Shown here piece by piece: positions 1 to 64,000 of a DNA stretch of 64,000 nt (the first letter of the stretch is position 1; every line of letters starts with the position of its first letter). Location of the stretch: contig OY979729.1 in assembly GCA_963855995.1 (NCBI GenBank), positions 10,248,115 to 10,312,114 on the forward strand, written 5' to 3'. The translations under genes were made by a program, and so were the position numbers. The notes under the pieces were generated by a model. The model was given only the letters and a program-made list of their open reading frames with translations, ran no database searches and was not told where the DNA came from. Source of the stretch: Muricea muricata. Taxonomy: Eukaryota; Cnidaria; Anthozoa; Malacalcyonacea; Plexauridae.

Positions 1-533
1 TCCGCCGTTATCCAGACTGCATCCCATGCACTCAATGCCAAACATCTTTGGCATGGATTAAGCAAACCACAATAGTAACTATAGTGAATATTGGCGTATC
101 TTCAGCGTGGAGTTTACATGGAATGCACCCTGGACAATTATTCTGACCAGTCAATCGGATAAAAATAGGGGGAGTCGGGGAGATGTTGTACTTCTGAGTG
201 GCGTACTGTTTATTCGCTATACTGTGGCAGTGCTTTCTCTACCTTCACCTTGGCTCAGCCCAGACCACTGCTAGCACAAGTTAATTTAATGGGGGCAAAA
301 ATCAATGAGGTGGTTAACGACAAGTCAAATATGGTGGTTTATAAACACAAATTTAACATTTAATTTAATCAACAAAAAGCTTCAAAAATACGAAATAAGC
401 AACAAAACAAACCTAAAAAGCGCTGAGCTTTGTCTTTGTTCTAAAATACAGCAGTTCATCCTCACTGTTATTAGAAGAAAACGAGGGAAAAAAGGCCACT
501 TGTAGCCATTATTTGTAAGAAACAATTGCAGCA
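1..533. other. left flank, no recognisable feature
   Basis: AT-rich sequence outside the large inverted repeat that starts at 541. The longest open frame (66 codons near 305-505) has no recognisable motif. I see nothing else I can support here. Confidence 0.4.
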
Positions 534-540
534 GGCTCGC

Positions 541-3507
541 CAGATATTATTTCAGACAAAATTTGTTCAAAAACCAACAACAGAAACCAAGGCATGGTTA
601 CTAAGCTAAACGCGATCAAAGGTACTGGTAAGTAATTTCAACATGGCTTCCTTTTCTAACAAGAGTCAAAATATGAATATGGATGATATTGGATGATATG
701 GATTAGATATGGATGAGCTTTCTAATAATGAGGGCTTGAATATTCATGAATCGACGGAAAGTAGCGAGTTAATAGAATTGGTAATATGTTTCCTGGGTAC
801 AGACTGTACGACTTAATAAACGACTACGTGGTTTGTTTATGAATTTCACCAGTTTAATATACGCACGGATATTGGATGATATTAATGATATTAAAATGGT
901 GCGCGGAGTCGCAGAGATACCAGATTTATTTCAAGTGTTGAACATGATATCCTAAGAGTGAGTGCAGCGAACGAGGGCATTTCCTAGCACCATGTATTTT
1001 TCTGTTTATTATATAAACTACAGTGTTTTCTACTAATATAAAATATCCAGTTCTATTAGTTGTCATAGTTGATTGTTTGAAAAGCGATAATTTTCAAATG
1101 TCATGATCTCACATTTGAGATTATCAATTTTATCAGTGCTGGAAATCTTTATGAACCACTGTACTTTAAATAATAAGTATTGATAGACTATAGTCTGTCT
1201 AGTCACAAAGTTTAGTAATTCATTGCATGTAGTGATCATGTGATGGTAAACAGGCAGGTAAAAATTCGAGATTGTATTTAACCTACAATTATAGTCCTGT
1301 ATAAAACCCACTAGTAAGTCTCTTTTGACTTTATTTTGTAATCAGCCGGTATGGTCTGGAAAGTATGGCAATTAGCCACTCAAGAATTTTTGTTGTGTTC
1401 AGTTTTGCATACTTGGCTTAATACTGAATATGGTGAATATGGCCAGTGCTAGGTATCTAACATGCACATTCAAGTGCATTTGACACAGGTTTGCGCACTG
1501 TACATTTGAAATTTTTGAAACCCGAGATCTTGTTAAAAACAGCCATACTTTCCAGTCTAGGTCATCAGTCTACAGTATCTGACTGCCTATCAAAGTGGAT
1601 TGTTTGTACTGCACAGCCAAGATACAGTATTGGGCTGCAATTTTGATGTCTTCTAATAAATTTTCTATTAAATGTCTTCTATTAAATTGCCTATATTTTA
1701 GTCCCTATATATTTTCTATTAAATATTTTAAATCTCAGCACATAATCTTTCCAGTCTGGACTGCAGGTTCATAGACATGAAAATTTTCGAACAATCAACA
1801 TTATTGATTTCTTGGGGGTACAAGACTGTTGTTTGAAACATTTGAAAATGTGAAAATAATGCAACCGACTGTGGCTAGTTTGAAAATAAGCTAGTTAAGT
1901 GGACTATTTTTTATCACTCCCTGTATACTATCCTTCTGCCCATGCCATCTTTTTGCAACATTCAGTAACTGTCTTATTAAGGTTAAGTTAACAGTATCTA
2001 GCCATCCACAGAAATTTAATGTTTATTTAATCAGAAATCTTTAGTAATGTTTGGTCACTATACTTTGGAACTTCAGTATTAGTAGAGAATAGCCAACAAT
2101 AAGTCTCACTCATGTTGGGACCAATATGTTTTTGTCTCCTTGGCTGTGACAATGCCATCATTCTAGCAGCTAAACCTGGGGCATAAAAAACGTTTGAAAA
2201 ACTTCATGAGATTTAGTCTGCACAGAGATTGTACAGAATGGAAATATATGAGCATGCACCCCCCCCCCCCCAATTATCAGTAATTAATATTTGATAATTA
2301 TTTTTAGTCTCTGAGGCTGAGAAACAAATTCACACAATTGCCTGCATGGTAAATATTGTTTGGCTGGACCAACATTTCAGTCCTGTAAAGTATGCATTCA
2401 CCAAAGGATCTGGCCTGCACAGTCATATTTGGACAATTCAGTCATCCACGAAAATGCACAATATAAATTCCAACAAAACGTCTGCAAGCTGTTTTAGGAA
2501 AAGAAAGGAACTTTAAAAAGACACACAATGGATGTGCTGTAAAGCCATAGATTAAGGATAAACAGATGTGCAACTGGATACGTGCCAGTCTCTCATGTTC
2601 TATGCTAATATACGACGTCATATCCACGAACCATGAAAGTATTCATAAAATCGTCAATTAATTGACATTTCTCTTTATAATTCGTTATAAACTTTGGCTT
2701 GTGTACTCGCCAGTATACTGCGCATACGCACTGCTGCTATGTTATGACCTGGTTTTTGTTGGCAGCATGAACATCAGTAAAATAAAAAGGGATAACGTTT
2801 CCAGTGAATTTTGCGAAAAAATGCTGAAAGAATTTTCTTTAAAATTTGTTTTTGTTCCGACGCACAGGTCTAATTAAATGTTCATTTATCTTATACTAAA
2901 TATACCGTAATTAGTCAAACGAATACGGTTTTTGTAAATAATAGAATTTAATAAATAATTTCTTCTTATCTTGTGTTCAGATTTATTTATAAATCAAAAT
3001 AAAATATAATAATCTTATTACGAAAAACAGTGCATGTACCATATATTTTTGCTAACCTCATACATATATTATTCATATTTCCACATACCTTTGTCTCGCT
3101 ACTAGCCTAGTACTCACTCTTAAGCGCTTAAGATAATATTCTCCCTGTCCAAAATGCATGGTTACATAAATGTAGTTGTATACAAGACCGAATTTTGGGA
3201 GAGGTGCGCGCCTTCCCTGGGAATAGGAGAGGTGCACACCTCCCCAAAAAACCCCCCACATTCCCTTACAATTTCTCCAAAATCTGGCCTTGGTTATATG
3301 TTAACTCGGTTTTTGCATGCATGCCACTTGATTTCTTATCTTTACTTCAAAGTTCAAATCGTCATTGTGGCCATGCATGTGTCTTTAGTGTTGGAAAATG
3401 TTATTATAAGGATTGAAATTATTGTTTTCAGAGATTTTATGACGTTGGTTAAATATGTACAAATTTTGTCATTGTTTAACCAAGTCCATTATTACACGAA
3501 TTATTGA
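541..3507 (+). repeat. left arm of the giant inverted repeat
   Basis: This arm is colinear with the inverted arm ending at 10907. Landmarks shared by both arms include a C/G homopolymer run (about 2259-2270 and 9194-9204), the sequence around the small frame at 643, and the stretch near 3140-3180 ending in a GGTTACATAAATGTAG motif. Near 3200-3440 the arm continues into the gggaggtgtgcacc block and one unit of the internal satellite in forward orientation. At about 3507-3510 the strand orientation flips, which marks the local centre of symmetry. No transposase gene is visible; open frames in the arm are short and lack motifs. Confidence 0.75.
643..780 (+). pseudogene. short exon-like frame in left arm, one in-frame TGA
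   Basis: An ATG at 643 opens a frame beginning MASFSNKSQN. It reads 17 codons to a TGA (694-696), then continues in the same frame for 28 more codons (acidic, Ser/Asn-rich) to a GTAATATG at 781 that could be a splice donor. The TGA lies within a 9-bp near-duplication of neighbouring sequence. The same frame with the same TGA occurs on the minus strand of the other arm (10668-10805). This could be a dead first exon of the element's gene or a captured exon; function unknown. Confidence 0.3.
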
Positions 3508-3509
3508 TC

Positions 3510-6500
3510 ATGTTTAACCAAAGTCATAAAATCTCTGAAAACAATACAGCAGTCCTTATAATAACATTTTTAAACACTAAAGACACAATAATTCGTGTAA
3601 TAATAGGCTTGGTTAAATAATGACAAAATTTGATCATGTTTAACCAAACTCATAAAATCTCTGAAAACAATAGAGCACTAACAGCAGCCCTTACAACAAC
3701 ATTTTCCAACCCCAAAGACACAATAATTCGTGTAATAATAGGCTTCGTTAAACAATGACAAAATTTGTACATATTTATCCAAAGTTATAAAATCTCTGAA
3801 AAGAGTAACTTCAATCCTTATAATAACATTTTTAAACATTAAAGACACAATAATTCGTGTAATAATGGGCTTGGTTCAACAATGACAAAATTTGTACATA
3901 TTTAACCAAACTTATAAAATCTCTGAAAACAGTAACTTCAATCCTTATAATAACATTTTCCAACACTAAAGACACAATAATTCGTGTAATAATAGGCTTC
4001 GTTAAACAATGACAAAATTTGTACATATTTAACCAAAGTTATAAAATCTCTGAAAACAGTAACTTCAATCCTTATAATAACATTTTTAAACATTAAAGAC
4101 AAAATAATTCGTGTGATAATGGGCTTGGTTAAACAATGACAAAGTTTGTACATATTTAATCAAAGTTATAAAATCTCTGAAAACAGTAACTTCAATCCTT
4201 ATAATAACATTTTTAAACATTAAAGACACAATAATTCGTGTAATAATGGGCTTGGTTAAACAATGACAAAATTTGTACATATTTAACCAAAGTTATAAAA
4301 TCTCTGAAAACAGTAACTTCAATCCTTATAATAACATTTTCCAACACTAAAGACGCAATAATTCGTGTAATAACGAGCTTGGTTAAACAATGACAAAATT
4401 TGTACATATTTAACCAAAGTTATAAAATCTCTGAAAACAGTAACTTCGATCCTTATAATAACATTTTTAAACATTAAAGGCAAAATAATTCGTGTAATAA
4501 TGGGCTTGGTTAAACAATGACAAAGTTTGTACATATTTAATCAAAGTTATAAAATCTCTGAAAACAGTAACTTCAATCCTTATAATAACATTTTTAAACA
4601 TTAAAGACACAATAATTCGTGTAATAATGGGCTTGGTTAAACAATGACAAAATTTGTACATATTTAACCAAAGTTATAAAATCTCTGAAAACAGTAGCTT
4701 CAATCCTTATAATTTTTAAACATTAAAGGCAAAATAATTCGTGTAATAATGGGCTTGGTTAAACAAAGACAAAGTTTGTACATATTTAATCAAAGTTATA
4801 AAATCTCTGAAAACAGTAACTTCAATCCTTATAATAACATTTTTAAACATTAAAGACACAATAATTCGTGTAATAATGGGCTTGGTTAAACAATGACAAA
4901 ATTTGTACATATTTAACCAAAGTTATAAAATCTCTTAAAACAGTAACTTCAATCCTTATAACAACATTTTCCAACACTAAAGACGCAATAATTCGTGTAA
5001 TAACGAGCTTGGTTAAACAATGACAAAATTTGTACATATTTAACCAAAGTTATAAAATCTCTGAAAACAGTAACTTCAATCCTTATAATAACATTTTTAA
5101 ACATTAAAGACACAATAATTCGTGTAATAATGGGCTTGGTTAAACAATGACAAAATTTGTACATATTTAACCAAAGTTATAAAATCTCTGAAAACAGTAG
5201 CTTCAATCCTTATAATAACATTTTTAAACATTAAAGGCAAAATAATTCGTGTAATAATGGGCTTGGTTAAACAATGACAAAGTTTGTACATATTTAATCA
5301 AAGTTATAAAATCTCTGAAAACAGTAACTTCAATCCTTATAATAACATTTTTAAACATTAAAGACACAATAATTCGTGTAATAATGGGCTTGGTTAAACA
5401 ATGACAAAATTTGTACATATTTAACCAAAGTTATAAAATCTCTGAAAACAGTAACTTCAATCCTTATAATAACATTTTCCAACACTAAAGACGCAATAAT
5501 TCGTGTAATAACGAGCTTGGTTAAACAATGACAAAATTTGTACATATTTAACCAAAGTTATAAAATCTCTGAAAACAGTAACTTCAATCCTTATAATAAC
5601 ATTTTTAAACATTAAAGACACAATAATTCGTGTAATAATGGGCTTGGTTAAACAATGACAAAATTTGTACATATTTAACCAAAGTTATAAAATCTCTGAA
5701 AACAGTAGCTTCAATCCTTATAATAACATTTTCCAACACTAAAGACGCAATAATTCGTGTAATAACGAGCTTGGTTAAACAATGACAAAATTTGTACATA
5801 TTTAACCAAAGTTATAAAATCTCTGAAAACAGTAACTTCAATCCTTATAATAACATTTTTAAACATTAAAGACACAATAATTCGTGTAATAATGGGCTTG
5901 GTTAAACAATGACAAAATTCGTACATATTTAACCAAAGTTATAAAATCTCTGAAAACAGTAACTTCAATCCTTATAATAACATTTTTAAACATTAAAGAC
6001 ACAATAATTCGTGTAATAATGGGCTTGATTCAACAATGACAAAATTTGTACATATTTAACCAAAGTTATAAAATCTCTGAAAACAGTAGCTTCAATCCTT
6101 ATAATAACATTTTTAAACATTAAAGACACAATAATTCGTGTAATAATGGGCTTGGTTAAACAATGACAAAATTCGTACATATTTAACCAAAGTTATAAAA
6201 TCTCTGAAAACAGTAACTTCAATCCTTATAATAACATTTTTAAACATTAAAAACACAATAATTCGTGTAATAATTTGCTTGGTTAAACAATGACAAAATT
6301 TGTACATATTTAACCAAAGTTATAAAATCTCTGAAAACAGTAATTTCAATCCTTATAATAACATTTTTCAACACTAAAGACACAATAATTCGTGTAATAA
6401 TGGGCTTGGTTAAACAATGACAAAATTTGTACATATTTAACCAAACTTATAAAATCTCTGAAAACAGTAACTTCAATCCTTATAATAACATTTTTAAACA

Positions 6501-7335
6501 TTAAAGACACAATAATTCGTGTAATAATGGGCTTGGTTAAACAATGACAAAATTTGTACATATTTAACCAAAGTTATAAAATCTCTGAAAACGGTAACTT
6601 CAATCCTTATAATAACATTTTCAAACACTAAAGGTACAATAATTCGTGTAATAATAGGCTTGGTTAAATATTGACAAAATTTGATCATGTTTAACCAAAG
6701 TCATAAAATCTCTGAAAACAGTAACTTCAATCCTTATAATAACATTTTTAAACATTAAAGACACAATAATTCGTGTAATAATGGGCTTGGTTAAACAATG
6801 ACAAAATTTGTACATATTTAACCAAAGTTATAAAATCTCTGAAAACGGTAACTTCAATCCTTATAATAACATTTTCAAACACTAAAGGTACAATAATTCG
6901 TGTAATAATAGGCTTGGTTAAATATTGACAAAATTTGATCATGTTTAACCAAAGTCATAAAATCTCTGAAAACAATACAGCAGTCCTTATAATAACATTT
7001 TTAAACACTAAAGACACAATAATTCGTGCAATAATAGGCTTGGTTAAATAATGACAAAATTTGATCATGTTTAACCAAACTCATAAAATCTCTGAAAAAA
7101 ATAATTTCAATCCTTATAATAACATTTTCAAACACTAAATACATAATAATTCGTGTAATAATAGGCTTGGTTAAATAATGACAAGATTTGTTCCTATTTA
7201 ACCAAAGTCGTAAAATCTCTGAAAACAATACAGCAGCCCTTATAATAACATTTTTAAACTTTAAAGACACAATAATTCGTGTAATAATAGGCTTGGTTAA
7301 ATAATGACAAAATTTGTTCCTATTTAACCAAAGTC
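3510..7335 (-). repeat. 127-bp satellite array (about 30 units)
   Basis: Head-to-tail units of 127 bp, with landmarks such as AAAATCTCTGAAAACAGTAA, CCTTATAATAACATTTT and ACAATAATTCGTGTAATAA recurring at exactly that spacing. At least two variants alternate. One has TTTTTAAACATTAAAGACAC and an aatgggc segment; the other has TTTTCCAACACTAAAGACGC and an aacgagc segment. A third carries AAAGTTTG and TTTAATCAAAG. They recur in a partly regular order of three to four units, so there is higher-order structure. One unit near 4690-4783 is shortened. Nearly all units have the same orientation, opposite to the single unit at the end of the left arm. Confidence 0.9.
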
Positions 7336-7590
7336 ATAAAATCTCTGAAAACAATAATTTCAATCCTTATAATAACATTTTCCAACACTAAAGACACATG
7401 CATGGCCACAATGACCATTTGAAGTAAAGATAAGAAATCAAGTGGCATGCATACACAAACCGAGTTAACATATAACCAAGGCCAGATTTTGGAGAAATTG
7501 TAAGGGAATGTGGGGGGTTTTTTTGGGGAGGTGTGCACCTCTCCTATTCCAAGGGGAGGCACCCACCTCTCCCAAGATTCGGTCGGATAT
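7336..7590. repeat. inner inverted segment matching 3185-3450
   Basis: This block is the reverse complement of the region just inside the left arm. Shared features are the GGCCACAATGACC motif, the AAGTGGCATGCAT stretch and the tggggaggtgtgcacctctcc block. It shows the right arm resumes after the main satellite before a second satellite block interrupts it. Confidence 0.75.
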
Positions 7591-8218
7591 TTAACCAAAG
7601 TTCTAAAATCTCTGAAAACAGTAACTTCAATCCTTATAATAACATTTTTAAACATTAAAGACACAATAATTCGTGTAATAAAGGGCTTGGTTAAACAATA
7701 ACAAAATTTGTACATATTTAACCAAAGTTATAAAATCTCTGAAAACAGTAACTTCAATCCTTATAATAACATTTTTAAACATTAAAGACTCAGTAATTCG
7801 TGTAATAATGGGCTTGGTTAAACAATGACAAAATTTGTACATATTTAACCAAAGTTATAAAATCTCTGAAAACAGTAATTTCAATCCTTATAATAACATT
7901 TTCCAACACTAAAGACACAATAATTCGTGTAATAATGGGCTTGGTTAAACAATGACAAAATTTGTACATATTTAACCAAAGTTATAAAATCTCTGAAAAC
8001 AGTAATTTCAATCCTTATAATAACATTTTCCAACACTAAAGACACAATAATTCGTGTAATAATGGGCTTGGTTAAACAATGACAAAATTTGTACATATTT
8101 AACCAAAGTTATAAAATCTCTGAAAACAGTAACTTCAATCCTTATAATAACATTTTAACATTTAAAAATTTGTACATATTTAACCAAAGTTATAAAATCT
8201 CTGAAAACGGTAACTTCA
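7591..8218 (-). repeat. second 127-bp satellite block inside the right arm
   Basis: About five further satellite units lie between sequence matching 3190 and sequence matching 3175 of the left arm, where the left arm has no satellite. The last unit is broken, with an aacattt join near 8150. It then runs into a short duplication of CAACTACATTTATGTAACC (8217-8260). This looks like satellite transferred or inserted into the arm, for example by unequal exchange or replication slippage. Confidence 0.75.
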
Positions 8219-10907
8219 ACTACATTTATGTAACCTGTATACAACTACATTTATGTAACCATGCATTTTGGACAGGGAAAATATTATCTTAAGCGCTTAA
8301 GAGTGAGTACTAGGCTAGTAGCGAGACAAAGGTATGTGGAAAATTGAATAATATATGTATGAGGTTAGCAAAAATATATGGTACATGCACTGTTTTTCGT
8401 AATAAGATTATTATACTGTATTTTGATTTATAAATAAATCGGAACATAAGATAAGAAGAAATTATTTATTAAATTCTATTATTTACAAAAACCGTATTCG
8501 TTTGACTAATTACGGTATATTTAGTATAAGATAAATGAACATTTAATTAGACCTGATTTTGACTAGCAAGATGAACATAAGCACACGGTTAAAAAACAAA
8601 AAAATCAACAGAACCGAAATGTGCGTCGGAACAAAAACAAATTTTAAAGAAAATTCTTTCAGCATTTTTTCGCAAAATTCACTGGAAACGTTATCGCTGC
8701 CAACAAAAACCAGGTCATAACATAGCTGCAGCAGTGCATATGCGCAATACACTGGCGAGTACACAAGCCAAAGTTTATAACGAATTAGAAAGAGAAATGT
8801 CAATTAATTGACGATTTTATGAACACTTTCATGGTTCGTGGATGTGACGTCGTATATTAGCATAGAACATGAGAGACTGGCACGTATCCAGTTGCACATC
8901 TGTTTATCCTTAATCTATGGCTTTACAGCACATCCATTGTGTGTGTTTTTAAAGTTTCTTTCTTTTCCTAAAACAGCTTGCAGACGTTTTGTTGGAATTT
9001 ATATTGTGCATTTCCGTGGATGACTGAATTGTCCAAATATGACTGTGCAGGCCAGATCCTTTGGTGAATGCATACTTCACAGGACTGAAATGTTGGTCCA
9101 GCCAAACAATATTTACCATGCAGGCAATTGTGTGAATTTGTTTCTCAGCCTCAGAGACTAAAAATAATTATCAAATATTAATTACTGATAATTGGGGGGG
9201 GGGGTGCATGCTCATATATTTCCATTCTGCACAATCTCTGCGCAGACTAAATCTCATGAAGTTTTTCAAATGTTTATTATGCCCCAGGTTTAGCTGCTAG
9301 AATGACGGCATTGTCACAGCCAAGGAGACAAAAACATATAGGTCCCAACATGAGTGAGACTTATTGTTGGCTATTCTCTACTAATACTGAAGTTCCAAAG
9401 TATAGTGACCAAACATTACTAAAGATTTCTGATTAAATAAACATTAAATTTCTGTGGATGGCTAGATACTGTTAACTTAACCTTAATAAGACAGTTACTG
9501 AATGTTGCAAAAAGATGGCATGGGCAGAAGGATAGTATACAGGGAGTGATAAAAAATAGTCCACTTAACTAGCTTATTTTCAAACTAGCCACAGTCGGTT
9601 GCATTATTTTCACATTTTCAAATGTTTCAAACAACAGTCTTGTACCCCCAAGAAATCAATAATGTTGATTGTTCGAAAATTTTCATGTTTATGAACCTGC
9701 AGTCCAGACTGGAAAGATTATGTGCTGAGATTTAAAATATTTAATAGAAAATATATAGGGACTAAAATATAGGCAATTTAATAGAAGACATTTAATAGAA
9801 AATTTATTAGAAGACATCAAAATTGCAGCCCAATACTGTATCTTGGCTGTGCAGTACAAACAATCCACTTTGATAGGCAGTCAGATACTGTAGACTGATG
9901 ACCTAGACTGGAAAGTATGGCTGTTTTTAACAAGATCTCGGGTTTCAAAAATTTCAAATGTACAGGGTGCAAACCTGTGTCAAATGCACTTCAGTGTGCA
10001 TGTTAGATACCTAGCACTGGCCATATTCACCATATTCAGTATTAAGCCAAGTATGCAAAAACCTGAACACAACAAAAATTCTTGAGTGGCTAATTGCCAT
10101 ACTTTCCAGACCATACCGGCTGATTACAAAATAAAGTCAAAAGGGACTTACTTGTGAGTTTTATATAGGACTATAATTGTAGGTTGAATACAATCTCGAA
10201 TTTTTACCTGCCTGTTTGCCATCACATGATCACTACATGCAATGAATTACTAACCTTCGTGACTAGACAGACTATAGTCTATCAATACTTATTATTTAAA
10301 GTGCAGTGGTTCATAAAGATTTCCAGCACTGATAAAATTGATAATCTCAAATGTGAGATCATGACATGTGAAAATTATCGCTTTTCAAACAATCAACTAA
10401 TAGCTTCTGGATGTTTTATATTAGTAGAAAACACTGTAGTTTATATAATAAACAGAAAAATACATGGTGCTAGGAAATGCCCTCGTTCGCTGCACTCACT
10501 CTTAGGATATCATGTTCAACACTTGAAATAAATCTGGTATCTCTGCGACTCCGCGCACCATTTTAATATCATCCAATATCCGTGCGTATATTAAACTGGT
10601 GAAATTCATAAACAAACCACGTAGTCGTTTATTAAGTCGTACAGTCTGTACCCAGGAAACATATTACCAATTCTATTAACTCGCTACTTTCCGTCGATTC
10701 ATGAATATTCAAGCCCTCATTATTAGAAAGCTCATCCATATCTAATCCATATCATCCAATATCATCCATATTCATATTTTGACTCTTGTTAGAAAAGGAA
10801 GCCATGTTGAAATTACTTACCAGTACCTTTGATCGCGTTTAGCTTAGTAACCATGCCTTGGTTTCTGTTGTTGGTTTTTGAACAAATTTTGTCTGAAATA
10901 ATACCTC
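8219..10907 (-). repeat. right arm of the giant inverted repeat
   Basis: This is the inverted match to 541-3175, with substitutions and small indels along its length. An example is a 30-40 base difference near 8560-8700, where the left arm has different spacing. No transposase or other recognisable gene is visible. Confidence 0.75.
10668..10805 (-). pseudogene. mirror copy of the exon-like frame in right arm
   Basis: This is the inverted counterpart of the frame at 643-780. It has the same ATG context, the same in-frame TGA and the same potential GTAATA donor. The shared defect means the disruption pre-dates, or was copied with, formation of the two arms. Confidence 0.3.
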
Positions 10908-10914
10908 GGCTCGC

Positions 10915-12007
10915 AGTTGCAGCGCCTCACTGATTTGTAGTTAAACTTCATGTAAGTTCAACATAGAAAGTGCTCAAAATGACCAGTTCTGCTACAAGTT
11001 CGTTTACTGCAACGCTGTTTCCCTGCAGATTTACTACATTTTAAAATTATCATTTGTACTTTAAATGAACGTAATCTACAACCCTCCTTGAGGATATTTA
11101 AAATAAATGGAAGGTCCTGATTATGCGCCAAAACGTCACGTTTCGCCCTCTTCAAATTCCTTTTGGGTTCCTGGGAATGTACACTCTAACACTCATTAGT
11201 AGATCATTGATCATTCTAGCACACTAATGCAAATGGTGTAATTTGATTGGCTATTGCTCGATAGAGAGGGATTAGCAAAACAACAGTTTTTCTGGTGTAT
11301 TTTTTTCAATTCAAAGACAATATGCGATAGTTTTTTAGCAAAAAGACTTAAAATGAATTATTTATCAACTAAAACAAGTAGACTACTCGCTCTCAATTTC
11401 TGTGCGTTGATAGTTGATTCGGGTTTCGCCCTCATCAGTTAACTATCACCGCATAGAAATGTTGAGCTCGTAATCTAATTGTTAATTAACCCATAATCAC
11501 TATACAACACCCGCTATTACCTCAAACAATTCATCATATACCTATTTTTTTAACAAGCTAGAAAGAGATTCCTTTTTCACAAGAATAAGGCAGAATTTAT
11601 TCAAGTAACCCAGATACTATACAGTATATATTTTTTAGTCACATTTATTATCACATTCTTCTTTATAATAGTAGATCTCTGACTGTACATAATATAATTA
11701 GCTTAAATTACTTTCATAAATAAATAAACTATGGATTTTTTCATATGCCGATAATATTTTCCTTTTAAAAATGTTTCATAAAACTGTGGTGTTAAATGAC
11801 TATTATTTTTGACGCACATTTGTGTGAGTTTCTAGCATACTAGAGCCAATGTACAAATTCACATGAGCCACTTCACATTCACACGATCAGAAATTGCAGT
11901 TCAATCAGAGCATCGCCGCATTCCTTGGGTCCGAGCTCAAATATTTCTCTTTTTTATCAAGACTAGAGTACGAGTTTCAAAATTATTTTTTCCCTTGTTA
12001 TTCAGCC
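10915..12007. repeat. intergenic stretch with a dispersed ~280-bp repeat
   Basis: Positions about 11185-11475 are a diverged copy of 19155-19445. Shared words include TTTGATTGGCTA, CTGGTGTATTTTTT, ACTACTCGCT, GTTGATTCGG, TTTCGCCCTCATCA and GTAATCTAATTGT. It is probably a short interspersed or MITE-type element; I cannot assign a class. The rest (10915-11180 and 11480-12007) is AT-rich with no supported gene. Confidence 0.5.
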
Positions 12008-12320
12008 TTACTGGCATTTGCGTTCAAGCATGATGCATTCTCGCATTTGTGCATGTTTGAAACGTAACGTTTCATCATTTTTCATCTTTTCGTATCACTC
12101 AGAAACATTTAACGACAGAGAATCCAACAAGTTCAAATTCGAATTGGCAAAACTCGCAGAGCATTTTTAACACATCAGCCTCGTAAAATACCAACAACAG
12201 GCAGAAGTTATGAAGCGAAAACAGACGTGTTAATTTCGCCGGGGAAAGTGTTTTCGTTTCAAACGTGAAGAAAAGCGTGAAAAAAGTTTATGCATCATGC
12301 TTGAACGTAAATGGCAGTAA
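12008..12320. mobile_element. MITE with ~28-bp terminal inverted repeats
   Basis: The left end TTACTGGCATTTGCGTTC is mirrored at the right end, which reads GAACGTAAATGGCAGTAA. The inverted match extends through the adjoining AAGCATGATGCA. About 310 bp long, no coding capacity. It lies about 260 bp downstream of the stop codon of the minus-strand adaptor gene, possibly in its 3' UTR. Confidence 0.65.
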
Positions 12321-12582
12321 TTTGGCCTGAAAATTCTTATCCAGTTAAGATGGACTATCTCATCTTAGCTGAAATTTTGACGTGTCTGCCAGATCCATTA
12401 CATGCGTTTAGTTGTCCAAGACTGACCAAGAATCTTATCCTAAAAAATATTATTTACACTGGTATGCTGGACTATGCTGGCGCCACTTAGAGCAGCAAAG
12501 GTCGGACAGGTCATTGCAGGACAAGAAGGGGTCATGTAGGATAGTAGGAGTGATGCAGGACACATGGGATTCTTGACCCTAA

Positions 12583-15500
12583 TTATGTCCATGTCCAACC
12601 TTTCTTCATAAATGGTAATCTGGATGTTTTTTTCTTGCTGCGTTCTCGATCATTGTTGGAATTCAATTGTTTCTGTACTTGCTCTTCAATCACCGAAGCC
12701 ATGTCATACTGCAGAAAAGAAATAAAAACAGGGTGTTTGGTACTTTGAGGCTGAATCCTAATTTCCTAACATTAACTGTATCTTTCGCAGTAGTAAATCA
12801 GGCAATGCTATATTTTCAATATTCGATCCCTTAGACTCGTTTGGATTAACATATAGTCATTGTATTTTGTATAATGCCTAATTTGTAGTAATACCTTGAC
12901 CAAAATATTTTTAAAGAAAAAGTGTGCAATGTCACAACTATGTAAAATCATTGCAAGAGGGCGTGCTCCAAGACCTAGAATCAAATGTGGAACCATGACA
13001 CATTCAGAAATTTCCCAATTACATTTGAACGTAGATTTCGTTTTATTTCTAGCTATCACACCCTGATTAATCCAAACATATAACTAAACAATATCTAACT
13101 AATAACGAGGATGGTCTACCTCCATGAGCAGCCGATCTGTATCTGATTTAGAAAGTTTTAGATCTGGGTCCGGTTGTACGAAAGGTGGATAAAGTTATCC
13201 ACCGGATAGCGATTTTTCCAAACGTCCTAAAAATGTCGATTTACTGGAGTGGTCAAATCTAGTGTTTAGCACTTTAAAGTTGAAGGGGGAACTTATAATT
13301 TGGCTAAAGTATATTGAGTTTTATTGCATTTAAAAGCACGTTTAAGACAGGATAAAAAATCACTATTCAGTGGATATTACTATCTATCTTTCGTACAACC
13401 GATCTCAGAAAGATCGGATCGAATGCTTTATCTATTGCTTATACAATGTCTGGATAAAAACTTTCGTATTCTTTCATAATCTCATAGAAATGAACGATAT
13501 TTGGTTAGAAAGAAATCAAAATCAAAGTTTACAAATATTGATTCCTTTTGTATATTTCGTTTGTGTTTTCTTTATTAATTATTGACTACTCGTAACATGT
13601 GAAGAATTACTATTATTAAATACATACACGAACCTGCCATTGTTCCAGCTGCTCGGAAAGTTTTACTTTTTGATTTATTGCAGTGATCAATTGAGTGTCT
13701 AATTTCTGAACATCTCTTCTCGCTCTTTCCAACTCTTCAACAACACTAGTTAGAAAAGGAACACTCATAAATAAATGTTTTCTATATGTTTACATTAGGG
13801 AGGTTCAGATTTGACTTCCTCTACCACTACCGCTACCTTTTCCCGATTTTTAGACAATTTCATTGGTTAACCTGGTAGGTCCGCGCATCTGATTGGCTGA
13901 AAGAAAGATTAAGGTAGCGGTAGAGGTATTGGAAGCCAAATCTGAACCTCTCTATTATCAGTCCAGAGGTAACAAGATATGTGAGTTATCAAATATCAAT
14001 TCACTCACATGTAAAGTTTAAGTGCTTGTTTAAGTACTTAATGTTCACTATCAGAAAAGTGATAACTAATAATGTAAGCTTACGGTATTAGAACAGAGCT
14101 TACATACGTTGCATCAAAAAATGTACAATGCTTATGCTAGACATTAACCGTAAAATCAACCACAAACCACTTCCAATTACCTTTTTGATCTGCACATTCT
14201 TCTCTGACCGTAATTCATCTTCATCTTTTCAATTTCATTCTCCTGCACAGTGATCTTTTCTAAAAGCTTTGTTCTCTCTTCCTCGTTCTCGCAAAGTTTC
14301 TTTCTTGATTCTTCCAGTTGTATGCCAAGAGACGAGAGCTGCTTCTTTGCTTCGAAACATTCGGTTGTCAAATCTTCCACGTGACTCTCGAGGGACAGTA
14401 TTTTCTCTTCCATGTCGTCCTGTTCTTCTTTTGTGAACGTTTCAACCTACGGCAAATCGAACATGTATTAACTTTAACACATTCAGTTGCGCAAGAGGTG
14501 AAGTGCCTAAACATTGTTTTAAAATTATTGTCAGGCAAAAATAACATGTCTACACCATTTACAAGGTTTGTTTTAGAAATGCCACAAAGATAATCTTTAC
14601 GATATTAAGAACAGAACGAAACCTCAAATGAACAAATCCTTAACATATCTCTAACAATTAGTAACTATCATATCTCTGACCACCCTCCAACAATTCTTTT
14701 TACATAGAAGACTAAAAAGAGTCATTAGTCATTGGTCTACTGGTGGAAAACTGAACTAAACTAACTCTAGGTCCATCAGTTCTAAACCGCTCTCCCTAGA
14801 GGATTAGTATAAGGATGATCTCTTATTGATCCAGTGTTACTACAGGAGGAAACCTAAACTAAACTAACTTTATTTATACTGAATACCTCTATCAGATCCA
14901 ATCTGTTCTTCTTAGAGATCCAGTAAGGATCATCTCTTATTGATTCAGTGTTACTACAGGAGGAAACCTAAACTAAACTAACTTCACTTATACTGGATAG
15001 CTCTATCAGTTCTAAACTGTTCTTCCTAAAAGTTCTACCAAAAGACATCTACCAAAAAGTACAACGGATTCTCCAGTATCTTTAGCGTTGTTGATTACAT
15101 ACCTCATCCTGGTGTTTTTCAAGATATTCCTTTAACAAGCCAATCATTTCTGCTGAGATCATGGTCAATGTACCAGCCCCTGTCTCGTCTTTGCTAAACA
15201 ATTCATTGATGTCCATTTCCCAAGTCTGTTTTGATTCGTACTCGTTGTTTGTTAACAGTCTACATGCTTGAAGTAACTGGTGGCACACTGTGCACATCTC
15301 TTTACGTAACTAGATAATCAATTCAAAAATTAATACTGTACTATACCATACCATCCGCATCGTACCATACCGTACCATGCCGTCCCTTACCGTACCGTAC
15401 CCCACCATACCATACCATACCACACCACACCACACCACACCACACCACACCACACCACACCACACCACACCACACCACACCACACCACACCACACCACAC

Positions 15501-18500
15501 CACACCACACCACACCACACAACACCACACCACACCACACCACACCACACCACACCACACCACACCACACCACACCACACCACACCACACCACACCACAC
15601 CACACCACACCACACCACACCACACCACACCACACCACACCACACCACACCACACCACACCACACCACACCACACCACACCACACCACACAACACCACGC
15701 CACATTACAGCACAGCAAGAACACATCACATGACCTAAATGTTTACCATACCTCAACATTAAGTTTCTGTTCCTCTTCAAACTGTGCAAAATACCCTTGT
15801 TCTTTCAAGACGAAACTATCACCTTCACATTCATCTAGACTGGAATCACCATCAAGACTACTGTCACTATTCATCCTCAATGGTTCTAAATCGTGTTGTC
15901 TACTCAGTAGATTGGTCGATGATGATGCTGCCAGGGGCTTCGGTGTTCCGTGTAAACTGCGCACGGCATTCAACTTCTAAGAAAAAAATCGACTTGTACG
16001 AGAAAAGTTACGCGTACGCTTGAAGTACAGAGGAGAGATTTGCCAATTTGGAATAACTTTTATGGAAATGGATATTGTTTTAGTGTTACTAGATGAGAAA
16101 ACCAAAACTAAATTATACTAGATAGCTCTAACAATTCTAAACTGTTCCTCCTAGAGATCCTGTAAGGATAATCTCTTATTGATCGGAGTTACTACAGGAA
16201 GAAACCTAAACTAAACTAACTTTATTTATACTGCATGAATAGCTCTATCAGTTCTAAACTGTTCATCCTAGAAGTCCAGTAAGGATAATCTCTTATCGAT
16301 TCTGTGCTACTACAGGAAAAATCTTTAGTGTTTGGTAAAGTGTGAGAAATCTTATCGCAGACATGCACCTCTTAAGCTGCTAAATATTCCCTTACCTTGG
16401 GGCAAGGCGAAGCAGCTAATTTCAAACTAAAGTCTGATTCATTTTCCAAGACAGATATTTCCGAGAAAATAGACGATCCGTTCAAGGCCACATGTTGGGA
16501 AGTCTAAAACGTTAATAAAGTCAATCCAATGAGGCCATTATCTAATGACTGGGGTTTTCTTTTGCTGTGGGAAAAATTTCTTTGTTAAAATACATCGCAA
16601 GTGGAAACTGGAAAAACGAGAGCGGATTTCATGCAACTTCGAGTTTTTCCCAACTTTCCCTCTTGTTGGTATAACTGTATATTAATACTGAAAAATGTTT
16701 TATATTTTTCTATAATATAGCACAAAGAACATAAAAAATTTAACAGAAGAGCGCCGGGAGACGGTCCTTGCTTGCATTGAGCTGTATCAACAATAACGTC
16801 AACACGGATATTAGCAAACAAGCGTTCGGTATCTACAAATGTTATACTATAAATGTGAAGTCATATACATACTTGTAATTTCACTTCGTCAAGTTGCTCA
16901 TGGAGTTTTGTGTTTTCTTTTTTGCATGTGTTTAATTCCTCTTCGCATAAAGACAACTAGAAAAGCAAGATGTATATTATAGACAGAGCAAGGAAATACT
17001 AAAATTCCAGTCATATTTTGTATTCACGGTTCAACATTTTACGTTACGTAAGTTTTAGCCGGCCTTCAGCGGCAAAACAAGCTGGCTTTCAAAGGAGCGT
17101 TTATGATACATACAAATAGTGATAAAATTACAAAGATTGGTAATTTAACAGCAAAGAACGACACTATTATATATTCAATTAAATGAACCAATCACTGGTA
17201 GAATTTCAACAATAATTTCAATCTTTTTTTCTAACACAGTACTTACTTCGCTTTTGCTGTCAGCAAGTTCTTTAGTCAGAGCTATCACTTTCTGCGTGAG
17301 GAGATTCACTTCCTTTCCAACTTCATCTTTCTCCGACATCAATTGATGGACACTTGCGTCCAATTCGCTGCGCTCATCTTCCAGAATCAACAACTAAAAA
17401 CAAAGATAGTATATGAACAACAGAGACAGTTTAGTTAGATTGATCCTTACTGAACCCCTAAGAATTAAGAAGAGTTTAGAACTGCATGATAGAGCTATGC
17501 ACTATGAATAAAATTAGTTTAGTTTAGGTTTCCTCCTGTAGTAACACTGGATCAATAAGAGATGATCCTTACTGGACCTCTAGGAAGAACAGTTTAGAAC
17601 TGATAGAACTATCCAGTATAAATAAAGTTAGTTTAGTTTCGGTTTCCTTCTGTAGTAACACTAGATCGATAAGAGATGATCCTTACTGGACCTCTGGGAA
17701 GAACAGTTTAGAACTGATAGAGCTATCCAGTATCAATAAAGTTAGTTTAGTTTCGGTTTCCTCCTGTAGTAACACTGGATCGAAGAGATGATCCTTACTA
17801 AATCTCTAAGAAGAAGAGTTCAGAACTGCATGATAGAGTTATCCAGTATAAATAAAGTTAGTTCAGTAGCAACACTGGATCACTCTATATATAGAGTCAA
17901 CAAGTATGATATAGTTTATATAAAACTGTAGGAACATTGCCTAAATAATTAAAAACGTTCTCAATTATTTAGACATTTAATTAATTACAACACTAAATAC
18001 AAACAAGATAAATTAGTACCCTTTGTTGAAGAGCATCTGCCTCGTTAAATCCTGCAGAATCAAAACTTTCACTCAGACTTCTTCCTCGTTGCATTTTCTG
18101 TAATCTGTTGATCTCGTTTAATAATTCCTTGTTCGATGAGTTCACCTGAGAGAAATCAGATCAAATGAAGTGCTGCGCAAAGATTATAGAATAAAAGATT
18201 GGTCCGAAGATTGGTCCAAAATTCTTTACCACAAGACAATTTTATGAAATGATTCCAAAGCGATTTAAAATCTACATGCATTATTTGTGTGTATGCAGTT
18301 GGTAGATTTAGTCCATCAATAAAAAAACAAGCAATTTCTTTAAAAAAAAAACACTGTCAGGAACGGGCAAGTCTACTTTAAGCTTGTCACTTTGTCGCCC
18401 TCAAGCCGATATCAGGATGTGTTCGCATTGTTTGCCCCGGCTTGATGATAACAAGTCTGCTGCAAGTTGTCAACAGGCTTGATGCAAGATGTTTGATCAT

Positions 18501-21500
18501 CAAGACTTTTTATCCACAAGCTTAAGCTTGATACAAGTTGTTTCAACAACTTGCATCAAGTCTGCCAATACCAAGTAGCATCAGATCTGATTTTCACAGA
18601 CGTGGTCAACTTGATGAAGCAAAATACACAACTTGCATAATCGCTAATACATGCCCAAATGTGTACTCTGAACTTCTAATTCATTATGGTACAATGGAAA
18701 TCGATTTGCTTACAGAAACAACAAAATTAAAACTATCTTATAAATGTATCGTACAAATACTTACTCTATTCATTTTTCCTCAGATGAATTAAATTAGTTT
18801 GGATTCTCAAATAACTTTGCATTTACTATTTCAACTTTTCTCTCAAACATCACACGGACATGCTTTGCGCATTTGCTTGTGTCGTGGGATGCTTCAATAT
18901 TTTGATAATTATACGTCTGTATGGACTTTGCTATCACGTAATGGAACCGCAAACAAATTGTTTTGCAAACATCCCCTTTTTAGAAGTTAATTTGAAGCAG
19001 GCTTCCCGTCGCTTTTGTCAAAACAGCGAGCTAATCTCTCGTGAATAATATATATGGAACAAAGTCAGAGATTTATATCATCCACGGGGATGATTTAGCG
19101 TTTATTTTGCCTAAAATCTAACTCTATTTAGTAGAATCATATATGCTATCATAGAAGTATGCCATTATAATGCTGTACTTTGATTGGCTACTCTTCTTGC
19201 TATATATTCCTCGATAGATAGCGAATACCACACAATAATTTCCCTGGTGTATTTTTTCGATTCGAAGACAATTTGTAGCATTTTCTTCAACAAAATGGCT
19301 TCACTTTATCTCAGATTCTACTAAAACAATTAGATTACTCGCTGTCGATTTCTAAGCGGCGATTGTTGATTCGGCCTTCACCCTGATCAACCATCGCTGC
19401 ACAGAAATCTCGAGATTGTAATCTAATTGTCAAGTAATCCGTCTTTCAATTGTTAATGAAGGAGACCTTGGACAATGAGAAAGTCACATCAGCTGGGGAA
19501 TTCTTGGATGACAGGGGAAGTCCTTGGACAAAGGGGGGAATTCCTCAACAAAAAGTAAACTCAATTCATTCTAAGTTTGGTATTTTTTAAATGGATAAAT
19601 TCAGTTTATCTTATAAAGAGACGTGATATGGCTAATCAAGTTGTTCTTATCACGCATGTGAGTTCTCCACTCCAGTTACTTATATGCGGCTCACTCCGGA
19701 TAAGAACGAACAAAAGAGATAATAGACATAAAATATGTGCTTGGTAAGCCGACCATTAAACTTGAATATCCGGTGACTATAGCGCGGCACCTTTTGTACA
19801 ACCGACCCCTGCGTTTAGCCCATTGTTTTAGCGTGTCTGCGTTTTATATTCCATGCAAGTAAAAAAAGACAAGATTTCTGAAGAAATATTCCCAAGTCAA
19901 AAAAGACACGATTTCTCAAGAAATATTCCCAAGCCAAAAAAGGAAACATCTCATTTCTATGTGTAAAAAAGATAATGCCTAATGCTCAACTTACTTTTAA
20001 AATAAATACTTCTTCTGCATGTTGGGACATGTCTTCAGTAAAGCTTTTGATTGTTTTTCTTAAGTGATGACAGACAACATTGTGAAACTGGCGAAAATAT
20101 TTATATATTGTCTCGAAATGTAAACTTCCGCATAGAAACTGCTTTGGTTTGAAACATTTTCCATTTTGGGCGAAATGATGTAACATTATTCGCCGGAAAT
20201 AAACATGAAAATTAAAGAGGGAAATTCCTAATTTTTACAGGTGTTTTTTTTTTCGCGTCGTCACATCGTGGAGCGTGTTTCGTCACGCATGGAGCACCTG
20301 CACGAAAATTACACTGCTTAATTTACTTTTGGTTTCTGCTATTGAAATTTCGGTTGTTGATGGTCTGTTTGTAGACGAAGATAACTCAAAGATGCCTCAT
20401 TACCTTCCACGAAAACCTGAAAGCTTACTTATACACTATTCGTTCCAACATAAGCAATAAAAGGAATAGCTGGCCACGCGAGCTAAAGATAATAACACCC
20501 ATGATACGAGGCCTGTCGCGATATGTCTCATGATTTCTGCATGGTGTTTATCACACTGTCCCTCCTAACAATCCATGCATGCATGCTTTGCGATCAGTGG
20601 CGAAGCCAGCCCGACATTTGGTCATGCAAATGCAAATTTTTTTGTGTTTTTGACCGTATAAGGAATCAATTTCTAAACGGGAATGAATGATGATGTTTTA
20701 AATTTGCATAGCATGCCCAATTGTCGGGCTGGCTTCGCTACTGTTGGCGGTCTTGATTAGGAAATAGCTTATATACGGAATCTCCTACCCTGTTTAGTTC
20801 TGAATTCAGTTTGGAATTTTCATCAATGAGTTCGTTGACGTTCTCTCTGCGGGACTCCTTGTCATCGAGCGATGCTTCCTGGAATACGTTGAGTTTATTT
20901 TGAAGATCTGCCAAATCAACGTTCAGTTCTCGAATCTTTTCTTCTTGTACGCTTTCCATTCGTTTTCGTCTGAGCTGAAGCTCGTGTTTCTCTTGTTGAA
21001 GAGTCTAGGATCAGAAACAAAGTTTTAGTTTGCATCGATAAGAGATGTCAGTTACTCAACGCCGAGAGAGAACAGTTTAGAACTGATAGAGCTATCCAGT
21101 ATAAATAAGGTTAGTTTAGTTTCGGTTTCCTCCTGTAGTAACACTGGATCAAAAAGATGATCCTTACTGGACCTCTAGGAAGAACATTTTAGAACTGATA
21201 GAGCTATCCAGTATAAATAAAGTTAGTTTAATTTAGGTTCCCTCCTGTGGTAACGCTGGATCAATAAGAGATGATCCTTACAGGACCTCTTGTAAGAACA
21301 GTTTAGAACTGATAGAGCTATCTTCCTCCTTCAGTAACACTGGGTTTAAGAAACACAGGGATATAATATAATTCATACATCAAGTAGTTTCCTTATCCAA
21401 TAATGAGTGAACCCGCCCACAAGCAACGCTCATTAAACATTTTTAATGACAAGCTCAAACAAAATCTCATTTTTCATAATCCAGACTAAATCCTGTTTTA

Positions 21501-22939
21501 CAGCCTTTAATGATTTGCAATTTCATTGTTAACAATCGCGACCACGAGAAACATTGTTAGTGACTTGCAATTCGGGTTAAATAAGTTTAATTGGAGATGT
21601 ACAGAAAAATTCCTGGTACACATCGGCTTTAGCAAACTTGTCTGATAAGGAATGACTTCAAAATATGGTTTAAAATTTACAGTTTCGTTCAGTCGTAAAT
21701 TCTAAATTTGAAGAATTTAAAATAAAATGGATTTCGTTAAAAAACGTGACGATTTAATATACCGGATCTGAGGTCAAGGAGAGGTCATAATATTCATCCA
21801 CTTAATTAATCCAAAGTATTATTGACAAATACATTTGTCAGTTGTCAGGTAGCAGGCTCCGCTCGGACTGGCCTATGTGCCACTGTGCCATGGCACATGG
21901 GCCCCTAGTGGGACATCAAATGGGCCCTTGACAATTGTTGTTTAATTTCCGTATTTGTAAACATTCAAAGATGTTGGAATTTTTGAACTCTCAGGGAAGC
22001 GGTTAAATAATTCATCATGTTCTCACCAGAATACCATAAAATCTTCACCTAAAACATTCAGGACAGCAAAAAATTTCAGGGCTCCTCTCAGTGCTTGAAT
22101 GGCAAGGCCCCTTAATTGAGGCCAGTCCGAGTCTGTCAGGTAGCTTGCGAGATGTCGATTAGAAAATATGCACGGGAATAGCAAAAACTCGGAAAGGGTT
22201 ATTAATCTTTGTAACCATCTATGATCCCAGAAACTTGCCAGTGGAAACCAGTCGATTTCCAAATGGTTAAGTAAGCATTTATAAACATATAAACATCAAC
22301 CATAGACAACTATCGGGCCCATGACAACAGCTAAAAAGTATTGACCAATAATACTATTGTTAAAGTAATTTCGCGACCTTTTCATGACCTTTCTGCCGTA
22401 TTAAATGGCCATATTCTTCAGTATGTAATCCCATTTATTTACTCACGACAATTTTAATTCATGCATAGGATCGTCAATATCCCTCTACAGTCCTATCCCT
22501 CTACTAACGGGAGGTTTTGACAAAGGCAGTTGAGCACAACATATATCATAAGTTGTGGACTTCAAGTAATTTGACGAACCAGCTGGTATATATAGGTGTA
22601 GACACAAAACAAAATATTGCCCACCTCGACTTGCGAAGCATGTTCTTCAAGCAGGCTTTCATACTTTTCGCGAAGGTCGATATTTTCAGCCAGTAATGCT
22701 TCGCCAATGTCCTTTGCGAGTGCTAAATCATGCTCCGTGTTTGCGAGCTGGGTATACACATCACCTTCGGTCAATTCTACATCATTATTATTACAATCTT
22801 CAAGCGATTTTTTTACGTCGGCCATTTGTGTCTCAACAGCAGAGGCGCCATGAGATTTTAGCGTAGATTTCGCATCATTATCTTGTAAATTTGAATCAGT
22901 TCTTCGGCGTTTCAACGTCTGTTCGCTTTCCCCGTGCAT
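12583..22939 (-). CDS. BICDL1-like: BICD-family-like cargo adaptor (BICDR/BICDL-like), 11 exons
   Basis: I assembled this from exons with matching phases and AG/GT borders: 22939-22625, 21004-20789, 18145-18020, 17393-17247, 16956-16873, 16503-16396, 15976-15752, 15309-15103, 14446-14181, 13745-13634 and 12708-12583 (stop TAA), about 643 aa. The protein is mostly coiled coil. Residues about 71-86 (DLALAKDIGEALLAEN) match the CC1 box by which BICD, TRAK/HAP1 and Spindly adaptors contact dynein light intermediate chain. Exon 2 has LQQEKHELQLRRKR, a BICDR/HAP1-like stretch. Residues about 307-312 (SIFSEI) match the Spindly motif that binds the dynactin pointed end. The exon-10 segment LITAINQKVKLSEQLEQWQ resembles the BICDR C-terminal coiled coil, the probable Rab/cargo-binding part. 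Known role of the family: activating dynein-dynactin for cargo transport. TRAK/HAP1 is the alternative, but those proteins are usually longer. Start chosen as the first ATG of the exon with the CC1 box; an upstream non-coding exon is possible. Confidence 0.85.
13171..13401. mobile_element. MITE with CGGTTGTACGAAAG ends
   Basis: The left end CGGTTGTACGAAAGGTGGAT is inverted at the right end (CTTTCGTACAACCG). Inner parts also pair (GATAGCGATTTTT with AAAAATCACTATTC). It is 231 bp long, non-coding, and lies in the last-but-one intron of the adaptor gene. Confidence 0.65.
13800..13950. mobile_element. 151-bp MITE
   Basis: GAGGTTCAGATTTGACTTCC at the left end is mirrored by GGAAGCCAAATCTGAACCTC at the right end. 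Inner TACC/GGTA-rich segments also pair. It lies just upstream (in gene orientation) of the exon at 13745-13634. Confidence 0.65.
14735..15036 (-). repeat. ~115-bp interspersed tandem repeat, reverse orientation
   Basis: About two and a half units with the words GTGTTACTACAGGAGGAAACC, TAAACTAAACTAAC, TCTATCAG and AGTAAGGATCATCTCTTATT. The same unit recurs in three other introns of this gene (16080-16325, 17440-17885, 21035-21335). Confidence 0.75.
15340..15712. repeat. pentanucleotide microsatellite, (CACAC)n with CATAC border
   Basis: Period-5 array in the intron between the exons at 15976-15752 and 15309-15103. From about 15420 to 15692 it is almost perfect CACAC, with two AACAC variants. 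The left border (15340-15420) keeps the period but as ACCAT/ACCGT variants, suggesting an older diverged array from which CACAC expanded. Long open frames across it are low-complexity and not genes. Confidence 0.9.
16080..16325 (-). repeat. ~115-bp interspersed tandem repeat, reverse orientation
   Basis: About two units of the same family as 14735-15036, in the same orientation, within the intron between the exons at 16503-16396 and 15976-15752. Recognisable words are GGATAATCTCTTATTGATC and CTATCAGTTCTAAACTGTTC. Confidence 0.7.
17440..17885 (+). repeat. ~115-bp interspersed tandem repeat, forward orientation
   Basis: Nearly four units in the orientation opposite to the 14.7- and 16.1-kb arrays. 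Words: GTTAGTTTAGTTTCGGTTTC, CTCCTGTAGTAACACTGGATC and AGAACTGATAGAGCTATCC. It lies in the intron upstream (in gene orientation) of the exon at 17393-17247. Confidence 0.75.
18400..18625. repeat. CAAGTTG/CAAGCTTG short-repeat element
   Basis: Imperfect repeats built from CAAGTCTGCTGCAAGTTG, CAACAGGCTTGATGC and similar words. This is the family seen at 31330-31690, 54015-54370, 59180-59775 and 63084-63525. It lies in the largest intron of the adaptor gene. Confidence 0.65.
19155..19445. repeat. second copy of the ~280-bp dispersed repeat
   Basis: Diverged match to 11185-11475, sharing TTTGATTGGCTA near the start and GTAATCTAATTGT at the end. Within it CTGGTGTATTTTTT and GATTCGG..TTC.CCCT.ATCA align. 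The class is unresolved. A short tandem duplication of an AAGAAATATTCCCAAG word lies downstream at 19860-19945. Confidence 0.5.
20595..20743. mobile_element. 149-bp MITE, CAGTGGCGAAGCCAG ends (hAT-like)
   Basis: CAGTGGCGAAGCCAGCCCGACA-type left end is mirrored by TGTCGGGCTGGCTTCGCTACTG at the right end. CAGTG/CAGTA ends are typical of hAT relatives. I see no clear 8-bp duplication in the flanks. It ends 45 bp from the donor of the adaptor's second exon (20789). Confidence 0.65.
21035..21335 (+). repeat. ~115-bp interspersed tandem repeat, forward orientation
   Basis: About two and a half units of the same family as 17440-17885, in the same orientation, just upstream (in gene orientation) of the exon at 21004-20789. 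Confidence 0.7.
21854..22134. mobile_element. 281-bp TIR element with 10-bp target duplication
   Basis: The direct repeat GTCAGGTAGC flanks the element at 21844-21853 and 22135-22144. The ends carry inverted GCTCGGACTGGCC (left) and GGCCAGTCCGAGT (right). No coding capacity. It lies in the first intron of the adaptor gene. Size and TSD length suggest a non-autonomous hAT- or Mutator-like element; I cannot decide which. Confidence 0.65.
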
Positions 22940-25916
22940 AGTTCTACAAGAATGCGTCCCTTGGGACAGAATTTTGTGACATTTTAAAGGCAGACATGTT
23001 TAAAGTTATTGTTTAGGTTAAAATTCTTTCTAATAATACAAACATCTGTGTGCTGGCAACTCGTGCGTTTGGCGTAACTAGGTAGCAGGTTTTTGCATGC
23101 AAATTCTCGCGTGGGTTTGTTGTTTATGTGGCTTATGTAAATCACTCTCTTTCCTTCAGCTGCAAGCGGAAAGCACAATGCAAATAGCTTAAGTAAATTG
23201 CTGGAAACATCAATGGCAGGACTCTACATGCCCTCTGTTCGATCGTATGAATATAAAAAAACAAATGTGTTTTTCTGCACGTAATATTCCGCACGTAAGT
23301 TGATATCATTTCAAATCTGAGCGTAGATAAGCCCCACAAATGAATCTAATTCCGCTACGCAAATTTTAAAAATTATAAATCAAGACCTTAAACTATAACC
23401 AAGAAAATGTTTTATTGACAAGACCACAGTGCAGTAGTCGAAAGAAAGCTTGTCAATAACATATTTTTTGGTAAGTGAACGTCTCGATCCATTATCCTGC
23501 TTTACCTGACCACGTTTCGCCAATACTCAATAGCACAAATTTTTCTTCTTTTTTTTTAGGATTTTTGTTTTCACAATCAATGAACACGAAAATATTTGGA
23601 TAGCAGAACTAATTCGTCAGGCTGGCTATACTACAGTGTTTCTTCCTCTGAAATTATTTTTTAGCTCAATGGTCCTAGACCAAGATTTAATTGACGGATA
23701 AAACCTGCAGCACTGGCAGCTAGCACTCGAGAGCTAGCAGCTGAGCAAAAGCGTGACTGACAGCCAGTCTCGAGCTCATACTAGCACAAGTTCAACTTCC
23801 TGTTTGGATATGGAAGTTTGGAACATGTGAAAATTGCTACTCAACGCTCTGCTGAAAGTTGTGAGTATTTCCGGGTACACTGGTTTCTTCCCACGTACAG
23901 GGAAAGTTAACTTGGTGGGTTGGGATTAATCCCAGATGGCCGTCCATCGAATGATGTCGTCAGCGCCAGCATCAAGCCTCCTACTCTGTCCCTTTTGGCT
24001 TTGAGTTGCGACTTTCATCTTAGTTCTCAGCATGCTCTCAGCTATTTGGCACACTCCACTTACTTTAGCAAAATTGTTTCGTGTGCGGCAGAATTCCTTA
24101 GAGATTTTAGGCACACGCAAGGGACTTGCTTGCTCACGACAACAGTTAAGAGTGACTGCATGTCAGCTCAGATGATACTGATAGCTTTCGTTCGCAACGG
24201 AGTTTAATAACAAATATCATGCAATGTTCAACATAATGTTCAATAATGTCGGTAATATATATGTTCCAGTTTCGACCGAAAACTTAAGTAATTTTTGTCA
24301 CTAACCAATTTCATTGTTTATCTTTTAATATCATTTTTGTCAGTTTACTCAATTTTAATCGTGAAATAAACATTATTATAAATATTCATTATAAACATTT
24401 CGCCAAACGCACGTGCGATTTTTCATTAAAACACTTCTCGAAACGTGTTATTTCCCATGTGAGTTGCATCGACAACCATACTCTGGTAGCAATACATGTG
24501 CAAATGTAGAGTAGCACCGTTTAAATAGAAAAGATGGTTTGAAACATTAGAGTTACAACACAAGTCATTATCTATGTTTTTGTTCTGGTTTGTGCAGAAA
24601 TAAGGTTCTTCATCGTCATTTGCGTATTGTATTCCCGCTTAACTAGGCGATACATATGAATAATTCAATACTGATTGTTATTGGTGGATTTGGCTAGGAC
24701 GTCGCTACCGGGAGGGTGTGTGTGTTGGGGGAGGGGGGAAGGTTTAACACCCCCACCAATAAATTTAAGCTCAAAAAAGTTGGTCAAGACGGGGAATGGG
24801 TTCAGTCACTTGCTCAAGACATATTGTATGTTAAACAAAAATTAGTTGGTCAATTTATTGTTTGCCCTGCTTTAAATACGCTTGAATATGGATCAAATGG
24901 TGACCAAATAGGTTCTATTCAAATTAATCTTATATAATCAAAGTCAATGAGAATTGCGCAAACTTTTTATGCCTCCACTGCAAGCTTTGATATACTAAAC
25001 CGTTTCAAAAACTTGGACAAAATTGTCACCAAAATTTCAGTCAAATCATAAGGACACCCCTCACACAATGTCGCGACGTCCCTGGACTTGACAAAAGAAC
25101 AATACACACGTGACCAACGATGAAGGACATATTTTTGACTGAAGGTTAACCGACCAACATAGTCGGATGAGTTATATTCTTATTCTAATGAGTTTCCAAA
25201 CCATCTACTCTATTAACTATGGTGGCACATGCGTATACCTGAGATGATGGAGTTCAGTTCTTTATATATTTGGAATATTTTCGACCTGTTTTTTATTTTT
25301 CGAATCCAGAACCCCGGACAGGCCTACAATAAAAAAACTCAGATAGTCAAACCAGTGCTTGTGATGCAGCCCTCAGTTGTGCGTTTTCCATGCGCGGAAT
25401 AAAAATGAAGACGTGTTATCAATAACGTGCGAGTGAGGCGCGCGATAAAGTAAAAACAAGGCGTGCGCAATCTATGCAAGTTTAATTGCGCCGTACGAAT
25501 TTGCAGTCGGTAAACTAGCGCGCAAAGAATGCATTTCGATGTGCTCTAAATGCTGTGTATCTTGCGTGGTAAACTCAGATATAATTCCCTATGGTAGCCT
25601 GTGGTAGTGTAGTATGAACTGCTTTCATCACAAATATTGCCTGGGCGAGTACCTTAAAATGATAACACTAACTTTAAACCCGCAATCCTCCAAATTTTTT
25701 CACAGGGCGCTTATAAGTGCTCTGTTTTTTCTTTATGATCTTTACCTGTGCTTGATTTCAAATGCAAGGGATTTCCTCGACTCGTTGCGACTTGACTCGC
25801 TTTGCGAATGCTTCCGTGTTCAGCTGATGAACTGCAAGAATAAAATGACAAGATATTCAATATATACCACGGTGGATATGCATGTCGTAAATAGTGCCAC
25901 TCGGGCATAGTACAAA
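22940..25916. other. adaptor-gene upstream region and intergenic DNA
   Basis: Presumed promoter and 5' UTR of the minus-strand adaptor gene, followed by AT-rich intergenic sequence. GGACGTCGC (about 24698) and GCGACGTCC (about 25075) form a short, weak inverted pair around a G-rich tract. Open frames (for example at 23920-24207 and 25614-25910) have no motif, and I do not call genes. Confidence 0.4.
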
Positions 25917-26497
25917 ACATGGACTGGACCCTGGACTGGACCCAAAGTTGGACTCGAAAGATATACATTTTTCCTGATAAAAACAACCACGAGAACACAG
26001 CAGGGAGAACTTGCCTTGCACCGTGAATGCGGAATGATATGAATGACCTAAAATATATCCGTATCCATGCATGAATATATCCGTATAAACGATAAGCAAA
26101 ATAGATATTTTCTATCAGACCCACTTTATATATTCCATATCAGCGCAGAAATATGCATTTCAACGTGCTTACAAACTTTGTTTTGCTGAACATATTTATA
26201 CAACTACATACAGCTATTTCAATTAAAATTGTCCTTCCAAAAGCGTAAACTGTGAGCTATGAGCGCGCAAAGGATTATTGGTTATTGTTTATTTAGGTCC
26301 TGATTTCCACGGATTTACCTTTGTAGCGAGTAATTTGCCGTCATAAGTTTCCGAGGTTCCCTTGATGTTATGTCACAGAAATAATTCCGAGTTTGAAGGG
26401 AAAAATAAGCAATAACCCGCCATCCCATGCGCGCTCATAGTCTACAGTTTACGCTTCTCAAAGGACAATCTTTTTTGAAATAGCTATATATTTTAAA

Positions 26498-26705
26498 TAT
26501 AGTTGTGTGGTATAGTGTTAGACAGTTTTTGAAATATAGATGAATAATTGAAAAGTGACCAACGACCTTATTACTCACGACCCATGCCGGACGACACACG
26601 ACACAAAGTAAGACGTGTTAAATCATTGTTTAAAAACAAAGGCGATGCCATTGCAAACGGAATTAGAATATGGTGCGCTTTTGTCTGACAAACCACACAA
26701 CTATA
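26498..26705. mobile_element. ~208-bp MITE with TATAGTTGTGTGG ends
   Basis: TATAGTTGTGTGGT at the left is mirrored by ACCACACAACTATA at the right. The insertion is absent from the paired arm of the surrounding palindrome, which supports it being a discrete insertion. Confidence 0.55.
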
Positions 26706-27105
26706 TTAAAATATATAGTTTTATAAATATGTTCAGCAAAACAAAGTTTGTAAGGGCATTGAAATGTATATTTCTGCGCCGATATGGAATATAAAGAGGG
26801 TCTGATAGAGAATATCTATTCAAATTTTGCTTATCGTTTAATTTTGCTTATCGCATGGATACGGATATATTCTCCTTGCTGTGTTGCGATTTGTTTAACG
26901 AGCATTTGTCCGTTTTCTTAGACATGATTAATATAAAACATAATATAGAACTTTGGACGGTATTATAATAATAATATTTAATCAACAAGATATCATAAGA
27001 GATACATTCGATACGACACATAATAACAAATTACAAAATATTTAAGTTATTATTAAGCTAGCCCAACTTGATACAAAACATAGAACAATACAAGGTAAGT
27101 ATATA

Positions 27106-27400
27106 TTACTGTAAATGGTCAAAACCTACTAATATATCATAACAGAATTTAGCAACTAATTTCGTTATTGACCTGTCTTTCATTGACATGATATATAAAA
27201 ACAGGTCTTGATCATTAAATAATGAAAATGAGCTATTAATTTGGTGTAGCTTCTGGATAAAACTATATCTAATCTCTTTAAGCAATGTGTTACTGCATTG
27301 CATTAAATAATGTTGCTCATTCCCAACTTCATTTAAGTTACAAAGTTTACAAGTTCTTTTATCAAAAGGAATATTATTATAGCGAATATTATATGTAGTT
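27106..27400 (-). pseudogene. LINE reverse-transcriptase protein, C-terminal fragment
   Basis: The minus-strand frame, read upstream past the first ATG, contains a CxxC...H...C cluster (CKLCNLNEVGNEQHYLMQC). This is typical of the extreme C-terminus of non-LTR retrotransposon ORF2 proteins. It then continues about 60 residues to a stop at 27106. No reverse-transcriptase motifs lie upstream, so this is a 5'-truncated insertion (about 26885-27467) in the palindrome's right arm. The clade is unresolved. Confidence 0.6.
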
Positions 27401-27552
27401 TAAAACAGCGAGTTTAAAACAAGGAAAGGTGAGGTTTTTTGCCTGTAAAATGAAACGCGCTAATTAATATTCTCGTGGTTGTTTTTATCAGGGGAAATAT
27501 ACATTTTTTGAGTCCAATTTTGGGTCCAGTCTAGCGTCCAGTCCATGTTTTG

Positions 27553-28104
27553 TAACTCGTCACAATGGCATGCTGTAAGTTCCTGTTGTGGGCGTTCGCG
27601 CGCCATTTCCCATTTCCCAGGAAGCGAAAAGCTTTAAGGTACTGGAACAGCACAACTGGTGACAGCAAGAAACAAATCCCCGTCGCAGCATAAGAATGCG
27701 GCATGCACGCAGATTATCCTGTTCATTTATGCCCGTGAGCATATTAGGGTTTTTACCCGCGCAATGTATTCAGGCGCGCAATGTAACACAAGGCCCTTTG
27801 AAAATCAGTGTTGTACATAGTTAAAATGTTAATAGGTTACTGAATAGGCTACCGTGTATAAAGATTTTGAATAATAATAAAAAGGCAATCTACAATAGAA
27901 TCTGATTTGCACGCAATGACATCATTTTACGAATTAAGATCTTACTAAATCTCCCTAGCTAGTTTGATCCTAGGTCAAGTCAGTAGTCAGACTAGTATTG
28001 AGTAATAATCATTACACAAGCATAAATACCAATAAATACACATTTATTGAACCAAAAATATATTTACCATTAGTTACTCGGCTACCTACAGGGTTAGGTG
28101 ACAG
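27553..28104. other. no supported feature
   Basis: Intergenic, AT-rich sequence. The one 60-codon frame at 27560-27742 has no motif. Confidence 0.4.
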
Positions 28105-28446
28105 TAAAACTCCGCATGAAAGAACCAGTGGGTTAAAAAGCACCACAACGTGAAATTTGGGCAATTAAGCACCAAAAATACAAGAACCACTTCAGGCTGG
28201 CAAATGAAACTGGCTCTAAAAAGTTATATTTTAAACTTTTAGGTAATAGGGAAAAAATTATAGTTAATTGCACTAAATTACAGTCATTTAAAACCCTAAA
28301 AAGGAATTACTGTTTTTGAGTAGAAATAAAAAACCAATTAATTAAGAACCACATTCGCCTGATTTCTTACTAAGTACCAGCTAGTTCTATAAGAACCACT
28401 TCGGTCTACAGTCAAAATTAACCTGGTTCTTTTATGCGGAGTTTTA
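28105..28446. mobile_element. ~342-bp MITE, TAAAACTCCGCAT ends
   Basis: TAAAACTCCGCATGAAAGAA at the left is mirrored by TTCTTTTATGCGGAGTTTTA at the right, followed inwards by inverted CCAG/CTGG. The terminal TA may be the target duplication. The internal words AAGAACCACTTC and GCACCA repeat. Non-coding. Confidence 0.65.
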
Positions 28447-31180
28447 AAGTGCAAATGACGAGCGTACAAACGGGCAGATACATTACAAGGAAGACATGGA
28501 GATCAATATGTATCTGAAGTGAGAAGCTATAAGGACATCAATCTTAGTCCCCTGCGCGGTCAACACAGACACAGGGATTGGGAAGACTTCGGTTAATGTT
28601 GGAAGAGGTTGCCTAAAGTTCCTTAAACAAGCCCAACAGGTTGCAACCATGCTGATCTCGTTTGAACAAGGCTTTTATAGGAACCGTTGTTCATGCATGG
28701 CCGAGATAAAGCCATAAATAATGACTAATGTTGAAATTGCTTGAGGAGACAAAGTACTCTGTAGACAGAAAAGAGTTCTCCACGTTTCTAGTTTTGCAAA
28801 AACACGCGGGATGTTTGGGAGAGACGAGAAATTGCGCCGGGCATTTGAGGATTACAATTTTTAAGGTCCCAAAAGTTCTGAAGCATATCAGGCCGCATTT
28901 CACAGGCACTAATTTAGTGTGCAGGATTGCACAGTTCGCCCAAGATAAACTTTTCGTCATAAAGAATAAGAAATAATGTTCTGGTTAGCAGTGAAGATCA
29001 TAAATTTCAAATGTTTCTTTGGAAATATGCAGTATTGAAAATTCCTTAAAATAGGCCCCGAGATATCATTAGCGCTTTAGCCTGCGTGGGAGACGCGTTT
29101 CTTTGATTGTCTATGTTCACAAGCACCACTGTTGGTGCCAGTGATAATTTAGTATGAACAACATACCTCCGTTTGTCCTTTTGAACACCAGGAAATACCA
29201 AGAGATGACGATATGCAGAGTAAAGAGCATAGACGCAACCCACAGTGCATAATACCACAACCTCATCATTTCCACTCATATTTATCACACAGTTCCCCAT
29301 GCGTTGTCTTCCCTTTTACTGACAAAGTATCTAAAAATGTTCTGTTGACACAGTTTTGGCAAAGTGAAATCCTGTTTCATAACCATCGTCAAATTCCCCC
29401 AAAATCCAGAGTGGCGGAAAGCAAAAGTGTACTGTTTTTCCTAGAATTCCCATCTCAATGTGCTAGTTGAGTGATTGTAAAAATATCAAATTACACAAAA
29501 ACATGTGAGACACATATGCATGCACTCAAATGTCACCTCAAAAGTTGTTATAGAAATCAGCAAAAAATGGTATTAATAATTGTGTTAACTAGTTTAAAGT
29601 ATAGTTGCAAGTTACAATGGTTTGTAAGCCATAAACAAAATCAATCAGTCAATGCACTGTTCCCGCAGATGATAAACATAGAACTGCATAAAGACGAGGA
29701 GAAATTAAAGGACTTTCAAGCACTCTTTATAAATTCAAGCAATCTTCGTCTGTTTCTTGTCTTGTCAACTCAAGTGTTGCAGGAAGCCCAATTATAAAAT
29801 TTTGAAAACCGTTTAACGGCAACAGAAAGAATTCCATTGCATTTTTGTGTTGGGGCAAGGCATACAGCTGTCAGCAGGGAATGTATATCGCTTGTTAAAA
29901 ATACTTATTTTTTGTTTAAACAAGACTTAAGTAGCACCAGAGTTAAAATTGACATTAGCAACGACTTCATTATATGTTGTGGGCTGTACTAATTATTATA
30001 CAGGCCAAGTCGTAAGAAATAATAGATCAGTAGAATGAGTACTCCGTCACGAATCATGTCTCTACTTTTTGATCGGCGTGCCCTTCGAAAAAAGCCATTT
30101 AGTGGAGAGAATTTTTTTACTAAGAAAGGATACAAGTGTGCATATTATGTCTCTCATTTCTAAGGTCGAGACAAAAGAGGATAAGAGTTGGCAGTCGCGG
30201 ATTGTCACAGACATTTTAAGCTTCACAATGAAAAAATAAAAGTTGACTATGTTTTTACTTCAGTAAAATACATGTGGGGAAAGCACCAAGTAAAGAAGCT
30301 AACCAAGATCGCGTCGCTGCCAACTCTTATGAACTCTCATCCTCGCTTGACCAGATCATATATTCGTTGATAATCGCTTGTTGTCAGCAGGTTACTAGCC
30401 CTGCAACACAAGAAAAAGCGAAGACTAGAGAATCACTAACAAAAACAGCGCATCAGAACAGATGGCAATGGTACCAGACCTAAAAGATCGTATGTGGGTT
30501 ATCTTAAACCAGGATGTGTAATTATATCTAATCATAGATAGTTATAGCAACCCTTAGTAAACAAACTAATGGAATTCAGTTCTTTCATTATACGAGTATC
30601 ATTTTACACTCGGATATTAATTAGTTTCGAAAAGGGTGCAATTAATGTTCTTATGGTCATATCCTGTGTGTTAAGAAATCCATGTTTGTCAAATGCAAGG
30701 TTTACCATCGTGCACTATATGTCAGTGAATTGCTAACTCACCTTTCTAGCTACTATTGATCTGATAATGTTAACATAGAGTGGAACAAAGGTAGCCAAGC
30801 ATTTAAACTATATATATGTGAGTGAATTGATAACTCACATGTCTAGTTACCACTGGACTGATAATATAAGCATAGAATGGAACAAAGGTAGCCAAGATTT
30901 TAAACTATATATGTGAGTGAATTGACAACTTATAGTTATTACTGTTCTGACAATGTAAACATATAGAATAGAACAAAGGTAGCCAAGCATTTAAACTATA
31001 TATGTGATTGAATTGATAACTCATATGTCTAGTTATCACTATTCACTGTTCTGATAATGTAAACATACGCAGAATTGGTAAAAGTTAACTAAGCGTTTCT
31101 ACTTTAAATGCGAGTGAAATGGGCAGAAGACTAAAAAATACGAGGAAGTACTGATGTGACATACAAATCCTGCTGCCCAC
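28447..31180. other. intergenic, with a ~110-bp tandem repeat at 30715-31095
   Basis: No gene supported. Several 60-108 codon frames on both strands lack motifs and splice-consistent neighbours. At 30715-31095 there are three to four imperfect units of about 110 bp, with AGTGAATTGATAACTCA, TAGTTA..ACT, TGATAATGTAAACATA, GAACAAAGGTAGCCAAG and TTTAAACTATATATGTG recurring. Confidence 0.45.
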
Positions 31181-34100
31181 TTAATGCAAACCAGATTCAC
31201 AGATTGAGATGGTCACAGCGTTTCGTAATGGCTGAAAAACGAAACAGTAGCTATCAGATTCACATTACATAATCAGACTGCCTGTTTGATCCTGCGTTTT
31301 CAAGCGAGACAGGCACCTAAGCGCCTATCCGGTTGTAGCAGACTTGTAGCCCTAATATTCCAACAACTTGTCGAGTGGCCTCTTGTCAACAGGATGTGTT
31401 CGTAGTGCTTGTTCCCAGCTTGTTCCCATCACAAGTTCGGGTGCTTAAAGTGCCTATGATATTTTGTCCAGTATTTTCTTGAATGCACTGCCAAGAGTTG
31501 TTCAGCTCGGAATGTTTGTTTTAAACAGCCTATTTCAGTTCAATTCAACTCCCTATTCTGTGCCACGCTCCTCCAATTCAATAACTACAACTTGTGGGTG
31601 ATAACCTCATGAAAACTAGACTAAAATAATAGCACTGTTGACAAGCACCATGTTCAAGAATGTTACGAACACATCTTGTTGACAAGTTTTGAATTTTTTA
31701 ACCAATGTAAATAATCACCTTTTTAACACTCTTAGTGTCAGTGACCTTCACGAGTTTTTGGGATGGACTTTCCTTGATCTCATCATAGAACAGAATTCTT
31801 GTGTTGGGCATACGGGCCCAGGTTATACCCAGGGCTGGCTTTGTATAGGAACTGTTCATATCGGATACAACGTTGTTTGTTAACTGAAACAAGAGATGAG
31901 ATTAAAGAACAAAATCAATCTAACTGGTGAACAGATGACACGAATTGCAATTTTCTAGTGCGAAATTCAATTGGATCTTTCAGATAATCATAATTCATGT
32001 CACCCAAAATGATTAACTTTTTCTTAAAACAACCTTGTACGGATTAACTTCTTAAAGCAACCTTGTACTGATTACTGATTAACCTCTTAAAGCAACCTTG
32101 TACTGATTAACCTCTTAAAACAGCCTTGTACTGATTTTGAAATTGTTACAAGTTGGTAACAGCTTGTCCAAACTAGTTAAGACAAACTGGGGCCAAGCAG
32201 TGCTAACATATAACTTGTGAACAGACTCGTTACAGCTTGGTTGCAACACTTGTAACAACTTGGGCATTTTTACTTAGCTCCAAAAAATGTTAATCATAGG
32301 TTGACCATGAGCTCATTCCAACTGGATGTTTCTACACCTACCAGAACAGCCACATTGTAATCATTCGCCAACGATTTCAACGCTCGACTAAAACGGACCA
32401 TCATTCCATGACCTACCAAAACATCAAGAATCATGCAGATATGGGAGGGGGGACATCATAAACAAAATCAAACTATACGTATAACAGAAACATCAAGCAG
32501 ATACGGGGGGAATCATAAACAAAATCAAACTATCCGTATAACAGAAACATCAAGCAGATACGGGGGGAATCATAAACAAAATCAAACTACCCGTATCTGT
32601 TTACCGGAACTTGGATATCTAAAACTTTCTAAACACTGATCACCTACCATGCCCTCCCAATATGGGAGAGATGAGAGATGCGACGCTGTCAACAATAACC
32701 AAAACTACGTCCTGATAAAATGCATCTTCCTGCATGGAAATTACAAGAAAAACTTGATCTTTAATAAATTATATTTCAATTAAATATAATTCGGCAATTT
32801 TACTACGTGCAGTCGCTTGTAAGGAAGGTGAATAGCGCTTTAAATCGTTAACAGACCGGTAATTACCTCTAGACACAGCCTAACACGCCACCTTGGGCGA
32901 GACGAAATTACAGTTCATTCGGCTAGCAGGGTTACCCTGGAAATGAGGTTATTCTTAGGAAGGGTTACCCTGGTAGTGGACTTACCCAGAATAGTGGGTT
33001 ATCCTGGCAGTAGGGTTATCCCAGCAGTAGTGTTATCCTGGCAGTACGGTTATCCTGGCAGTAGGGTTATCCCAGCAGTAGGGTTATCCCGGAAGTAGGG
33101 TTATCCTGGCAGTAGGGTTACCCTGGCAGTAGGTTTACCCTGGCAGCAAAGTTATCCCAGCAGTAGGGTTATCCTGGCAGTAGGGTTATCCTGGCAGTAG
33201 GGTTATTCTGGCAGTAGGGTTATCCTGGCAGTAGGGTTAACCCAGCATTAGAGTTATGACTGCTATTAGATTGAAATTTCAACGGCACAAACCTCGAACG
33301 AGAGACACTTTTTGAGTTCGTCCAAAACAAACAAAGCATGGAATATCTCAAATGTCTTAATACATTGTATTCTAGCCATGGGATTTATTGAATGCTAAAA
33401 ATACCCAAAATTACAAGAATGACATTTCAAATAACTTGTCTCAGACATAAAATAATTAGAGTTGAAAAATTTATTGAACAACTAGTCAGGGACATGAAAT
33501 TTAAAAACAATGAATTTTTTTGTTCACTATTTCACACTTTGTAAACAGAAAAAATAGACGAGAAATGTAAAAACATCAAGCTCCTGTTGTTCCAATAATA
33601 GACTGACAACTGTGGCTAACCATTGTGTTTTCATCATGTCTTGCCATCAGGATTTCATGAATCCGTTGACCACTGAACCCTCCTGTGCTATCAACGTAAA
33701 CAACGTTCTTGCACAGTGAACCAGCAACATGACAAGCAATGCTCAGACAAGCCTATAAAATTGGGAATCTTGTTAAGGCTGCATAATATGGCAGACCAAA
33801 GGACCATTGGCCCCAGAAACGTTTTGACATTGGGAGAAAGAAAAACCCTGGGGCCAGTTGTTCAAAGCTGGGTTAGCACTAACCCTGGGTTAAAATTTAA
33901 CCTACTGTTTAAGTTTTTGTATTTCTACATGTCTGTTTACTTAAAAAATTCGGGACCTTAAACTATTATTAATCCAAACAACACTTCTGAAGAAATATTT
34001 CAAAATTTATAAACAAGCTGTAACGGAAATTTGATTTAAATGCTACGTTAACCAAGGTTAAGCTAACAGGCTTTTGAACAAGTGGCCCCAGAGGATAAAA

Positions 34101-35478
34101 GTACAAAATCTTAAAGATCTCAAAGAAAAAGTAACGGAGAGAAAATATTTCCCTACATGCACTTGATATGCCATTAAACAAATAGTTGAATTTTATGATA
34201 GCGAGTTCTTGAACGATGGTGGTTGGTGGCTATGATCAAGGAAAGGGTCACTTTTTTGCAAGCACATATAAAAAGGAATTGAAAGTAGGTTTGGTGTATT
34301 CTACATCGCACGTGCATCTCACATGTACATCTTGTTTAACAGTTGTAAGATTATAAAATGAACAGTTTTTAGGTGTTGACTTTCAGAAAATATTTCCATT
34401 GATTTTGAGGTTGAAAAAAATAAAATATTTTATCTAGCCCTGCTTTTGAAGAGCAGAACTCTCGCATTTATGAGAAAAATCGTCTGGTGTAGGAGTGAAT
34501 TAGTATCTGAATTTGAAATTTATCATCTCTACCTGTGTTTTTCCAACACTTGGTAAACCAAAAATCTCAGTGAGTTCTCCAGAATACAAACCACCACCAA
34601 GAATATCATCCAAACTAAATGATAATTTTGTAAGATATCTATAAATCTTTTTTATTATAATATTTTTCCAATCTAAGCCAATGAGATTAGTAATTCTGTC
34701 CAAAATCCAACAAAATTAACTGCAATATTGCAATATACGTACTTTGAACATCCTAAAAAAGAAAACAATCAATCAAAATTTGATGTTATATATACTATTC
34801 CTTGTGTAAAGTGAGTGACTTTAAATGGCCTGATTTATACTAGACACGGATACTCCACCAATACGGATCATCCGTCTGACAGATCATCCGTCCAAGTAAA
34901 AAGATAGTTCGTCTGATAATTCGTCTGTGTACAAACGCGAGCAAATGGACGGATCATCCGTCAAAACGAACTACGCGAGCAAATTCGCCTGAACAGACAA
35001 ACTACGCAGATATAGTTCGTCATGACGGATGATCGTCTGCTTGCCAGCGTTTAAACACAGACGAACTATCAGGCAAACTATCTTTTCTTTGCCCAAGTTC
35101 GTCCAGACAGATCATCCGTCTCAAGGATAAATCCATTGACGAGTGTGCATCAGCAAAACCGCTTCCATGCTGATAGCTAGCGCTATAAGAGACCGATTTC
35201 TGTAGATTATCAACAACTTTATTCTTAATCTATTCATGGTTTCTTTGATCCCAGTCCTTCTCAACCATGCAAAATCGTGATCAGACAAACGAAAGAAGTT
35301 GGTAAATTACAGACACCGCACAAACCGGAATATAGAGAGCATGGTTGTGACTGAAGCTACAGTCATAAAATAAAGATATATAAAGTTATAATATGTATAG
35401 CACACCTGTTGACACAACATTTAAGCAGGAATTCAACTGTTCAAACAATACATCTGCCGTAACAACATTTGCCAAAAA
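31181..35478 (-). CDS. RAD51D: RAD51D-like recombinase paralog (N-terminus unresolved)
   Basis: Exons with consistent phases and AG/GT borders: 33752-33621, 33394-33293, 32711-32648, 32412-32342, 31883-31719 and 31231-31181 (stop). Before these come an exon ending at 34533 (start about 34620) and one at 35478-35406. Family marks are GGLYSGELTEIFG plus Walker A GLPSVGKT (34533 exon), NVVYVDSTGGFSGQRI, RIQCIKTFEIFHALFVLDEL, Walker B VVLVIVDSV with LISPILGG, and LTNN..S.YTKPALGITWARMPNTRIL. All align with RAD51D in order. The short C-terminus ends CESGLH. RAD51D acts in the BCDX2 complex during homologous recombination. The 35406-35478 exon matches the region before the STG motif (FLANVVTADVLFEQLN), but its phase does not join cleanly to the 34533 exon, so a small exon or other boundary may be missing. 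The helix-hairpin-helix N-terminus is not located; a weak candidate lies near 35530-35625. Confidence 0.85.
31330..31695. repeat. CAAGTTG-family short repeats in a RAD51D intron
   Basis: Words such as TTCCAACAACTTGTCGAG, TTGTCAACAGGATGTGTTCG and GTGCTTGTTCCCAGCTTG occur at 31330-31440. Related ones (TGTTGACAAGCACCATG and inverted partners) lie at 31630-31690. They are the same loose family as the MITE in NLR copy C (63084-63525). A third piece is at 32130-32265. Confidence 0.55.
32405..32600. repeat. ~61-bp tandem repeat, three units
   Basis: ACATCAAGCAGATACGGGG, ATCATAAACAAAATCAAACTA and CGTATAACAGAA recur at about 61-bp spacing. The array starts at the acceptor side of the RAD51D exon at 32412-32342. 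Confidence 0.75.
32925..33250. repeat. ~16-bp minisatellite in a RAD51D intron
   Basis: About eighteen imperfect units of AGGGTTATCCTGGCAGT, with variants reading CCCAGCAGT or TACCCTGG. The array ends about 45 bp before the RAD51D exon at 33293-33394. Confidence 0.85.
33848..34091. mobile_element. 244-bp MITE, CTGGGGCCAGTTGTTCAAAG ends
   Basis: The left end CTGGGGCCAGTTGTTCAAAG is mirrored by CTTTTGAACAAGTGGCCCCAG at the right, with paired GGTTAGC/GCTAAC inside. A related copy lies at about 38580-38823. Located in a RAD51D intron. Confidence 0.7.
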
Positions 35479-38400
35479 CTCCATAAGTTAACATCCTCAA
35501 CTGCACCAAACTGCGAAAATAGAAATAACAATTTAATCTCCATAATAAGAGAGAGAGCTAAATTTGTAAAGGAAACGCAAGTTTGCCTTGATCCAGTGTA
35601 AAACTTTTGAGAAATCACTACTTTAGACGTGACAGTTTTATTCGAACAATAGAACATATTAAAATGACTCGATTGTTTGAAAAGTAAGATTAGATACAAA
35701 GATTTGATTTTTAAATGGAAAGAACTGAAGATTTCAAACTCTACTCTACACACGGAAGCTATAAAGCCGGATATATGGTACACAAATTCGATGGTTCAGC
35801 ACCAGCAGTTCTCAAGAAGACACCGCCTTCTTCAACGAACTTTGCATAAACATACAAATATGTGTACAATATTAACAAACTTTCCAATGATATATTTTTC
35901 ACACTTTACAGCATTTTGCAACTAAACATTACAAATTTACTTAAATTTCGCTATGTTCTTTCTAGAGGTGACGATTATTTCTCTTACAACAGTGGCGGTG
36001 ATAGAAGCGGGGGCAAGAGCATTTATATTAATAATATTTCTAAAGAATTAATCATAAGCACTCAGAAAAGCCAATTGCAACATGTGTTCATACTGGGCAG
36101 GTATTTGGTATTTAAGTACCAAGGGCAAACATGGAAATTTGTCTAAAATTTTTGCCTCGTAAGAGCTACGATAAGAATGGTTTATTTCTTCTTATGATAT
36201 TTGTGTCAATTGGCGTTGTTCTTATCAGTATAGCTGGTATTTTAGAGGCGCAAGCGACATTAGAATGCAACCCAAACAGAAACCTCGCAAGCGATGTCTC
36301 AACAAGGAAGTACATTGCCACGCAATGTTTCCTCAAATACGCGCGAGAATTTTACCCTCCGTTACCTATTTACGCTCTGGTCCTGATGAATTTTGGAATT
36401 GTGTACTTGCTCAGTATTATCTACGCTCATTTGGTGGAGCATCGCGTGAAAATTCTCACAGAGCCACCGAGTGCAAGGACGGATGACGGCGGAGAGGAAA
36501 GTCAACCACTATCGACGGGTATTACAGAAGCAAGTGCAGACCTTGCGACTTATGGAAAGTGGGCTGGTCGTTATATTGTTTTCACGGCATATGTCACGCA
36601 TTTGATTGTTTTTCGTATAATACCATTGGCAGTATTTGCAGTATTGCTCTTAACATCATCGAATTTTCCTCTCAAATTTCAATGTCATTTGACCACGAGT
36701 ATTCCCCCTGCAAACTTTACAAAAAGTTCGAACTCAACGGTGGAGTGCATTTATCCTATGAGCAGCAAAAATGAAATACTATCCACCACGGTGGTACAAT
36801 AAATTTCGCTGTCGGTACAGTGGCGTTCGTGGAACTTGTTTATCTGTTGTGCTCAGCATGGAAAGATCATAACCTACTTACTGACCTAGAGTTTTGTCGT
36901 GTTTACCTGAGAAAGCATAAAAGAATCAGAGAATTACAAAGAATTATCAGGGAAACGATACCCAAGCACTTGTTGCAAATTTATGATGATTTTGGCGGGA
37001 AACATATGTCAAATAGAAACCTAAAAGATATGTATATCAATGTCGTAATTCAAAAGGGAAGACAAGTGGGCATGAAACAGTTTGAGAACAGACATGAGAC
37101 ATATGAGGCCTACTTCAAAAAACCAGAGAATGCAACTAAGTTGAAGAATACGGCTGATCTATTCAAACCCACAGAGTTAAAAGATGGCCCCAAGTCTGTT
37201 CTTGTGGTTGGTCGCCCAGGAATCGGCAAAACATTTCTGACAAAAATGATGTTATATGAATGGCAACAACAAAAATCTGAATTCTGGTATGGAAAAATAG
37301 TAATTTTAATACGATTTCGTTGCTTTAATACTGGCAAAATAAGTCTTCGAGATATGTTGCGAAAATCAGATGGACTCCAAGGCGATGATTTCACTCGGAT
37401 CTATGAATACGTTTGTATGGAACCAAGTAACGTTGTTCTGATTTTTGATGGTCTGGATGAGCTTGCAGTGGATGATCAGATTGGAGAAGACAGTGGAAAT
37501 GGCGAGATTGAAGAAACACATATATACAATATCTGGAAACAACTTGTGAGAGGCCAACTATTACCTGGAGCCACTGTACTGACCACGACTCGGCCCACGG
37601 CAGAACGATTATATAAACCTACAATTTATAACTCTATACAGTATGATCGAGAGGTCGAGATCTTGGGCTTCGATGAAGAAGAGGTGAAAAACTATGTTGA
37701 AAAATTTTGTGGTGGTGACAAGCAAAAAAGTACAGAGATATGGAGTTTGATCAAGGACTCGCCAGAGCTTTTGACCACATGCTACATACCAGTTTCATCC
37801 TACATTGTCTGTTTAACACTAGATGAAAGCATTAAAATGGATAACCAAGAAGAAGTTGATGGTCAAGGAAATGTTCCCAGAACAATGACAGAATTGTACA
37901 AGAGAGCTATAAACATTTTGCTGTTTAGGCATCATTTAGAACACAAGGGCAAAGAAAAACCAAAGAACTATATTACTGCTAAGCTTCCTAAACAACTTCA
38001 AGATGACTTGAACAAACTTAAAGAAATTGCAAGAAAGGGGATGAGGAAAGAAAAGTTGATATTCTACGATGACGAAGTTGATGCTGGAATCCCAGATTGT
38101 GGATTATTTAACAAGTTAGAAGATAAAAGTCAAAATATCTTTTGTTTTCTTCATCTTACTATTCAAGAGTTTCTTGCAGCACTAGACGTGGTTGATGATA
38201 TGGACAATGTCGAATCCTTCTTATCTGACCACATTAAAAAACCCAAGTGGCATTTAGTGATCTTGTTTGTTGCTGGGTTGATTGGAGATAAATTTAGAGA
38301 AATGAAGTCACAGAGGTATACAAAATAGTTCATATATTTTAGTAGTTATGGTTCCAATGCATTGTGGAATCATTGTGGAGTCTTGTGAGGTTCAGTACTC

Positions 38401-38579
38401 TCACTTCCAGGATTCTTTCTTAGAATTTTTTAAGAAATTCCATTTTTAAGGAATTTTCTATATCCTAAGATAATCCATAGTTTTAACCCAGTTGCCCGGC
38501 CCTCAAGGTTCCATCTGAGTTGGATGCAACAGTTTACTTTGTGCTGTCACCATATTTATATTACGGTGTATTGTTTGTC

Positions 38580-38823
38580 CTGAAGCTGTTGTTCAAAGCC
38601 AGGCTAAGGCTAACCTCAGTTGAATTATACACCCATTAATTCTACGCCTCCGTTTCTTGCAATAAACGTTTTAACTGGAAGCTACTTTACTTACAGTACA
38701 GTACTTCAGACACAACTTTTGAAGACACATTTTCTAACTTGTAAATAGGCTGCTAGGAAATTTCTTTTGAATCTTATGTTAACCCAGGGTTAAGCTAACC
38801 AACTTTTGAACAACTGACCCCAG
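38580..38823. mobile_element. MITE in copy A intron 1, absent from copy B
   Basis: GCTGTTGTTCAAAGCC at the left pairs with the inverted right end ACTTTTGAACAACTGACCCC, with AAGGCTAACC/GGTTAAGCTAACC inside. It is the same family as 33848-34091. The homologous intron of copy B lacks it, so it inserted in A after the duplication or was lost from B. Confidence 0.65.
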
Positions 38824-39875
38824 TACTATAGTTTACGAAATGCTGTTCCCCTGAATTTATCAATGTTATTTATCTAATGACGAAGTTAACAAATTTAACA
38901 TGTCTGCCAGATGGTCAATTGGATCTGATTCACTCATGCTTATTAATTGAATTCTAAAATCAGGCAAACAGAACTTTCAGATGCTGAACACACTAAAGAG
39001 CTTGCAAGAAACGAAAGATTAAGACAATGGTTTGCCACGAGGTACGTTATTTATTACTAATAAAAAAGTTTAGAATAAACATGACAGATCAGTGTAGAAA
39101 GGTAGCATCGAGCCTGTTCAAATTTTAGATCTGTACAGTTCTTTGTTTTGTTTAGCAGTCACTATTGTGAGTTAAATCAATAACAGTTTTTGTGAAAATG
39201 TGGACACTCCACACAATACAAATGGTCAGGGATCAATTTGAGATTTTGTTTCAACTCAATTTTTGCAGTTTTCCCACCGCATACATTATTTCTTTCATAA
39301 ACTTGTTTCAGAAATTTTTCGTAGTGCACATATTAAGGCCTGTCAATTTCCTGGTAAATGAAAGCGAAGTTTATTAAGTGTGAACGACCTCTATATGGGC
39401 TATGATACGATCAAACTCAATGTTCTGTTGAACATCAAATACAGTTGGGTTGGATAGACTATCCTCCAATTTCTTTCAAATGCTTTTGTTTTGTGGCAGA
39501 ACATTTTAAAGAATGGGTCAGGCAGTGTCCGTGATCAACCGATATTTCAAAGCCTGAAGGAATTAAATGTACACCTAGCATAAGTTATACAAATGACAGT
39601 TTTGTAAGAAGCATTACCATACGACCATTATTGTCAAAGTTATTGTTCCAAATGAGGTGTTAAATCTCAGATCCGACTGTTTTAATGCTGATGTGATAAC
39701 TAATCGGTTAGTTTCATAAACATTACGCGGTCATTAAACTCAACATTAATCCGTTATTGTGTTTTCTATTAAACCTTCGGTTAAACCTTCGCAAAGATCC
39801 TCGGTTAACAACAGACCAACGAGTTTCGATTTTTATAGAATACGCGCTAGGACAAACAATGTTTGTTAAGTATTA

Positions 39876-40230
39876 AGGTAGTGGCCGGTAAGATGACTTG
39901 GTATTCTTGCCCCGTGTAAAGCAACGTTTGAAAATTTCTTACGAGAAGGCACTTGCTAATTTGCGGCCGAATAACGGGAAAACGCAACGATCGGCCCTGG
40001 CCCCCACGATCTCCTGAACAAGTAATTTGTGACTTTATTCTTTGGGGCTATCTAAAGTTTCAAAGCTATACAACAATTTGGAACGTGTAGCGTGATCATG
40101 CAGCAGCCAAGGAATCTTAGAGAAATGGGTGAAGCACGATCACACGCTTGCCGCGCTGGCGCTCACGCCTTTTTGTCTCGCGCACAAAGTGTTGTGAGCC
40201 AGCGGACTTGTAGAGAGTCCACATGATGTC
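39876..40230 (+). pseudogene. mariner/Tc1-type transposase C-terminal remnant (copy A intron 2)
   Basis: One frame reads RPWPPRSPEQVICDFILWGY, close to the conserved [S/P]PDL..CDFFLWG segment near the last catalytic acid of mariner-like DDE transposases. It is followed by LKFQSY. Downstream frames are broken. The homologous remnant in copy B intron 2 is at 50165-50580, so the insertion pre-dates the duplication. Confidence 0.5.
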
Positions 40231-41199
40231 TAGAGCACGAAGGTGCATTCAGGCTTACATAAAAACATGCTTTTCCTCATTAGTGAACAAATATCAGTTA
40301 ACTATTTACTCGAGTTTTAAATTTGAGGTAGCAGGGCTAATTTTCTAAATTTTCAAAAATGGATAATTAAGTGATGTATATCAAATGCGGATAATTAAGT
40401 GTTATATATCAAAATTTAAGTTAGACTTTTCTATACATGCGATGGAGTTTATTTTAGTTCCACTACCTTTATAGTTTTTAAGTTACATGAAATCAAACAG
40501 GTAAAGTTTTTTTTTGGCACACCCGGTATATCCCTTGAAAAATATATAAGCATATCCAAGATGTGAACACAAATTTGTATGTTCATAAGCTGCCAAGATG
40601 AGAAGCATGCGATATTTTGAATTAGTTTACGATTCGAAACCTTCACATCGCTATTTATTCGGGTAAAACGAATTTTTGTTGCGCTGCTTCTAAAAACGTG
40701 TAAAAACTGCAAACCAGCCACGGTGCAACCGTGCCCATGGACCAGTTGTATAAAAAAGTGACAGGATATAGCTAAAACGTACTTACGTTTATACACCCTG
40801 TCCATATCTCACCGCTTTAGTCACTCATTCAGTAGAATCTCAGTTCTCTAAAAACATCTTTGTTTAGATTCCAACAGTGCAGACCAAAGAGAGGAGTTAT
40901 AGACGGAGATGATAGCGAGGCTTTATTCTTGATAAGATGTGCACATGAAATACAAGATGCTCGTGTCATGCAATTACTTGCATCATTTGCGTATGACGAG
41001 AATGATGAAGAGGGCAAAACCTTCCGTCTAGAAGACATAGATATTGCGCCAGTGGAGTCTACCGCTTTGTTTCAATTTCTAAGTTGTATCAAGAACTTAC
41101 AGAAGCTTGAGATTAATAATTGTCGCATGGAGGATGTAGTTATCCGTGAACTGGTCACAAAGTTACTGACAGAAAATAGTGGAAACAGCAAAATCACTG

Positions 41200-41870
41200 A
41201 ACTAAACATAACTAACAGTGGATTGAAAGATGAAGGTGCTAAATATTTAAGTGATGCTCTGAAGAGTGACAACTGCAAACTTATTGAATTGGACATATGG
41301 GGAAATAAATTGAAAGATGATGGAGCTAAATATTTAAGTGATGCTCTGAAGAGTGACAACTGCAAACTTATTAAATTGGATATATGGAGAAATGAATTGA
41401 AAAATGAAGGTGCTAAATATTTAAGTGATGCTCTAAGAGTGACAACTGCAAACTTACTGAATTGGGCGTAAGAGGCAATGACTTGAAAGAAGAAAGTGCT
41501 AAATATTTAAGTGATGCTCTGAAGAGTGACAACTGCAAACTTATTAAATTGGACATAAGTAACAATGAATTGAAAGATGAAGGTGCTAAATATTTAAGTG
41601 ATGCTCTGAAGAGTGACAACTGCAAACTTACTGAATTGGACGTAAGAGGCAATGGCTTGAAAGAACAAGGTGCTAAATATTCAAGTGATGCTCTGAAGAG
41701 TGACAACTGCAAACTTATTGAATTGAACATAAGCAACAATGAATTGAGAGAAAAAGGTGCTGAATATTTAAGTGATGCTCGGAAGAGCGACAACTGCAAA
41801 CTTATTAAATTGAGCATATGGAGAAATGAATTGAAAGAAAAAGGTGCTAAATATTTTAGTGATGCTGAGA
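41200..41870 (+). repeat. tandem 87-bp LRR-coding units, copy A
   Basis: About eight units of 87 bp encoding GAKYLSDALKSDNCKLIELD-type LRRs. They are part of the pseudogene and contain the second frameshift near 41435. Confidence 0.8.
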
Positions 41871-42872
41871 GGAATGTAAACCGTGAACTATTACTGATTT
41901 ATTAAACTAGCAACATGTTTGTATAAACTACTATGGACTACTAAACTCAATAAAAATCATGTAACACTGTTTTTTCATTACCCAACTTCCAGTGAATTTA
42001 CACTATAGAACTAGCAAGTATCAGGCCAATACAGCAAAGGCCGAAGAGAACAAAGATATAATATTTGTCAACTACTGAATGATTCAACCCACAGATGAGA
42101 AAAAAACAGTTAGAGTAAAGTTGTGGATAACAATTTGTTGTCAACAACAGTGCAGCTTGCTTTTTTCCAAGGGAGACTGGAGCCAATCCATTCATTGTAA
42201 CCCATAAGACTATTGTTGACAACATTTAACAATTCCAGTGACTTACTGGAATTGTATTTTAGTAGCCTATCCGGTCACTTTGGCGGAAAATTTATTCAAG
42301 ATAGCGGAATAATTTTTGCATTGCGTTGACGTCATGATAATGTGATTGCGTAATGATCTTGTGCGACGTGAATGTTGTACTGTTTCGTGTTTAATGTGAG
42401 ATCTAACGTGAGATCTAGAGCGTTAGATTTAATGTTAGATTCAACGCGAGACTTAACGTAATATCTAACGTTAAATGATCTTGACGAGTATGTGTTGTTA
42501 AGTGAGTTTTATAATGTTTGGCGATAACGTCACTGCTTTGATAACGTTATTGCTTTGATAACGTTATTTATTCGAGATGGCGGAGTAAATTATGCAAGGT
42601 ACTGACGCCATCATGATGGGGGCATTGGGACTGGAATATTACGGACAGTAGAGCTATACCTTGTTAATCTCGTACAATTTTACGCGATGAGCAGATGAGC
42701 ACCTACTCATAACTGCTCATGAGCACTTGCTCATACGCATGAGCACATGCTCATGCGCTCATAAGGCCCGATGTGGCCCGACAGTTATAACCCTCCCACA
42801 TATTAAAATAATACCAAACTCGGATATGTATATATAATTTTATTGAGAACAATGTGACAAATATTTTTGTAG

Positions 42873-43489
42873 TTAATAATCTTCATCATCACTGACCTCC
42901 GTGAAACTGTAGTCTTTTAAACGTCTTTTAATTTGAAATTTTCTCTTATTCACAGCTGCTTCCATAGCCTCTTCTGGATCAAAATCATCATTGTTCACGA
43001 GCGCATCCTTTGTTTGCATTATTTTCTTATGCCCTGGATCTTTCTTTAGTTGTTGTATCCACTGGAGACGCTACAAATAGATACTTTCCAATTCCTTTTG
43101 GAGCTCAGGCAGAATATTAGAGTAAGCTGTTTCCCCAGCGGTTTCCTCATCCAGACCACTTTGAGTCAAATTCATCTTCATCTCCTGAAAAGCCGCCTTA
43201 TGCTTTTTCTACCATAGGCATCCAAGGATCCGCTTCTTGCTCCTCAGTTTCCCAGTCTCCTGTCATCGAACTCTGAGATCCGTCAGTTGCAACGCTCGAA
43301 GCATCATCTTCTAAGTCCAATGTCTGACTTTCTGTTTCTGAGATTTCTTTCTCTTTGCTTTTCGTTTTCGTCTGGACGTAGATTGAAACCACGATAAAAT
43401 GCGTTCCCGCAAAAATTACAGCTCATTCCGCTAGAACTGACTGTGTAGAAATGCCTTGTCATTGAGCAGCACTGTATTTTTATGAGCAT
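42873..43489 (-). pseudogene. element-encoded protein, one frameshift and one stop
   Basis: The N-terminal part has several Cys/His residues (about CCSMTRHF...CNFCGNAFYRGFNL) and then an acidic Ser/Thr-rich linker. A one-base frameshift near 43198 moves to a frame with ELQKELESIYL, a TAG stop, then RLQWIQQLKKDPGHKK and DDFDPEEAMEAAVNKRKF, ending at 42873-42875. The linker and C-terminal basic helices resemble uncharacterised proteins of animal mobile elements, as far as I recall; I cannot name the family. It is probably the non-catalytic partner protein of the 42265-44870 element. Confidence 0.5.
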
Positions 43490-43858
43490 GTAAGCAAGTG
43501 CTTATGAGCAGTTATGAGCACCTGCTCACCAAAACTGTACGAGACTAACAAAATATAGCATACTAACCTGGCGGGCCATATCGGGACCTATGAGCGTATG
43601 TGCTCATCAGCAGTTATGAGCAGGTGCTCAAATGCTGATAAGGCCCTAACTGTTAGGTATTGATAGCTATAGCCCAAGTATAGATCCCGACTATTGGTAT
43701 ATGTAGTTGAGGATGTGTTTATGCGAGGTTGATTAGAGGTCGATGTGGGACCGGCGAAAGGGCTATGTGGGGTCAATGTGAGATCGGCGTGGGGTGGAAG
43801 TATTGAGGACAAGCAAATAAAACGCAGTCAACAGGTTTGTATCTTTTATTTACCACAG

Positions 43859-44131
43859 CTATTCATTAGAAGTGTCAGGATGAATTTCTGCTTGATCTAC
43901 CCTACATAACGAGTATAAGCACAGCGTTCCCTGGTTGTTTCGAAGTCTTCTCATTTCTTTGAAGTCGCGGCATGCATCGTCTACCAAATTGTTTAACATC
44001 CAGGTTCGTACGTCAGCCCTTTTTTTGCAATGGTATAAAGCATTCCTCTTTTTCTTCAAATATTCAACTCTTTTTCTAGCCTCTGCCACACGCTTGTTTA
44101 GGTCATGTAACCGCAATAAGTTCTCCTCCAT
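43859..44131 (-). CDS. small coiled-coil protein of the 2.6-kb element
   Basis: A 90-codon frame beginning MEENLLRLHDLNKRV, rich in Lys/Arg/Glu with heptad-like leucines (LLRLHDL, RVEYLKKKR). It ends at a stop at 43859. It may be a terminal or first exon of the element's gene. No known domain is recognised. It lies within the transposon, minus strand, upstream of the 42873-43489 remnant in the same orientation, so both may belong to one spliced gene. Confidence 0.4.
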   Translation of the reverse strand: MEENLLRLHDLNKRVAEARKRVEYLKKKRNALYHCKKRADVRTWMLNNLVDDACRDFKEMRRLRNNQGTLCLYSLCRVDQAEIHPDTSNE

Positions 44132-45592
44132 TAAACTGGCAATCTAAAAGTCTTATCTCTGTGAAAGTTGTAAGCGGTATGCTCTTACCGACTCAAATTT
44201 ATCATTTTATACTAATAGTACAATAACTTTTTAGTTATCCTGTTAATATGGTATATGCCATATGTGCTCGGCTATTGTGCTCTATGGCAGTCTTGCCCAG
44301 ACTTGCCTAGGTCTCCGTAGAGAAATCGCCTATCCAGCAATCGGGTTACATCGGGCCTTATGAGCGCATGAGCATGTGCTCATGAGCAGCTATGAGTAGG
44401 TGCTCATCTGCTCATCGCGTAAAATTGTACGAGATTAACAAGATATAGCCCTACTGTCCGTAATATTCCAGTCCCAATGCCCCCCTCATGATGACGTCAG
44501 TACCTTGCATAATTTACTCCGCCATCTTGAATAAATTTTACGCCATAGCAATAACGTTATCCAAAGCGATAACGTTATCAGAGCAATAACGTTATCAAAG
44601 CAACAACGTTATCGCGAAACATTATAAAACTCACTTCACAACACATACTCGTCAAGATCATCTAACGTTAGATATTACGTTAAATCTCGCGTTGAATCTG
44701 ACATTAATCTAACGCTCTAGATCTCACGTTAGATCTCACATTAAACACGAAACATTACAACATTCACGTCGCACAAGATCATTACACAATCACATTATCA
44801 TGACGTCAACGCAATGCATAAATTATTCCGCCATCTTGAATAAATTTTCCGCCAAAGTGACCGGACAGCCTACATATTTTCATGCATGCAGAATAACCAT
44901 CACCCTGACAACCACAGTAATTTATTGGATAAAATAATCTTATTGGCTTACAATGTACGGATTGGGTAGACTGTGGGTTGCTGTCTTGCCGACAACTACA
45001 ACTTAAAGTTTGGAGTGAAATACTTCAAATTTTCCCGCCAAATTGTTACCAAACACAAATAAACACAAGACAAACTATCCAAACGAACTGCATAAAAAGA
45101 TAGTTCGTCTGATAATTTGTCTGTGTATAAACGCGGGCAAACGGACGGATCATCCGTCAAAACCAACTACGCCAGCAAGTTCGGCTGAACAGACAAACTA
45201 CGCAGATAGTTCGTCCTGACGGATGATCGTCTGCTTGCCCGCGTTTATACACAGACGAACTATCAGGCAAACTATATTTTCTTTGCCAAGTTCGTCCAAA
45301 CAGATCATCCGTCTCAAGGATAAATCCATTGACGAGTGTGCATCAGCAAAACCGCTTCCATACTGATAGCTAGCGCTATAAGAGACCGATTTCTGTAGTT
45401 TATCAACAACTTTATTCTTAATCTATTCATGGTTTCTTTGACCCCAGTCCTTCTCGACCATGCAAAATCGTGATTAGACAAACAAATTACAGTTGGTAAA
45501 TCACAGACACCGCACAAAGCGGAATATAGAGAGCATGGTTGTGACTGAAGCCACAGTCATAAAGGTATATAAACTTATGATATGTAGCACAC

Positions 45593-45665
45593 CTGTTGAC
45601 ACAACATTTAGGCGGGAATTCAACTGTTCAAACAATACATCTGCCGTAACAGCATTTGCCAAAAA
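45593..45665 (-). pseudogene. orphan copy of the RAD51D exon
   Basis: Homologous to 35406-35478, with the same donor (CAACAG/GTGTGC), and encodes FLANAVTADVLFEQLNSR. No other RAD51D exon lies downstream (in minus orientation) in this unit, so it was carried along in the NLR duplication and is non-functional by context. Its N-terminal neighbour sequence (about 45700-45790) matches 35515-35625. Confidence 0.7.
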
Positions 45666-46602
45666 TTCCATAAGTTAACATCCTCAACTGCACCAAACTG
45701 CCAAAATAAAAATAGTAATTTAATCTCCATAATAAGAGAGAGAGCTAAATTTGTAAAGGAAATGCAAGATTGCCTTGATCCTGTATAAAACGTTTGAGAA
45801 ATCACTACTGTAGTGACAGTGTAAATCTAACAATAGAAAATACTAAAATGACTCGATTGTTTGAAAAGTAAGGTTAGACAGAAAGGAAAGGATTGATGAT
45901 TTCAAACTCTTCTCAAAATTCGACAGCTATAAAGCCGAATATATGGCACACAAATTCGAGGGTTCAGCACCAGCAGTTCTCAACAAGACACCGCATTCTT
46001 TAACGAACTTTGCATAAACATACAAATATGTATACAATATTAACAAACTTGCCAATGATATATTTTTCACACTTTACAGCATTTTACAACTAAACATTAC
46101 AATTTTACTTAAATTTCACTATGTTCTTTCTAGAGGTGACGATTATTTCTCTTAGAACAGCGGCGGTAATAGAAGCGGGGGCAAGGGCATTCATATTTAT
46201 AATATTTTCTCGATAGTTTTCAAGCATACATCATTATCATATTATGTAACGCGTACTAAGTCACAGACCGCATTAAGAAACTGGATGGACATTTTAAATC
46301 ATCAAGTTTACACACACAACTTCTCATTTTGAAAACGTCATATTTCTGCTTGTATCTATTAGGTAGTCAAAGATCCTAAGGTTTTGTGGATTTTAAGCTT
46401 CCTTTCTTTTTGACGAGGTTGTTTTTGTACCACCTAGTCTTGTGATCAATTTGCTCACCGCGTACCCACATACCTGTATGACCAGGCGCTGTGAATAGCA
46501 CGTCAACATAATAAACCTATAGAAATTATATTTCTAAAGAATTAATCATAAGCACTCAGAAAAGCCAATTGCAATATGTGTTCCTACTGGGCAGGTATTT
46601 GG

Positions 46603-46612
46603 TATTTATATA
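46603..46612 (+). promoter_or_regulatory. candidate TATA box of NLR copy B
   Basis: TATTTATATA lies 43 bp upstream of the copy B start codon, followed by CTGGATCATTCG. Copy A replaces this with a join (GGTATTTAAGTACC) that removes about 35 bp. Copy C retains only the 3' portion (TATTCTAGACAAG). Start-site use is inferred, not shown. Confidence 0.45.
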
Positions 46613-46654
46613 CTGGATCATTCGACGCATTCTAGACAAGCACTAAGGGCAAAC

Positions 46655-49600
46655 ATGGAAATTTGTCTAAAATTTTTGCCTCGTAAGAGCTACGATAAGT
46701 ATGGTTTATTTCTTCTTATGATATTTGTATCAATTGGCGTTATTCTTATTGGTATAGCGGGTATTTTCGAGGCGCAAACGACATTAGAATGTAACCCAGA
46801 CAAAAACCTCGCAAGCGATGTCTCAACAAGGAAGTACATTGCCACGCAATGTTTCCTCAAATACGCGCAAGAATTTTACCCTCCGTTACCTATTTACGCT
46901 CTGGTCCTGATGAATTTTGGAATTGTGTACTTGCTCAGTATGATCTACGCTCTTTTGGTGGAACATCGCGTGAAAATACTCACAGAGCCACCGAGTGCAA
47001 GGACGGATGACGGCGGAGAGGAAAGTCTACCACCATCGACGGGTAATACAGCAGCAAGTGCAGACCCTGCGACTTATAGAAAGTGGGCTGGTCGTTATAT
47101 TGTTTTCACGGCATATGTTACGCATTTGATTGTTTGTCGTATAATACCATTGGCAGTATTCGCAGTATTGCTCTTGACATCATCGAGTTTTCCTGTCCAA
47201 TTTCAATGTCATTTGACCACGAAAACCACGAGTACTCCCCCCGCAAATTTTACAAAAAATTCGAACTCAACGGTGGACTGCATTTATCCCATGAGCAGCA
47301 AAAATGAAATGCTAGCCACCACGGTGGTGACAGTAAATTTCGTTGTCGGTACAGCGGCGTTCGTGGAACTTATTTATCTGTTGTGCTCAGCATGGAAAGA
47401 TCATTACCTGCTTACTGACCTAGAGTTTTGTCATGTTTACCAGAGAAAGCATAGAAGCATCAGAGAATTACAAAGAATTATCAGGGAGATGATACCCAAG
47501 CACTTGTTGCAAATTTATGATGATTTTGGCGGAAACCATTTGTCAATTAGGGAACTGAAAGATATGTATATCAATGTTATAATTCAAGAGGGAAGACAAG
47601 TGGGTATGAAAAGGTTTGAGAACAGACATGAGACATACCAGACCTACTTCAAAAAACCAGAGAATGCAACTAAGCTGAAGAATACGGCTGATCTATTTAT
47701 ACCCACTGAGTCAAAAAATGACCCTGAACCTGCTAAGTCGGTTCTTGTGGTTGGTCGCCCAGGAATCGGCAAAACATTCCTGACAAAAATGATGTTATAT
47801 GAATGGCAACAACAAAAATCTCAATTCTGGTATAACAAAATAGTAATTTTAATACGATTTCGTTGCTTTAACACTGGCAAAATAAGTCTTCGAGATATGT
47901 TGCGAAAATCAGATGGGCTCCAAGGCGATGATTTCACTCGGATCTATGAATACATTTGTATGGAACCAAGTAACGTTGTTCTGATTTTTGATGGTCTGGA
48001 TGAACTTGCAGTGGATGATCAGATTGGAGAAGACAGTGGAAATGGAGAGAATGAAGAAACACATATATACAATATCTGGAAACAACTCGTGAGAGGTCAA
48101 CTATTACCTGGAGCTACTGTACTAACCACGACTCGGCCCACGGCAGAACGATTATATAGATCTACAATTTATGATCCCATATGCTACGATCGAGAGGTTG
48201 AGATCTTGGGCTTCCACGAAGAAGAGGTGAAAAACTATGTTGAAAAATTTTGTGGTGATGACAAGCAAAAAAGTACAGAGATATGGAGTTTAATAAAGGA
48301 CTCGCCAGAGCTTTTGACCATATGCTACATACCAGTTTCATCCTACATTGTCTGTTTAACACTAGATGAAAGCATTAAAATGGATAAACAAGAAGAAGTT
48401 GATGGTCAAGGAAATGTCCCCAAAACAATGACAGAATTGTACAAGAGAGCTATAAACATTTTGCTGTTTAGGCATCATTTAGAATACAAGGGCAAAGAAA
48501 AACCAAAGAACTATATTACTGCTAAGCTTCCTAAAGAACTTCAAGATGACTTGAACAAACTTAAAGAAACTGCAAGAAAGGGCATGAGGGAAGAAAAGTT
48601 GATATTCTACAATGATGAAGTTGATTCTGCAATCCCAGATTGTGGATTATTTAACAAGTTAGAAGACAAAAATCAAAACATCTTTTGTTTTCTTCATCTT
48701 ACTATTCAAGAGTTTCTTGCAGCACTAGACGTGGTTGATGATATGGACAATGTCGAATCCTTCTTATCTGAGCACATTGAAGATCCCAAATGGCATTTAG
48801 TGATCTTGTTTGTTGCTGGGTTGATTGGAGATAAATTTAGAGAAATGGAGTCACAGAGGTATACAAAGTTTGTATTTCATATATTTTAATAGTTATGGTT
48901 CCAATACATTGTGGAATCATTGTGGTGTCTTGTGGGGTTCAGTGCTCTCACTTCCAGGATTCTTTCTGAGAAATTCTCTCCAGAAATTATTTTACGAATT
49001 TTTTTATTTTAAAAATGTTTAAGGAATTTTCTAAGATTTTGGTGGGCTGTCACTGATCTTAATATAGCAATAGAGCACCTACATGGCCATGTAAAAGGCG
49101 GAAATAGAGTTAAAATACAGACCCTATATTTTTAGCACCCACTGCTTAAAAACCTCTCTCAGGCATGCCCTGAAATAATCCAGCTCCATAATTCATGAAA
49201 TGCTGTTCCCCTGAACTTATCATTGTGATTTATCTGATGACAAAGTTAATAAATTGAACACGTCTGCCAGATGGTCAATTGTATCTGATTCACTCATGCT
49301 TATTAATTGAATTCTAAAATCAGGCAAACAGAACTTTCAGATGCTGAATACACTAAAGAGCTTACACGAAACGAAAGATTAAGACAATGGTTTGCCAGGA
49401 GGTACGTTATTTATTACTAATAAAAAAGTTTAGAATAAACATGACAGATCAGTGTAGAAAGGTAGCCTCAAACTTGTTCAAATTTCGGATCTATACAGTT
49501 CTTTGTTTTGTTTACCAGTAACTATTGTGAGTTAAATCGGTTAACAAAGTTTTTGTGAAAATGTGGACACTACACACAATACAAATGGTCAGAAACCAAT

Positions 49601-52600
49601 TTGAGATCTTGTTTCAACTCAATTTTTGCAGTTTTCCCATGCGCCACATACATTATTTGTTTCATAAACTTGTTTCGGAAATTTTTCGTAATGCACATAT
49701 TAAGGCCTGTCAATTTCCTAGTAAATGCAAGCTAAGTTTATTAATTAAGTGTGAACGGTTTCTATATGGGATCAAATTCAATGTTCTGATGGACATCAAA
49801 TACAGTTGGGTTGGACAGACAATGATCCTCCAATTTCTGTCGAATGCTTTTGTTTTGTGGCTGAACACTTTTAAGAATGGGTCAGGCAATGTCTGTGACC
49901 GACCAACATTTTAAACTCGGAAGAAATTAAATGTACACCTAGCATACACTAGCTACACGATATTGACGGAAATACAAGCATTTGACGTTTCAATGTGCTT
50001 TCAAAATTCGTAAACATATGGCAAAAATCGGTTTGTTAAATTAATTGGAAAACCTTTTCTATTTCCCTTAAAAACTTTTCAAATTCAGTGATTGTAACTT
50101 TAATTGCAAACTTATTTTAAAAAGTAAAAATTACACTAAAGAATGATTCTTTGGAATAAAGTTTAAGGCAGTGGCCGGTAAGATGACATGGTATTGTAGC
50201 CCCGAGTAAAGCAACGTTTGAAAATTTTTTGCGAGAAGGCACTTGCTAAATTCCGACCAAATAACGGGAAAACGGAACGATTGGCCTAACCGTCACGATC
50301 TCCTGAACTGGCAATTTGCGACTCTCTTCTTTGGGGCTATCAAAAGTTTCAAAGCTATCCAACAATTTGGAACGTGCAGCGTGATCATGCAGCAGCCAAG
50401 GAATCTTAGAGAAATTGGTGAAGCAATCGTTTCTGCTTGTGAATCCTTGGGTGAAGAAATGATCCAAAACGCTTTTGATGGCATGATCGCACGCTCGCCG
50501 CGCTGGCGCTCACGCTTCGCCTTGTTGTGTCGCGCACAAAGTGTTGTGAGTGAGCGGACTTGTAGCAAGTCTACATGATGTCTAGAGCTGTCTAGAGCAC
50601 GAAGATTCATTAAGGCATATATAAGAACATGTTTTTCCTGATGAGTGAACAAATATTAATTATTGGTTAACTATTTTGTATATAAACGCATTTTTTAGGA
50701 AGAATAAGGCAATCAACGAGTAAACTAAATTTTAATTTGAGGTGCCAGGGCTAATTTTTTAAATTTTCAAAAATGGATAGTTAAGTGATGTATATCAAAT
50801 ACGGATAATTAAGTGTTCTCAAAATTTAAGTTAGACTTTTCAACATGCAATGGAGTTTATTTTAGTTCCACATGAAATTAAACAGGTAAAGTTTTTTTTT
50901 TTTGGGGGGGGGGGGGGGGGGCGAAGGAGACCCGGTATATCCTTTGAAAAATATATGAGCATATCCATGATGTGAACACAAATTTGTACGTTTATAAGCT
51001 GAATTTGTTTAGGATTCGAAACCTTCACACCGCTCTTTGTTGGGGCCAACAATTTTTTCTTGCGCTACTTTTATAAACATGTAAAAACTGCAAACATCCA
51101 CGGTGCGACCATGCCCATGGACCAGTTGTATGAAAGAGTGACAGGATATAGGTAAAACGTACGTTTTACAGCGTTTATATACCCTGCCCATATCTCACCG
51201 CTTTAGTGATTCATTTAGTAGAATCTCAGTTCTCTAAAAATATCTTTGTTTAGATTCCAACCGTGCAGACCAAAGAGAGGAGTTATAGACAGAGATGATA
51301 GCGAGGCTTTATTCTTGATAAGATGTGCATATGAAATACAAGATGCTCGTGTCATGCAATTACTTGCATCATTTGCGTATGACGAGAACGATGAAGAGGA
51401 CAAAACATTCTGTTTAGCATTCATGGATATTGCGCCAGTGGAATCTACCTCTTTGTTTCAATTTCTGAGTTGTGTCAAGAACTTACAGAAGCTTGAGATT
51501 AATAATTGTCGCATGGAGGATGTAGTTATCCGTGAACTAGTCAGAAAGTTACTGCCAGAAAATAGTGGCAAACGCAAAATCACTGAACTGAACATAACTA
51601 ACAGTGGATTGAAAGATGAAGGTGCTAAATATTTAAGTGATGCTCTGAAGAGTGACAACTGCAAACTTATTAAATTGGGCATAAGTCAAAATAAATTGAA
51701 AGATGAAGGTGCTAAATATTTAAGTGATGCTCTGGAAAGTGACAACTGCAAACTTATTAAATTGGACATAAGTCACAATAAATGGAAAGATGAAGGTTCT
51801 AAGTATTTAAGCAATGCTCTGAAGAGTGACAACTGCAAACTTATTAAATTAGGCATATGGGGAAATGAATTGAAAAAAGAAGGTGCTAAATATTTAAGTG
51901 ATGCTCTGGAGAGTGACAACTGCAAACTTATTAAATTGGACATAAGTCACAATAATTTGAAAGATGAAGGTGCTAAATATTTAAGTGATGCTCTGAAGAG
52001 TGACAACTGCAAACTTATTAAATTGGACATAAGATACAATGAATTGAAAGAAGAAGGTGCTAAATATTTAAGTGATGCTCTGAAGAGTGACAACTGCAAA
52101 CTTACTGAATTGAACATATATGGAAATCAATTGAAAGATGAAGGTGCTAAATATTTAAGTGATGCTCTGAAGAGTGACAACTGCAAACTTATTAAATTGG
52201 ACATAAGATACAATGAATTGAAAGAAGAAGGTGCTAAATATTTAAGTGATGCTCTGAAGAGTGACAACTGCAAACTTACTGAATTGGACATATATGGAAA
52301 TCAATTGAAAGATGAAGGTGCTAAATATTTAAGTGATGCTCTGAAGAGTGACAACTGCAAACTTATTAAATTGGACATAAGTCAAAATGAATTGAAAGAT
52401 GAAGGTGCTAAATATTTAAGTGATGCTCTGGAAAGTGACAACTGCAAACTTATTAAATTGGACATAAGTCACAATAAATTGAAAGATGAAGGTGCTAAGT
52501 ATTTAAGCAATGCTCTGAAGAGTGACAACTGCAAACTTATTAAATTGGGCATATGGGGAAATGAATTGAAAGAAGAAGGTGCTAAGTATTTAAGTGATGC

Positions 52601-52721
52601 TCTGAAGAGTGACAACTGCAAACTTATTAAATTGGACATAAGAGGCAATGAATTGGAAGATGAAGGTGTTAAATATTTAAGTGATGCTCTGAAAAGTGAC
52701 AACTGCAAACTTATTAAATAA
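46655..52721 (+). CDS. NLR copy B: four-span channel-like module + NACHT + LRR
   Basis: Exons 46655-48858, 49324-49401 and 51254-52721, phases matched, about 1249 aa. Residues 1-17 are a short N-terminus. Hydrophobic spans are at about 18-40, 80-102, 148-174 and 222-245. Loop 1 has C46 and C66; loop 2 has C185 and C209 plus sequons NFT (198) and NST (204). This is innexin/pannexin-like topology. It is followed by the NACHT ATPase: Walker A GRPGIGKT (367-374), Walker B LIFDGLDE (443-450), TTTRPTAERL, then FLHLTIQEFLAALDVV of the NLR helical region. Exon 3 gives about 13 LRRs of 29 residues, RNase-inhibitor type, ending at a TAA next to an AAT microsatellite. No death, CARD or TIR domain is present. 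Known of the family: NLRs oligomerise on ligand sensing. A membrane channel or membrane-tethered sensor role is inference. Start: first ATG, 43 bp after a TATA-like box. Confidence 0.85.
50165..50600 (+). pseudogene. mariner/Tc1-type transposase C-terminal remnant (copy B intron 2)
   Basis: One frame reads RSPELAICDSLLWGYQKFQS. After a frameshift another reads NLREIGEAIVSACESLGEEM and IQNAFDGMIARS, as in the C-terminus of mariner-like transposases. It is homologous to 39876-40230 in copy A but retains more. The 112-codon frame at 50243-50578 mixes the wrong frame with the right one and is not a host gene. Confidence 0.55.
51605..52718 (+). repeat. tandem 87-bp LRR-coding units, copy B
   Basis: Thirteen units (the last partial) of 87 bp, nearly identical at DNA level. 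Higher-order structure is visible: units 5-6 are repeated as 7-8 (IRYNE then IYGNQ endings). Units 2-3 (ISHNK, then SNALK...IWGNE) reappear as 10-11. This indicates recent unequal exchange or gene conversion. Confidence 0.85.
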
Positions 52722-52726
52722 CATGA

Positions 52727-52781
<55 letters not shown>

Positions 52782-52792
52782 TAATAATAATG
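52722..52792. repeat. (AAT)n microsatellite interrupting the LRR array
   Basis: About twenty AAT units with one AAAT break, directly after the stop of copy B. LRR-coding sequence resumes on the far side in another frame. Confidence 0.9.
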
Positions 52793-53064
52793 TGAAAAGT
52801 GACAACTGCAAACTTATTAAATTGTACATAAGTGACAATGAATTGAAAGATGAAGGTGCTAAATATTTAAGTGATGCTCTGAAGAGTGACAACTGCAAAC
52901 TTATTGAATTGGGCATATGGGGAAATGAATTGAAAGATGAAGGTGCTAAATATTTAAGTGATGCTTTGAAGAGTGACAACTGCAAACTTATTGAACTGGA
53001 CATAAGTTACAATAAATTGAAAGAAGCTGCTAAATATTTAAGTGATGGTCGTAGTGAGAAATGA
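52793..53064 (+). pseudogene. LRR units stranded beyond the AAT repeat
   Basis: About three more 29-residue LRR units (YISDNE, IWGNE, ISYNK endings) and a terminal AAKYLSDGRSEK before TGA. They are in a different frame from the main exon and separated by the microsatellite. Copy A also has its LRR end here, so this is probably the ancestral C-terminus, now cut off. Confidence 0.7.
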
Positions 53065-53275
53065 AAATCAATACAAAAATCATGTAACACTGTTTTTTCA
53101 TTACTACACTTCAAGTGAATTACACTATGGAACTAGCAAGTATCAGGCCATTATAGAGCAAAGGCCGAAGAGAACAAAGATATAATATTTGTCGACTAGT
53201 GCATGATTCAACCCACAGAATAGAAAAAAAAACAGAGTAAAGCTGTGGATAACAATTTGTTGTCAACAACAGCAC

Positions 53276-54014
53276 AGATAAGATATATACAGATAGGGAA
53301 CTCGCACTCAATTACCTCAATTTTTGTGTCCCCACGCTCACGTCATTCCACGCGCCACGCAAATTGCTCTGGCAAGTGTCGTTCGTCGTGTTTTCAGTCA
53401 AAAGCATAGGGAAAACGACGTTCGAAAGTACAAAAATAAATATTTTCGCGAAGTTGCTCCACCGATCTTCATTTTGGGGTTCAAATTTGAAAGGTAAATA
53501 GTAAGTGGTTATTTTTATGTAAAAAGATGTACATTTATGGGCTAAATACGAAGAATAAAATAATATAAACTTGGCACCGCATGGCCATATTTTACAATCT
53601 CGGTGCTTGTGAAGTTCTGCCGCATCACCCAGGAGAATCCCATGTCCATTTCGATAAATTAATGGGCAAAAGTATTACTTTCCTGTCTTTTAAATTAGTA
53701 AGACAGCATAGGTGTTGATTTTAAAACAATAGCCATTGAATTTGATCGATTCTTTTCGTGGTTTTGAGGAAGACATGTCAAACCATTAATAATTAATAGC
53801 CCACAATACACATTTGAAAATACCAGTGTCTGCTTATTGCTCCAGCAGCCATATTTTTACTTTAAAACTTAAGAATTTAAAATATACAAATATAATTCTG
53901 TACATATAATACTATTTACATGAAATTTAATGTATTAATGTTATTATAGTTTATACACTTTCTACTATATATCAATCAATCAGTGTGGTCATAGTCAAAA
54001 GCAAGGATTACCCG
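53276..54014. other. no supported feature
   Basis: AT-rich intergenic DNA after the end of duplication unit B. No convincing frame, repeat or element seen. Confidence 0.4.
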
Positions 54015-54370
54015 GACACACAGCCAGAAACGCGCAAGTTGCAGCAAGCCTGCTGCAGACTTGCTGCAAGTTGCGGTCATCAAGTCGATATCAGGATGCG
54101 TTCGCATCGCTTGCTCCAGCTTGATGATAACAAGTCTGCTGCAAGTTGTCAACAAGCTTGCTGCAAGTTGCGATCTGCAGACTTGCTGCAAGTTGTGAAC
54201 TGCAGACTTGCTGCAAGTTGCGAACTGCAGACTTGCTGCAAGTTGTGAACTGCAGACTTGCTGCAAGTTGTTGAAATCAGGCTTGCTGCAAGTTGCGAAC
54301 GGCAGGCTTGCTGCAAGTTGCGAACTGCAGACTTGCTGCAAGTTGTCGATATCAGGCTTGCATATCATAT
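54015..54370. mobile_element. CTTGCTGCAAGTTG tandem element with ACACAGCCAGAAACGC end
   Basis: About ten imperfect ~29-bp units built on GACTTGCTGCAAGTTGNGAAC. It opens with ACACAGCCAGAAACGC; the same end, inverted, closes the related array at 59180-59775 (GCGTTTCTGGCTGTGT). It is probably a non-autonomous TIR element whose interior has expanded as a minisatellite. Confidence 0.7.
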
Positions 54371-54615
54371 TGACAAAACCATAAAAAAACACAGGAAATA
54401 AATGAATTGCTGTATTTTATCCGTCTTACAGTATATACTCGTATACATTTGTCATTTATTACGTTAACGTAAAGATAGCATTAGCATAAAAACTACGATC
54501 TATTAAGAGGAGAATTTTTTCTATGTTGCGTAATACGCGCTCAAAACCCATGACGTCGTTATCAATGAATTTTTCCAACATGGCGGTTGTCAAAGAGCGG
54601 AGAAGCGGATGGACA

Positions 54616-55281
54616 TAGGAATTGCACATTGGCCGCCATATTGGTTTTTGCCATCCTGTGGCCTGAGCACGAGTACGAAACACTTCCGCCGGAAAACTGA
54701 TAATCATTCTAATAATCACAGTTCAGAAAAGTTGCCTACATACCATTATACCATCGTGCGCGAAAGACAGAAAAATACGTAACATAACATAACGTCAAAT
54801 CTCAATTCCAGAAATATTTTTAAAAATCAAAAAGGCAGCAACTCCAACGTAGAATGGTCCATGTTTAATAGACACTAAATAGATAAACTTGTGGCAACAA
54901 ACAAATTAGCAAAAATGAATAAAAAAATAAAAATATTTGTTACAATATTAATATACATTATACAAAATTTGTTCTGATATATAATGGAAACATGGCACGG
55001 TATTAAATTCGAGTTCAATTACAAATCAGTTATTTTTCCAATTTTGATGGTAATAAATATTAAGAATGCCTGACCATTTGATTTAGCAACTTAAATTTTA
55101 AACTTAGCAACCACATTCAACCAAACCACATTGTTCAAAAATTTTCGTCGTACTTTATATAGTGTTTTTATTTTTGCCGACCGGAAACCGGAAGCGCTGG
55201 CGATTTTGACGGAAATCTTTAAACTCGTTACCAGGCTCTTGTGCGATTAAATTCAATATGGCGGCCAATGTGCAATTCCTA
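54616..55281. mobile_element. ~665-bp TIR element, GGAATTGCACATTGG ends, TA target
   Basis: GGAATTGCACATTGGCCGCC at the left is mirrored by GGCGGCCAATGTGCAATTCC at the right, with TA at both outer edges (54616-54617 and 55280-55281). The interior is AT-rich and non-coding. The flanking words AAAGAGCGG occur on both outer sides. Confidence 0.6.
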
Positions 55282-55531
55282 GATCTAACGGCAAGTAAAG
55301 AGCGGTGTTCGTTTTGTTCTACTATGAATATTTAAAAATAAAGACGTATATGGTAATTTATATGGAAAAAAATTGAATTAATTAATAAATGTGTTATATT
55401 AGGATACTGATTTATTATCGATAGAAAAAGGGAAATAAAAAATTGCGTGAAATTGGCTCGATATTCGACGACGCGATTTAATAAGTTCAGTCATTCAGTT
55501 CACAACACGCGCGAAGATTTTAATACCTACA

Positions 55532-57053
55532 ATGGACTTACCTCGGGACTTTGGAGATGATCAAGGTAAGATATACTGTTAATTTTTACTTGTATTTTGT
55601 TCTTTAATTTAAAATTTTATTTCTACCGCTGTGTCAACTATATACTGACAATCTATACATTGCAAGCCAGGGGCAAGCTATTGTTTTATCTTATTGCCCT
55701 ACTACACTAGTTTTTTCAACAATCACCTAAGCTTATATTTGTAATATTATGAGGAAAAAGTCCTATTATGCAAATGTGTATTGGAAATAAATATCTCTTG
55801 TCCTGCACACTTGGCAGTTGGTCCACTTGTTATGAGATTGAGGTATATGCCCTCAATCCTCATTATTCCCTTTTTTATGTGTTCGCTCTTATTTCTCAAT
55901 CTTAAAATGTCTTTAAAAATTAAAATGACTTCACAAACTACATCCAGCTTAAATCTGAAGTCATTCGGAAGTGGACGCCGAAAAGAAAATTGACTTTGAA
56001 TCCAAGCATTGTTCAACTCATAATATAATGCAATATTTGCAAATAACCTTCCATTATTTCAATTTTTGTGTGCCTGGATGTTTTTCTCAATCCTAAAATG
56101 CATTTCAAAATCAAAATGACTTTACAAACTACATCCAGTTCAAATTTGAAGTCATTCGGAAGTGGACGCCGAAAAGAAAATTGACATTGAATGAAAGCCA
56201 TGTTACTGTTATGATGTAATATTTGCAAATGACCTTCCTTTATACAAATTTTTTGTGCCTGGATGTCTTTCTCAATGCTAAAATTTCTTTAAAAGTTAAA
56301 ATGACTTTACAAACTACATCCAATTCAAATTTGAAGTCATTTGGAAGTGGACGCCGAAAAGAAAATTGACATTGAATGAAAGCCATGTTACTGTTATGAT
56401 GTAATATTTGCAAATGACCTTCCTTTATACAAATTTTTTGTGCCTGGATGTCTTTCTCAATGCTAAAATTTCTTTAAAAATTAAAATGACTTTAAAACCA
56501 CATCCAGTTCAAATTTGAAGTCATTCGGAAGTGGACGCCGAAAAGAAAATTGAAATTAAATGCAAGCCATGTTACTGTTATGATGTAATATTTACTACTT
56601 GTGTTACATTGTATTGTATTATTTTATTACTTTCACAGTGACATTTTACAAATGCCATAAAGTCCAGCAGTCTTGGAAGAGAATTGGAACTAAGCATGAA
56701 CTAGAAAAGGTATTTTCAACTCAAACCATTATTCATTGATTAGGCTGTTTTTTATGATTTTTAAAACCAACCAAATTATGTCTGAGTGCTACCATTAACA
56801 GGTACTCTCCACACCAACAATCATGACTCATGTTCCTTTCAAATTAATTTGGTCATTGTATTTTAAATGATAAAAACACATTTTAAACACATGGAAATAG
56901 ACACATGGGTGGGTGGGACCTAATTATTGGAATTCTGCCGGGCCAGGCATAGTTTAAATCATGCATATACAGTGTATCATAATAAATGTGCAAAAATATC
57001 AGAATTTCTAAGAAGATCTTTTCTTGCAGGCTATTAAAGAAAACAAAAAATGA
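55532..57053 (+). CDS. possible three-exon micro-protein, 42 aa
   Basis: Exon 1 55532-55565 (ATG to CAAG|GTAAGA), exon 2 56639-56709 (TTTCACAG| to AAAAG|GTATTT) and exon 3 57030-57053 (TTTTCTTGCAG| to TGA). The phases join exactly. The product begins MDLPRDFGDDQVTFY and ends in a Lys/Glu-rich helix. It has no signal peptide and no membrane span; one cysteine is at residue 17. I do not recognise the family. The splice sites are strong and the short exons stay in frame, which is why I call it. Alternatives are a non-coding RNA with chance frames, or the 5' part of a longer gene with alternative splicing past 57053. Confidence 0.5.
55745..56590. repeat. ~190-bp tandem repeat, four units, intron 1 of the micro-protein gene
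   Basis: Landmarks GAAGTCATTCGGAAGTGGAC, GCCGAAAAGAAAATTGA and GCCTGGATGTNTTTCTCAAT recur at roughly 180-190 bp. Frames read across it in either strand are repeats of one another and not genes. Confidence 0.8.
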
Positions 57054-58524
57054 AAGATGAAAATGAATATTTATTAAATCACAGATTATTATTTATGATA
57101 CAATCTATTCTTGTGTGAATATAATGAAAATGTTTATAACTTTATACAGTAGACAAAATATTCCACAATGTGCAGGTTTTTGTCACCCAGCACTGACAGA
57201 ATGAGGTTGATGTTTTCAGATACTGTAATCATATCTTCAAGATTGTAATAGTAATATCACAGAGATCTATAAAAAAATACTTTCATGGTTAACTAGTAGA
57301 GGAATTGATTTACTTCAGGTTACTGGGGGGGGGGGGGGTCTGAGTTAATCTCCAGGCAATTATCAAAAAAAAAATAAAATATTTGGCCCTTATGACCATA
57401 TAGCCAATTTTGTTTTGATGTCAACATGCTTGACTCCTTGAGCCTGTCTGGTGTCTTTACTAATAACGCATCCTGCCTCAGTTGACTGTCAGGCCCTGCT
57501 TTATGACCAGTCCTGGTTCAGCAACCTTCCTACCAGATTGTTGCATCCGTGATGCTGGTGTAATTCAAAACTTTACAGTAAACATATGACTGAAAATTTT
57601 ATTTTCATTCCTAAAAAGGGCGTTTCAGATTATATAGCGTATGGCATGAAGTTGTATACTGAATGCCTGTAAATGAGTAAAAAACTGAATGCCTGTAAAA
57701 TCAGTAAATTGAAGTAAACGGATTTAAAATTACAAATACTCAAATCTTCCTTAAAAATGCAAAATCCTTTAACGTTTTCCATGTACTTATGTTATTAACG
57801 AGTTGTGAACAAGCTGATCATCATCTAGAGGACGAAAGCAGTGGCTTTCAATCAGTTTTATTATTAATTTAAAATAGCAGATAATTTTGCAGCTAAAATA
57901 TGCTCACTCCTGAGTCAGATACGTGTGCATATTAACATAATAATAATTCAAATGACGTCCATTAAATACGATATTACACTTACCACGTTATCCTTCTTTA
58001 TATTTAGCAATGTTTTGCCTCATGACATAACCAAAAATCCAGTAAAATTCTGTTTTTCTTCGCAAATATGGAAATTTTACATTTTACCGTACCCTAGTAA
58101 TTACAAAGTACATGCGCCATCAAAACTTATTATAAATAACGAGAAATAATCACGCCATCGCCTACTGACGTTTTTGGAAAACTTTCAAAGCAGGAGATGG
58201 CGGCAGAGCATTTTTTCGCGAAGGCTTGGTCGCTAAGTTTTGAGCGGTTTTCGCAAAAAATACGCGACTTTCTAAAAAATCTCCTCTTAAAACATTAACA
58301 TTAAAAACCGTTAAGAGCCATTTTATTACCAACAGACTAGCTAAAACATTGTCATCTGTTAGCACGGTCTTCTTCTTTATTCGCAGTGCAGTCGTGCCGC
58401 ATGCAAGCTTGACTTTTCTTCGTCGTTTTCGCTGGGATACTGTTGAATGTCTTTATAAATATCCGAAACACGAAATGTCATTTCGCCTATGAAAATCGTA
58501 AGAAACTGTCATTTTTATGTCTAA
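57054..58524. other. no supported gene; G-run at 57325
   Basis: AT-rich sequence. A run of about 13 G lies near 57325. Short frames at 57925-58149 and 58162-58365 carry no motif. I see no transposon ends here. Confidence 0.4.
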
Positions 58525-58757
58525 AGGCTGCTTTCCACTTTCGCGTTTTTCATACGTACGTGCACGCACGTAAAACTCTAAATCGGCGTGAACACTAGTT
58601 GTTGAACGACCACGTGATTTAATGTGAATGGTTTCATAATTTAAATGGTTTAGTAACTATTTTTCAATGTATTTTTAAGATATGTAAAGTGTAGAAGGAT
58701 TTAAAGTTTTACGTGCGTACACGTGCGTGGGAAAAACGCGTAACTGGAAAACAGCCT
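58525..58757. mobile_element. 233-bp MITE, TAA target duplication (PIF/Harbinger-like)
   Basis: AGGCTGCTTTCCACTTTCGC at the left is mirrored by GCGTAACTGGAAAACAGCCT at the right. Inner ACGTAAAAC/GTTTTACGT also pairs. TAA occurs directly outside both ends (58522-58524 and 58758-58760), the 3-bp duplication expected of PIF/Harbinger-type elements. Confidence 0.7.
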
Positions 58758-59179
58758 TAAACTCCCATCTACACACCAAGTAAAGAACTATACTTCAACT
58801 GTACCTCTATGTTTTCGCTTCAATTTCTTTTCAACCTTTCAAAGACTTGACATCTTTTGTTGCTTTTTTTTAAAAATATCTTTCTTGCTGTTGCTTGCTG
58901 TTTGTCAAAACCAGAATGGTTTTGTCGAATGACGAATACGGTCTGATCTGTGATTTGATTGGTTGTTAAATTGTTCCTGAATTTTGAAAGCCAATCAAAT
59001 GCTGTATCGACTATTCGTGACAATTTGTCATTAGCAAAAATAAATAAAGTCACTGCAGCGAAAATTTACTGTAATTTTATGTTCGAGGATAGATTTCAAT
59101 TATTTTACGCTGACGACTGCATGTTAGGTCTGTCAGCCCTTATATAATATATAAATACAGGCTAGCTTTGAAAAGATTT

Positions 59180-59775
59180 GTTATTTACAAGCAAGTTGTT
59201 TCAATAACTTGGAGAAAAGCTACATCAAAATATTAAATCGCATCAAGTCTGATTTTTACTGCAGTTGTTCCAACAGACTTGTCAAGACTTGTTATCCACA
59301 AGTTTGATGCAAATTGTTGGCAATTTGCAGCAAGTCTGAAAATGTCAAGTTGCAGCAAGTCTGATTTTCACAGACTTGATGCAGCTGATGCGTTCAACAG
59401 ACTTGTTGCAAGTTGCTACGACAGACTTGTCAAGACTTGTTATCCACAAGCTTGCTGCAAGTTGTTGAAACAACTTGCAGCAAGTCCGCAAATATCAACT
59501 TGCAGCAAGTCTGATTTTCGCAACTTGCATCAGCATTGATGCGTTCAACAGACTTGCTGCAAGTTGCTACGACAGACTTGCTGCAACTTGATATCCACAA
59601 GCTTGCTGCAAGTTGTTGTAACAACTTGCAGCAAGTCTGCAAATATCAAGTTGCAGCAAGTCTGATACTCACAGACTTGCTGCAACTTGATAAAGTCAAC
59701 AGGCTTGCTGCAACTTGATGACAAGTTGCAGCAATCCGGTAAATTCCGCAACTTGCAGCAAGTCTGTGGCGTTTC
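59180..59775. mobile_element. CAAGTTGCAGCAAG tandem element
   Basis: Imperfect ~30-bp units (ACTTGCTGCAAGTTG, CAACTTGCAGCAAGTC) in both orientations, so much of it can fold on itself. The right edge GGCGTTTCTGGCTGTGT is the inverse of the 54015 edge. Short frames across it are repeat-derived. Confidence 0.7.
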
Positions 59776-59950
59776 TGGCTGTGTACTGCAGTTTACTGTA
59801 GCCTAGACACAGATCAGGTATAGAACCAGATGTCTCACTTCCTATCTATTCCTAATGTTTTCGTGTCCGCGATTTTTCGGCTGATCACGAATTGCACACG
59901 CGAGATGACGCAACCAGAGAGCACGAATTGCTCACGCAATGGCACTTGCC

Positions 59951-60871
59951 CATTGAACTATAATAGATCTGGAACGATAAGTCAGGGGGGGAAATTGAAG
60001 CCGACTTTGTGTTCACTTTGCAGGTAGACCCAGTCCTTTTTAAGAATTTCGTGAAAAAAATATCATTTTTGTATCCGTAAAATTCTTTATTTAAATCTAC
60101 TAACAGATCTCTAAGATTCAGAAATATTTAAACAATGACAGTTGAATTTATATAATATGTTATAAAATTTGACAAAAATCGTACTATCACGGAAAAATGT
60201 TGAAGCAAAGGCGAAAATTACGAAAAATCCGCCAGATTTTGGCTACTTTTTCTGAGTTTTTGAAAGTTCAAGTAAGAACTAAGACGTGAAACCACATGAA
60301 ATATTTAACTCCATGCAAAATACATCCGTATGCGAAGTTTTAGGAAGATTGAACGTTTTAGGGTCGAAAAAAATGCATTTAAAAAATACTGTTTACGAAA
60401 AATACATGGAAAACGTCAATTTCTCAATGTTTTGAAAGGGTTAAAGCAAGGATTAAAAGTTCAGGATAAAGAGGAGTACCTGGCGTTCACTGCAAAATAA
60501 GTTTGGGACTGTCTAAAAGTTTCATTATATATTTTTTATTAGTTCAAGAGCAAAGTTTTCTATGACACGTACAAACATTTGTAAATTTTTCAAAATATTA
60601 AAGTCAAAATGCTCACTTTTTGCTGCAGATAGGTGTAAGACAGTAGGAACTAAACAGGAAACCTGGTGTGAATCCAAAACAATGATATCTTTCGACAAAA
60701 ACAGTGTATTTCTTGCCAATTTTTGCTCGAAAACAAAAACTCTCACTCCTCGAAAACCAAATCTAACCTCTCCCCAGTCTTTTTGAATGTTGATTTTCCA
60801 GCGCGCCGGCTTCAGCCAATCATAGGTTCAAAACACTGAAGTTATCGTTCCAGATCTATTACAGTTCAATG
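59951..60871 (+). mobile_element. 921-bp hAT-like non-autonomous element 1
   Basis: CATTGAACTATAATAGATCT (left) pairs with the inverted right end AGATCTATTACAGTTCAATG, and pairing extends through GGAACGATAA. The 8-bp duplication CACTTGCC flanks it (59943-59950 and 60872-60879). It is related along its length to element 2 (for example a CACTCCTCG...CCCCAGTC block before the right end). No intact protein. Confidence 0.75.
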
Positions 60872-60940
60872 CACTTGCCACGCTGACGTGTACTGCTTAC
60901 GTGAGAGCACGAATTGGACACGCAACACCTCTGGCAAGTG

Positions 60941-61869
60941 CAGTGAACTCTAATACAACTGGAACGATAACTTGGCCGCCATCTTTGAAGCCAAATTGAA
61001 GGCCGCCATGTACGTCACGCCGCGAAAATATGACCTATTTTCAAAAGCTCTTTTCGACCCTTTAACTTCGTGTTTTAGAGCCAGTTAGGTGCTAAATATT
61101 TTCTAGATAGATTGAAATTTCATGTACCTCAACTTTCTAGGACGTCGAGTAAGATTTTAAAATATTTTTTGGCTGCTAAAAATGAAAAACAGTTTCGGCG
61201 AAAACTTTGTCACGAAATATCTTTTTTAAACAACTGTTACCTCTCGAGTTTTAACAGTTAGATGGAAGAGGCTGCCAAGAACTATCCGTAACCGAAGTTT
61301 AAAGCTTTAAAACTAATGCTATCTGACGAAAAATGTTAGTTTTGTACGTATTTTTAAGTCAACCATACAAATACACCACTTTGAAAACCTCGATTTACTC
61401 ACGTTTTAGAAGGGCTACAGCAAAGACCAAAAGCTCAAAATAAACAACGATACCTGGACTTTAGCACAAGATAAGTTTTGGAAGAGTTGATATGTTTTAA
61501 AGCAATATATTCTTGAGTTGAAGAGCGTAGTTTGCTTCGTAGTTTGCTTCGGCACGTTGAAACTTTCGTCATTTTCCAGAGTAAAAAACTGATAGCTCTC
61601 AATTTTTTCCGTAACCAAGTGTAGAACAGTCAGGACTATCCAGAAAACCAGGATCCAATCTTTAAAATTGAAGTCTTGCGATAAAAATTCTCATTTTTCA
61701 AGCATATTTTCGCTCAAAAACAAACTTTTCACTCCTCGTAACTTTCCCCAGTCCTTTCGAACAAGCCATTTTCCCCGCGCGGTTCCCGCCTTTTGCTTCA
61801 AATTTGGCTTCATCCAATCATAGGACGAAAACATAGGAGTTATCGTTCCAGTTGTATTAGAGTTCACTG
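60941..61869 (+). mobile_element. 929-bp hAT-like non-autonomous element 2
   Basis: CAGTGAACTCTAATACAACT (left) pairs with the inverted right end AGTTGTATTAGAGTTCACTG. The 8-bp duplication GGCAAGTG flanks it (60933-60940 and 61870-61877). CAGTGAAC ends and an 8-bp duplication fit hAT-type elements. Same orientation as element 1, diverged in sequence. Confidence 0.75.
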
Positions 61870-62218
61870 GGCAAGTGTAATGCACATTTTTTATCAGAAA
61901 AAAGATAGGGAAGTGCAGAATTTTGGCAGTTAAACGGCGATTTTAGGCGCAACTACCTATTGATCTTTATTTTCTTGACAAATTTTACTGATAAATGATA
62001 CGCTGCTTCTTTTTAGCAAGAAAGATTCACGCCACGCGAGCAAATCTGACGCGAGCGATCTCACGCGAGCAAGTCTGACGCGAGCAAATCTGACGAAGGC
62101 TGACGCGAGCTCTTCAAAATCGCGGACATAAATTTTGCTTAGTGAGACATCTGGTTCTATACCTGATCTGTGGCCTAGATACGCATTGTAAAACGCAGTG
62201 ATTGGCCGACCACCTCGA

Positions 62219-62564
62219 CACAGATTACTATTGTACCAGATGTCTATCTTCGCCAAATATCTGTTACAAGTTTTTGACATCCTTACGCGAGCTGACGAAA
62301 GATTTCCGCCATGTTCTTAGTAAGCGCAATCCACGCCATACAACGTAAGCAACAGTCTAACCGAGTCTAAAACCTATGCATGTCTGACACAGGCCTGGCC
62401 TGGACGCGAGTCTGACGCAAGTGTCCGCCATGTTCTTAGTAAGCGCAACATACGTGATATTGCGAAAAATGACGAGTGCAATTCGTGATCAGAGTGAAAA
62501 TCGAGAACACAAATTTACCTTGCGAAAACACGAAGATAGACATCTGGTACAATAGTAATCTGTG
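62219..62564. mobile_element. 346-bp MITE related to the outer element
   Basis: CACAGATTACTATTGTACCA (left) is inverted at the right end, extending through GATGTCTATCTTCG. The 7-bp duplication ACCTCGA flanks it (62212-62218 and 62565-62571). The ends match the pattern of the 59808-62172 element (CACAGAT...ACCAGATGTCT), so they are probably mobilised by the same transposase. It lies about 130 bp upstream of NLR copy C. Confidence 0.75.
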
Positions 62565-62692
62565 ACCTCGACCACTACATTCCACCAATCAACCAATAGC
62601 GTACGACCTTTCGACCAGTGCGTTTCATCTGAAAAAACCTACACACGCCCAATTGCAAATGGCGGTATTCTAGACAAGTACGAAAGACAATC

Positions 62693-64000
62693 ATGGAAAG
62701 TTGTCTAAAATTTTTGCCTCGTAAGAGCTACGATAAGAATGGTTTATTTCTTCTTATGATATTTGTATCAATTGGCGTTGTTCTTATTAGTATAGCTGGT
62801 GTTTTCGAGGCGCAAGCGACATTAGAATGTAATCCAGACAAAAACCTCGCAAGCGATGTCTCAACAAGGAAGTACATTACCACGCAATGTTTCCTCAAAT
62901 ACGCACAAGAATTTTACCCTCCGTTACCTATTTACGCTCTGGTCCTGATGAATTTTGGAATTGTGTACTTGCTCAGCATTATCCACGCTCTTTTGGTGGA
63001 ACATCGCGTGAAAATTTTCACAGAGCCATTGAGTGCAAGGACGGATGACGGCGGAGAGGAAAGTCTACCACTGTCGACGGGTACACACGTAAAAATCTCA
63101 CAACTTGTAACAAGTCTGCAGACAAGCCGTCAACAAGATGTGTTCGCACTGCTTGTACCAAGTTTGTCAACAAGTTGTTCCAAACTTGTTGACAACTTGT
63201 AACAAGCTTGACGAAAATATCAGACTTGTTACAAGGTTGTTCTAACAACTCTGATACAATCCTGTTGTAGCAAGTTTGTTACAAGATTGACAACACAAGG
63301 CTGTAACAATATCGTTATATCATGCTGTATCAGTCTTGTTGGAACAATCTTGTAACAGGTCTGATAGTCCCATCAAGCTTGTTACAATTTGTCAACAGCT
63401 TGTTTCAAACTTGTTCCGACAAATTCGGAACAAGCAGTGCGAATACATCTTGTGAACAACTTGTGAACAGACTTGTTACAACTTGTTTGCAGGTCTGTAA
63501 CAACTTGTGCGTTTTTACGTGTGTAATACAGCAGCAAGTGCAGACCCTGCGACTTATGGAAAGTGGGCTGGTCGTTATATTGTTTTCACGGCATATGTTA
63601 CGCATTTGATTGTTTGTCGTATAATACCATTGGTAGTATTCGCAGTATTGCTCTTGACATCATCGAGTTTTCCTGTCCAATTTCAATGTCATTTGCCCAC
63701 GAAAACCACGAGTACTCCCCCCGCAAATTTTACAAAAAATTCGAACTCAACGGCGGACTGCATTTATCCCATGAGCAGCAAAAATGAAATGCTAGCCACC
63801 ACGGTGGTGACAGTAAATTTCGTTGTCGGTACAGTGGCGTTCGTGGAACTTGTTTATCTGTTGTGCTCAGCATGGAAAGATCATTACCTACTTACTGACC
63901 TAGAGTTTTGTCATGTTTACCTGAGAAAGCATAAAACAATCAGAGAATTGCAAAGAATTATTAGGGAAACGATACCCAAGCAGTTGCTGCAAATTTACGA
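62693..64000 (+). pseudogene. NLR copy C, 5' part, coding exon interrupted by a MITE
   Basis: Starts MESCLKFLPRKSYDK and encodes the same four-span module as copies A and B, with loop cysteines conserved. After residue 130 (LPLSTG) a 442-bp insertion (63084-63525) breaks the frame, with a stop at 63200-63202. Homology then resumes with the rest of the module (GKWAGRYIVFTAYVTHLIV, then TM4) and runs to the window edge before NACHT. If the insertion were spliced out by the flanking GT and AG (63081 to 63531), the frame would be restored minus three residues, so it may not be dead. The gene continues outside the window. Confidence 0.75.
63084..63525. mobile_element. 442-bp MITE in NLR copy C exon, TA duplication
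   Basis: The CACACGTAAAAA left end pairs with the inverted right end TTTTTACGTGTG. TA precedes it (63082-63083) and is duplicated at its end (63524-63525). The empty site is visible in copy B (gacggg-TA-atacag). The interior is built from TTGTTACAAGTTGT and CTTGTAACAAG words in both orientations, the same loose family as the 18.4-, 31.4-, 54.1- and 59.3-kb repeats. Confidence 0.85.

Follow-up and report, generated by a model that had tools for sequence, protein, structure and literature searches.

Several genes in the octocoral Muricea muricata encode predicted proteins in which a membrane module with four spans precedes a NACHT domain and leucine-rich repeats (LRRs), and one of them is located in the stretch of 64,000 nucleotides analysed here (hereafter the window). 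With a probability of about 0.6, we consider these proteins to be an octocoral family of membrane NLRs, which combine a large-pore channel module nearest to connexins with a NACHT-LRR part and in which a ligand would drive the assembly or opening of a hemichannel. In comparisons of sequence profiles, connexins are nearer to the module than innexins, pannexins or LRRC8 proteins are. The module is here classified as a connexin-related family with the large-pore fold, and the complete protein as an NLR; the module was not filed as a connexin because the third cysteine pair is absent.

Organization of the window gene

The window contains an open reading frame of 744 residues at 46655–48889, in which hydropathy exceeds 1.6 at residues 13–43, 76–103, 148–182 and 219–247, and the AF2 model of the module contains helices at residues 13–40, 80–110, 138–175 and 213–248, both in agreement with the four hydrophobic spans proposed in a preliminary description of this DNA. 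The two cysteines in each outer loop (Cys 46/Cys 66 and Cys 185/Cys 209) and the two N-glycosylation sequons in loop 2 (NFT and NST), which were also part of that description, can be read in the translation. The NACHT domain encompasses residues 363–534, with both the Walker A motif and the Walker B region readable. Two marginal hydropathy windows are found inside the NACHT part, near residues 552–571 and 676–694. Three predicted exons with GT/AG boundaries at both introns would be joined into one frame of 1,249 residues with a single stop at its end, and a Pfam scan of the last exon detects 11 stretches of LRR_6 (Table 1). With its Walker-containing NACHT domain and C-terminal LRRs in the predicted spliced frame, the window protein is, as judged from its sequence, an NLR. 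The proposed succession of module, NACHT domain and LRRs in one frame is supported by Pfam, by the predicted splicing and by the uninterrupted frame of a paralogue on contig C11 described below.

As previously claimed, the four cysteines are conserved in all three copies of the module in the window, but the module is intact only in the copy starting at 46655. In copy 1 the frame changes within the module-NACHT region, and in copy 3, which runs off the window, an inserted inverted-repeat element of about 440 bp interrupts the module.

Table 1. Features of the window gene and of its two tandem copies, numbered from the first nucleotide of the window.
Feature	Position	Strand	Evidence
Exon 1: four-span connexin-related module, linker, NACHT, helical domains	46655..48858	+	
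Short N-terminus (residues 1–15), of connexin-like length, partly helical in models (low pLDDT in window member)	46655..46699	+	
Span 1, residues about 16–40	46700..46774	+	hydropathy, AF2
Outer loop 1, C46 and C66 (aligned with Cx26 C53, C64)	46775..46891	+	
Span 2, residues 80–110	46892..46984	+	hydropathy, AF2
Cytosolic loop, residues 111–137, low model confidence; insertion of copy 3 at equivalent place	46985..47065	+	
Span 3, residues 138–175, invariant Y154, H157, L158, R162	47066..47179	+	
Outer loop 2, C185, C209, two N-glycosylation sequons (NFT, NST)	47180..47290	+	
Span 4, residues 213–248, invariant E238 aligned with connexin TM4 glutamate	47291..47398	+	
Cytosolic linker; near its start conserved D/E-x-EF motif (E257, F258)	47399..47740	+	
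NACHT domain	47741..48256	+	PF05729, E 4.4e-26
Walker A, GRPGIGKT	47753..47776	+	read from sequence
Walker B region, LIFDGLDEL	47981..48007	+	read from sequence
Predicted exon 2, 26 codons	49324..49401	+	splice sites, frame
Predicted exon 3: LRR array up to stop codon	51254..52721	+	Pfam, frame
Tandem copy 1, module and NACHT, frame change near 36796	36131..38337	+	
Tandem copy 3, module, inverted-repeat element near 63083–63524, exits window	62693..63998	+	

The module family in the genome

Searches of the 453-Mb assembly (74 contigs), in which all match counts are lower bounds, yielded at least 44 matches to the window module at E≤0.01. A NACHT match is located downstream on the same strand within 1.5 kb in 39 of these 44 and within 3.5 kb in 41, and 35 of 96 NACHT matches, distributed over 11 contigs, have a module within 3.5 kb upstream. 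Using the module of a paralogue on contig C15 (L072) as query, we obtained at least 51 matches, 43 with a NACHT domain within 3.5 kb and together accounting for 36 distinct NACHTs, in a pairing based on 42 of the 96 NACHT rows that omitted contigs and places without a module match nearby. The module is thus a recurrent family and no oddity, with 36 of the 96 NACHT matches carrying it within 3.5 kb upstream. On contig C9, no module match was detected upstream of 18 NACHT matches, nor a module in the frames of the two places that were read (L081 and L082).

On contig C11, the paralogue L076 comprises module, NACHT and LRRs in a single uninterrupted frame of 1,208 residues, with Pfam matches to Connexin (7.1e-5, below the cut-off), NACHT (2.6e-28), LRR_6 (1.8e-12) and NLRC4_HD2 (3.2e-7, just below the cut-off). 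Ten matches on this contig reside in open frames of 979–1,211 residues, one of which was scanned from module to LRR. The frame of L076 answers, as far as sequence can, the concern that module and NACHT might belong to separate mRNAs, which had been named as a refutation of the proposed fusion.

No NACHT match was found within 1.5 kb of five of the 44 window-module matches; for two of them, C12:12553387 and C12:12575769, one appears when the distance is extended to 3.5 kb. At C11:9333396, the sequence resembles a decayed copy that retains remnants of helical domains and LRRs, and at C7:10808958 a decayed fragment next to a reverse transcriptase. The remaining candidate for a stand-alone module among the five is C12:12561768 (region L089). 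In the search with the C15 module, eight of 51 matches are located without a NACHT domain within 3.5 kb, among them a newly found open four-span frame of 320 residues at C3:42645099, which shows no Pfam match at E≤5 and may be a stand-alone relative. Pattern scans of prokaryote genomes (A4) and of viral contigs (L072 module) did not reveal any relatives, in line with a family that belongs to animals.

The mitochondrial contig C74 (19,292 bp, assumed to be a circle) contains, with genes named from their translations, cox1-nad1-cob-nad6-nad3-nad4L-mt-mutS-nad2-nad5-nad4 on one strand and cox3-atp6-atp8-cox2 on the other, a protein-coding order that corresponds to octocoral order A as given for Paramuricea in the available part of PMC9673786. 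A tunicate source, initially suggested by the connexin and LRRC8 hits, is ruled out by this mitochondrial genome. In the stretch between cox1 and cox2, ARAGORN detected no tRNA with the bacterial code.

Conservation of the module

In an alignment of 17 members, whose identity with the window copy reaches down to 23%, the four cysteines and Lys 11, Tyr 70, Tyr 98, Tyr 154, His 157, Leu 158, Arg 162 and Glu 238 are invariant, and the retention of 12 positions at such divergence argues against conservation by chance. A dN/dS of 0.31 at a dS of 0.95 indicates that the window module is under purifying selection against its paralogue on contig C2. Recent copies on contig C14 show values of 0.41–0.77, with some pairs exceeding 1 in a small segment of spans 1–2 at very low dS.

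The alignment obtained with hhalign places Cys 46, Cys 66, Cys 185 and Cys 209 at the positions of Cys 53, Cys 64, Cys 169 and Cys 180 of Cx26, and the invariant Arg 162 and Glu 238 at the positions of its TM3 arginine and TM4 glutamate. In connexins, disulphides link residues 53–180, 60–174 and 64–169. From this pairing and the alignment of cysteines, the module would retain two of these bridges and lack the middle one. All 17 members contain two cysteines per outer loop at aligned invariant positions and are devoid of the third connexin pair; L066 carries two further cysteines in loop 2. The spacing of the loop-2 cysteines ranges from 8 to 33 residues and amounts to 10 in L070 and L071, as in Cx26. 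Sequons in loop 2 are present in 14 of the 17 members.

Relationship to large-pore channels in sequence

For profile comparisons, we used manually entered reference sequences of connexins, innexins, pannexins, LRRC8A and CALHM2, among which that of Cx26 alone was checked. The module profile aligns with a profile of four human connexins at 96.6% in hhalign (score 72.1) over 199 collinear columns with about 17% identity, a value that falls to 56.3% with Cx26 as sole connexin. The corresponding values are 6.7% for pannexins, 0.1% for innexins, 5.5% for LRRC8 and 0.8% for CALHM2 (as a single sequence), and 33.0% for pannexins and innexins combined, where the alignment extends over 40 columns located in span 1 and loop 1. 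Claudins (0.2%) and tetraspanins (1.6%) gave no match. In controls at the same setting, pannexins and innexins find each other at 94.6–95.8% (score 59–65), pannexins and LRRC8 at 79.3% in one direction and 23.1% in the other, connexins and pannexins at 0.1–0.2%, and connexins and LRRC8 at 21.4% and 10.7%. The connexin score of 72.1 compares with a maximum of 30.8 in 60 shuffles of columns in blocks of ten, and a reversed profile equally fails. Leaving out the two most connexin-like members gives a score of 72.9, and the window subgroup alone reaches 55.1. Against the same type of control, scores of 27.4 for pannexins (shuffle maximum 23.9), 35.1 for pannexins and innexins combined (22.4) and 27.3 for LRRC8 (24.4) suggest a second, faint similarity to the remainder of the large-pore superfamily. 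The likeness to a channel family anticipated for this comparison was recovered, with connexins preferred over innexins, pannexins, LRRC8 and CALHM.

Matches to Pfam families follow the same direction. At E≤5, a scan whose filters discard most matches above about 0.1, ten of 16 members match Connexin (PF00029, best 1.3e-8), and PF00876 and PF12534 are absent from the 22 families that were matched by the 16. The C15 member reaches 32.6 bits for Connexin, above the cut-off of 31.3, in a frame that also holds NACHT. Among eight longer proteins, four others score 18.1–25.2, below the cut-off, and three (L021, L031 and L018) show no Connexin match at E≤0.1. Scanned alone, the window member does not match PF00029 and shows nothing relevant in Pfam beyond NACHT and LRR. 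Thus, the description as innexin- or pannexin-like holds for the layout of two cysteines in each loop, which is real, but not for the closest family, which is connexin by profile, with PF00876 unmatched.

In searches against PDB sequences, a profile of 16 modules obtained eight distinct matches at E≤10, all to connexins (best 0.012), a profile of the subgroup nearer to connexins a single one to GJD4 at 0.22, weaker than that of the mixed profile, and the window module as single sequence none. Against an HMM of four connexins, only L072 (reached by none of 1,700 shuffles) and L080 (2 of 1,700) stand out, while the score of the window member was reached by 1,421 of 1,700; L074 stands out against an HMM of pannexins and innexins (5 of 1,700).

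In the genome, PF00029 yielded 16 matches at E≤0.1 among 20 scored candidates, all at places of the module family, and a canonical connexin was thus not found. NACHT adjoins 15 of the 16, the exception being C12:12562077. Separate LRRC8-like genes are present; LRRC8 was rejected as nearest family since these genes, used as profiles, barely match the module. Innexin was likewise set aside as first identity, as neither PF00876 nor a manually entered sequence of Drosophila Inx2 found a match in the genome, in searches that lacked a positive control.

Predicted fold

The AF2 model of the window module, predicted from a 17-row alignment with a pLDDT of 71.5 and a pTM of 0.66, has 62 fold matches in the PDB at E≤0.001, the best 50 of which are all LRRC8 proteins or pannexins (top 7.5e-5). 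For the C15 module, predicted from the same 17 members in different order with one row slightly longer (pLDDT 80.7, pTM 0.71), the best 50 of 111 such matches are all connexins, led by Cx26 at 1.2e-6 with a TM-score of 0.73 on the target, as obtained from a method whose training included connexin structures and whose alignment input consisted of 17 rows. Either the family truly lies between both groups, or the weaker model of the window module misleads. The proposed structural likeness to large-pore channels is in both cases found in the predicted monomers.

Discussion

The arrangement of domains suggests a mechanism in which the window protein would likely be a membrane NLR and itself supply the hemichannel that it assembles or gates. 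In LRRC8 channels, the LRRs face the cytosol. The sequon-bearing loops of the module should face outside, which would place NACHT and LRRs in the cytosol. The N-terminal 260 residues would form a channel module that is contained in the same protein as a cytosolic NACHT ATPase and LRRs sensing a cytosolic ligand. NACHT domains of NLRs oligomerise upon activation and large-pore channels are rings of subunits, and the presence of both in one chain suggests that ATP-driven oligomerisation may assemble or open a ring of modules in response to ligand. This ring would act as unpaired hemichannel, through which ions as well as ATP and other small metabolites might cross, triggering alarm or cell death. 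In pannexins, outer-loop sequons are reported to hinder the formation of gap junctions (available text of PMC8769644), and hemichannels appear likelier than gap junctions in light of the loop-2 sequons of the family. Large-pore channels are also described as guiding the activation of mammalian inflammasomes in the accessible part of PMC9868820.

The fold matches of the window model, the pannexin-like combination of two cysteines per loop with loop sequons, the weak profile signal to pannexins and innexins, the score of L074, which exceeds nearly all shuffles with the respective HMM, and the LRRC8-like genes in the genome would all be accommodated if the module originated from the innexin, pannexin or LRRC8 side and had acquired its connexin-like sequence features by convergence. 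We regard this origin as rather unlikely in view of the strong preference of the sequence profile for connexins, the failure of all 16 members to match PF00876 and PF12534 at E≤5, the connexin fold of the C15 model in its best 50 of 111 matches, and the absence of an innexin match from the genome in searches without positive control. The module would even then be a channel with an overlapping mechanism, in effect a second LRRC8-like invention plus NACHT. A convergence of an entirely unrelated four-span family on connexins would be consistent with the low identity in the profile alignment and with the lack of an HMM score in most single members, but is improbable given an alignment of 199 collinear columns that neither local shuffles nor the reversed profile reproduce and the lack of signal from claudins and tetraspanins.

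It is also conceivable, although unlikely, that the module is a poreless four-span anchor or a dimeric signalling unit that places an NLR at the membrane. Membrane anchoring alone could explain the conservation of hydrophobicity, but the invariant loop cysteines and conserved polar residues of the spans exceed the needs of an anchor, and the best 50 fold matches of either model are pore-forming subunits. Finally, the damage in copies 1 and 3 of the window could hint at an artefact of annotation, with module and NACHT as separate genes or a mis-assembled array. This we consider highly improbable, as the same order of module and NACHT is found on 11 contigs, ten long open frames are present on C11, one scanned from module to LRR, and selection against the C2 paralogue is purifying.

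The proteins share features with several known systems and differ from each of them in others. Four spans, a short N-terminus, four aligned cysteines, the TM3 arginine and TM4 glutamate, the profile score and the predicted fold of the C15 member are common to the module and connexins (PF00029; Cx26, GJD4), from which it differs in the lack of the middle cysteine of each loop, its loop-2 sequons and the fusion to NACHT-LRR. With LRRC8 (PF12534), it shares an N-terminal large-pore module of four spans in proteins with C-terminal cytosolic LRRs and the fold matches of the window model; in our family, NACHT and helical domains intervene between both parts, PF12534 is unmatched and the profile score barely exceeds that of shuffles. 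To our knowledge, LRRC8 proteins do not contain NACHT domains. Pannexins and innexins (PF00876) resemble the module in the number of loop cysteines, their loop glycosylation sites and the fold matches of the window model, but show a weak and partial profile similarity, and CALHM is distant as far as the comparison with one manually entered CALHM2 sequence indicates. Plant CNL resistosomes are thought to make cation channels through a pore that is a small funnel of amphipathic helices; these are likewise NLR oligomers, whereas the octocoral module is a predicted four-span channel subunit.

Xenia and Dendronephthya are octocorals. Across 15 cnidarians including these two, a survey of NLRs lists 35 partner domains of NACHT, and the cnidarian NLRs that carry HEPN, DEATH, CARD, TIR or glycosyl transferase domains resemble our family in the combination of NACHT with partner domains and repeats and in their anthozoan expansion (PMC8260672). 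The available text of this survey names no connexin-like or other channel partner, and the word connexin is absent from its main text and from that of PMC10236652. In titles and abstract openings of the open-licence literature, we found no fusion of a connexin or innexin with an NLR.

The occurrence of the module in a cnidarian contrasts with the reported distribution of connexins, which in the accessible parts of the literature are confined to vertebrates and tunicates (PMC6391747, PMC8769644), with none in lancelets or the other phyla presented (Slivko-Koltchik et al., PMC6391747) and none in non-chordates except for one unconfirmed sea-urchin transcript (Welzel and Schuster, PMC8769644). 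A de novo origin of connexins in early chordates is described there (PMC8769644), and the evolutionary linkage among large-pore families is described as little or none (PMC9868820). Tentatively, and at somewhat less than even odds, we propose that connexins did not originate from nothing in the first chordates, that a connexin-related domain predates the split of cnidarians and bilaterians and was kept as effector of octocoral NLRs, that it is an intermediate between connexins and the pannexin/LRRC8 group pointing to shared ancestry, and that the receptors are ligand-assembled hemichannels. If the modules lie between these groups, large-pore channels would be of one ancestry. The origin of connexins would become testable through a cnidarian family that aligns with them along most of its profile and includes one member resembling LRRC8 and pannexins in its model. 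If our interpretation is true, the family would provide an animal NLR with its own channel, uniting sensing and permeabilisation in one polypeptide, and thereby shorten the route by which sensing leads to ion flux, for which mammals use separate channel and inflammasome proteins.

Module and NACHT sequences apart from one another

Within the Muricea muricata assembly, a four-span open frame on the minus strand of contig C3 contains cysteines in four positions that, by eye, match those of the module, the connexin-related N-terminal part, and no NACHT matches were found near this frame. It may be a relative of the module standing alone without NACHT. The NACHT array on contig C9 had no module match upstream, and in the two array members that were read there was no four-span module in frame with NACHT.

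Genomic features
Feature	Location	Strand	Remark
Short tandem repeat, ESVSESTAASWEEGSLGI-like units	C14, about 10437700-10438030 (L013)
Inverted-repeat element, MITE-like	window 63083-63524		within copy 3
Four-span open frame	C3:42645099-42645878 (L092)	minus
NACHT array	C9:8392834-9312926		at least 18 matches
LRRC8-like genes	C11:12643604, C4:16032157, C4:16039413, C10:2160808 (L039-L042)		PF12534 matches
Extra ORF, mitochondrial nad4/nad5 interval	C74:10000-10467 (L086:1-468)	minus
cox1 copy, nuclear contig	C1:38414782-38416095		one stop codon inside

Repeats and organellar sequences

In one C14 paralogue, the tandem repeat is located in the linker upstream of NACHT. The MITE-like element in copy 3, a tandem copy of the module, has the ends ACACACGTAAAAA and TTTTTACGTGTGT. 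At window 52724-53065, an AAT microsatellite directly follows the stop codon of the gene with the intact module and is itself followed by further LRR-coding units, both recognized by eye. The nuclear cox1 copy is probably a NUMT.

LRRC8-like genes

At the four LRRC8-like loci, PF12534 is matched with E values down to 1e-50, and at C4:16032157 LRR-like sequence, assigned by eye, continues in the same frame. LRRC8 has been described as chordate-specific; the LRRC8-like genes found here are those of an octocoral.
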